Positions 1 to 39,990 of a stretch of 39,990 nucleotides of DNA are shown one piece after another. Positions within the stretch are counted from its first letter, which is position 1; each line of letters starts with the position of its first letter. Position numbers and translations under genes: made by a program. The notes beneath the pieces are model-generated. The model saw nothing but the letters and a program-made list of their open reading frames with translations, did not search any database and had not been told where the DNA came from. Origin of the DNA: a bacterium (GTDB lineage: Bacteria; Zhuqueibacterota; QNDG01; DSAB01); NCBI GenBank assembly GCA_011388275.1, contig DSAB01000073.1, positions 1-39,990 on the forward strand, in the 5' to 3' direction.

Positions 1-290
1 GGGTTCTGGTCCACAAAACAGAATATACAGCGGTTACCGCACGCGTGAAACCGCATGGGTTCAAACTCAAGGCCCCAGTCCGCTTCACCGGACAGATCGA
101 TCTCGATCGGGTTGGATCCGCGATAAAACCGGCAGTGCAAACGGTCTTGGGTCGAATAAAACCGCACGTCGAGAATGTCGCGGACCGGATGCGTGTTGAT
201 GGATTCCAGGACATCTCCGGGCCGGATACCGGCTTTTTGGGCCGGGCCGGATGGAGCGACGTGTGTTATTTTTATGCCTCGGTCTGGCAT
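1..290 (-). CDS. DUF512-family PDZ/radical SAM protein, 5' part only
   Basis: The reverse strand from 290 reads MPDRGIKITHVAPSGPAQKA and stays open for 96 codons to the window edge, so the 3' end is missing. Residues about 8-40 look like a PDZ domain (GPAQKAGIRPGDVLESIN). Near the edge the reading ends CGNRCIFCFVDQNP, with Cys at 84, 88 and 91. This is a CxxxCxxC radical SAM [4Fe-4S] motif in the wording typical of DUF512 proteins. AAGGA lies about 7 bases before the ATG. The family joins an N-terminal PDZ domain, a radical SAM domain and a C-terminal DUF512 domain; its substrate is not established. In other bacteria it is often near der, plsY or gpsA; here those genes are about 13 kb away. 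The family call is firm, the function unknown. Confidence 0.88.
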   Translation of the reverse strand, partial: MPDRGIKITHVAPSGPAQKAGIRPGDVLESINTHPVRDILDVRFYSTQDRLHCRFYRGSNPIEIDLSGEADWGLEFEPMRFHACGNRCIFCFVDQN

Positions 291-471
291 TTAAGATTCC
301 TTTTGCGGCCCTTCGGGCCATGATTCTGTCATCCCCGTCCCGCGTACGCGTGAATAAACTCCAGCGGAGATCCAGTCTTTTGTTTCTTAATATCTTTTTC
401 CTATCGCGCCTAAACGTGCGTAAACGCAGTTCATGTTGCTGTTTTATAGTGTCTTATCAATGCCTCCGGCG

Positions 472-502
472 GGGTACTTTTCTTGGCGCAAGAAAAGTAC
501 CC
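472..502. repeat. 14-bp perfect palindrome in repeat copy A
   Basis: The arm GGGTACTTTTCTTG (472-485) and its exact complement (489-502) flank a 3-base loop GCG. The same hairpin in copy B (19341-19371) carries a G to C change in one arm matched by the complementary change in the other, so pairing is kept. Confidence 0.9.
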
Positions 503-635
503 AACCCCGCTCTGCGACCGGGACCAATCTATTATATTTAGAAATATTGAAGGAAGAACATCCTTTTTCCAGGCTCGCTGCCATCATAGAGGTGTCTTTC
601 AGCCGTTTCCTGAGTCCAACCCCCAACCTCTCCGC

Positions 636-656
636 TATTTCGCCTGCGGCGAAATA
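636..656. repeat. 9-bp palindrome in repeat copy A
   Basis: TATTTCGCC (636-644), loop TGC, GGCGAAATA (648-656). In copy B the corresponding place holds TATTCCGCC and GGCGGAATA inside a longer stem (19169-19208). The T/A pair is replaced by C/G on both sides. Confidence 0.85.
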
Positions 657-832
657 ATGCCCTCCCCCCATACCATGAATGATACATTAGACCGGTCCAT
701 CGCAGGAAAAAGGGGGGAAAACAAACCTGTTTTATTTTTGCCCTATGCGCTCTCCGCTCCGCGCTCCGCATCTTTTCAATCCGCAATCCGCAATCAGAAA
801 TGCTTCTTTTGCCTCCGGCGGGGTACTTTTAT

Positions 833-896
833 GCGGCCCTTCGGCCGCGACGAAAGACCGCAGACCATCGACCATGTTCGACTATCGTCTGCGGTC
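833..896. repeat. Short inverted repeats after copy A
   Basis: GCGGCC (833-838) pairs with GGCCGC (843-848) around a CTTC loop. GACCGCAGAC (856-865) pairs with GTCTGCGGTC (887-896). Degenerate GGTCTATGGTC-like words continue to about 935. The rest of 897-996 shows no gene. Function unknown. Confidence 0.6.
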
Positions 897-996
897 TATG
901 GTCAGAACATCGTCCGCCGTCCATCGTCTATGGTCTAATAACCGGGCGTTCACTCGGCTTGCGTTTTCAGCGGCCATTTTTCTGAGGCCGCCAAAG

Positions 997-1025
997 AAAA
1001 AAAGGAGGGCAGTCTCCCACCCTCC
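997..1025 (-). terminator. Rho-independent terminator after the csgG-like gene
   Basis: On the minus strand GGAGGG (1025-1020) pairs with CCCTCC (1009-1004) around a 10-base loop and is followed by seven T. It lies 24 bases after the csgG-like stop and closes the exported-protein operon. Confidence 0.8.
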
Positions 1026-1048
1026 TCCGAAAAGACTATTTCCATCCC

Positions 1049-1957
1049 TTACTTCAGACGCACCAGGTCCCCCTGCTTGATTCCCGACCCCGACTTGACA
1101 ACCGCCCTGGCCGCCTTGCCGCCGGACACAAATCCGGTCACCTCGATGGTGCCCGCCTTGCTCTCGATGCTGCCGAGGGACATGCCCGTATCCGGATCGA
1201 TCAGCTCTTCGCCCGGGCTGTACACGACGAACACGTCTCCCATGCTGACTCCGGCATCGGATCCGGGTTTAATGAATACCGTGGTCCCCTGCACGGTGAG
1301 GACCTTTCCTTCCCAGGGAAGATCGGTCATCTGCTTGTCGATCATTTCCATAATACTTTCAATGGATTCGCGGGTGGCCTTGCCTACCAGAGAATTGTCG
1401 AAATCGCTTCGATCCCGGAACGAAGCCTGCGGCGTGGATACGCTCACACCGCTCCTTGTCAGGTTCTTTCTGACATTGTCGGCCATAAGAATCTCTCCGG
1501 TGGTCGTGTTAACGAATCGCACATCCACCGCGACCGTGGCTTCCTGCTTCTGAACGCCCACACCAATGCCCCTGATGCGGCCGCCCGTGCTTCCCCTGGC
1601 GTAGCCGAATTCGGTTACAGCGCCCATGATCGCCAGCTCTACACCCAGCAGCTTGCCGATCTGAGCCGCGCTCTGGGGAGTCACCAGTCCGGACTGACCC
1701 ATTCTCTGCTCTTCCAGTATCCGGGCGATCTCCTGGCGCTCGATCACGGTGTATTTGCCCGACTTGACCAGTTCCGTGGTCAGCATATCGGCCATTCCGT
1801 CACCCGGTCCCTTTCCGTCCCACCAGCGCCAGCTGCGCTCCGATTTGTCTTCAAATGTAAAGACCGCCACGCGCTTCTTCAGCTGTGCGAACGAGGACAG
1901 GCCGGCAAATAAAATAACCGAAAAAACAATTCCTGAAATCACTCTTGTCGATCTCAC
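1049..1957 (-). CDS. CsgG-family outer-membrane secretion/assembly protein
   Basis: 302 residues. A signal peptide (about residues 1-24, ending SSFA-Q) precedes a CsgG-like domain. KKRVAVFTFEDKS is the usual opening strand, and GMADMLTTELVKSGKYTVIERQ is the conserved CsgG helix-strand block, given here as read across two short segments (GMADMLTTELVK, SGKYTVIERQ). CsgG of E. coli forms the curli secretion pore; relatives such as FlgO take part in flagellar outer rings. The lipobox Cys of classical CsgG is absent, so membrane attachment may differ. The last about 90 residues (GKVLTVQGTTVFIKPGSDAG, VGDVFVVYSPGE-like) resemble the C-terminal domain of FlgT-type proteins. The start is GTG with AAAGGAGG 9 bases upstream. 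It is the last gene of a four-gene operon. No curlin genes are visible. Confidence 0.85.
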   Translation of the reverse strand: MRSTRVISGIVFSVILFAGLSSFAQLKKRVAVFTFEDKSERSWRWWDGKGPGDGMADMLTTELVKSGKYTVIERQEIARILEEQRMGQSGLVTPQSAAQIGKLLGVELAIMGAVTEFGYARGSTGGRIRGIGVGVQKQEATVAVDVRFVNTTTGEILMADNVRKNLTRSGVSVSTPQASFRDRSDFDNSLVGKATRESIESIMEMIDKQMTDLPWEGKVLTVQGTTVFIKPGSDAGVSMGDVFVVYSPGEELIDPDTGMSLGSIESKAGTIEVTGFVSGGKAARAVVKSGSGIKQGDLVRLK

Positions 1958-1986
1958 GATACCAAACCTCCTTTCCGTGTGGCTGT

Positions 1987-3174
1987 CTATTCCTCTTTCG
2001 ACAGCTCTACGGTGACACTGTTCTGGGTCATGCCGACCACTCTGACGCGGATTCCCTCTATCTGCGCGTTGGACAGCCGCTGAGCCAGATCTTCATTCGT
2101 TCCGGTCATGACCACTTCGAGAGTCGCGAAACTCTCATACCATTCCCGCTGAACCACGGAGCTCAGGCCCCGTATATAATGGGGCAGCGCGTTCTTGAAA
2201 CGCGTCAGCTGATCCAGACCGGAAATGCCCTGGACCTTCAACTGGAACGTGCTTCCTGTGGATACATCCTCCTGCCAGCGGTTCAGAATCTGGTCCATCA
2301 GCTGACCGGAAAGCTTCTCGCAGGCTTTCTGAATGGCCCGGGTGCCGCCCGCCACATCGTCGATGTGGGGAAAAGCCCCCTGCTCCGTGCCCATGGCGAT
2401 GATGTCTCCCGTATCCGTGCGAATGGCCCGTACCGTCACCGTGGCCTGTTGGCTGCGCTGTTCCGTTCCGAAGGCCTTGACCACAGTGGCTTTGGCCAGG
2501 GCCTTGCCCGTAATCACGACCTCCGCGCCGACATCCCGACCCAGCGCCGCCGCCTGAGCCGCGTCGCCTTCGAGAATGGCGGCCGCTTTCCGGGCGTCCA
2601 GATTCCGTTTGACCGTGGCCTGATCCACAAACTTGAATCCTTTCATGGAAAAGGTTTGCATCAGGGCTGTTTCGGCGGTATTCATGTCCGCCTCAATGTA
2701 ATGAAAAAGCCCGGGAGCCTCTCCGATGTTGCGCTCCTCGATGATGACCATCAGGCGGGGCATGTTCTTGCGCCGCATCAGGGTGGCAATGCCGTCCAGA
2801 TCACTCTTTAAATCGGCCATTTTCACCACGGCCCGGACAGTCACTTCATACAGCTGTTCGTCGCGCCTGCCCTCTTTGATGATCTCGTAGTTCTGCACAT
2901 ATCCGCGGGTCCGGCTGAAAATCCGGTCGTCGATCAGCTGATAGTTTTCCACCAGAGTTTCGGCTTCGAGAATCAGGCCCAACGCGTTCTCAACGCTCTT
3001 TCGAAGGGCGTCGTTCACCGCGCCGTCACGCGCGTGAGCCACATCGCTTCCGATGATGGATCCGATTCCCGTGGCCACCACTTCCCGCGATTCGGATTCG
3101 CCGATCTCCTGGGCCGGCAAAACCGGCTGGAGCAACAGCAACAGCCCCGCCGCGAGGATGATTGTTCGTTTCAC
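1987..3174 (-). CDS. FlgT-like (flagellar H-ring-type) exported protein
   Basis: 395 residues, starting at GTG with GGAG 6 bases upstream. A signal peptide (MKRTIILAAGLLLLLQPVLPAQ) should send it to the periplasm or outer membrane. Residues about 45-120 show an FlgT-N/LPP20-like fold signature: NDALRKSVENALG, ETLVEN, FSRTRGYVQNYEIIKEG, then VTVRAVVKM. A middle domain carries AAALGRDVGAEVVITGKALA and RAIRTDTGDI, the motif set of FlgT-middle/CsgG-like domains. Vibrio FlgT builds the flagellar H-ring. No flagellar gene lies in the window, so the role here is probably a different envelope assembly. The gene lies 17 bases behind the SLH lipoprotein and 29 before the csgG-like gene. Fold confidence is good, function unknown. 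Confidence 0.72.
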   Translation of the reverse strand: MKRTIILAAGLLLLLQPVLPAQEIGESESREVVATGIGSIIGSDVAHARDGAVNDALRKSVENALGLILEAETLVENYQLIDDRIFSRTRGYVQNYEIIKEGRRDEQLYEVTVRAVVKMADLKSDLDGIATLMRRKNMPRLMVIIEERNIGEAPGLFHYIEADMNTAETALMQTFSMKGFKFVDQATVKRNLDARKAAAILEGDAAQAAALGRDVGAEVVITGKALAKATVVKAFGTEQRSQQATVTVRAIRTDTGDIIAMGTEQGAFPHIDDVAGGTRAIQKACEKLSGQLMDQILNRWQEDVSTGSTFQLKVQGISGLDQLTRFKNALPHYIRGLSSVVQREWYESFATLEVVMTGTNEDLAQRLSNAQIEGIRVRVVGMTQNSVTVELSKEE

Positions 3175-3191
3175 GGCCTTCTCCCCTTTGA

Positions 3192-4349
3192 TTAAAAGGT
3201 CATCCGCAAGTGATTCTGAAAGTCGCGGATTATGAGCAGCGCGTCGGCTCCGGAAACCGGATCGGACAGGCCGAAAGAACCGTCAATGGTGTTGGCTTTC
3301 ATGATGCCGCGATCCACAGCCAGACAGATCGCGTTGTACGCGTAGTGGCTGGGATTGATATCGGGAAACCGCTGCGTGCCGCCTCCGATGTATTTGGTGG
3401 CCAGGGACTGATCTCCGGTTACCAAAATCAGGCAGGACTGGAGAAACTGGGCATAATTGGCCCGTGTTATTTTCTCATTCGGATGAAATGTATGATCCGG
3501 AAACACATCGATCACACCGGCCTTGATCACATCCTCGATCCAGGTTTTGGCCCAATGGTCTTCGATATCCGTAGCCGGGGGAAGCTGTTCCCTCTCCCGG
3601 GCTTTCATGGCCATGGGATCGTCCGGAGGCCGGAAACGGGTGTCCCAGGTCTTCGGTTGCCGCTTCTCTATGATCTCCATCAGCTTCATCTCTTCGAGAA
3701 AAAGAACGGCCACGTCGGCCCTGCTGATCTCCGGAATCAGGGCGATTTTGGCGCCGACACGGGTTCCGGGAGCGGCCCGCTGTATCTTTTGAACCAGTTC
3801 CCATTCCTGATTGGCCTTTCCGGAAAAATCCCCCTTCAGGGAGATGACCCGGGCGAAAGCGGATACCGCATCGCCGAACTCAAAGGCCTCCTTGTAGGCG
3901 ACACCCCTGTAATAATGGGCTTTCTCCGATTCGGCATCGAGCTTCAGCGCCCTTTCAAAGGGTTTTAAAGCCTCTTTGAGCCAGTTGTCACCCTTCTTCT
4001 CCATGGTGAGAATCCGGCCCTTGGCGATATGCCCGTCGATAAATTTGTCGTCTTTGGAGATGCCCCGGTTGACCAGGTTCAGAGCCTCCTTGAAATCGCC
4101 CTCTTTACCCCGTATCAGGGCCAATCCGACGTACCCTCCGGGATAGTTCGGATTCAGATCCGTGGCCCGATTGAAAGACCTCTCGGCGCCGCCAAAGTCG
4201 CCGGCATCCAGCTTCCTCAAACCCTGACTGTAATGGTTGTCAGGCGTATCGAGAATCGACTCCGGCGTCACCGGTTTGGGACCGCACCCCGCCAGGACAA
4301 TGGCCAGCAGCCCCAAAATCGCTGTGAGCTTCATTACGCGATGTTCCAT
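3192..4349 (-). CDS. TPR and S-layer-homology lipoprotein
   Basis: 385 residues. The start at 4349 has GGAGG six bases upstream, favouring it over the internal Met6. The lipobox LAGC (Cys about 22) marks an exported lipoprotein. Three to four TPR units follow (residues about 40-190): YSQGLRKLDAGDFGGAERSF, then AYVGLA-like and AHYYRGVAYKEAFEFGDAVSAF helices. The C-terminal half holds SLH motifs: DIEDHWAKTWIEDVIKAGVI with FPDHTFHPNEKITRANYAQF, and a second copy beginning FPDINPSHYAYNAI. SLH domains bind cell-wall polymers, so the protein may bridge outer membrane and wall while the TPRs hold partners. It sits between the LPP20-like and FlgT-like genes and probably scaffolds them; that role is inference. 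Confidence 0.85.
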   Translation of the reverse strand: MEHRVMKLTAILGLLAIVLAGCGPKPVTPESILDTPDNHYSQGLRKLDAGDFGGAERSFNRATDLNPNYPGGYVGLALIRGKEGDFKEALNLVNRGISKDDKFIDGHIAKGRILTMEKKGDNWLKEALKPFERALKLDAESEKAHYYRGVAYKEAFEFGDAVSAFARVISLKGDFSGKANQEWELVQKIQRAAPGTRVGAKIALIPEISRADVAVLFLEEMKLMEIIEKRQPKTWDTRFRPPDDPMAMKAREREQLPPATDIEDHWAKTWIEDVIKAGVIDVFPDHTFHPNEKITRANYAQFLQSCLILVTGDQSLATKYIGGGTQRFPDINPSHYAYNAICLAVDRGIMKANTIDGSFGLSDPVSGADALLIIRDFQNHLRMTF

Positions 4350-4376
4350 AATAATCCTCCACGGAATAGGGTTCCG

Positions 4377-5282
4377 TTAATCAAGAATAAACATCACTTT
4401 GCACTGCTGCAGAAAATTCATATTGGCCGCCGCGTTGTGAATGACCGCCGCGTCATTCAGATTGATGATCACATCGGCATTATTGGGTCCGGAAGCCTCC
4501 GCAGCCTTGATGATGAGAGGATTGTCAGCCACCCGTTCGTTCATTCGGGCACGATTGACATCCTTTTCATATCCGACCATACCGATGTCCACCGCGTATT
4601 CCCTTCGGACAAACCGGGATCCATAGATCTCGTCTCCCTTTTCATCCAGCACCCGGGGCGCCATGGCGGGACGAATGCCGAGACCCCGGCAATCGATGAC
4701 CAGGCCCGTATACACGCCGCCGGATCTGCTGCCCGTGCTTTCTCCGGTCTGAATGAGCGTGATACCCGGAGGCACCGGTTTCCCGGCCGGCCAGGTCTGC
4801 CCGCAGGTGGGACATAAAAGCTGTCCACCGGTCATCAGCATGCCGCCGCCGAAATCCTGGGGCAGCAGGGCGTCGAGCACCACTCCGGTCAGGGGCACTT
4901 CCACGTCGACTTCGACGTCACCCGTCGACATATACCGGGTATCCACGATGCGGAATCCCCTTATGGCCCCCTCGACCTTGGAACTGATCACGTCACTGGA
5001 CAACATGGCGTTCTCCACCACGGTCTCGGAGGTCAGGGTGACCCCTTTGATGGTTTCCAGAATGTTTCGAAGCGCGTCCTGACGCGCCACACGCAGGGCG
5101 CCGGCCCTCTGTGCAGCCAGAGGTGCGTTGGGGTTGGGCGCTCCTATACCCGTGCATCGGATCACCTGATCCGTCCAGTTGATCTGCCCGGTATTGCCGA
5201 CCTGCTGCACATACCCCTGTGCCATCAGCATTCCGGGAATCAGCAGGACACACAACAAGACAGTACAATTTTTCCAGTTCAT
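4377..5282 (-). CDS. LPP20/FlgP-like exported protein
   Basis: 301 residues from the ATG at 5282, chosen because AGGAGG lies 6 bases upstream. An ATG farther up (5360) would run through tRNA-Gly. The signal peptide is MNWKNCTVLLCVLLIPGMLMAQ. Residues about 60-135 hold an LPP20-like domain (ARQDALRNILETIKG, ETVVEN, KVEGAIRGFRIVDTRY, VEVDVEVPLTGVV), clearly related to the N-terminal domain of the FlgT-like protein two genes on. A lone CPTC pair follows (LLCPTCGQTW). The C-terminal half (VYTGLVIDCRGLGIRPAM to the end) matches nothing I can name. First gene of the four-gene operon, 48 bases after the tRNA. Confidence 0.7.
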   Translation of the reverse strand: MNWKNCTVLLCVLLIPGMLMAQGYVQQVGNTGQINWTDQVIRCTGIGAPNPNAPLAAQRAGALRVARQDALRNILETIKGVTLTSETVVENAMLSSDVISSKVEGAIRGFRIVDTRYMSTGDVEVDVEVPLTGVVLDALLPQDFGGGMLMTGGQLLCPTCGQTWPAGKPVPPGITLIQTGESTGSRSGGVYTGLVIDCRGLGIRPAMAPRVLDEKGDEIYGSRFVRREYAVDIGMVGYEKDVNRARMNERVADNPLIIKAAEASGPNNADVIINLNDAAVIHNAAANMNFLQQCKVMFILD

Positions 5283-5330
5283 GGCAACCCTCCTGTCAGT
5301 ATGAGTTGGGACCAATCTCCCATAAAAAAG

Positions 5331-5403
5331 AGCGAATGACGGGATTCGAACCCGCGACATCCAGCTTGGGAAGCTGGCGCTCTACCAACTGAGCTACATT
5401 CGC
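5331..5403 (-). tRNA. tRNA-Gly(CCC)
   Basis: 73 bases with a full cloverleaf on the minus strand. The acceptor GCGAATG pairs with CATTCGC. The D arm is GCTC...GAGC. The anticodon stem is CCAGC/GCTGG with loop TTCCCAA, giving anticodon CCC. The T arm contains TTCGAAT. The discriminator is T, as usual for bacterial Gly. CCA is not encoded. Six T follow shortly, then the exported-protein operon. Confidence 0.96.
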
Positions 5404-5435
5404 CTGATCGCCTGTAAATTCTGCAAACCCAATGT

Positions 5436-5463
5436 AAATTAACCGATTTGGCATAAAAGTCAA
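5436..5463 (-). promoter_or_regulatory. Probable sigma-70 promoter for tRNA-Gly and perhaps the operon behind it
   Basis: On the minus strand TTGACT (5463-5458) is followed after 16 bases by TAATTT (5441-5436), 32 bases before the tRNA. No better promoter is seen between the tRNA and the LPP20-like gene. The rest of 5404-5603 holds only a 7-bp GC-rich inverted repeat (5558-5574). Confidence 0.5.
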
Positions 5464-5603
5464 GGAATTTTTACCGGCACGCCGCAATGCATCAATAATG
5501 GTTTGAACCGTATGAACCGGGAAAAGATCCCTTTTCACCCCCCCCTTTTTTTCTCTTGCGGCCGTTCCGGCCGCCGCGGAATGGCGTTTAAACCGAAACA
5601 TCG

Positions 5604-6125
5604 CTATTCCGTATCATACTGAATGAGCACATGAACCGGACAGTTCCCGAGCCTTTGTCGACCGTTCAGGAATGTCAGCTCCACCAGAAACGCCGCTCCG
5701 ACAGGGATCCCCTCCAGACTTCTGATCAGCCTGAGAGTCGCGGCCGCGGTTCCGCCCGTTGCCAGCAGATCGTCGACAAGAAGGATCCGCATGTTCGGAC
5801 CAACCGCGTCTCTGTGCATCTCCACGGCGTCCGTGCCGTATTCGAGCCGGTACGTTTCCTTTACGGTTTCGGCCGGAAGCTTTCCCGGTTTACGAACAGG
5901 GATGAAACCCGTTCCCAGCTCGATGGCCATGGCCCCGCCGAATATGAATCCCCTGGACTCGATTCCGGCAACGGCATCCGGGGGCTCTTCTTTAAATGGC
6001 TCGCACATAGAACGAACCGTTTCCCGGAAAGCGTCGGCCTGTTTGATAAGGGTTGTGATGTCCTTGAACCCGACACCCGGAATGGGAAAATCCTGCACGT
6101 TTCGAATGAGCGCCTTCAGATCCAT
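5604..6125 (-). CDS. apt: Adenine phosphoribosyltransferase
   Basis: 173 residues, the usual size for Apt. It salvages adenine with PRPP to AMP in the cytoplasm. The N-terminal hood IRNVQDFPIPGVGFKDITTL is typical of Apt, as is AGIESRGFIFGGAMA. The PRPP-binding loop is ILLVDDLLATGGTAAAT. RKPGKLPAETV is the flexible loop. GAGG lies 7 bases before the ATG. It ends a tight three-gene run with acyP and the SLOG gene (gaps of 15 and 13 bases), though the three functions have no obvious pathway link. Confidence 0.97.
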   Translation of the reverse strand: MDLKALIRNVQDFPIPGVGFKDITTLIKQADAFRETVRSMCEPFKEEPPDAVAGIESRGFIFGGAMAIELGTGFIPVRKPGKLPAETVKETYRLEYGTDAVEMHRDAVGPNMRILLVDDLLATGGTAAATLRLIRSLEGIPVGAAFLVELTFLNGRQRLGNCPVHVLIQYDTE

Positions 6126-6140
6126 ATCTTATCCTCGTTT

Positions 6141-6422
6141 TCAGACCCTGATGTCAAAACCGTTGAATTCCCCGCAGTACCGCTCCCATCGAATATTCAC
6201 ATCACGGACAGACGCCCACGGATTGCCCGTACACAGTTCCTTTCGAAACGACTCGATGATCCCGTGCGGCCCCTCTACCGTCATCTCAACGGCTCCGTCC
6301 GGTGTATTGCGAACCCATCCGGTTAGCCCCATGCGGCGTCCTGTTCTCTGTACGAAAAACCGGTACCCCACACCCTGTACAATGCCCTCCACGCGGATGA
6401 AGGCCCGGACGTCCGAACTCAT
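6141..6422 (-). CDS. acyP: Acylphosphatase
   Basis: 93 residues, normal length. It hydrolyses acyl phosphates in the cytoplasm. The catalytic Arg lies in VQGVGYRFF (residues about 16-24) and the catalytic Asn in GWVRNTPDG (about 35-43), both intact. GGGGG lies five bases before the ATG. It lies between apt and the SLOG-family gene. Confidence 0.96.
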   Translation of the reverse strand: MSSDVRAFIRVEGIVQGVGYRFFVQRTGRRMGLTGWVRNTPDGAVEMTVEGPHGIIESFRKELCTGNPWASVRDVNIRWERYCGEFNGFDIRV

Positions 6423-6435
6423 CGCGACCCCCGGT

Positions 6436-6897
6436 TCATGGCCGCTCCTCCAGAATCCGGTAAAGGCGTTCGACCGCTTCGCGCCCGCTGCCGGCCGTCT
6501 GGACAGTTCCGTCCGGATCCCAGCTTCTTACCGCCACCAAAGGAATATTCAGCTGCATGGCGAAGGCGATCTCCGACAGGGTGCCGTAACTTCCTCCCAC
6601 AGCCACAATGCCGTGACAGGACTGCACCAGCACCGCGTTTCGGGCCACACCCAACCCTGTGGGGATTATCAGGTCCAGATACGGATTGGCATCTGAACCA
6701 ATGCTGCCCGGCAGTATGCCGACCGTCAAACCACCCGCTTCACGGGCGCCCCGGCAGGCCGCCTCCATCACGCCCCCCAGGCCCCCGCAAAGAAGAATTC
6801 CGCCTTTTTGGGCCACGGTTCTGCCGGCCGAACGGGCCTCTTCAAGCAGTTCTTCCGGCACTTCCCTGCCGCCGATCACGCCGATTTGTATTTTCAT
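6436..6897 (-). CDS. TIGR00725/SLOG (LOG-like) Rossmann-fold protein
   Basis: 153 residues from the ATG at 6897 (MKIQIGVIGG), the usual start of the family. ATG at 6915 and TTG at 6933 are possible longer starts; the AGGA before 6897 is close (2 bases), so the start is not certain. Motifs are GVIGG, GGILLCGGLGGVMEAACRGA and the nucleotide-binding GGSYGTLSEIAFA near residue 112, matching the lysine-decarboxylase-like/SLOG fold. LOG relatives release cytokinin bases from their nucleotides and other SLOG proteins sense nucleotides. Substrate here unknown. First gene of the run with acyP and apt. Confidence 0.85.
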   Translation of the reverse strand: MKIQIGVIGGREVPEELLEEARSAGRTVAQKGGILLCGGLGGVMEAACRGAREAGGLTVGILPGSIGSDANPYLDLIIPTGLGVARNAVLVQSCHGIVAVGGSYGTLSEIAFAMQLNIPLVAVRSWDPDGTVQTAGSGREAVERLYRILEERP

Positions 6898-6964
6898 GTT
6901 CCTGTTGATTTCCATACGGCCGATTGTGTGCAAACATTCACAATGGACTCTTTCCGCCCATTTG

Positions 6965-9733
6965 TCAACGGATTAAAATGGCCCGCCGAATGTCCCTGAA
7001 TGACCCGGCCTGCATCATGATGAAATACACACCCGTGGATACCGGCTGTCCTGCCGTATCCGTACCATTCCATACAACGGCATGAAACCCGGGTTCATAC
7101 ACATTCTGGGTCAGCACCCTGACCTGCTGTCCGAACATGTTGTAGACCACAATCCACACATCGGCCGATTCGGAAAGGGCGAAATGCACGATGGTCTGTG
7201 TGTTGAACGGATTGGGATAATTCTGGTTCAAGGCCGTTTCTCGAGGAAGCATGTCATCCGTCTCACCACCCGTTCCGGTGGCCAGATAGAATGTGAAGAA
7301 GCCTCCGATGCAGGGAGTGACCAGACTGTCCCGGTCAACAGCCAGAACACGCCAGAAATACCGGCCATCCATAAATTCATCGGGCCACAGTAGCGTCAGT
7401 TGATTATCGGAGATTTCCGTGCGGGTTATCATCGCGGATCCGGTGAAGGAGGAATCCGTGTCCAGCTGGAACAGATAGGTCAGTGTGTCACCCGGATCCG
7501 GATCAACCGCCTCCTCCCATTCGAATTCCAGAGAATGCGGCATGGTCACCGCGGCCCATCCGTCGGGCGGATGCAGCAGGGAAAAAGGCAGGGGCGGATC
7601 CGGTACGGGAAGTATCTCGATAACCACAAGGTCCCATCCCGTCTCTCCAAGCGGATCCCGCACGCCGACCCTGATACTGTCGATCCCGAACCAGTGAGGC
7701 TCATGCGAGAAGATCTTCAGGGTTTTGGCGGTCGTGTCCACCTTTGTGTTGATATGGGTTCCGGGTTCCGCCAGAACGATTAAAACCGAATCGGGATTGT
7801 TATCCTGAGTGTGGGCCAGAATGAATTCCCAGGTCCAGGTCAGTGTGTCGTCTTCGGCGAACATTGTATCCGGTAAAACGACTTCAGGTGTCCTGTTCCC
7901 GAAATGGGCGGTTATGGACTTCGGACGCGTCATGACCACACTTTGGGGATTTTCCGCGCCCGCGGCATCACCCGTCCAGTACAGAAAATCATACCAGCCG
8001 AGAGGTTCCGCCATTACCATTACCGAACTGTCCCGATCGACCCATAATCCGGGTGCAGGCGGATTCAGCGTCCCCGCACCCTCGGGCTGCGCATCCAGCT
8101 TGAGATAATATTGTGTGGAAAACCAGGCGGTCAGTGTGTCGTCCCTGTCGGGCGTTTGATAGAGCAGAACACGAGAAGAATCGTGATCCCAGTGCTGAAA
8201 AAGATGGCGGATTCCGGTTTCTTCGACAATGGAATCGCATTGAATTGTGTATGAGCAGTTTTCTTCGACCCGTACCTGGTATGGAGTGATCCCCATGTCC
8301 CCGTCAAAATAGACAGGAAGTCCCTGAGGGCGTGAATCGACGGTCAGGGTATACACATGCACACGATCCTGAATGCGGACGTTGCAGTCGGGCGATACAC
8401 TCTGCAAGTCAGCCAATCCATTCGCGCTTTCATACTCGAGGTTCTCAGGCACGACAATACTGGATAGAGTCATTGCGACCCGGCCCTGGATAGAAGACCC
8501 CGTAACTTCAATTCCATGATCTCCATAGGATCGCCGGTCGCCCGTATCATAAGATTCCGGAAAAAAATGATCCCGAAAGAAAAGACGCTGTTTATCGCCT
8601 GGGGGCGTGCCTTGAAGATACCACAGAGTCAGCAGGGAGCCCCGCGATATCACCGAATAGGGATGATCGGGATTGCCCGCTATGACCATCCAGTTCATTC
8701 CCGGCCATAAAATGGTGTCATTCAGCGAGCGGTTGAACAAATCGATGGTTTCGCCCTCCGGATTGGCGGGGTTAAAAAAGGTCATGCCCATGGCATGGGT
8801 GGATCCGTCGAAAGATATTCGAAGCCGTTCCACCCGCCCTTCATTAAAAGAAGGGATGTGAAAAGCGTCCGGGATCCAGTCAATACGGGACGGATAAAAA
8901 TATCCAAGAAAATGCAGGCTGTCCTCGAATTCAATCTTGTTCCCCAAAACATTCCCGAAGGCCCGTATCTTCAGTGTATTCCGGCGCCAGAGACGAACGA
9001 CTCCCGATCCGCCGATACTCGTCTTGCCGCTTTTTGCGGTGACATGCAGACTGACACCCGGCACCAGCTGAATGTCCTCATCCATGGATTCCTTGATGAC
9101 CACGGTTTTATTCAGGCCGTATTCGGTAATCCGCAGGTGCAGACGAAGCTTTTTAAGGTCCAAAAGATCGAGACTGTCTCCGCCCGCCGATTTCCTGATA
9201 AGCAAAGAGTCCAGCAGTCCTCCCGGACCGTAATGCACGGTATAAACCGGTGAATAGAACCAGTCTTCCTGAGGATCCGCCGTGATCAATGCCGGATGGC
9301 CGGGCGTCTGAGTCCTGACCAGATAGAGCCATTTCCGCGACCCGGAATTCGATTCGCGCAGAGTCAGCTGAATGCGCTGTTCAAAACCGTCATCACCGGT
9401 CCATTCGGTGGGCGGAGCACTGTCTCCGGCCGCGTTTTCGAAAAAGACCAGCTCGTCATCTTCGTCCAATATTCCGTTGCCCTGTATTCGCAGCACGCCC
9501 GAACGGTCCCGTTCATCCCACTGAAAAGGGACGGAATGCCATGTGCCTTCTGTTTCATCATACCGGACCAGACTGAGATATTCGAGCGGCTCGCCCAGAA
9601 AAGCGGCCATCTCCGCTCCCTGAATCACGACCGGACGAATCCGATGCCAGTCTTCAGCCCCTGCGGCGGAAACAGCGGGAATCAGCGCGCAAAAGAAAAC
9701 GGCAAGCGGTCGATGTATGGCATTTCGGATCAT
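6965..9733 (-). CDS. Large secreted/surface protein with C-terminal sorting domain
   Basis: 922 residues. A signal peptide precedes AGA-EDWH. The N-terminal about 470 residues form a beta-rich region with no family I recognise. Residues about 480-640 hold two InlB-type bacterial repeat modules (VDSRPQGLPVYFDGDMGITP; LDAQPEGAGTLNPPAPG, each ending in TAWF/TAHFG). A Fn3-like segment follows (LEFEWEEAVDPDPGD, YFWRVLAVD). The end, LNQNYPNPFN to IRRAILIR, is the T9SS type A/FlgD-like sorting domain of FCB bacteria. So it is probably secreted and surface-attached. No type IX genes are in the window. The ATG at 9733 is 15 bases from AAGGAGG. An in-frame CTG at 9742 is 6 bases from it and may be the true start. 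Confidence 0.8.
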   Translation of the reverse strand: MIRNAIHRPLAVFFCALIPAVSAAGAEDWHRIRPVVIQGAEMAAFLGEPLEYLSLVRYDETEGTWHSVPFQWDERDRSGVLRIQGNGILDEDDELVFFENAAGDSAPPTEWTGDDGFEQRIQLTLRESNSGSRKWLYLVRTQTPGHPALITADPQEDWFYSPVYTVHYGPGGLLDSLLIRKSAGGDSLDLLDLKKLRLHLRITEYGLNKTVVIKESMDEDIQLVPGVSLHVTAKSGKTSIGGSGVVRLWRRNTLKIRAFGNVLGNKIEFEDSLHFLGYFYPSRIDWIPDAFHIPSFNEGRVERLRISFDGSTHAMGMTFFNPANPEGETIDLFNRSLNDTILWPGMNWMVIAGNPDHPYSVISRGSLLTLWYLQGTPPGDKQRLFFRDHFFPESYDTGDRRSYGDHGIEVTGSSIQGRVAMTLSSIVVPENLEYESANGLADLQSVSPDCNVRIQDRVHVYTLTVDSRPQGLPVYFDGDMGITPYQVRVEENCSYTIQCDSIVEETGIRHLFQHWDHDSSRVLLYQTPDRDDTLTAWFSTQYYLKLDAQPEGAGTLNPPAPGLWVDRDSSVMVMAEPLGWYDFLYWTGDAAGAENPQSVVMTRPKSITAHFGNRTPEVVLPDTMFAEDDTLTWTWEFILAHTQDNNPDSVLIVLAEPGTHINTKVDTTAKTLKIFSHEPHWFGIDSIRVGVRDPLGETGWDLVVIEILPVPDPPLPFSLLHPPDGWAAVTMPHSLEFEWEEAVDPDPGDTLTYLFQLDTDSSFTGSAMITRTEISDNQLTLLWPDEFMDGRYFWRVLAVDRDSLVTPCIGGFFTFYLATGTGGETDDMLPRETALNQNYPNPFNTQTIVHFALSESADVWIVVYNMFGQQVRVLTQNVYEPGFHAVVWNGTDTAGQPVSTGVYFIMMQAGSFRDIRRAILIR

Positions 9734-9772
9734 TTGATTCAGGACAAACCTCCTTGTGCCGACCCGGTGGGG

Positions 9773-10966
9773 TCAGGTCCGTAAAATAATATGCTCATTG
9801 CTGAAAATCCGTGTGCAGAGCAGCAGGCTGACAGCGGCATATAAAATCAGTGAGCCATAGACTTCCAGCATCAGCAGCGGAGATACCGAACCCGCGATGA
9901 TGGCCCGGGTGCTGAGAGAAACATTCAGTATAGGAATCAGAGCCGTGACCGTGTTCAGTTCCATGCCCGGGAGAAGGCCGATAAACGCGGGTATGATCAC
10001 CGCTATGGTCATCGGGCTGATGGCGCTCTGAGCTTCCTTGAAAGAACGGGCAAACAAAGAAACGGAAAGCAGAATCGCCGCAAAGAAAACAGTCAGAGGC
10101 AAAAGGAGCGTGAAGAGCATCAGAATGGAACGCCATTCCAGTATGCTCATGATGACCGTAAAAAGCTGCGGCGGTATTTCCGAAACCTGCCGGATACCCA
10201 GATACAAGCCGAGCATGGAGATTACTGCAGATCCGATTCCGGTCAGCACAACGACACCGAACTTGCCGGTTAATATCTGAAACCGGCCCGCCGGCGTGGT
10301 CAGCAGGGTCTCCAGAGTGCCTCTCTCCTTTTCACCGGCGGCCAGGTCGATGGCCGGATACATGGCCCCCATAAAACAGAACAGAATAAACAGATAGGGA
10401 AGAAAACCGCCCACGGCCTCGGCCAGACGCTCCTTGGCCGACGCCAGATTCTGTTCATGGATATCCAGCGGCCGATGAATATCCATATTCAAACCCAGCC
10501 GCGCGAAACGGTTTTCAAGAAGCCGGTGCTCGTATCGTTCCAGCTCATCCCGAATCCTGTTTTTCCCGATCGCCTCTCTGTCCTTGGATTTGAAATAGAA
10601 GGTGATCCGCGCACGCGAAAGAGATTCGACCCGATCATCGAACCCTGGATCAAAATCCAGATAGGCATCCAGACTGTCCCCCCGAATGCGCCGGCGGGCG
10701 GTCTCCAGGGGAATGCCTTCGATCACAATCATGTCTTTTCTGGACATGAGAGAAGCCCGAAAATCCATGGCATTGCCGTGCGTATCCAGTCCGACTTTCA
10801 GAATTTTCTCCTGGGCCTTCCGGGTCTGTGTGAGCATCATTCTGGATGAGATGGATATGAGCAGGGGAAAGAGAAGCAGGGGCATCACGATCATAGTGAA
10901 GAGGGTGCGCCGGTCTCTGAGAGAATCGAGCAGCTCTTTTTTAAAGATGACGATCGTGGTTTTCAT
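9773..10966 (-). CDS. ABC-2 type permease, NatB-like
   Basis: 397 residues. One N-terminal membrane helix (FTMIVMPLLLFPLLISISS) is followed by a soluble region of about 145 residues containing KVGLDTHGNAMDF and FYFKSKDREA. Then come five or six C-terminal helices beginning FLPYLFILFCFMGAMYPAI, with the motif AAGEKERGTLETLLTTPAGR. This is the layout of COG1668/NatB permeases, known in Bacillus for sodium export and otherwise poorly assigned. It overlaps the ATPase gene upstream by 4 bases (ATGA), so the two make one exporter. The substrate cannot be read from sequence. Confidence 0.88.
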   Translation of the reverse strand: MKTTIVIFKKELLDSLRDRRTLFTMIVMPLLLFPLLISISSRMMLTQTRKAQEKILKVGLDTHGNAMDFRASLMSRKDMIVIEGIPLETARRRIRGDSLDAYLDFDPGFDDRVESLSRARITFYFKSKDREAIGKNRIRDELERYEHRLLENRFARLGLNMDIHRPLDIHEQNLASAKERLAEAVGGFLPYLFILFCFMGAMYPAIDLAAGEKERGTLETLLTTPAGRFQILTGKFGVVVLTGIGSAVISMLGLYLGIRQVSEIPPQLFTVIMSILEWRSILMLFTLLLPLTVFFAAILLSVSLFARSFKEAQSAISPMTIAVIIPAFIGLLPGMELNTVTALIPILNVSLSTRAIIAGSVSPLLMLEVYGSLILYAAVSLLLCTRIFSNEHIILRT

Positions 10967-11733
10967 GCGGCCTCCTTCAGCAGATCGATAAATGCCGCTT
11001 CAAGCGTTTTTCCCCGCATGTTTGCGCTGAATGCATCGAAAGAACCGTTGAACAGAAGCTTTCCTTCATGGATCACGGCCATATCATCACTGAGCAGGCT
11101 GACCTCGCCCATAATGTGAGTGGAAAAAATGATCGTCTTTCCCTCCTCCCTGCATTGACGGATCAGAGTAATGATATTCTGTGAAGTCAGAACATCCAGA
11201 CCGACTGTGGGCTCATCGAATACCATTACCTCCGGATCATGAATGATCGTCCGTACGATGGAGACCTTCTGGCGCATGCCGCCTGACAGTTTCGCGATCC
11301 GGCGGCCGGCAAATTCATGCATGTCCAGAAGATCGAACAGTTCATCCCTGCGTTTCTCGAAGCGCTGCTTTTCCATGCCATACAGATCGGCATAATACTT
11401 GACCAGTTCCAGAGGCGTAAGCCTTTCATAAAGCCGGGTTGTTCCGGTCAGAAAACCCAGACGCCGCCTGACTTCGAAGGCCTGTTTCTGCGTGTCGTAA
11501 CCGGCAACACGGATGGATCCGCTGTCCGGTCTGAGCAGCGCGGCAATGAGACGCAGCGTTGTGGTTTTTCCGGCTCCATTGGGTCCGAGCAACGTGAATA
11601 TACGGCCGGGTCGGCACTGAAAACTGATATTGTCCACAGCCGTCACCTTGTGGCTGAGCGCCTTCCGTCCTTTCTCCTTTTTCTGTTCCCGGCTCAGCGG
11701 GAAATGCTTCGAAAGGCCGGATACTTCAATCAT
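10963..11733 (-). CDS. ABC transporter ATPase, NatA-like
   Basis: 256 residues. Walker A is GPNGAGKTT (50-58), signature LSGGM (149-153), Walker B VMVFDEP with D173 and E174, H-loop His206 in STH. A Lys/Arg-rich insert at residues 15-29 precedes the fold. It drives the NatB-like permease encoded directly after it. AGGAG lies five bases before the ATG. The pair lies upstream of the secreted-protein gene (39-base gap after the permease) and may share a transcript with it, but that is not evidence that this protein is its cargo. Confidence 0.93.
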   Translation of the reverse strand: MIEVSGLSKHFPLSREQKKEKGRKALSHKVTAVDNISFQCRPGRIFTLLGPNGAGKTTTLRLIAALLRPDSGSIRVAGYDTQKQAFEVRRRLGFLTGTTRLYERLTPLELVKYYADLYGMEKQRFEKRRDELFDLLDMHEFAGRRIAKLSGGMRQKVSIVRTIIHDPEVMVFDEPTVGLDVLTSQNIITLIRQCREEGKTIIFSTHIMGEVSLLSDDMAVIHEGKLLFNGSFDAFSANMRGKTLEAAFIDLLKEAA

Positions 11734-11818
11734 CGCTTCTCCTGATTATTGGTTTCATTTTAATTCTCCCGAACCGACCGGACTCGTTATCACTTGCATC
11801 GAAAGTATCGAGCGGCAT

Positions 11819-12493
11819 TCAGCCGATGATCATTCCGATCAACAAAGCGGTGACCGCCAGAATCAGCAAGGCCGCCGCGAGAATCCCCGTATTGGCGAAA
11901 TTGAAAGTCCATATTCTGCGCCGGCGTCCCCGCACAAAAAACCGGGGATCGCGGAAATTGACATAGAACGGACCTTTCCAGGCCTCCTTCCTTCGCTCGG
12001 GCCTGTCCCAGCGGAACGCGGGATCCGCCAGGCGCAGAGTATCATTGAACCATCGATTGGCAGACCACAGCGCCAGGAAGAGCACCCACGCCCCGGCCAG
12101 CCCATGAACGATCAGTGTCATTCGGATTCCGTAATATCCGCTCCGGCGTCCCGCCCACAACAAACAGACCGCGGCGGATGCGATAATACACGTTTCGACC
12201 AGACAGAAAAGAGCCATGGTGCGGTTTTTCAACTCGAATTCCCGTATCAGGGGCTTTTTAATCTCCGCGAGCGGCGGCATAGCCTTCAACAGATTGTTTC
12301 CGGCCTGAGTGGAAATCATCACGAAAACCAGGTAGCAAAGCATCACCAGGCCGGTCCATCCGACCAGAAATGAGACCGGCCCGAGAATGAGCTGCCGGTC
12401 TCCGGATTCTGAAATATCCACGGCGATCCCGCCCCGGGTCAGGAGCTGGCCGAGCAGAATCAGAAAGGAAATCAGCGCCAAAGCGATAATCAT
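11819..12493 (-). CDS. Five-helix membrane protein with DUF5808-like tail
   Basis: 224 residues from the ATG at 12493. The open frame extends farther up but into asnS, so I chose the first ATG after the asnS stop. A GTG at 12526 is another option, and neither has a strong ribosome site. Membrane segments start near MIIALALISFLILLG, LGPVSFLVGWTGLVML, MALFCLVETCIIASAA, LIVHGLAGAWVLFLAL and NTGILAAALLILAVTA. Between the last two, FYVNFRDPRFFV and RRIWTFNFAN resemble DUF5808 (a DDPR-FV...W-LNFA pattern). The family link is tentative and the function unknown. It follows asnS by 56 bases. Confidence 0.6.
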   Translation of the reverse strand: MIIALALISFLILLGQLLTRGGIAVDISESGDRQLILGPVSFLVGWTGLVMLCYLVFVMISTQAGNNLLKAMPPLAEIKKPLIREFELKNRTMALFCLVETCIIASAAVCLLWAGRRSGYYGIRMTLIVHGLAGAWVLFLALWSANRWFNDTLRLADPAFRWDRPERRKEAWKGPFYVNFRDPRFFVRGRRRRIWTFNFANTGILAAALLILAVTALLIGMIIG

Positions 12494-12549
12494 TCGGCTA
12501 TAGATGGTTGGAAAACGGTTGAACACGATAAAAAAACCCCGTTTTGAGT

Positions 12550-13842
12550 TTACGGATTGAGCCGATGCATCATACGCGGAAAAGGAATGGTCTCTCGCAC
12601 ATGAGGCAGCTTGCATATCCAGGCCACGGTTCTTTCGATTCCCAGGCCGAAACCCGAATGGGGAACGCTGCCGTACCGGCGCAAATCCAGATACCATTGA
12701 AAAGCATCCTGCGGAAGGCCGTGCTCGTCGATCCGCTTCCTTAACGTTTCATAATCGTCTTCACGCTGTCCGCCCCCGATAATCTCTCCGTATCCCTCGG
12801 GCGCCAAAACATCCACACCCAGGGCCCTGGATTCGTCATGGGGATCCCGCTTCATGTAAAAGGCCTTGATCGCGGCCGGATATCGGTGAACCATGACGGG
12901 ACGGTCAAACCGCCCCGAGATGACCGTCTCGTCCCCTCCGCCGAAATCATTGCCTAACTCGAAAGAGACTCCTTCCTGCTTGAGAATATCCGCCGCCTCA
13001 TCATACGATATCCTGAGAAAGGGCGGCTGAACCCGCTCCAGAGGCCGTGTATCCCTTTCCAGTTGTTTGAGCTCTTCCCCGCGGTTTTCCAGAACTTTCT
13101 CTACTATATAACTGACAAAAGCCTCTGCGAGATCCATATTGTCATCCAGATCGGCCCAGGCCACTTCGGGTTCGACCATCCAGAACTCGGTCAAATGCCG
13201 GCGGGTCTTGGACTTTTCGGCCCGAAAGGTGGGGCCGAAACAATAAACCTTGCCCAATGCCGCGATCGCGGCTTCACTGTACAGCTGGCCGCTCTGGGAC
13301 AGGAACGCCTTTTGCCCGAAATACTCGGTCTCGAACAGCGTGGTCGTGCCTTCACACGCGGCCGGAGTGAAAATCGGCGTGTCAACCAGGGTAAAACCTC
13401 TTGAATCGAAAAAATCACGGCACGCCTTGATGATTTCATGGCGGATTTTCAGTATGGCCCGCTGCCTGGACGAGCGCAGCCACAGATGCCTGTGATCCAT
13501 TAAAAAGGCGGTTCCATGCTCCTTGGGAGTGATGGGATACTCTTCGGCCTGCTGATAGACGGACATCTCCTCAACCTGCAGTTCATATCCTCCCGGCGCT
13601 CTTTCATCGGCGATCACCGTTCCGCGCATTATCACGGAAGACTCCTGGTTCACCGTTCGGGCCGCTTCGAATGTCGCTTCCTGTACGTCTTTTTGGGACA
13701 CCACGGATTGAATCATGCCTGTGCCGTCGCGCACCAGCAAAAACCACAGTCTGCCAGATGATCGCTTATTGTGAAGCCACCCTTTGACCGTGACGGTTTG
13801 GCCTTCATGTGAACCGGCATCAGCAATATAAACGTGTTTCAT
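12550..13842 (-). CDS. asnS: Asparaginyl-tRNA synthetase
   Basis: 430 residues from the ATG at 13842 ([10 protein letters not shown]), chosen for AAAGGTGG four bases upstream over an ATG 48 bases farther up. It charges tRNA-Asn. An N-terminal OB fold binds the anticodon ([20 protein letters not shown]). Class II motif 2 is [20 protein letters not shown] and motif 3 is [25 protein letters not shown] is the AsnRS form rather than AspRS. The presence of AsnRS shows direct asparaginylation is available. Followed by the five-helix membrane protein. Confidence 0.96.
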
Positions 13843-13900
13843 GAAACCACCTTTCCGTGTTGTCCTGTTGATCACCGCGGAACTTTCCACGCGGAAAATA

Positions 13901-14941
13901 TCAGGCCCAGTCTTCCATCTTCGGATTGCGTGTCATCAGATCATACAGCGCCTCTTTCGGAGGTTTGTTTTCGAACAAAACCCGGTACACTTCACGGGAA
14001 ATGGGCATCTCCACTTGATACCGTGTGGAAAGATCCATGACGGACCGGGCGGTGCGAACCCCTTCGGCCACCATGACCATGCTTTCCAGCACTTCATGCA
14101 AACTCCTTCCGCGGCCGATCTGTTCTCCCACATACCGGTTGCGGCTGTGACGGCTCGTGCAGGTAACGATGAGATCGCCGATTCCGGACAAACCCGCAAA
14201 TGTCATGGGATTGGCCCCCATGGCCACACCCAGTCTTGTGATCTCAACGATCCCCCGGGTCAAAAGGGCCGCCTTGGTATTGTCGCCGCAGCCGGCCCCG
14301 TCGCTGATCCCTGCGGCCACGGCAATGACATTCTTAAGCGCGCCGCCCAGTTCCACGCCGGTCACATCCGGATTGGTATAGACCCGGAATGACGGGCTTT
14401 TCAGAATATCCTGAATGATCCGGCCCGACTCGCTGCCGGTGGATGCCGCGGTCACGACCGTGGGGATGCCCTGTGCCACTTCTTCGGCATGGCTCGGCCC
14501 CGAAAGAACCACCACGCGTTCCGGGTTCAGCGAGGGCATGGTTTCGAGAAGCACCTCGGACATGCGGAGCAGCGAATCATTTTCGATGCCCTTGCTGCAG
14601 CTGACCACCAGCGGTCCGGAATTCAGAGTCTTCGCCACACTCGCGCCCACGGATCGCATCACATGAGAAGGAACCACAAAAAAAAGGACATCCTGTTCAT
14701 GAATCACGGCATCCAGATCGGAACTGATCTGAACGGATTCCGGGATCGGCACGCCCGGAAGAAACGCGCGGTTTTCACGATCCAGAATGATCCGGTCCGC
14801 GGCAGACCGGTCGAATTCCCACATACACACCCGATGGCCGTTCTTGCATAGAAGCACGGCCAGAGCCGTTCCCCAGCTTCCGGCTCCCAGGATGCCGATA
14901 CGTTTGATCCCGATATTCCGGTTATTGTTTTTCTTTTCCAA
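13901..14941 (-). CDS. gpsA: NAD(P)-dependent glycerol-3-phosphate dehydrogenase
   Basis: 346 residues. It makes sn-glycerol 3-phosphate from dihydroxyacetone phosphate for phospholipids. The nucleotide-binding motif [13 protein letters not shown] opens the protein; [18 protein letters not shown] carries the catalytic Lys, and [16 protein letters not shown] follows. The only usable start is TTG at 14941, with AAGGA eight bases upstream. It overlaps the end of plsY by 20 bases. GpsA makes the acyl acceptor that PlsY uses, so the pairing is functional. Confidence 0.96.
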
Positions 14942-15551
14942 ACCGGTTTTCCTTGCCCTGAAGCAGGCGGACGATATTACGCCGATGCGTGAAGAATATC
15001 AGCACGCCCAGAACCACTCCCGTCCAGATCAGCGTTTGAGGCAGATCCGGATCCAGCCAATGCCTCTGAGCCGTCAGGGCCAGGGGAAACACAATGCCCG
15101 CGGCCAGAGACCCGATGGAAACAATCCGGAAAGCGGCCACCAAAGCGATCCAAACGATCAGAGTCGCCGCGGACGCCAGCGGCGCCAGGGCAAGCAGAAC
15201 ACCGAAAGCCGTACCCACTCCCTTTCCACCCCTGAACCCCGCAAACACGGTCCAGATATGGCCCAGAACAGCGGCCGAACCGGCCAAAATCTGAACCGTC
15301 AAAAGATCCGGATACGCGTGAAAGAGACAGGGCCACAGCAGCACGGACAGCATTCCCTTGCCGATGTCGATGATCATCACGAGAAGCGCGGGTTTCCAGC
15401 CCATCACGCGGAACACATTGGTGGCGCCGGCGTTTCCGCTTCCATGATTTCGAATGTCATCCCGAATAATCAGCTTTCCGGCCCAAACCGCCGTGGGGAT
15501 CGATCCGGTCAGATAGCCCAGAATCAGAACAGCCGCGGTTCCGGCAATCAT
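14922..15551 (-). CDS. plsY: Glycerol-3-phosphate acyltransferase PlsY
   Basis: 209 residues from the ATG at 15551 (MIAGTAAVLILGYLTGSIP), which overlaps the purM stop as ATGA and has GGTGG upstream. It is an inner-membrane enzyme that acylates glycerol 3-phosphate from acyl phosphate. Conserved cytoplasmic loops are GSGNAGATNVFR and FRGGKGVGTAFG. Five hydrophobic segments fit the known topology. The partner PlsX is not in the window; gpsA follows directly. Confidence 0.95.
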   Translation of the reverse strand: MIAGTAAVLILGYLTGSIPTAVWAGKLIIRDDIRNHGSGNAGATNVFRVMGWKPALLVMIIDIGKGMLSVLLWPCLFHAYPDLLTVQILAGSAAVLGHIWTVFAGFRGGKGVGTAFGVLLALAPLASAATLIVWIALVAAFRIVSIGSLAAGIVFPLALTAQRHWLDPDLPQTLIWTGVVLGVLIFFTHRRNIVRLLQGKENRFGKEKQ

Positions 15552-16555
15552 CTGCGCACCACCTTTCCGATACACACGGGCTTTTCTCCCATGCCCCTGA
15601 GTTCATCCATCACGGTTTCGGCCGTCCGGGGTTCCACGACAAGTATATAACCGATTCCCATATTGAAGGCCTTTCGCATTTCGCGCCGGGAGATGCCGCC
15701 GGCGGATTGGATGATTTCAAACAGCGGCGGAACAGGCCAGTCCCAGGTGATATCCAGGCCCAGACCCCGGGGCAGAATACGCCGCGTGTTTCCGGTGATT
15801 CCTCCCCCGGTAATATGTGACATACCCTTGATCCGGTATTTGTTCAGGATGTCACGAACCGGCCGCAGATAGCAGCGATGCACCTTCAGCAGAGATTCGC
15901 CCAGGGGCAGGTCCAGTTCGGGCAGCAGCGTATCGACCGTGTAACCGGCCTTTTCGAACAGAACCTTACGCGCCAGCGAATATCCGTTGGTATGCAGGCC
16001 CGTGGAGGGAAGGCCGATCATGGTATCTCCGGGCTGAATGTCCGAACCATCCACGATCCGGTCCCTCTCGACAACGCCCACGATGCATCCTGCCACGTCG
16101 TACTCCCCCTGCGCGTAAAAACCCGGCATTTCGGCCATCTCACCGCCGATCAGGGCGCATCCGGCCTCCCGGCACCCTTTGACCATGCCCCGTATGATCG
16201 CTTCCATCACATGAGGATGCAGTTTCCCTGTACCGATGTAATCGAGAAAAAACAGAGGAAACGCTCCGCCCGCCAGAATATCGTTGATGCAGTGGTTGAC
16301 CAGATCTTCTCCGATGGTGTCATGGTGCTTCATGAGAAAGGCGATTTTCAGTTTGGTTCCCACACCGTCGATGGAGGAAACCAGCACCGGATTTTTCAGC
16401 CCGGCCGGAAATTCAAAGAACCCTCCGAATTTTCCAAGATCGGTCAGAACCTCGGGTGTGAATGTGGTCCGGACCATGGATTTGATCCGTTCCACGGCTT
16501 GTTCTCCGGCCCGAATGTCGACTCCGGCCGATTTATAATCCATTCTCTTCTCCAT
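15548..16555 (-). CDS. purM: Phosphoribosylformylglycinamidine cyclo-ligase (AIR synthetase)
   Basis: 335 residues from the ATG at 16555. GAGG lies six bases upstream; a second ATG at 16543 (MDYKSAGVDI) has GGAG at the same distance and is equally possible. It performs the fifth step of purine synthesis. Motifs are DYKSAGVDI, SSIDGVGTKLKIA, GEDLVNHCINDIL, ALIGGEMAEMPG and SHITGGGITGN. No other pur genes are in the window. It overlaps both neighbours, DUF4416 upstream and plsY downstream, so it is part of a tightly coupled operon. Confidence 0.96.
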   Translation of the reverse strand: MEKRMDYKSAGVDIRAGEQAVERIKSMVRTTFTPEVLTDLGKFGGFFEFPAGLKNPVLVSSIDGVGTKLKIAFLMKHHDTIGEDLVNHCINDILAGGAFPLFFLDYIGTGKLHPHVMEAIIRGMVKGCREAGCALIGGEMAEMPGFYAQGEYDVAGCIVGVVERDRIVDGSDIQPGDTMIGLPSTGLHTNGYSLARKVLFEKAGYTVDTLLPELDLPLGESLLKVHRCYLRPVRDILNKYRIKGMSHITGGGITGNTRRILPRGLGLDITWDWPVPPLFEIIQSAGGISRREMRKAFNMGIGYILVVEPRTAETVMDELRGMGEKPVCIGKVVRR

Positions 16556-17078
16556 CCCTTTCCTCATGAACAAGAGCGGCCCGGACTTCGAGAAAAAATT
16601 TCAGGGCTGTCTCTGACTGATAATCCGGAAAGGTCCATGCCTCCGGACGAAATCGGCCATGTCTGTACTGCAGCTGCAGATCGCCATAAATCCCGTCATC
16701 CAGAAAGATCCGATGGGCGAAATCTTTTGTCGAAGCCAAAACCAGCTTGGATCCGGTGACATAGCCGGGATCCAGATTGACTCTGCGTTTCCCGTCAGTG
16801 GACCATTTTTTCTCCACGGCCTGGGCCTGATGCTTCACGGCCGGCAGACGGCCCGGATCAATCGATGGAATGAAACCGACAAAGCACTTGAGCAGGTTCG
16901 GCCCCATCTCATTTTCATAATAATCGGTAAACGCCGAAAAATCGAAAACCGGCGAAACCGCGTCGACCGACCCCCATTGTTCATCAAACGATGACAGAAC
17001 CGCGTTCCGCTCTATTTCCGGCCGAAATGCGAGGGCGCATATCAGCCTGACTGGTTTGACCGCTCGAATGACGCCCAA
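16533..17078 (-). CDS. DUF4416 family protein
   Basis: 181 residues from a TTG at 17078 with GGAG seven bases upstream. Family hallmarks are PVRLICALAF near the N-terminus, FTDYYENEMG, KRRVNLDPGYVTGSKLVLAS followed by TKDFAHRI, GIYGDLQLQYRHGRF and WTFPDY. The biochemical role of the family is unknown. It leads the purM-plsY-gpsA run and overlaps purM by about 20 bases, so translation is probably coupled. Confidence 0.88.
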   Translation of the reverse strand: MGVIRAVKPVRLICALAFRPEIERNAVLSSFDEQWGSVDAVSPVFDFSAFTDYYENEMGPNLLKCFVGFIPSIDPGRLPAVKHQAQAVEKKWSTDGKRRVNLDPGYVTGSKLVLASTKDFAHRIFLDDGIYGDLQLQYRHGRFRPEAWTFPDYQSETALKFFLEVRAALVHEERDGEENGL

Positions 17079-17100
17079 AAGGGCTCTCCGGTTTGAATAA

Positions 17101-17122
17101 ACGGAGGCTGAAAAGCCTCCGT
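17101..17122. other. Perfect 9-bp hairpin upstream of DUF4416
   Basis: ACGGAGGCT (17101-17109), loop GAAA, AGCCTCCGT (17114-17122). No T-run follows on either strand, so it is a weak terminator candidate. It would lie in the 5' leader of the DUF4416 operon. The remaining 17123-17310 shows only a CCGGTT/AACCGG inverted repeat at 17182-17199. Confidence 0.55.
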
Positions 17123-17310
17123 GATTTCAATGATTGTGGTTCTTATTAACGGGAACTCAGCCCCTGTTTCGATTCGGCTTTCCGGTTGACGGTAACCGGA
17201 TCACGCATTGTTTAATATGAAAATTTCCTGGTCCAATGTCAAGAGAATTTCATGGCTGTTCCGGCGAAAAACCGTTCTCAAACCGCTACCCAAACGGGAA
17301 TGACTATTTC

Positions 17311-17339
17311 TTGACAACTCCGGGTTTTTTTCGTATATT
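17311..17339 (+). promoter_or_regulatory. Sigma-70 promoter of tRNA-Leu
   Basis: TTGACA (17311-17316), a 17-base spacer and TATATT (17334-17339) lie 24 bases before the tRNA. This is close to consensus and the best promoter in the window. Confidence 0.85.
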
Positions 17340-17363
17340 ATCGTGCCTTTCCAAAAACAGGAT

Positions 17364-17447
17364 GCCGGGGTGGTGAAATTGGTAGACGCACTGGATTCAA
17401 AATCCAGCGGACTTCGGTCCATGAGAGTTCGATTCTCTCCCCCGGCA
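17364..17447 (+). tRNA. tRNA-Leu(CAA)
   Basis: 84 bases, class II with a long variable arm. The acceptor GCCGGGG pairs with CCCCGGC. The anticodon stem CTGGA/TCCAG has loop TTCAAAA, giving CAA. The variable arm includes CGGACTTCGGTCC. The T arm is GAGAG-TTCGATT-CTCTC. Discriminator A fits Leu. CCA is not encoded. Confidence 0.96.
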
Positions 17448-17460
17448 CGTTTCTTTTCCG

Positions 17461-17493
17461 GCCTTCGGATTCGATCATCCGGGGCTTTTTTTT
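17461..17493 (+). terminator. Terminator behind tRNA-Leu
   Basis: CGGAT (17466-17470) pairs with ATCCG around TCGATC, extended by GCC/GGC outer pairs, then eight T (17486-17493). It separates the tRNA from the DUF1846 gene 11 bases on, so that gene depends on read-through or an unseen promoter. Confidence 0.75.
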
Positions 17494-17504
17494 AAGGAGC
17501 CACT

Positions 17505-19019
17505 ATGCCCGCCCCGGGATTCGACAACGAAAAATATCTCCGCGAACAAACCCAGGCCATCCTGGAACGCGTCGGAAGATTCAACAACAAACTGTACCTG
17601 GAATTCGGCGGCAAACTGCTTTTTGATTATCACGCGTCCAGGGTGCTTCCGGGCTTCGACCCCAATGTTAAAATGATGCTGCTGCAGCGTCTCAGGAATC
17701 AGGCCGATATCATACTCTGCATCTACGCGGGAGATATCGAGAGAAAAAAAATACGGGCGGATTTCGGTATCACCTATGATTCCGACACCCTCAAACTCAT
17801 CGATGACCTGCGCGACTGGGATCTTCCGATCAAAGCGGTGGTTATTACCCGGTACGACGATCAGCCTGCGGCCAGGCTCTTTAGGAACCGCCTGGAAAGA
17901 AGAAATATCGGCGTGTATACGCACCGCTTCACCAAAGGCTATCCAACAGACGTCGAACGGATTGTCAGTGACGAGGGGTATGGAGCCAATGAATACATTC
18001 AGACCGACAAATCGCTGGTTGTCGTTACAGGGCCCGGTCCCGGCAGCGGCAAACTGGCCACCTGCCTCTCCCAGCTCTATCATGACTACAAACGCGGAAT
18101 TGAAGCAGGATACGCGAAATTTGAAACATTTCCCATCTGGAATATTCCGCTGAAACATCCGATCAATGTCGCTTACGAAGCGGCCACCGCGGATTTGCGG
18201 GATTTCAATCAGGTCGATCCTTTTCATCTCGAAGCTTATGGCAAAACCGCCGTAAATTACAATCGGGACATTGAAATATTCCCTGTTCTCAAGCGGATTC
18301 TGCAGAAGATCACCGGACAGGAACCGATCTACCGCTCTCCGACGGACATGGGTGTCAATCAGGCCGGCTTCGCCATAGTCAAAGATGACGTGGTTCGCGC
18401 CGCTTCCGAGCAGGAAATTATTCGAAGATGGTTTAGATACCGCGTGGAGTATATCATGGGTTTGGTGGACAAGGAAACGGTTCAGCGAGCCGAACTGCTG
18501 ATGAAAGAGCTGAATATCGATCCTGAAAGCCGTTCGGTCGTATCAAAAGCCCGCGAGTCGGCCAAAGAGGCTGAACGGCAAAAAAAGGGTCATGAAGGCT
18601 TCTATTGCGGAGCGGCTCTGCAGCTGAAAGACGGCACCGTGGTTCAGGGAAAAAATTCGCCTCTGATGCACGCGGCCTCTTCCGTTATTCTGAACGCGGT
18701 AAAAATACTGGCCGGCATTCCTGATCAGATTCACCTGCTCAGTCCCGCAGTGACCCGATCCATCGGCGCTTTCAAGGAATCAATTTTAAACTCGAGAAAC
18801 GTCAGCCTCGATCTGGAAGAAACACTCATTGCCCTGGCGATCAGCGCCACGACCAACCCGACGGCTGAAGCGGCCATGAAGAAGCTGAAGGAGCTCTATT
18901 TCTGCCCCATGCACACCACTCATATCCCAACCCCCGGAGACGATGCCGGCTTGAGAAAGCTCAAAATCGACCTGACGTCAGATCCGGAGTACGCGACGCA
19001 GAGTCTGTTTGTGGAATAA
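17505..19019 (+). CDS. DUF1846 (UPF0371) family protein
   Basis: 504 residues, the usual family length, with AAGGAG five bases before the ATG. Family features are a conserved N-terminus ([38 protein letters not shown]) and a P-loop-like GPGPGSGK at 176-183 in [20 protein letters not shown]. The end holds [20 protein letters not shown] and [15 protein letters not shown]. Proteins of this type have solved structures, but no activity is firmly known to me. It is convergent with the lipoprotein gene, and repeat copy B begins within 10 bases of its stop. Confidence 0.9.
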
Positions 19020-19168
19020 GGGGGAAAAGCATTTCGGATCTCGAATCGCGGATTGCGGATTGAAAAGATGCGGAACGCGGAGCGCAAGAAAAAGACAGTT
19101 TTGTTTTTTCCCCTTTTTCCTGCGATAGTCCGGTCTTATGTATCATTCATGGTATGGGGGAAGGGCAT

Positions 19169-19208
19169 TATTCCGCCTGAGGCGGACTTGTCCGCTTCAG
19201 GCGGAATA
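19169..19208. repeat. 18-bp hairpin in repeat copy B
   Basis: TATTCCGCCTGA (19169-19180) pairs with its complement (19197-19208). A G/T pair and GCGGA/TCCGC extend the stem around a CTTG loop. Copy A has a shorter stem here with a paired base change. Confidence 0.85.
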
Positions 19209-19340
19209 GCGGAGGGGCCGAGGGCGGACCCGGGAGACGGCTGGAAGAGACCTCTATGATGGCAGCGAGCCTGGAAAAAGGATGTTCTTCCTTCAATATT
19301 TCTAAATATAATAGATTGGTCCCGGTCGCAGACCGGGGTT

Positions 19341-19371
19341 GGCTACTTTTCTTGCGCCAAGAAAAGTAGCC
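19341..19371. repeat. 14-bp perfect palindrome in repeat copy B
   Basis: GGCTACTTTTCTTG (19341-19354), loop CGC, and the exact complement (19358-19371). It is the counterpart of 472-502, with one base pair exchanged on both arms. Confidence 0.9.
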
Positions 19372-19475
19372 CGCCGGAGGCATTGATACGATACTATAAA
19401 GCATGCATTTTAACTGCGTTTACGGTGAGACGGGAGATGAATGAAAAGAGATATTTTCAAAATACAAGATACTGG

Positions 19476-19495
19476 ATCCCCGCTTGCGCGGGGAT
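19476..19495. repeat. 8-bp hairpin at the outer end of repeat copy B
   Basis: ATCCCCGC (19476-19483), loop TTGC, GCGGGGAT (19488-19495). The sequence type, reading WIPACAGMT in one frame, is a common intergenic palindrome in many bacteria. The copy A counterpart (331 onwards) is degenerate. Confidence 0.75.
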
Positions 19496-19526
19496 GACAA
19501 AGTCAAGGCTCGTAGAACCGCAGCAA

Positions 19527-19575
19527 GGTCACCGCCGGAGGCAAAAGAAGCATTTCGGATTGCGGATTGAAACAT
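19527..19575 (-). repeat. Fragment C of the dispersed repeat
   Basis: Its reverse complement (TTTCAATCCGCAATCC, AAATGCTTCTTTTGCC, TCCGGCGG) matches 776-821 of copy A with a short internal gap. It may be the end of a third, truncated copy. The rest of 19576-19711 shows no gene. Confidence 0.65.
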
Positions 19576-19711
19576 TTAAGAGAACAAAAGAGCCTGTCCC
19601 GGTATTCAATATTCTTTCTACTATGCCATGCCGGGATAATGTGTGAATCGTAATTACGACTCACGGCTTTATCCATTGTCTCTACCGACCGCCGCCCATT
19701 CACGGATAGGC

Positions 19712-20314
19712 CTATTTCTTCACCAGAAAACGGTTATCCGACTTGATAATATCTCCATTCTTCATGCCGTAATTCAACACGATTCGGTACAAACCCTGAT
19801 AGTATTTCAAATCCCGATCCCCTTCCTCCACAGTATCCAGCTTGCCATTCGCATTATAATCCACGACCACGGCCCGTTCGTTATCGATGTTGGTAATAAC
19901 CAGACGATTGTAAATTTCGCCCAGAGCCAGCATGTAGGTCGTCATTCTGTAGGTCCGAAAATCAACGGCAAGACTGAACTCCCGCGCCAGGCTTCGGCTC
20001 CTCACCTTACCCTGTTCATGTGCCTCCCGAATCCCGCGGGCATAGATCTCGCGCGCTGTCTCAAGATCGACCTCGCCTTCGATCACTTCATCCAGAACCC
20101 CGTCCTGTTCCTTATCGATCGCCCTGAAAACGATCTCGCCGTTTCGAGTGAGGGATAGAATATTGTAGCCCTCCAGGGTTGGCGGCGTGTAACTCCGTAT
20201 GGTATACTGCTCCCCCTCGAAATCGAACTGCATGCCTCCCAATTGAACTCCGGGCGGACGGGTGGCGCATCCCAGAACGATGAACAGAACGATTCCATAT
20301 ACATACCGCTTCAT
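19712..20314 (-). CDS. Lipoprotein with two EF-hand-like acidic loops
   Basis: 200 residues. Signal peptide with lipobox VLGC (Cys about 16), so an exported lipoprotein. Two acidic loops stand out: DKEQDGVLDEV (residues about 66-76) and DYNANGKLDTVEEGD (about 152-166). Both follow the DxNxNGxLDxxE pattern of calcium-binding loops, but no full EF-hand or dockerin pair is evident. I do not recognise the family. Its ATG overlaps the Nudix stop by 4 bases, and GGAGG lies 10 bases upstream. It ends the PAC2-Nudix-lipoprotein run, converging on DUF1846. Confidence 0.75.
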   Translation of the reverse strand: MKRYVYGIVLFIVLGCATRPPGVQLGGMQFDFEGEQYTIRSYTPPTLEGYNILSLTRNGEIVFRAIDKEQDGVLDEVIEGEVDLETAREIYARGIREAHEQGKVRSRSLAREFSLAVDFRTYRMTTYMLALGEIYNRLVITNIDNERAVVVDYNANGKLDTVEEGDRDLKYYQGLYRIVLNYGMKNGDIIKSDNRFLVKK

Positions 20315-20766
20315 AAGCCGAATCCCTCCTGTTGAACCGCCTTTCCTTGATGATGGTCAATGGTGCCGATCAATTCCATCAATCCATCCGTGACATCGAA
20401 CCGATGCAGCTGATTGAGGGGAATCCATCGAACGGCATCGGCGTCGGTACCGGATTTCAGCGATCCTTCTTCTCCCCTGACCAGATAGTCCAGGATAACG
20501 TAATGGTATTGAATCCGGTCCGCCGTGTCTCTGAAAACCTTCGATACCGCAGCAAGCAGCGGACCCGGACAGATTTTCAGGCCCGTCTCCTCCATGAACT
20601 CCCTTCGCAGAGCCTCTTCCGGTGATTCACCCAGCCGCATCACGCCGCCGGGAAAGCTCCACAATCCCCGCGCCGGCGGCCTGGCTCTCCGGACCAGCAG
20701 CACACCCCTCGGCCCCAATAGAACGCCGGCAACGGCAGGCAGCGGTTTTTGCGGATATTCTCTCAA
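20311..20766 (-). CDS. Nudix hydrolase
   Basis: About 151 residues from a TTG at 20766 (LREYPQKPLPAVAG). This is where related ADP-ribose pyrophosphatase-type Nudix proteins begin, and it leaves a 7-base gap to the PAC2 stop. The upstream ATG at 20832 would overlap PAC2 by 59 bases. AGGAG is 15 bases from the TTG, so the start is uncertain. The Nudix box is complete: GGVMRLGESPEEALRR then EFMEETGL. FPGGVMRLGE and LWSFPGG match the ADP-ribose/NADH group. Substrate not determined. Confidence 0.9.
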   Translation of the reverse strand: MREYPQKPLPAVAGVLLGPRGVLLVRRARPPARGLWSFPGGVMRLGESPEEALRREFMEETGLKICPGPLLAAVSKVFRDTADRIQYHYVILDYLVRGEEGSLKSGTDADAVRWIPLNQLHRFDVTDGLMELIGTIDHHQGKAVQQEGFGL

Positions 20767-20773
20767 CGGAAAA

Positions 20774-21724
20774 TCAGGATTCTCCTTTTCCCTTGGTAAA
20801 CAAATCGAGGAACCGATCCAGATAATCCTCAAAAAGTTCCCACTTGTCCAGTTCCTCTTTCAATCGCATCTTGCTTTTATAGGTTTGATCATACTCGGCC
20901 TGTTTGAACAGTTCTTCAATCCGTTTATGAACCGATTGGGGAACCGAATCTTCGGATTTTGGGATAATCGATTCGCTCATCTCCTGTGACTCCGAAGGCA
21001 TGTCCTTGGTGAGCAAAGCGGCCAGAGGAGCGATCTCCTTCTCTTTCTTGGCCGAGTAAAGTTCCAGATCGACCATATCAAGGGATATATCAAGCCACTT
21101 GCATAAGACTTCCAGCACGACCAGGGAAGCACGGGGAAACTCAATCTGGGCCGTGAAAAAAGGAATCTCGCCCAGGAGGCAAAGGCCCTGATAGTCGAGT
21201 TCCCGCGCCACACTGATCAAAAGCCCGTTCAGCCCCGCGATACTTCCTTCATCCATAAAATGCACCGGGAATTCCCGGAGTTTCTTGATTAAAGAAACGT
21301 CATTGGGTACGGCAAAAACACGAGGCTTGTCTTTATAAAACATATCCGTGGGTGTGGCCGCCGCGGTATACACTCCTTCGATATCGAACATTTCGGCGAC
21401 CTTGATGATTTTCATGGCGAATTCATATTCCTTGTGGGGAATAGGCTGGGAGCTTCCGATAAAAAACAGGAGATCCTTCTTTCCCTGATAGTAATAGAAA
21501 CGGTTAAGCGGACTTTCGGGTGCCTGAATGACTCTTTTGGCAACTGTCGCGCCTGTTGGTTTAAAGAAGCCTGAGGGGCTGATTTCTCCCAAAACTTTGG
21601 CCCCAAGCTTGTCCTTTAAATAACCCACAGCCATCATGGCCACACTTCCCATGCCCGGCCAGGCTGCGATCAGTGACGGTTTGTTCAGAGAAGGATTCTC
21701 ATAGAGTGTAACGATATCGCTCAT
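20774..21724 (-). CDS. PAC2 family protein
   Basis: 316 residues. The N-terminal about 240 residues follow the PAC2 pattern: PSLIAAWPGMGSVAMMAVGY, YYYQGKKDLLFFIGSSQP, TAAATPTD, FMDEGSIAGLNGLLISVA and GLCLLGEIPFFT. PAC2 proteins are homologous to the proteasome assembly chaperone 2. Many bacteria carry them without a proteasome and the role is unknown. A charged C-terminal tail (about 245-316, Lys/Glu-rich, likely helical) is added. A promoter lies just upstream. Confidence 0.9.
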   Translation of the reverse strand: MSDIVTLYENPSLNKPSLIAAWPGMGSVAMMAVGYLKDKLGAKVLGEISPSGFFKPTGATVAKRVIQAPESPLNRFYYYQGKKDLLFFIGSSQPIPHKEYEFAMKIIKVAEMFDIEGVYTAAATPTDMFYKDKPRVFAVPNDVSLIKKLREFPVHFMDEGSIAGLNGLLISVARELDYQGLCLLGEIPFFTAQIEFPRASLVVLEVLCKWLDISLDMVDLELYSAKKEKEIAPLAALLTKDMPSESQEMSESIIPKSEDSVPQSVHKRIEELFKQAEYDQTYKSKMRLKEELDKWELFEDYLDRFLDLFTKGKGES

Positions 21725-21754
21725 CCAATTCCCTGGTTTTTATTCCTTTTTATT

Positions 21755-21783
21755 AAGATACGGTTTCCTGTTTCCAGGATCAA
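21755..21783 (-). promoter_or_regulatory. Promoter for the PAC2-Nudix-lipoprotein run
   Basis: On the minus strand TTGATC (21783-21778), a 17-base spacer and TATCTT (21760-21755) lie about 30 bases before the PAC2 ATG. It falls in the 103-base gap after the response-regulator gene. Confidence 0.5.
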
Positions 21784-21827
21784 GGATTTTTTCCTGAATC
21801 CATAACAGCCGCTTTCTCGCTGCCCGC

Positions 21828-22295
21828 CTACAGGAACATTCGACCCAGAAACCACCCCAACACAATCCAGAAGGGGATGCCGAGTATCAGACCCAGGACT
21901 CTTCGTTTATATTGGATCAGACGCTTTTGAATGCGGCGCCGTTCAACCGCTTTTCTGACCTTGCCTTCCAGATCTTTCAGGTTCACCGGTTTGACCAGGT
22001 AGTCATCCGCGCCTTCTGAAAGGCTGTCTACGGCTGAATCCACAGACGGGAATGCGGTTATCACGAGTATGGGTATCAGGTTGTTCTTTTGCCGTATCCG
22101 CTTGATCATGGTCAAACCATCCATTTCGGGCATGCGAATATCCGTCAACAGCAGATCATAGGAACCGGACTCCAGGGCCTCAAGTCCCTCTCTGCCGTTT
22201 TCGGCTGATGCTGCTGTAAAACCCAAACCTGCCAAAGCCTGCTCCAGAAGTACTCGAATGGGTTCTTCATCTTCCACAATCAAGGCACGCGGCAT
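21828..22295 (-). CDS. Single receiver-domain protein with C-terminal membrane anchor
   Basis: 155 residues. A complete receiver domain occupies about 1-120: acidic pocket E8/D9, phosphoacceptor D52 in LLLTDIRMPEMDG, T80, and K102 in YLVKPV. No DNA-binding or enzymatic output follows. Instead there is a strongly basic stretch (RRRIQKRLIQYKRR, about 119-132), then one hydrophobic helix (VLGLILGIPFWIVLGWF, 133-149) to the end. This predicts a receiver held on the inner face of the membrane. AAGGAGG precedes the ATG by four bases. No histidine kinase is nearby. Confidence 0.88.
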   Translation of the reverse strand: MPRALIVEDEEPIRVLLEQALAGLGFTAASAENGREGLEALESGSYDLLLTDIRMPEMDGLTMIKRIRQKNNLIPILVITAFPSVDSAVDSLSEGADDYLVKPVNLKDLEGKVRKAVERRRIQKRLIQYKRRVLGLILGIPFWIVLGWFLGRMFL

Positions 22296-22486
22296 AACCC
22301 CTCCTTCACCGCTTCTGAATCATACTTCATAAAAGAATGATTTTCGGTGCATTGAACGTTTGATACATTGAAAATAATGCAATTTGGCGAGTAAGTCAAG
22401 CAAAAGTCTCGGGTCTGCACAATGGAGAATGCAGACCCTGGTGAACCTCCGGCTTGCCCATCTCAATCGACTCCCTCTTATTTTTC

Positions 22487-22515
22487 TTGATCTTTTCATT
22501 CGGTTTGTATACATT
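22487..22515 (+). promoter_or_regulatory. Possible promoter for the membrane protein and NlpC/P60 genes
   Basis: TTGATC (22487-22492), a 17-base spacer and TACATT (22510-22515) lie 57 bases before the ATG at 22572. It is in the divergent gap with the response regulator (22296-22571), which holds nothing else recognisable. Confidence 0.4.
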
Positions 22516-22571
22516 TTATCGTCAGTCTCAACATCCAATCCGATCATTCCATCCGGAAAAGGGAGATCAAT

Positions 22572-23013
22572 ATGGCCTGGATCACATGCCGAAGCTGCGG
22601 ACAATTCATCCGTCTCTTTTTTCGGGCTTCCTCTCGTTCATATAGCCTTCGGTAAAGATGAACAGGGGCGCCGTCGAATCGCAAAAGGCATTATCGCCAT
22701 CGGCCAATTTGGCATCGGTCTAATCACAATTGCTCAGGTCGGTATCGGTGTGATCTTCGGTTTCGGCCAGGTGATTTTCGGCCTGACCGCCGTCGCCCAG
22801 GTTGCCGTCGCCGTGATTATCGGAATCGGGCAGCTTGCCGCCGGTTACGTAGCCGCGGGCCAGCTGGTGCTGGCCTATTACGGACTGGGTCAGGCCGGAC
22901 TGGCTGTTCACGGCTGGTTCATCGACAGGCAGGACATGGAAGTTGCCCGCTTCCTCATCGACTGTGGCCGAAAACTCGGCTTCTCTCTGGAATGGCTCTT
23001 CCCTTCCGGCTGA
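22572..23013 (+). pseudogene. Gly/Gln-repeat membrane protein with apparent +1 frameshift
   Basis: The strong start is ATG 22572 (GGAG six bases upstream), reading MAWITCRSCGQFIRLFF, which has one CxxC pair. That frame ends after 27 codons. The following frame, beginning FFGLPLVHIAFGKDE at about 22620, runs to 23013 with repeats of the type IAIGQFGIGLITIAQVGIG, FGFGQVIFGL and GIGQLAAGYVAAGQL, a known membrane-protein style of roughly 20-residue Gly/Gln periodicity. Removing one T from the six-T run at about 22617-22622 joins them as RLFFGLPLVHIAFG. No ATG, GTG or TTG lies in the second frame nearby. It may be a sequencing error, a pseudogene or a programmed shift. Function unknown. Confidence 0.65.
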
Positions 23014-23034
23014 ACCTCTTTCGAAATCAATCTC

Positions 23035-23520
23035 ATGCCAATAACAGGAATTCTAAAGAAGCGGTTTCATCAATTCATCCAATGGACAGCAGCGACCGCG
23101 CTGCTTGTTCTCATTCCTTTCTGCGCCTCGACATTGCGTGGTCCTGTCCCGAACGGTGAGTCGATCGTCCTGGAGGCAAAACAATTTCTCGGCACGCCGT
23201 ATTCGGCAGGAGGCAGTCATAAGGAAGGGATGGACTGTTCCGGTCTGGTAGTTCGGGTTTTTTCGCAGGCAAGCGGCAAATCTATGCCTCATTCAGCGGA
23301 TCGCCTCTTCAAAATGGGAAGACCCGTCTCTCTCCGGTCACTTCAGCAGGGAGATCTCGTATTTTTCCGTGAAAACCGGGGTGATACGGTCTCTCATGTG
23401 GGTATCTATCTGGGCAACATGGAATTCATTCATGCTTCACTGAGAGGCGTGATCATTTCCCGGCTGGACAGCGCGTATTATCAGTCCAGATTCGCCGGAG
23501 CGCGCAGACTGTACCCATGA
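23035..23520 (+). CDS. NlpC/P60 family cell-wall peptidase
   Basis: 161 residues. An N-terminal hydrophobic segment (about 17-30) is a signal anchor or signal peptide; the Cys at 30 has a poor lipobox. The NlpC/P60 domain covers 42-161. The catalytic triad is intact: Cys68 in MDCSGL, His121 in SHVGIYLG, His133 in FIHAS. Such enzymes cut gamma-D-Glu-DAP or related bonds in peptidoglycan, which fits the DAP-type MurE in this window. No extra binding domain is present. The ATG has a weak ribosome site and is 21 bases after the membrane-protein gene. It is convergent with the DUF6599 gene (17-base gap). Confidence 0.92.
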   Translation: MPITGILKKRFHQFIQWTAATALLVLIPFCASTLRGPVPNGESIVLEAKQFLGTPYSAGGSHKEGMDCSGLVVRVFSQASGKSMPHSADRLFKMGRPVSLRSLQQGDLVFFRENRGDTVSHVGIYLGNMEFIHASLRGVIISRLDSAYYQSRFAGARRLYP

Positions 23521-23537
23521 TTTTACCGGCCTGAGTA

Positions 23538-24410
23538 TCACCGGCCAATTGGAGGATCGGTTTTTTCCTTGAGGCGGACCACGATATCCAGTGTGCTGTT
23601 CTTCGTATGCACCCGGCCATAAAGCGATTCATAATCCTGAAAGACCATGAAATCCGGCCCGGACTCCAGTACCGTCAAAAAGGGATCCAGATTATCCGAT
23701 AAATATTGAAACGCGGAATATGCGGTCGATTCATTCGGGTAAAACACAACGATACGGGTGTAGAGTTCACCTTCCTTTTCATAATCTCCCGTGACACCGT
23801 AATACTCGCCTTTCTGGCTGAGAATGTCTCCATCACCCAGTGTGAATACCGGCTGCAGACCGTAGGGACCGCGGAATATCCATTGAGAACCCGGAACCCG
23901 GTTTTCCCGTGGCAGCCGTTCCAGCAGGTCAACCCCGGGATCCACGGGTATCGAATGGATCAATCGAACAGCCAGCTCTTTCATGACCTGCACGGCCGCT
24001 GAATCTCCGCTGAAATTATGGATCTGAATATAATATCGGCTGTGAACGATCATTAATTGATACAGGCCGCCTGAATGCCGTGCCGGAATACCGGTCTGTT
24101 TCGTCTCGCGACCGCTTTTCATGAGATATACACCCAGGGCGGACTCCGGCCGGTCCATTTCATACACTTCGAGCGCGATCTCCGTGTCTTTTCTGGCATA
24201 ACGCTGAAGGGTGAGTTCACGAAAGCCGAATTCATTAAACAGTTCCGCTCCGCCATTGATGTGATTGAAAAGCGTTTCCGGGACGAATCGCTGCACATTT
24301 CCGGATTGGTCCCAGCCGGGGTAAAAACCGCTTTCCGGGCAGGTTACCGAAGCCGGAGGATTGAAAAGGCCCGCTGCCACGGCCAGCAAAACGAGAAAAA
24401 AGGGCATCAT
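23538..24410 (-). CDS. DUF6599 family exported protein
   Basis: 290 residues. The start is either of two adjacent ATGs (24410, 24407); AGGAG is better spaced for the second. A signal peptide ends near residue 20. The family signature is FNHINGGAELFNEFGFRELT, followed by YEMDRPESALGVYLM. The second half (GSQWIFRGPYGLQPVF, FYPNESTAYSAFQYL) is a repeat-like continuation of the fold. Function unknown to me. It lies 6 bases after the DUF362 gene, so the two are probably made and used together. Confidence 0.8.
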   Translation of the reverse strand: MMPFFLVLLAVAAGLFNPPASVTCPESGFYPGWDQSGNVQRFVPETLFNHINGGAELFNEFGFRELTLQRYARKDTEIALEVYEMDRPESALGVYLMKSGRETKQTGIPARHSGGLYQLMIVHSRYYIQIHNFSGDSAAVQVMKELAVRLIHSIPVDPGVDLLERLPRENRVPGSQWIFRGPYGLQPVFTLGDGDILSQKGEYYGVTGDYEKEGELYTRIVVFYPNESTAYSAFQYLSDNLDPFLTVLESGPDFMVFQDYESLYGRVHTKNSTLDIVVRLKEKTDPPIGR

Positions 24411-24416
24411 GCTCTC

Positions 24417-25601
24417 CTATATCACGATATGATCGATCTTCCCTGGATCGGCGATACCCAGATTCAGCCTCTCGGCATAGCGCAGGTATTCGGTGAAACG
24501 GGGGTGCTCATTGACCCGGATCCCCATGGATCTGCGTTTTTCCACCATCTGGGCGTGGCAGATACTGTCCAGGGCAAACGGATCGGTTGCCGCGTAGAGA
24601 GTATTATGGTTGTAGGTGAAATTGGCATTCGGTCCGGGCCCGCCTTCATACTGGGCTATAATTCCATCCGTAATATTCAACACCAGCTTGTCGCGAATCG
24701 CGGGAAATGCGAGAACTTCGGTGCATACATCGAAGAACAGCGGCTGATGAAGTCTGTTGGTATTGCAGATAGACCCGTATCCCAGATTCTTGGTGGCCAT
24801 GGAGATTCCGTTTCCTGTATTCTTGAACACCGCAACGTTGATAATCCGGGTCAGCCTTTGAGTAATCAGTTTGCCGAAATAGGAGTATTTGCCCCTGAAT
24901 ACATGCTGATTCAGATAGGCCGGATCCTCAGGACCCTCCACGTCGGCCCAGTAATAGACATTCCGGTCAAATTGGTCTTCACTGACATGATGTCCGTCCG
25001 GAGTCAGCCAGCGGGAATGATCCTGACTCTGAAGAGCCTGAACGTCCATGGTCTGCAGCCCTTCAATGGCGATTCCCGGATACCGCTCCTCCGTAAAGCC
25101 CGCTTCCTTCAGCATGAAATCAAATCGATCCCATATTACAATTTGATTTCGCTGCAAACCGCATTCGACAAGCCAATCCACCAGCGCATCCACGACTTCC
25201 AGCCGCGTGCTGATCAGGCCCGCTCCGACCGGATTGACCTTGATGCCGACCACGTCTTTTCTTGAAAAAAACCGTTTAAAGCTGTTTTTCATATTCGAAT
25301 CCGTCAGGGTCATGACGGTTTTTCGGAACATCTCCCTGACGATTTCGGAACGGACATTTTGTCCGCTCGAACATTCGGCATTGTGCATTTGCACAACCCG
25401 TCCGGGAAAAAGGCCGGGAAGAGCGCGGGACGGTTTGGGTATTTTCAGCACATGATCAATGTTGGTTTTAATGCGGTTTGAGCCCGAAGCCGTCTGAGCC
25501 CACAGAGCCGGCGTGCCCAGCAAAACCGCCGCGCTTCCCTTGATGAAGTCTCTTCTTTTGATCTTTTTTTCGAATCCGTGGATGGCATTCTCCCTTTTCA
25601 T
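24417..25601 (-). CDS. Tat-exported DUF362 protein
   Basis: 394 residues from the ATG at 25601, chosen for GGGAGG six bases upstream. An ATG 36 bases farther up lacks this. A twin-arginine signal KRRDFIKGSAAVLLG lies at 15-29, so it is exported folded, often with a cofactor. DUF362 features include KVNPVGAGLISTRLEVVDAL, IVIWDRFDFMLKEAG, NVAVFKNTGNGISMATKNLG and LYAATDPFALDSI. I see no CxxCxxC ferredoxin cluster, which many DUF362 proteins add. Substrate unknown. Upstream partner of the DUF6599 gene. Confidence 0.85.
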   Translation of the reverse strand: MKRENAIHGFEKKIKRRDFIKGSAAVLLGTPALWAQTASGSNRIKTNIDHVLKIPKPSRALPGLFPGRVVQMHNAECSSGQNVRSEIVREMFRKTVMTLTDSNMKNSFKRFFSRKDVVGIKVNPVGAGLISTRLEVVDALVDWLVECGLQRNQIVIWDRFDFMLKEAGFTEERYPGIAIEGLQTMDVQALQSQDHSRWLTPDGHHVSEDQFDRNVYYWADVEGPEDPAYLNQHVFRGKYSYFGKLITQRLTRIINVAVFKNTGNGISMATKNLGYGSICNTNRLHQPLFFDVCTEVLAFPAIRDKLVLNITDGIIAQYEGGPGPNANFTYNHNTLYAATDPFALDSICHAQMVEKRRSMGIRVNEHPRFTEYLRYAERLNLGIADPGKIDHIVI

Positions 25602-25757
25602 ATCGATCCTCCCGGACAGACAATCTGATTTTTTCATGGGATCCCGTGTTCTGTATATACGCGATCAATCAACCGTCCCGCTCTTGAATAACCCGGTTAG
25701 GGAAATATTCTTCATCCATCAATGTAAACAATTTACCCTGAAAGCCAAAATACTTTT

Positions 25758-25786
25758 TATAGAGTTGTGTTTTTTTCAGGACTCAA
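25758..25786 (-). promoter_or_regulatory. Possible promoter for the DUF362-DUF6599 pair
   Basis: On the minus strand TTGAGT (25786-25781), a 17-base spacer and TCTATA (25763-25758). The ATG is about 157 bases farther, so the leader would be long. No clear terminator for the preceding dcw operon is visible in 25602-25832. Confidence 0.3.
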
Positions 25787-25832
25787 GGCGGGACACGATG
25801 CGGCATTGGCTTTTCTGCAAATCATTCACGCT

Positions 25833-26042
25833 TCAGTCGATATTCCGTATTCGGTCTGTAATCACACAGCGTCCTGTGCTGCTGGACACTCTGTATAATC
25901 CTTTTTGGCTTCCTCTGCGAATCACGCCTAATAAGTGCCCCGAGTGAAGGGCGCCGTTCTGGTCATAGTAGTGAACCACGATCCGCTCGGAAGGGAACAA
26001 TTCCATCTGATCCTTGATATTTTCTGTGTCTGTTGTTCTCAT
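25833..26042 (-). CDS. Small hypothetical protein
   Basis: 69 residues from the ATG at 26042, with AAGGA four to five bases upstream; a TTG six codons earlier is the alternative. The middle, ERIVVHYYDQNGALHSGHLL, resembles short beta-barrel-like proteins of the DUF6982 kind (VVxYxDGxxxKG), a tentative link. Cytosolic by appearance. It starts 22 bases after the radical SAM gene, so it may be the last gene of the dcw operon. Confidence 0.5.
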   Translation of the reverse strand: MRTTDTENIKDQMELFPSERIVVHYYDQNGALHSGHLLGVIRRGSQKGLYRVSSSTGRCVITDRIRNID

Positions 26043-26064
26043 ACTTTCCTTCTTTTTCAACGCC

Positions 26065-27666
26065 TTATGGTGCTCGGTTCTTCAAGTAAGAATCATACAG
26101 GTCGCTTTCCGGAATATCGGATTTGATGAAGCTCCACGGCATATCATGATGCTCGCGCTCCCGAAAAAGAAATTTCCAGTCCACCTCTTTTTCTTTCATA
26201 GCCTGTTTCCAGTTGACACCCTCTTCCATACTTAAAAGGACCTCGCTCATCCGTGCATCCCCTACAGACAACAAGCCCTGAAACACCTCTTCAGCGGCCC
26301 TTCTCGTTGACCATTGTATGGAAGGATACCGGCTGATTCCTTGCCGGATAATCTTTCGCTTTCTCCGCAGTTCCTTCTCCGTATTCATGGGCGCCCATTG
26401 CATTTCCGTGAATGGTTTGGGAATAAAGGCATTGATGCTGATCTTCAGGCCACGATGCGGTCTGTCGACGAAACACTTGTAAATCGATCCGATCAGATCG
26501 ATGACAGACTCCACATCCGCGTCCGTCTCGCCCGGAAAGCCGATGATGAAGTACAACTTCAACGTGTTGATTGAACTGTTCCGCAAACGATCCGCCGCAG
26601 TCAATATCGCCTCGTCGAAAAGCCGTTTCCCCATTCGATCCCTCAATTCCTGATTCCCGGCTTCGGGTGCCATGGCAAAGGTTTTCAAGCCACCCTTTTC
26701 CAGATACTTGACGAGCGGATTTGTGATCCGATCAGCACGAATGGATGACAGATTAACCGAGTAGCCGGTTTCTACGAGAGATCCCACGAGAGATTCCAGC
26801 CCCGGGTAATCGGAAATACCCGCTCCTTCAAGTCCGATCCGGTGTGTTCCGGGATTGTATTTGGCAATGGTTTCTAAAACTGAATCGGTCGAACGGAATC
26901 TGTACGGTGCGTACACCTTTTGAGCGGCGCAGAAACGGCAGTTCCGCATACACCCCCGGCTGACCTCAATGACAAACAGATCCTCGAAATGGCTGTAGGG
27001 TGTCAGAATTCCGGTGTAGGCGGGAAACGGTTCCAGGGTTGAAAGTCTGTGCCTGGTTACCCGGGTGTGAAGAGACGGAATATAAATGCCTTCCAGTTCG
27101 GCCAGCGCCTGCAAACGGCGCCGCCGGTTTCTGTAACGCGGACGGTGCGTGAGCATGATTTCAGCCATCGGACCGATAATATCCTCCGCCTCTCCCACCA
27201 GGAGGCCGTCCACAAACGGCAGGAGAGGCGAAGGATTCAATCCGGCGACCACACCCCCGATAAACACCAGAGGGTCTTTGGAAGTGCGGTCCCGGGCGAG
27301 AGGAGAGAGTCTGCCTGTTTTCAGGCAGCGGATGAGATGAGGTATATCCATTTCAAAAGACAGCGAGAATCCGATCAGATCAAAACTCTCAAGCAACGAA
27401 CCGCTCTCCAGCGATCTGATCTCATTCATGGGCACCAGGGCGAATACCCGTTCACAGATCACATTCGGATGCTCATTAAACAGACGATACACGGTCTGAA
27501 ATCCCAGGTTCGCCATCCCGACTTCATAGGTGTTGGGATAAACCAGGGCAATCCGAAGAGGCGATCCCCGGTGAAGATGAATCAAAGACCTTTCCTTCAG
27601 GATCCGTTCATCAGCCCATGAACGAAAAGGAACAGCCTTTGCGGCTGTTCCCTTGCGGTCTTTCAT
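26065..27666 (-). CDS. B12-binding-type radical SAM protein (TIGR03960 family)
   Basis: 533 residues. The N-terminal domain (RIALVYPNTYEVGMANLGFQ, IGFSLSFEMDIPHLIRCL, PLVFIGGVVAGLNPSP, VDGLLVGEAED) is a cobalamin-binding-like fold, but I see no DxHxxG cobalt ligand motif. The radical SAM cluster is C239, C243 and C246 in SRGCMRNCRFC, followed by LEGAGISDYPGLESL and IIGFPGETDADVESV. In many bacteria this family precedes a TIGR03936/DUF2344 gene and rng; here it instead overlaps the ftsZ stop by 4 bases at the tail of the dcw operon. The reaction is unknown. Confidence 0.9.
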   Translation of the reverse strand: MKDRKGTAAKAVPFRSWADERILKERSLIHLHRGSPLRIALVYPNTYEVGMANLGFQTVYRLFNEHPNVICERVFALVPMNEIRSLESGSLLESFDLIGFSLSFEMDIPHLIRCLKTGRLSPLARDRTSKDPLVFIGGVVAGLNPSPLLPFVDGLLVGEAEDIIGPMAEIMLTHRPRYRNRRRRLQALAELEGIYIPSLHTRVTRHRLSTLEPFPAYTGILTPYSHFEDLFVIEVSRGCMRNCRFCAAQKVYAPYRFRSTDSVLETIAKYNPGTHRIGLEGAGISDYPGLESLVGSLVETGYSVNLSSIRADRITNPLVKYLEKGGLKTFAMAPEAGNQELRDRMGKRLFDEAILTAADRLRNSSINTLKLYFIIGFPGETDADVESVIDLIGSIYKCFVDRPHRGLKISINAFIPKPFTEMQWAPMNTEKELRRKRKIIRQGISRYPSIQWSTRRAAEEVFQGLLSVGDARMSEVLLSMEEGVNWKQAMKEKEVDWKFLFREREHHDMPWSFIKSDIPESDLYDSYLKNRAP

Positions 27667-28871
27667 TCTTTCTGCCTCCGGATAAATGCCGGTATATTCA
27701 AGTCATCTCTGGAGATGAATGCGTAACTGCCGTCATGTCCGGCCGTTTCTCCCATAACCTGCTCCAGCAACTCATGATCCCATTTCTCAAACAGGGGTTC
27801 ATTGTATGCATTCGTCTGCACCGTTTTCTCCGTACGGCAGACGGATTGCGATCCGACACACGATTTGGTATGCTTGAACCCCGTGGCAATCACCGTCACT
27901 CTGATTTCCGCATTCATCGACCCGTCGATAACCGCACCAAAAATTACATTGGCTTCGGATCCGGCGGCTTCATAAATGATGGTCGTCGCCTCATTGATAT
28001 CGTTGAGAGACAGATCCTTCCCGCCGGTGATATTGACAAGCACACCCTGCGCGCCCATGATGGAGACATCATCGATCATGGGGCTGGAAAGGGCATTCTT
28101 GGCCGCCTCCTGAGCGCGGTCTTCTCCGGAAGCCAGTCCGGAACCCATCAACGCATCGCCCATCTGACTCATGATTGTTCTGACATCGGCGAAATCCAGA
28201 TTGATCAATCCGGGAATATTGATCAGATCACTGATACCACGGGTTGCGTGAAGCAAAATCTCGTCCGCAATCCGGAACGCCATCTCCAGCGGTGTATTCT
28301 TGTCTACCAGGGAGATAAGCCGCTGATTGGGTACGATAATCAGGGTATCCACGTATTCTTTCAATGCGCGTATACCCTGCTCGGCCTTGGCTGCCCGTTT
28401 CACTCCTTCGAAAATAAAGGGAGTGGTCACAACCCCCACGGTCAGCGCCCCCAGGTCCCGGGCGATTTCGGCTACAACCGGAGCCGCACCGGTACCGGTC
28501 CCTCCACCCATTCCCGCGGCGATGAAAATCATGTCTGAATCGGAAAGGCTCTCGATAACCGCATCCTTGTTTTCTTCAATAGCCTTGCGACCCACATCCG
28601 GATCTCCCCCCGCACCCAGGCCTTTGGTCAGATTTTTACCGATCTGCAGGCGACAGGGCGCCTTGTTTTGATCCAACGCCTGCAGATCGGTGTTGATGTT
28701 GATAAAATCAACGCCTGTCAATCCATCTTCAATCATGCGATTGACCGCGTTGCCCCCGGCGCCCCCTACTCCGACCACGCGAATCCTGGCGACTTGATTC
28801 TTCTGGTCGGCAAACTCCAGTATCAGCGGCTCCCCGAGAGCGCTGTTTTGATACAATGTTTGATCAGACAT
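27663..28871 (-). CDS. ftsZ: Cell division protein FtsZ
   Basis: 402 residues, with AAGGAGG five bases before the ATG. A tubulin-like GTPase that forms the division ring. GTP-binding motifs are GVGGAGGNAVNRM (34-46) and the tubulin signature GGGTGTG (122-128). The catalytic T7 loop is NLDFADV (224-230). A linker of about 70 residues leads to a conserved C-terminal peptide DDLNIPAFIRRQ, the docking site for FtsA. All key residues are present. It follows ftsA by 46 bases, the largest gap within this operon, so it may have extra control. Confidence 0.98.
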   Translation of the reverse strand: MSDQTLYQNSALGEPLILEFADQKNQVARIRVVGVGGAGGNAVNRMIEDGLTGVDFININTDLQALDQNKAPCRLQIGKNLTKGLGAGGDPDVGRKAIEENKDAVIESLSDSDMIFIAAGMGGGTGTGAAPVVAEIARDLGALTVGVVTTPFIFEGVKRAAKAEQGIRALKEYVDTLIIVPNQRLISLVDKNTPLEMAFRIADEILLHATRGISDLINIPGLINLDFADVRTIMSQMGDALMGSGLASGEDRAQEAAKNALSSPMIDDVSIMGAQGVLVNITGGKDLSLNDINEATTIIYEAAGSEANVIFGAVIDGSMNAEIRVTVIATGFKHTKSCVGSQSVCRTEKTVQTNAYNEPLFEKWDHELLEQVMGETAGHDGSYAFISRDDLNIPAFIRRQKE

Positions 28872-28917
28872 AGGGCCTCCTTTTTTTTATTTCCCACAAA
28901 ACAACTCCGATTCATTG

Positions 28918-30180
28918 TCAGAAAAATTCATCGATGACGCCGCGCATCCATTGATAGATCCGGCCGAACAACCCCGCTTCCGAGGTGTTGATTCCGGAAA
29001 TCATCTCTTCATGATCCAGCCCGTATAGAACCAGACCGACTCCCGTGGCAAAAACCGGTGTTTCGACCGTATCAACCAATCCGATGAAACCGCGCGGCAC
29101 ACCCAATTTCGCAGACAGTCCGAATATCTCCTCGGCCAGCATTTCCGTTCCTTCCAGCAAAGATCCTCCACCCGTGATCACAACCCCGGCTCCCAGCAGA
29201 TCACCATGTTCCGATCGTTTGATCTCTTTGGCCGCCAGTCCGAATATCTCTTCCATGCGAGGCTGAATAATCGAATTCAGAACAGACCGTGACACCTCCC
29301 TGGATACCCTGCCTCCAAGGCCCGGAACCGTAAAAACCTCTCTCTCCGAAACCATGGATTGATGTGCACAGCCGTGCTTTTTCTTTATTTCCTCCGCCTG
29401 ATCGAGAGGAGTGCGCAAACCAAGTGCGATGTCATTGGTGACATTCTGACCTCCCAATCCGATGACCGCGGTATGGCGTATGGCACCGTCACAAAACAGG
29501 GCGATATCCGTTGTTCCTCCGCCCAGATCAATAAGAGCGACACCCAATTGTTTCTCATTCTCATCCAGAACGGCATAACTGGACGCCAGGGGTTCGAGTA
29601 CAAGCCCTGCCACTTTCAAACCCGCCCTTCGAACACTTCGAATAATGTTCTGCGCTGAAGTGATGGCACCGGTGACAATATGGACTTCTGCTTCCAGCCT
29701 GACTCCTGATATTCCGAGAGGATTCTTGATTCCCCCCTGATTATCCACAATGTACTCCTGGGGAAGAACATGCAGCAATTCCCGGTCGATAGGCAATGCA
29801 ATCGCCTTTGCCGCATCGATAACCCGGTCCACGTCACTCTGCATGATCTCATGCCCTCCGCGGGATACCGCCACCACACCCCGGCTGTTGACGGAGCGAA
29901 TGTGATCACCCGCAATGCCCACGATCACCTCATCCACTTCCACACCGGCCGTGAGTTGAGCTTCCTGAATCGCCTTTGCGATGGAACGAACCGCCAGGTC
30001 CAGATTGATGACCACCCCCTGCCGCAACCCTTCGGAACGGCTGGTTCCCACGCCCAGAACTTGTATGCCCCTCTCCCCCACCTCCCCGATGACCACTCCG
30101 ATCTTGCTGGTTCCGATATCCAGGCCTGTTACGAAGCGGCGCTCGCCATTTTTACGGCTGGTTTTTTGATCAACCATCAT
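28918..30180 (-). CDS. ftsA: Cell division protein FtsA
   Basis: 420 residues, actin-like, ties FtsZ to the membrane. GAGG lies seven bases before the ATG. Motifs are TGLDIGTSKIGVVIGEVG (phosphate 1), VALIDLGGGTTDIALF (phosphate 2) and GVVITGGGSLLEG (adenosine). The SHS2/1C subdomain lies between, near VGIAGDHIRSVNSRGVV. The end, YQWMRGVIDEFF, is the amphipathic membrane-targeting helix. The gene starts 1 base after the ftsQ stop. Confidence 0.97.
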   Translation of the reverse strand: MMVDQKTSRKNGERRFVTGLDIGTSKIGVVIGEVGERGIQVLGVGTSRSEGLRQGVVINLDLAVRSIAKAIQEAQLTAGVEVDEVIVGIAGDHIRSVNSRGVVAVSRGGHEIMQSDVDRVIDAAKAIALPIDRELLHVLPQEYIVDNQGGIKNPLGISGVRLEAEVHIVTGAITSAQNIIRSVRRAGLKVAGLVLEPLASSYAVLDENEKQLGVALIDLGGGTTDIALFCDGAIRHTAVIGLGGQNVTNDIALGLRTPLDQAEEIKKKHGCAHQSMVSEREVFTVPGLGGRVSREVSRSVLNSIIQPRMEEIFGLAAKEIKRSEHGDLLGAGVVITGGGSLLEGTEMLAEEIFGLSAKLGVPRGFIGLVDTVETPVFATGVGLVLYGLDHEEMISGINTSEAGLFGRIYQWMRGVIDEFF

Positions 30181-30181
30181 A

Positions 30182-30928
30182 TTATAACCTCATGCCTAGG
30201 ACGACCTGACCTTCATAGCGAAGATCAATGTACTGAACCCGCTGCCACTCCATCTTTGACAGTTTATCCAGAATGGCCTGGAGATTGCGAATCTTCCAGC
30301 GGTTTCCTTTCCCCAGATACACGGGTACCGCACGATGATGGGTTGTCAGAACAGGGCCTTCCTCTCCCAGCAGTATTTCGGAAATTTGATTGTACAAACC
30401 CGGACGATCCGACAACATCAGCTGCAAGAGGTCCAATCCTTCCATAACCCAGGGGCTCTCGGCCCGGCTGCCCGGTTTAATCGCACCTTCCAGCGGGCCG
30501 GACAGCACCGGCAAATCATACAGTTTTCCCGGACGTGAAGGCAGCACCAGCCCCTTTGAATCCAGGCAGTATAAATTGCTCTGGAAATTCAATAACGCCA
30601 GGGGTTCTTTCTCCCTCACTTCAAGGCGCAGGATACGGGGAAGAGACCGTGTGAGCCTCACATCATCCAGAAACGGGTGATTCCTGAGAAGACTGTCCGC
30701 GGCTCTCAAATCGACATTCCAAATACACATGCCTGCAGTGAGTCCCGCCATCTCAAGCAGCTCCTCCCGGCTTAAATAATCATTGCCACTCACCTGAATT
30801 TCACTGATCCGGAACGTTGGCGATTCATGAATCCATGTCTTGTAACGTGCCGGTAAAAAAACGACCGCACCCGTCAGCATTATGGTTAAAACGAATCTGG
30901 AAAACACGTTTGCGATTGTTTGTTTCAT
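30182..30928 (-). CDS. ftsQ: Cell division protein FtsQ/DivIB
   Basis: 248 residues. One N-terminal membrane helix (about 8-26) is followed by a POTRA domain (FRISEIQVSGNDYLSREELL, then IWNVDLRAADSLLRNHPFLD) and a beta domain ending in VQYIDLRYEGQVVLGM. This is the bitopic divisome scaffold that binds FtsB/FtsL. It is poorly conserved in sequence as expected, but the fold order and place before ftsA make the call firm. Overlaps murB by 4 bases. Confidence 0.9.
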   Translation of the reverse strand: MKQTIANVFSRFVLTIMLTGAVVFLPARYKTWIHESPTFRISEIQVSGNDYLSREELLEMAGLTAGMCIWNVDLRAADSLLRNHPFLDDVRLTRSLPRILRLEVREKEPLALLNFQSNLYCLDSKGLVLPSRPGKLYDLPVLSGPLEGAIKPGSRAESPWVMEGLDLLQLMLSDRPGLYNQISEILLGEEGPVLTTHHRAVPVYLGKGNRWKIRNLQAILDKLSKMEWQRVQYIDLRYEGQVVLGMRL

Positions 30929-31842
30929 GTGTTCTCAAATCCCAGAAGATGAATTTCGAGTTCGAGTTCGACACCGAACTGCCGAAAAACCGCCTTTCTG
31001 ACTTCACCAATCAAATTCAGGACATCCCTGGCGGAAGCCAGACGGCAGTTCACGATAAAATTGGCATGTTTTTTCGAAACCATCGCGTCTCCGATGCGAA
31101 GGCCTTTGCATCCGGCTTCCTGTATCAGACGTCCGGCAAAATCACCCTGAGGGCGCTTGAAAACCGAACCGGCGGAAGGAAGTGAAAGAGGCTGTTTGGC
31201 CTTTCTTTCCCGCAGGACACTCTCCTTCCTCCTTTCAATCGCAACTGGATTATCTTCGCCGAGAATGAACTCGGCTTTAATGAGTATCTCCTCTTCGGCA
31301 AAATTCGTAAAACGGTATCCGGATACGATCTCTATTTTGTCTCTCTTTTCGAGAACGCCTGTTGAGTCCAACAGCTGAACGTTTTGCAGACGATCATGGA
31401 TCTCGCACCCCCAGGCACCTGCGTTGATCCGCAAACAGCCTCCCAGTCTGCCCGGTATACCCGCCAGATTCTCCAGACCGGACATGCCTCTTTCCGTACA
31501 ATACCGGATCACATCTTTCAGCCGTATTCCGGCTCCCGCTTCCACGATCAGTCCCCTGTGCTGAATTTCATGAAAGCCTCTCGACAGGTCGATGACCATG
31601 CCGCGAAATCCCTCGTCACTTACCAGAAGATTCGTTCCCGCCCCGATGGTGAAACGGGGAAGCTGCTCATCATGGCAAAAATCAACCAGTTTGACGAGAT
31701 CCTTCAGATTTCTCGGATACACGTAGTAATCGGCCGGTCCGCCGATTCGAAAAGAAGTGTGATTCGACAGCGGTTCATCCATCAATACGATTCCCTGAAA
31801 GCACTTTTTCAGGTGATTGAACCGTCGGACACGGTCACTCAT
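30925..31842 (-). CDS. murB: UDP-N-acetylenolpyruvoylglucosamine reductase
   Basis: 305 residues. An FAD enzyme that reduces UDP-GlcNAc-enolpyruvate to UDP-MurNAc. Motifs are NHTSFRIGGPADYYV, FTIGAGTNLLVSDEGFRG, LAGIPGRLGG with INAGAWG, SGYRF (catalytic Arg), AGSVFKRP (catalytic Ser), and a C-terminal ELEIHLLG with the third catalytic acid. It lies between murC and ftsQ with ATGA overlaps on both sides. No ddl gene is inserted here, unlike in many dcw clusters. Confidence 0.96.
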   Translation of the reverse strand: MSDRVRRFNHLKKCFQGIVLMDEPLSNHTSFRIGGPADYYVYPRNLKDLVKLVDFCHDEQLPRFTIGAGTNLLVSDEGFRGMVIDLSRGFHEIQHRGLIVEAGAGIRLKDVIRYCTERGMSGLENLAGIPGRLGGCLRINAGAWGCEIHDRLQNVQLLDSTGVLEKRDKIEIVSGYRFTNFAEEEILIKAEFILGEDNPVAIERRKESVLRERKAKQPLSLPSAGSVFKRPQGDFAGRLIQEAGCKGLRIGDAMVSKKHANFIVNCRLASARDVLNLIGEVRKAVFRQFGVELELEIHLLGFENT

Positions 31843-33218
31843 TTTTTAACCCGGCTGATAAAATCTTCTCCGATTTTCCAGATATCACCGGCCCCCATGG
31901 TAATGACCAAATCATTCTTCTGCATAATTCCCAAAAGGTAATCAACCACATCCTCCTTTTGCGGCAGATAAACCGTCTGTCTGTGTCCCACAGAACGGGC
32001 CTCTTTGGCTATCCATTCACCGGTCACGCCCGGAATGGGCTTTTCCCGGGCCGGATAGATATCCGTGACCACCAGAATATCGGCATCAAAAAACGACCGT
32101 CCGAAATCACGGTAAAAATCCCGTGTTCTCGTATAGAGATGCGGCTGAAAAACCGCTACGACTCTTCGGTTCCAGCCTTTGCGGGCGGCTCTTAAGGTGG
32201 CCTCTATCTCCGTGGGATGATGAGCGTAATCATCAATGACCAGCACATTTTGGACTTCACCCTTTATCTCGAAACGACGGTGTACACCGGTAAAACTCTT
32301 CAGGGCTTTTTGTATGGAACCAAACGGAATCTCCATCTCCAATCCCACGGCGACGGCAGCCAGCGCGTTCTTGATATTGTGCAAGCCCGGAATCTGCAAT
32401 TGAATCTCGCCCAGAATCTCTTCACGGCTGGACACCCTGATTCTCGATTCCATTTCATGAAATTCAGGATCCAATCCCCGCACCTCAGCCTGAGGATTCA
32501 ATCCATAGGTAATAATGCGTCTCTCCAGGTCTGGAATGATCTCCTGCAGAGACGGCTCATCCAGACACAGCAATACCGCTCCGTAAAAAGGCACCTTGTT
32601 GGCAAAAGTGACAAATGCGGATTTGATTTCCGAAAGATCCCTGTAGCAATCAAGATGCTCGGTCTCGATATTGGTGATAACCGCCAGAACCGGTGCCAGC
32701 TGCAGAAAAGACCGGTCGTATTCATCGGCCTCCACAACATAGTAGGCACTCTCGCCCAGCCTGGCATTGCTCTTCAGACTTCGAACTTTGCCACCGACAA
32801 TCAGGGTCGGATCCATCCCGTCCTCCTGAAGCACCTGACCGATCATGGACGTGGTAGTGGTTTTTCCATGCGTTCCGGCGATGGCCAGCCCGTGCTTCAT
32901 GCGCATGAGTTCAGCAAGCATCTCCGCCCTGCGAATAACGGGTATTTTCAAATTATGTGCCTCACGGACTTCGGGATTTTCAAGTCCGACAGCCGATGAG
33001 ACGACCACCACATCGGCACCCAGAATCTGCTCGCCGCTATGCCCTTCATAGACCACGGCTCCCAAATCTTCCAGATGTTTGGTCACTGATGTTAATTTCA
33101 GATCGGAACCGGTTATAGTAAACTTCTGATTTAATAAAACTTCGGCGATGCCGCTCATTCCAATTCCGCCGATTCCGACAAAATGAACGCGGCGTGTCCT
33201 TCCCAATACGGGGATCAT
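31839..33218 (-). CDS. murC: UDP-N-acetylmuramate--L-alanine ligase
   Basis: 459 residues. Adds the first residue of the stem peptide. Motifs are HFVGIGGIGMSGIAEVL (UDP-binding Rossmann), AIAGTHGKTTTTSMIG (P-loop), EADEYDRSFL and VIDDYAHHPTEIEATL. Full length with all Mur-ligase domains. It overlaps murG upstream and murB downstream by 4 bases each. Confidence 0.98.
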   Translation of the reverse strand: MIPVLGRTRRVHFVGIGGIGMSGIAEVLLNQKFTITGSDLKLTSVTKHLEDLGAVVYEGHSGEQILGADVVVVSSAVGLENPEVREAHNLKIPVIRRAEMLAELMRMKHGLAIAGTHGKTTTTSMIGQVLQEDGMDPTLIVGGKVRSLKSNARLGESAYYVVEADEYDRSFLQLAPVLAVITNIETEHLDCYRDLSEIKSAFVTFANKVPFYGAVLLCLDEPSLQEIIPDLERRIITYGLNPQAEVRGLDPEFHEMESRIRVSSREEILGEIQLQIPGLHNIKNALAAVAVGLEMEIPFGSIQKALKSFTGVHRRFEIKGEVQNVLVIDDYAHHPTEIEATLRAARKGWNRRVVAVFQPHLYTRTRDFYRDFGRSFFDADILVVTDIYPAREKPIPGVTGEWIAKEARSVGHRQTVYLPQKEDVVDYLLGIMQKNDLVITMGAGDIWKIGEDFISRVKK

Positions 33219-34336
33219 GTTTCGTCCTTCCCTTTTCGGTTTCCGCCAGCCCGAATCAACCCGGAAACGGCCAGCAGATCCAAGGCAATTTCCGATGCCG
33301 CGGCTGGCCGTCCCATCGATTTGGCGGCCCGTGCCATGGTCCTTCGCCCCCGGTCATCCTTGATCCATTTTTCGATCCGATCGATCAGAACACCTTTGAG
33401 CGCGTCCTTCTCCGGCACCATGTCTGCGGCTCCGTTATACACCAGCGCAAGAGCATTGTCTCTCTGATGTCCCCCTGCCGCGCTTTCAAATGGAACCAGA
33501 ATGGAAGGCAGTCCCAGGCGAGTGATTTCTGCCACCGTTGTCGCGCCCGCCCTGCAAACCACAAGATTGCACAGGCCATAGGCGCTGCCCATATCGTCGA
33601 TATAGGGATAAACCCGAATCCGGTTGCCATACGGTTTGATGCGGGCTTCAATTTGCCTATACCAGCGCGGCCCGGCGGACCATAACAATCGAATTCCTGG
33701 ATTTTTCATCAAAGTCGGCAATCCAGGCAGGATCGATTCATTCAGATTTCTCGAGCCTTGACTGCCTCCGAACACAAAAACCACTTTTCCGCCCTCTTTA
33801 AGTCCGAAATCATAATCGGCCGATTCGATCTCGAGATCATCCCGCGTTGGATTCCCGCTCACATGGCATCGGTCTTTTCGATGAAAACCGCTCAGTGACG
33901 ATTCATAACTCAAATGGATGGACCGCGCCAGCGGCGCCGTGACCTTTGTGACCAGACCCGGTGTTCTGTTTTGCTCCTGAATGACCAGCGGGACACCGGC
34001 CAGCCATCCGGCGGCCAGAACGGGCCAGCTGACATATCCTCCCGTTCCAAATATGACATGCGGATGAAACCGCCGCACCAGCCGCATACATTGCATCAAT
34101 GAAACCATCATCTTAAGCGGGAACAGGAGATTTGAAACAACACGCCCCCTGCGCAGCCCGCTGATCCATACGGTTCGAAAACCGATTCCCGGGCGCGGAA
34201 GAATCCGTGCTTCCAGCCCCCTTTGAGTTCCCACAAAGAGGATCTCCGCCCTGCACATCCCTCTCAATGCATCGGTGACCGCCAGGGCGGGATACAAATG
34301 ACCGCCTGTGCCGCCACCGGTTACCATGAGACGCAT
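33215..34336 (-). CDS. murG: Lipid II-forming glycosyltransferase MurG
   Basis: 373 residues. Transfers GlcNAc to lipid I at the inner face of the membrane. Motifs are TGGGTGGHLYPALAV, HVIFGTGGYVSWPVLAAG, QEQNRTPG, VFGGSQGSRNLNESI and the nucleotide-sugar site CRAGATTVAEITRLGLPSIL. The end (RKGKDET) is short and basic/acidic. Its start overlaps the end of ftsW by 16 bases, and its stop overlaps murC by 4. Confidence 0.97.
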   Translation of the reverse strand: MRLMVTGGGTGGHLYPALAVTDALRGMCRAEILFVGTQRGLEARILPRPGIGFRTVWISGLRRGRVVSNLLFPLKMMVSLMQCMRLVRRFHPHVIFGTGGYVSWPVLAAGWLAGVPLVIQEQNRTPGLVTKVTAPLARSIHLSYESSLSGFHRKDRCHVSGNPTRDDLEIESADYDFGLKEGGKVVFVFGGSQGSRNLNESILPGLPTLMKNPGIRLLWSAGPRWYRQIEARIKPYGNRIRVYPYIDDMGSAYGLCNLVVCRAGATTVAEITRLGLPSILVPFESAAGGHQRDNALALVYNGAADMVPEKDALKGVLIDRIEKWIKDDRGRRTMARAAKSMGRPAAASEIALDLLAVSGLIRAGGNRKGKDET

Positions 34337-35487
34337 CGCCGATCCCCTTTATTCCAGCAAACGGCCCTGGACCGGTATTCGGTAAACTCGCCATAGGGCG
34401 TCACCGCGACTCTCGAGATGCTGAGCAGAACACCGATTCCCGCCATCTGCATCAGAAGGGCCGATCCGCCGTAACTGACCAGGGGAAATGGAAGCCCCGT
34501 AGTCGGCAGCAGATGTACCGCGACCCCCGCATTAACCAGGGCATTGATCATGATCAGACAGGTGATCCCGGAAGCCAGGAGGAAACCGTAACGGTCCGGC
34601 GCGCGCAGCGCGATGCGGATTCCCCTCCACAGAATGATGAGCATCAGAACGAATAGAACCGTCAAACCGACGAATCCCATCTCTTCTCCGATGCTTGCCA
34701 GAATGAAATCGGAAAACGGTTCCGGCAGGAAAAACAGCTTCTGTTTGCCCGACCCGTATCCTACACCGGTGATTCCACCGTTGGCCAGTCCGATAATAGA
34801 CTGTTTCACCTGATAATTTATCATTCCGGAATCCGCCAGAGAATTGAAGAAATCCGTCAGCCTTTGCCGCTGATGGGGAAAAACAAACACGCCGAAAGCG
34901 ACAAGAGGCATGAGGATCAGCCCCATTTGTACCAGTTTTCTCAAAGAGACTCCGCCGAGATAGAACATCGAAATGGCCAGAAAAAACAAGACAAGCGCGG
35001 TTCCCAGATCGGGCTCCAGGAACACCAGACCCACGATCAGCAATACCAGATAATAGTGAATCATCAGAGTGTTCTGGCGAAACACATTCGCTTCGCGGCC
35101 CCGGGCGAAGACCGTGGCCAAATAGAAAATAAAGACCAGTTTCATAAACTCGGAAGGCTGAAACCGTCTTCCGAAAAGAAGCAGCGACCGCCTGCTTCCA
35201 TGGAAGGCATCGCCCGCCAGTACCGCGACCAGCATGACCGTAAGCACTAAAAGCAACGGCGGAGTGATCACCCGCAACTTTTCATAGGGGATTCTCGACA
35301 TAATCAGAAGCATCAGCATACCGATCAGGACTCGAATCAGGTGCTGTTTGAGAAAACAGGCGGAGTCTCCGTATTTCTCCGCGCCCCGAAAAGAACTCGC
35401 GCTGTATACAGCCAGAACGCCCAGAATCAGGACCGCGATAACCGCGCCCAGGAGAATTCTATCTATTCTTTGCTGCGGGGATTTCAT
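34321..35487 (-). CDS. ftsW: Septal peptidoglycan polymerase FtsW
   Basis: 388 residues, SEDS family with about ten membrane segments. Polymerises lipid II glycan at the septum with its partner FtsI. Motifs are FMKLVFIFYLA, LEPDLGTALVLF, GVGYGSGKQKLFFLPEPFSD and the hallmark HLLPTTGLPFPLVSYGGSAL. The last about 20 residues are soluble and overlap the murG start. No ftsI or ftsL is in the window; they would be expected upstream of murE. Confidence 0.96.
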   Translation of the reverse strand: MKSPQQRIDRILLGAVIAVLILGVLAVYSASSFRGAEKYGDSACFLKQHLIRVLIGMLMLLIMSRIPYEKLRVITPPLLLVLTVMLVAVLAGDAFHGSRRSLLLFGRRFQPSEFMKLVFIFYLATVFARGREANVFRQNTLMIHYYLVLLIVGLVFLEPDLGTALVLFFLAISMFYLGGVSLRKLVQMGLILMPLVAFGVFVFPHQRQRLTDFFNSLADSGMINYQVKQSIIGLANGGITGVGYGSGKQKLFFLPEPFSDFILASIGEEMGFVGLTVLFVLMLIILWRGIRIALRAPDRYGFLLASGITCLIMINALVNAGVAVHLLPTTGLPFPLVSYGGSALLMQMAGIGVLLSISRVAVTPYGEFTEYRSRAVCWNKGDRRCVSW

Positions 35488-36851
35488 GATAATCTCTCCA
35501 CAAGATCCCTGAATTGATTGCCCCGGTCTTCAAAGTTTTCGAACATATCGAAACTGGCACACGCGGGTGAAAACAACACAATATCCCCCTCCTTCGAAGC
35601 TTCGGCGGCCAGATGCACGGCCTGTTCCAGGCTTTCCGCCCTGGTCAAAGGCACAAGACCACGCCACGCCTTCTCCATTTTCTCGGCGGACTCTCCGATG
35701 AGAATGATCTTTTTAACCTTCTCTCGGATTCGCCGTGAGAGAAGCGTGAAATCCGATTGTTTGTCTTTGCCTCCCGCAATCAGGATCACCGGTTTTTCGA
35801 AACCGGAAAGGGCATAATACACGGCATCGACATTGGTGGCCTTGGAATCGTTGATCCATTCGACACCGCGAACAGTTCGAATCTTTTCCAGCCGATGGGG
35901 AAGGCTTCGATAGGTCATCAGACCCTCTCGAATAGACGCGATATCGACTCCCATCGTATGAACCGCCAGCGCGGCCGCCAGACTGTTGAGCCGGTTGTGT
36001 TCGCCTGCGAGCGTCATCTCATTCACGGCAATCACATCGTGCTCTTTCTGAGCGACATCCCGAATTTTCAGATGACCGTCCCTTTCGTATCCGCAGATAT
36101 GGCCCTCGACGCAGCGGCCGAAGGGAATGCGCCACCCGCGGCTCATGGAGGTCAGTTGCACGACACGCGCATCCAGAATGTTGTAGACGAGTGCGTCGGA
36201 TGCCGTCTGATTCTCGAAGATTCGGGCCTTGAGTTTTCCATATGTTTCCATGCTTCCATGCCGGTCCAGATGATCCGGAGTCAAATTCAGGAAAACAGCC
36301 ACACGCGGACGGAATCGATCTATGGTCTCCAGCTGAAAACTGCTGACTTCCACAACAGCCACTTTTGATTCATCCAGACTTTCCGCGTGTTCTGCAAAGG
36401 AATCGCCGATATTGCCTGCGACCTTAACGCTTACACCATGAACGGCAAACAGATGCCCGATCAGATCGGTTACCGTGGACTTTCCGTTGGACCCGGTCAC
36501 GGCTACAACCGGTGCCCGGCAGAAACGAAAGGCCAGTTCCAGCTCTCCGATGACGGGAATTCCCCTTTTCCGCGCTTCTCGAACAACCGGCCCGTCCAGC
36601 GGAATCCCGGGACTGATCACCCAGCCGTCTGCCTGAAAAATTCGCTCGGTGTGCCCTCCGAATTCCGATTCGATCCCCAAAGAGCGCAAACGCCGCGCAG
36701 CATCCGATTTCAGGTTTTCCGAAGCCGCCTCACTGACCAACACCCGGGCTCCATGGCGATTGAGCAGAGCGGCCGCGGCCAGACCGCTGCGTGCAGCGCC
36801 GAGCACGACCATGGATGAACCCTGAAAATCTTTTGCTTCAGCCGGTTTCAT
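35484..36851 (-). CDS. murD: UDP-N-acetylmuramoyl-L-alanine--D-glutamate ligase
   Basis: 455 residues. Adds D-Glu. Motifs are VVLGAARSGLAAAALLNRHG, VAVTGSNGKSTVTDLIG (P-loop), LNLTPDHLDRHGSMETY, INDSKATNVDAVYYAL and FSPACASFDMFENFEDRGN. Complete. It follows mraY by 6 bases and overlaps ftsW by 4 (ATGA). Confidence 0.97.
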   Translation of the reverse strand: MKPAEAKDFQGSSMVVLGAARSGLAAAALLNRHGARVLVSEAASENLKSDAARRLRSLGIESEFGGHTERIFQADGWVISPGIPLDGPVVREARKRGIPVIGELELAFRFCRAPVVAVTGSNGKSTVTDLIGHLFAVHGVSVKVAGNIGDSFAEHAESLDESKVAVVEVSSFQLETIDRFRPRVAVFLNLTPDHLDRHGSMETYGKLKARIFENQTASDALVYNILDARVVQLTSMSRGWRIPFGRCVEGHICGYERDGHLKIRDVAQKEHDVIAVNEMTLAGEHNRLNSLAAALAVHTMGVDIASIREGLMTYRSLPHRLEKIRTVRGVEWINDSKATNVDAVYYALSGFEKPVILIAGGKDKQSDFTLLSRRIREKVKKIILIGESAEKMEKAWRGLVPLTRAESLEQAVHLAAEASKEGDIVLFSPACASFDMFENFEDRGNQFRDLVERLS

Positions 36852-36857
36852 TACGAC

Positions 36858-37943
36858 TCACCGTACCTTGAACGTTCCCAGTGTCAACAGGGCGAAAATG
36901 ATGCCCGCGATCCAGAAACGGACAACCACTTTCTCCTCCGACCACCCCATCAGCTCGAAATGATGGTGCAGGGGAGCCATTTTAAAAATGCGTTTACCCC
37001 TCCATCGATAGGATGTGACCTGTAAAATAACAGAGAACACCTCTGCTACAAACACACCGCAAACCAGGATCAGGAGCAGTTCCTTTTTCAGCAGCACGGC
37101 CATAGTACCCATTGCGCCTCCCAGTGAGAGTGCGCCTGTATCGCCCATGAACACGGAAGCCGGATGGCTGTTGAACCATAAAAACCCCAGGCTGGCGCCG
37201 ATCAATGCCGAGCAATACACAGTCAGTTCACCGGATCCCTTGAGATAAAGCACATTCAGGTACTCGCTGAAATCAACCCGTCCCGTGATATAACTCATAC
37301 CGGCCCATGCAAGCGCGGCAATGCCCACAAGCCCGATAGCCAACCCGTCCAGTCCGTCTGTCAAATTGACGGCGTTGGATGTCGCCGCGATGACAAAAAT
37401 CACCATGGGAATATAGAACCACCCAAAGTTAACCAGCAGATTTTTGAAGAAAGGAACATAGGAATACCACTGGACTCCTTCATAAACCGGTGAAAGAGTC
37501 ACCGTGACACCGACGATAACGCCCAGAATAATCTGACCCGCCAGTTTGTATTTTCCGACCAGACCCTTGGAGTATTTCTTGACGACTTTCAAATAATCAT
37601 CCAGAAAACCCACGCCCCCCATCCACAGGGTGGAAAGGATCATCAGTTGAATATAGACATTATTCAGTTGGGCGAACAGAATGACCGGAAGCAGGATCGA
37701 TACAATGATGATCAGGCCTCCCATCGTGGGAGTTCCTTCTTTCTTCCGGTGTGAATCGGGTGTATACTGTCGTATTTCCTCCTTCAGACCGATTCGTTTC
37801 AGCAGCCTGATGATGGGAGGACCCACCAGGAAGGTCACGATCAGGGCGGTAACCGCCGCCGAAGCCGAGCGAACGGTAATATAACCCATGAGGTTGAATC
37901 CGATAAAATGCTCCCTCAATGGATAGAGCAGTGAATACAGCAT
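36858..37943 (-). CDS. mraY: Phospho-MurNAc-pentapeptide translocase MraY
   Basis: 361 residues, about ten membrane segments. Makes lipid I from UDP-MurNAc-pentapeptide and undecaprenyl phosphate. Motifs are KKEGTPTMGGLIII, GFLDDYLKVVKK (catalytic Asp pair), NAVNLTDGLDGLAIG, FMGDTGALSLGGAMG and the MAPLHHHFELMGWSEEKVV histidine box. It starts 1 base after the murF stop and is followed by murD. Confidence 0.98.
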   Translation of the reverse strand: MLYSLLYPLREHFIGFNLMGYITVRSASAAVTALIVTFLVGPPIIRLLKRIGLKEEIRQYTPDSHRKKEGTPTMGGLIIIVSILLPVILFAQLNNVYIQLMILSTLWMGGVGFLDDYLKVVKKYSKGLVGKYKLAGQIILGVIVGVTVTLSPVYEGVQWYSYVPFFKNLLVNFGWFYIPMVIFVIAATSNAVNLTDGLDGLAIGLVGIAALAWAGMSYITGRVDFSEYLNVLYLKGSGELTVYCSALIGASLGFLWFNSHPASVFMGDTGALSLGGAMGTMAVLLKKELLLILVCGVFVAEVFSVILQVTSYRWRGKRIFKMAPLHHHFELMGWSEEKVVVRFWIAGIIFALLTLGTFKVR

Positions 37944-37944
37944 A

Positions 37945-39321
37945 TCACACTCCGGGTTGTGATGACTCTTTTTCTTTCAATGTATTGACGACTTCGTCCA
38001 GATGCATGGACCGGCTCCCTTTGACACACAATCCATCTCCCGGGCGTACATAATCAGCCAGATCCCGGGCCAGTTTTACCGGGTCGGAATAGTGCCAGGC
38101 GGACTTCATCCCCCCTTCACGGGCGGCGTTTACCGTGATGCGCATCAAAGGCCCCAATCCGAACAGGCTGTCGAGACCTGCCTGAACGATGAGCATGCCT
38201 AGAATTCTATGTTCCTTCGGACCGCAATCCCCCAATTCCAGCATGTCTCCGAACACGGCGATGCGTCTGCCGGACACCGGCAGCTCCTTTAAAGTATCGA
38301 TGGAAGCGGCCGCGGACGAGGGATTGCTGTTGTATGTGTCATCTATCAGTTTTACGCCGTTGACAACCATCAGGACGCTGCGTTTCTCAACCGGACTGAA
38401 TTGGTTCAGTCTTACCGCCATCTCATCCAGGGACAGACCGAATGCATCCCCCACAGCCAGGGCGGCCAGCGCGTTGTAAAGATGATGCCTGCCTGGAATG
38501 TTCAGCCGGAACACGTGACCGGAAACCTTCATCCGCGGACATCCCCGCTCATCAGAAGGGAGCGGTTCACCGCGCAGGTCGCATAATTTCGAAAAGCCGA
38601 AAGTATGGGTCAAACGGACTCGATTGACGACACGCCTCAGAAGAGCATCATCGCCGTTGAGAAAAACCCGGCCATTCGACAGGAAATCCAGCATTTCGCT
38701 CTTCGCCCTTAAAACGCCCTCCAGATCGCCAAAATAGCCGATGTGAGCCTTGCCGATATTCGTGATCACACCATGAGTCGGCTGGGCCAGACGGCTCAGT
38801 GTGTGGATCTCACCGAAATGATTGGCGCCCAATTCGAAAACCGCCGTCTCCGCCTGCGCATTCAATCGGCACAAAGAAAGAGGCAGGCCGATGTGATTGT
38901 TCAGATTGCCCTGATTTTTCAGAACCCTGTACCGAATCTGCAATACGCAGGCTATCATCTCCTTGGTGGTGGTCTTGCCGTTTGATCCTGTTACGGCCAC
39001 CACAGGGATGTCACAGGTTTTCCGTATATGAGAAGCCAGACGGTGAAGGCCATGCAGGGGATCATCAACCGCCAGGATATTTCCGGAAATATTCTCTTCC
39101 TGTCGAGATTCCCATTCGCGGCTGACCACCACGCCCACAGCACCTCTTGAGATGGCGTCCTTCACGTACAAATGCCCATCGGTTTGCCCTTGAAGTGCGA
39201 AAAAGAGCATGCCGGGTTTCAGGGTTCGTGTATCGATGGATACACCGCTGACCGGCCTTTCCTCTCCCTTCCAGGTTTCAGCACCCACAATCGAAGCGAT
39301 TTCGGCAAACGTAAGGTTCAC
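37945..39321 (-). CDS. murF: UDP-MurNAc-tripeptide--D-Ala-D-Ala ligase
   Basis: 458 residues. Adds D-Ala-D-Ala to finish the stem peptide. Motifs are VSIDTRTLKPGMLFFALQG, VAVTGSNGKTTTKEMIA (P-loop), NLNNHIGLPLSL, FELGANHFGEI and DDTYNSNPSSAAASIDTL. Complete. Its ATG overlaps the murE stop by 4 bases. The D-Ala-D-Ala ligase that feeds it is not in the window. Confidence 0.97.
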   Translation of the reverse strand: MNLTFAEIASIVGAETWKGEERPVSGVSIDTRTLKPGMLFFALQGQTDGHLYVKDAISRGAVGVVVSREWESRQEENISGNILAVDDPLHGLHRLASHIRKTCDIPVVAVTGSNGKTTTKEMIACVLQIRYRVLKNQGNLNNHIGLPLSLCRLNAQAETAVFELGANHFGEIHTLSRLAQPTHGVITNIGKAHIGYFGDLEGVLRAKSEMLDFLSNGRVFLNGDDALLRRVVNRVRLTHTFGFSKLCDLRGEPLPSDERGCPRMKVSGHVFRLNIPGRHHLYNALAALAVGDAFGLSLDEMAVRLNQFSPVEKRSVLMVVNGVKLIDDTYNSNPSSAAASIDTLKELPVSGRRIAVFGDMLELGDCGPKEHRILGMLIVQAGLDSLFGLGPLMRITVNAAREGGMKSAWHYSDPVKLARDLADYVRPGDGLCVKGSRSMHLDEVVNTLKEKESSQPGV

Positions 39322-39990
39322 GCAGCTCCTCTTTCGTTTTCCAGAATCCTGCGGGCTTCCTCCACATCGCTGAACGGCTCGGTTTCCCCGCGGGATTCCT
39401 GAACCGTTTCATGCCCCTTGCCGGCGATGAGCACGGTATCGCCCTTGCGGGCCTCCCGCAAGGCCGTTTGTATCGCGGTTCGGCGGTCGGGAATCGCGAT
39501 CACTGCCGCTGTTTCGGCTATCCCTTTTCGAATATCCGCGATGATGGCTTCTGGATCTTCATTTCGGGGATTATCCGAAGTCAGATAGATTTGATCGGCC
39601 AGGGTTTGAGCGACACGGCCCATTTGCGGCCGTTTTCCGCGGTCTCTGTCTCCTCCGCAGCCGAACACCACACTGACCCGTCCTTCTGTGATCTCCCTTG
39701 CGGCCTTCAATACCTGTTTCAATGCCTGAGGCGTATGCGCGTAGTCGACAACCACGCGGATTCCGCAGCGGCTGATCCATCCCTCCATTCGGCCCGGCAC
39801 ACGGTTAACCGCGGCCAGGCCTCGTTCCACAGCGCTTCGGTCCAAACCCATCTCAAGCGCCGTGACCGCGGCGGCCGCCGCATTCAATCGATTGAAAGAA
39901 CCCGGAAGCCCGGTTGGAAAAGTCAATGTTCTTCCCCGATGGATGAGCAGGAATCCCGGCGGCTGGATCGGATTCGGTTTGACCCTGTAA
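39318..39990 (-). CDS. murE: UDP-MurNAc-tripeptide synthetase MurE, 3' part
   Basis: About 224 residues are visible; the frame stays open to the window edge, so the N-terminal half is missing. The TTG at 39926 is only an internal codon: IHRGRTLTFPTGLPGSFN reads straight across it. Motifs are PGSFNRLNAAAAAVTALEMG, VNRVPGRMEGW, VVDYAHTPQALKQVL, FGCGGDRDRGKRP and SDNPRNEDP. DNPRNEDP is the meso-diaminopimelate-recognition form, so the wall should be DAP-type. AGKGHET is the usual C-terminal motif. First visible gene of the dcw operon. Confidence 0.96.
   Translation of the reverse strand, partial: YRVKPNPIQPPGFLLIHRGRTLTFPTGLPGSFNRLNAAAAAVTALEMGLDRSAVERGLAAVNRVPGRMEGWISRCGIRVVVDYAHTPQALKQVLKAAREITEGRVSVVFGCGGDRDRGKRPQMGRVAQTLADQIYLTSDNPRNEDPEAIIADIRKGIAETAAVIAIPDRRTAIQTALREARKGDTVLIAGKGHETVQESRGETEPFSDVEEARRILENERGAA

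Follow-up and report, generated by a model that had tools for sequence, protein, structure and literature searches.

A conserved four-gene operon of candidate phylum KSB1 that combines relatives of flagellar outer-ring proteins with an SLH lipoprotein: a possible wall-tethered periplasmic scaffold

The proteins FlgO, FlgP and FlgT are known as accessories of the flagellum. In Vibrio they belong to the outer-membrane-associated H-ring. Tethers carrying SLH domains, such as OmpM, are known as a trait of the Terrabacteria. In Campylobacter jejuni FlgP makes concentric rings, and within the FlgP family ring formation accompanies an insert that follows the SHS2 helix (PMC12222027). In Tp0624 of Treponema pallidum a D1-D2 unit is fused to a domain that resembles OmpA and putatively binds the wall, and this OmpA-like domain did not bind diaminopimelic acid (PMC5104382). 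OmpM has been reported absent from the Gracilicutes (PMC10628300). Here we describe a locus in which relatives of several of these proteins stand together in a single operon, located in a window of 39,990 nucleotides (the whole stretch of DNA analysed) from a 96.5% complete genome of the candidate phylum KSB1 (Zhuqueibacterota). The features of the operon and its limits are the following:

5330..5403, minus strand: tRNA-Gly(CCC), the 5' limit and outside the system, separated from gene 1 downstream by 47 bases
4377..5282, minus strand: gene 1, exported, non-lipidated LPP20-domain protein, 301 aa
4896..5108, minus strand: LPP20/FlgP-like (SHS2-type) domain of gene 1, residues 59-129
4386..4727, minus strand: C-terminal domain of gene 1, Tp0624-D2-like, residues 186-299, kin of 5jir
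3192..4349, minus strand: gene 2, TPR and two-SLH lipoprotein, 385 aa
3459..3572, minus strand: first SLH domain of gene 2, motif ITRAN instead of TRAE
3240..3371, minus strand: second SLH domain of gene 2, degenerate motif VSGAD
1987..3174, minus strand: gene 3, exported FlgT/LipL46-like protein, 395 aa
2830..3081, minus strand: residues 32-115 of gene 3, FlgT_N-like domain with a score under the curated cut-off
1049..1957, minus strand: gene 4, 302 aa, CsgG-domain protein, exported and not lipidated, its C-terminal domain FlgT-C/TsaP-like
1307..1894, minus strand: CsgG domain of gene 4 (Pfam)
1064..1291, minus strand: C-terminal domain of gene 4, residues 223-298, kin of the TsaP C-terminal region (3jc8)
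1001..1028, minus strand: intrinsic terminator closing the operon, 20 bases past the stop of gene 4

A sequence-only reading of this DNA had proposed a four-gene operon of exported proteins, and the operon was confirmed: the open reading frames at positions 1049-5282 all lie on the minus strand in the order gene 1 to gene 4, they are separated by 27, 17 and 29 bases, each of the four starts is preceded by a purine-rich ribosome-binding site, and the terminator follows. The longest open reading frame of gene 1 reaches 5360, i.e., inside the tRNA-Gly gene (5403-5330), and the start at 5282 is the better one. Export held for all four products, each of which begins with a hydrophobic signal segment; lipoprotein status holds for gene 2 alone, the only one with a lipobox. 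A search of a viral sequence collection gave no match. In KSB1 the gene order is identical, on one strand, in all 35 loci holding all four genes, which is far beyond chance and agrees with the expectation that the arrangement would be conserved in the phylum; orthologues within the class share 53-72% identity. Many uncultured bacteria thus share the operon, and at least five groups besides KSB1 have part of it: relatives of gene 2 with TPR repeats, SLH domains and a lipobox adjoin an LPP20 gene in Neomarinimicrobiota, Fibrobacterota, Nitrospirota, Desulfobacterota, and Electryonea. No description of the operon was found in the open-access literature searched, nor any report joining three of LPP20, CsgG, FlgT, and SLH, or two of FecR domain, CsgG, and SLH domain.

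The LPP20 domain of gene 1 scores 36 bits against a cut-off of 25.9 (E 1e-8), and profile searches with the protein match FlgP chains (E 1e-8 to 1e-3) and the D2 domain of Tp0624 (E 1.8e-7). Alignment to C. jejuni FlgP (9hmf_C) is nearly gapless across a stretch that we infer to be the ring-forming hairpin insert of FlgP, a likeness to the FlgP/FlgQ basal disk of Campylobacter that extends to a presumed link with the outer membrane; unlike the basal disk, the operon has other partners and lacks the context of a flagellar motor or of PflA/B/C. Gene 1 also has an invariant CPxCGQ motif and an invariant Cys294. No lipobox was seen where the signal of gene 1 is likely to be cleaved, and a loose lipobox pattern occurs in 4 of 48 KSB1 homologues. 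With Tp0624 the operon shares the D2 domain and, within one functional unit, the combination of an N-terminal alpha/beta domain and a module that putatively binds the wall, except that the treponemal OmpA-like domain is part of the same chain, whereas the operon has a separate TPR-SLH lipoprotein.

For gene 3 the FlgT_N match falls short of its cut-off (22.6 versus 28.8 bits). The AF2 model (pLDDT 82) has FlgT as its best PDB match at E 7e-11, but with a TM-score of 0.26 over the full chain, a low value that may stem from domain arrangement or from weak similarity; an insert in the protein is modelled as helices at low confidence. Gene 3 and its relatives also align along most of the model of Leptospira LipL46, although at 64.5 bits gene 3 stays far under the family cut-off of 400 and it is not a lipoprotein. 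FlgT (3w1e) and the LPHT ring (8z5n) head the PDB matches of the gene 3 and gene 4 models. The FlgP matches of gene 1 and the FlgT matches of these two models uphold the kinship with flagellar outer-ring proteins that had been supposed. The differences from the Vibrio H-ring are that most carriers of the operon have no flagellum, that no FlgO match is present, that an SLH lipoprotein is added, that gene 1 is non-lipidated and has the extra D2 domain, and that the FlgT-like domains are split over two genes.

The operon does not track flagella. That no flagellar or curli gene lies in view of it had been noted before, and for the markers tested this extends to the whole source genome, in which neither FliG nor CsgF was found; CsgF is present in 2 of 82 genomes of the phylum, and on these grounds a curli system was rejected. 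FliG is absent from 23 and present in 10 of the 33 well-assembled KSB1 genomes carrying the operon, and 13 of 16 non-carriers have FliG. An operon restricted to the vicinity of flagellar genes would have refuted the sequence-only reading, and no such restriction was seen. FliG_C matches in frames of 487-648 aa (genomes G026, G056, G057, and G064) were left out of this count; judged by frame length and score they are probably MgtE-like. In two complete Neomarinimicrobiota chromosomes the operon lies about 120 kb and about 575 kb from fliG, and a flagellar operon was rejected on the basis of these distances and the absence of FliG. It is very improbable that the genes encode an accessory ring of the flagellum, be it a relic or one serving flagellar genes elsewhere in the chromosome: the FlgP and FlgT kinship of genes 1, 3, and 4, the ten carriers with FliG, and a distant gene 1 homologue located 3.7 kb before flagellar genes in one genome (G016) would fit, but the distribution of FliG and the distances to fliG do not, and the strong conservation of the operon in non-flagellated lineages argues against a relic.

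Gene 4 had been read as a CsgG-like pore with likeness to FlgO. Its CsgG domain is indeed nearly complete (146 bits against a cut-off of 20.8, E 1e-42, positions 4-208 of the 210 in the Pfam model), whereas the curli-specific equivalog model NF011731 gives 34.8 bits and misses its cut-off of 505. The best structural match of the AF2 model (pLDDT 79) is FlgT (E 2e-14, TM-score 0.57-0.63), followed by CsgG (E 2.5e-10 and weaker, TM-score 0.33-0.41). The first hairpin is modelled as long (residues 108-150), as a pore would have it, but the second is short, the equivalents of the transmembrane segments in both are polar and charged, and none of 42 family members has a lipid anchor. These features, together with the additional FlgT-C/TsaP-like domain and a genome without CsgF, set gene 4 apart from the curli channel, and gene 4 seems less akin to a CsgG pore than to a ring protein of the FlgT type. 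A CsgG-type secretion channel of the outer membrane, fixed to the wall and exporting a cargo, is accordingly quite unlikely despite the near-full coverage of the CsgG model and the presence of CsgG among the top structural matches; no conserved cargo gene was found among the neighbours of the operon, and CsgF is as rare in the phylum as given above. The pore was not borne out, and neither was the likeness to FlgO, since no entry of the FlgO family appears among the matches of gene 4 at E values up to 1. A match to the chain of TsaP, the secretin-associated protein of the type IV pilus machine, was obtained for the C-terminal domain of gene 4; unlike TsaP, gene 4 has no LysM domain, and no secretin gene was noticed among recurrent neighbours.

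The most conserved member of the operon is gene 2, whose product has a LAGC lipobox with Gly at +2, TPR repeats and two SLH domains (E 7e-15; SLH 55.1 bits, above the cut-off). It is the sole SLH protein found in the source genome, and its relatives keep lipobox and SLH in the groups sampled. To judge by domain identity, the product may plausibly be anchored to the wall through these SLH domains. No CsaB-type enzyme (PS_pyruv_trans match) was found in the source genome, which leaves room for another SLH ligand, nor in 54 of 82 genomes of the phylum. With OmpM/SlpA of diderm Terrabacteria, gene 2 shares an SLH domain as the presumed link between outer membrane and wall; unlike them, gene 2 has neither a C-terminal outer-membrane beta-barrel nor a coiled-coil stalk, having lipobox, TPR and SLH only, and it occurs in Gracilicutes.

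Our preferred reading, to which we give a probability of roughly 0.45 and hence somewhat under even odds, is that the operon encodes an outer-membrane-associated, wall-tethered periplasmic ring or scaffold, i.e., a kit of H-ring and basal-disk parts without a flagellum. The lipid of gene 2 would hold its product in the outer membrane, the SLH domains would reach the wall and the TPR repeats would offer a docking surface, and on this platform the products of genes 1, 3, and 4 could oligomerise as rings of the FlgP/FlgT type. In its simplest form this would be a structural collar between outer membrane and wall. Support for a scaffold comes from the conserved gene order, the FlgP and FlgT matches, the TsaP-like domain of gene 4 and the retention of lipobox and SLH described above, as well as from the fusion of D1-D2 to an OmpA-like domain in Tp0624, mirrored here by a D2-bearing protein beside a TPR-SLH lipoprotein, and from wall enzymes near the operon in Fibrobacterota and at a Nitrospirota locus. 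Counting against it are the atypical SLH motifs (ITRAN and VSGAD) with only two SLH domains per chain, the missing CsaB-type matches, the low-confidence helical insert and low FlgT TM-score of gene 3, and the failure of the Tp0624 OmpA-like domain to bind diaminopimelic acid.

In relatives this set is extended by a protein with a FecR domain and, in certain lineages, by a CHASE2-cyclase, which suggests possible monitoring of the scaffold's state. A FecR-domain gene lies near the cluster in 34 loci across several phyla, in most cases following it on the same strand, and a CHASE2-guanylate/adenylate cyclase in six Neomarinimicrobiota and Nitrospirota loci. The same genes would fit an envelope-sensing complex, in which the LPP20-, FlgT- and CsgG-fold proteins and the SLH lipoprotein gauge the link between outer membrane and wall and the FecR-domain protein and CHASE2-domain cyclase relay the signal inward, much as a biofilm-regulating operon of Burkholderia pairs a LysM and FecR protein with a CHASE2 histidine kinase (PMC5192318). 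Neither a FecR nor a CHASE2 gene follows the operon, which ends in its terminator, in the window or in its class; the conserved core therefore works without them there, and we regard a sensing complex as unlikely.

LpoA and LpoB are outer-membrane activators that reach through the wall to a synthase. A similar regulator of peptidoglycan synthesis, with the TPR lipoprotein and LpoB-fold partners crossing the wall, would be in keeping with gene 4 passing the Pfam LpoB cut-off (22.5 versus 22.3 bits), with LpoB (4q6l) among its structural matches, and with the neighbouring wall enzymes of two other groups, a MraY-like protein in Fibrobacterota and an SLT transglycosylase at one Nitrospirota locus. 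We consider it improbable, as the LpoB match is far weaker than those to CsgG or FlgT, the score falls well short of the LpoB cut-off of NCBIfam (23 versus 110 bits), the gene 4 product is not a lipoprotein, and the genes that recur beside the operon in KSB1 include no wall enzymes.

Returning to the scaffold, a wider and more doubtful proposal is that it represents an undescribed ring system of the Gracilicutes, linking outer membrane to wall in six or more groups, with SLH-lipoprotein anchoring where OmpM is reported absent and with ring proteins common to flagellar H-rings and basal disks; flagellar rings may derive from such a stand-alone scaffold, or the reverse. If true, it would be a candidate for how largely flagellum-free Gracilicutes envelopes hold together, and the origin of the flagellar outer rings would become testable. 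Orphan proteins, Tp0624 and LipL46 among them, likewise gain a context from the operon. The recurrent neighbours of the operon in KSB1, with names assigned by eye from sequence, are a permease-like protein, a PDZ-bearing protein, a Der-type GTPase and a MiaA-like enzyme, and they look like housekeeping genes.

The four-gene operon of the window was found as the sequence-only reading had described it, with all open reading frames and the terminator in place, gaps of 27, 17 and 29 bases between genes 1/2, 2/3 and 3/4, and a purine-rich ribosome-binding site 5' of every start. Its features are:

5282-4377, minus strand: gene 1, open reading frame, LPP20/FlgP-like
4349-3192, minus strand: gene 2, open reading frame, TPR-SLH lipoprotein
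3174-1987, minus strand: gene 3, open reading frame, FlgT/LipL46-like
1957-1049, minus strand: gene 4, open reading frame, CsgG-domain protein
1028-1001: terminator, 20 bases past the gene 4 stop
tRNA-Gly, ending 47 bases upstream of gene 1

Export of all four products had also been proposed; a hydrophobic signal segment is indeed present at each N-terminus, with a lipobox (LAGC-G) only in gene 2.

Gene order is kept across candidate division KSB1, which the NCBI taxonomy lists as Zhuqueibacterota within the FCB group. Of the 12 genomes in the window's class, its own included, 11 have a full-length gene 3 orthologue (54-69% identity outside the window's genome), and every class locus complete enough to tell has the same order. 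Matches to genes 1 and 2 occur in 58 and 55 of 82 KSB1 genomes, respectively, gene 2 being the best-conserved member. In all 35 of the fetched KSB1 loci with all four genes, these lie on one strand in identical order, and truncated loci are consistent with it. Families f9, f10 and f12 (loci L105, L107-L109) depart from this pattern: their reduced form consists of a gene 1-like LPP20 and a gene 4-like CsgG pair without TPR-SLH or FlgT-like genes. In locus L106 (genome G016) the LPP20 gene stands alone in view, with flgB/flgC/fliF look-alikes 3.7 kb downstream. Families f20/f21 carry a second CsgG-domain gene behind gene 4 (L074, L075, L083, L085, L112), which suggests a paralogous subunit, and genome G007 holds, besides a full operon, a partial second FlgT-like and CsgG copy at the start of contig C26 (L040).

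A search of one genome per species identified 198 genes related to gene 2. Among the best 80 are representatives from Neomarinimicrobiota, Fibrobacterota/Chitinispirillaceae, Nitrospirota, Desulfobacterota and Electryonea. Most gene 2 relatives have an adjoining LPP20 gene (several Nitrospirota loci have two or three), and many of their loci also contain LipL46/FlgT-like and CsgG-domain genes. Lipobox and SLH domains were verified in representatives from the non-KSB1 groups. The SLH tether OmpM has been reported to be widespread among diderm Terrabacteria and missing from Gracilicutes (PMC10628300). The gene 2-type SLH lipoprotein is conserved in six or more groups of Gracilicutes. In the open-access literature, with few subscription papers covered, we found no description of an operon joining an SLH lipoprotein to flagellar-ring-type proteins in at least six Gracilicutes groups, often without flagella; the protein families are already known, and it is their combination and breadth that appear new.

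The absence of flagellar and curli genes, first noticed within the window, extends genome-wide for the single marker by which each was judged, as neither FliG nor CsgF is present in the window's genome. Some KSB1 clades have been reported with flagella (PMC9012183). Among 49 well-assembled KSB1 genomes, counting only frames of usual FliG size and score, FliG is present in 10 carriers of the operon and absent from 23, and present in 13 non-carriers and absent from three; the association is thus negative in raw counts uncorrected for shared ancestry. The operon does occur in genomes lacking the flagellar marker. Most surveyed genomes are metagenome assemblies. The distance between the cluster and fliG is about 120 kb in one complete Neomarinimicrobiota chromosome and about 575 kb in another. 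CsgF was found in two of the 82 KSB1 genomes.

Gene 1 has an LPP20 domain (36 bits). With a profile of ten orthologues, residues 44-126 contain the matches to FlgP chains, among them those from C. jejuni (9hmf) and Vibrio (8z5n), and residues 186-299 match Treponema Tp0624 (5jir). The latter segment is taken to be what the Tp0624 paper names D2, a fold without known relatives that has an N-terminal alpha/beta domain on one side and an OmpA-like domain on the other (PMC5104382). Cys157 and Cys160 (CPxCGQ motif, residues 157-162) and Cys294 are invariant across class orthologues and may form a metal site or a disulfide bond in this exported product. Gene 3, LipL46-like, has a weak FlgT_N match, and FlgT is the first match of its AlphaFold2 model (27 sequences, pLDDT 82), with a low whole-chain TM-score.

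Gene 4 combines a CsgG domain with a C-terminal domain related to TsaP. Its AlphaFold2 model (11 sequences, pLDDT 79) first matches an LPHT ring chain (2e-14, TM 0.63) and FlgT (7e-14, TM 0.57), and CsgG only after these (2.5e-10 and weaker, TM about 0.4). This ranking speaks against the CsgG-type pore proposed earlier. Of the pore-forming segments, the counterpart of the first CsgG membrane hairpin is present by alignment, though none of its faces is clearly hydrophobic, while the second (about 160-187) has many charged residues and a short hairpin in the model. CsgG is described as a lipoprotein, and the structure of its non-lipidated form is titled a pre-pore in the PDB (4uv2), whereas none of 42 gene 4 family members has a lipobox. 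Given the missing lipobox and these two segments, the modelled protein is unlikely to be a pore.

FlgP forms concentric rings beneath the outer membrane, and in its family ring formation accompanies an insertion that follows the SHS2 helix (PMC12222027). The H-ring that FlgO, FlgP and FlgT build in Vibrio is thought to act both in penetration of the outer membrane and as an anchor for the flagellum (PMC7990780). By kinship, the products of genes 1, 3 and 4 would form rings or a lattice. Gene 2, composed of TPR repeats and two SLH domains, would hold this assembly in place, with its lipid in the outer membrane and its SLH domains on the wall. This putative wall attachment is the weakest step because the SLH binding motif is altered (ITRAN; VSGAD), there are only two repeats, and no CsaB-type enzyme (pyruvyl transferase for the SLH ligand) was found in the window's genome. 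Walls with other modifications can also serve as SLH ligands, an example being the polyaminated peptidoglycan of Negativicutes (PMC10628300).

No conserved candidate cargo gene was seen among the cluster neighbours. In 34 loci the cluster has a FecR-domain gene close by, for the most part downstream and in the same orientation, and six loci have a CHASE2-cyclase near it. A biofilm-regulating operon of Burkholderia encodes both a FecR protein (with LysM) and a CHASE2 protein (PMC5192318). In a Nitrospirota locus (L155, 5828-18835) an SLT transglycosylase precedes the LPP20/TPR-SLH pair, followed by two more LPP20 genes, a GNA1162-like/beta-helix protein, a CHASE2-cyclase, a LipL46-like and a GNA1162-like gene. 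In Fibrobacterota (L150, L153), MraY-like and methyltransferase-like genes lie upstream of the pair, the MraY-like gene of L150 scoring 185.5 bits, just under the mraY cut-off of 192. In the window itself, closely spaced genes from about 31839 around a Mur ligase (37945-39321, minus strand) look like a cell-wall/division (dcw) cluster, with no positional link to the operon. At 6965-9733 (minus strand) a 922-aa exported protein ends in a FlgD_ig/weak Por_Secre_tail domain, as in type IX secretion cargo, and similar tails recur among the KSB1 neighbours.
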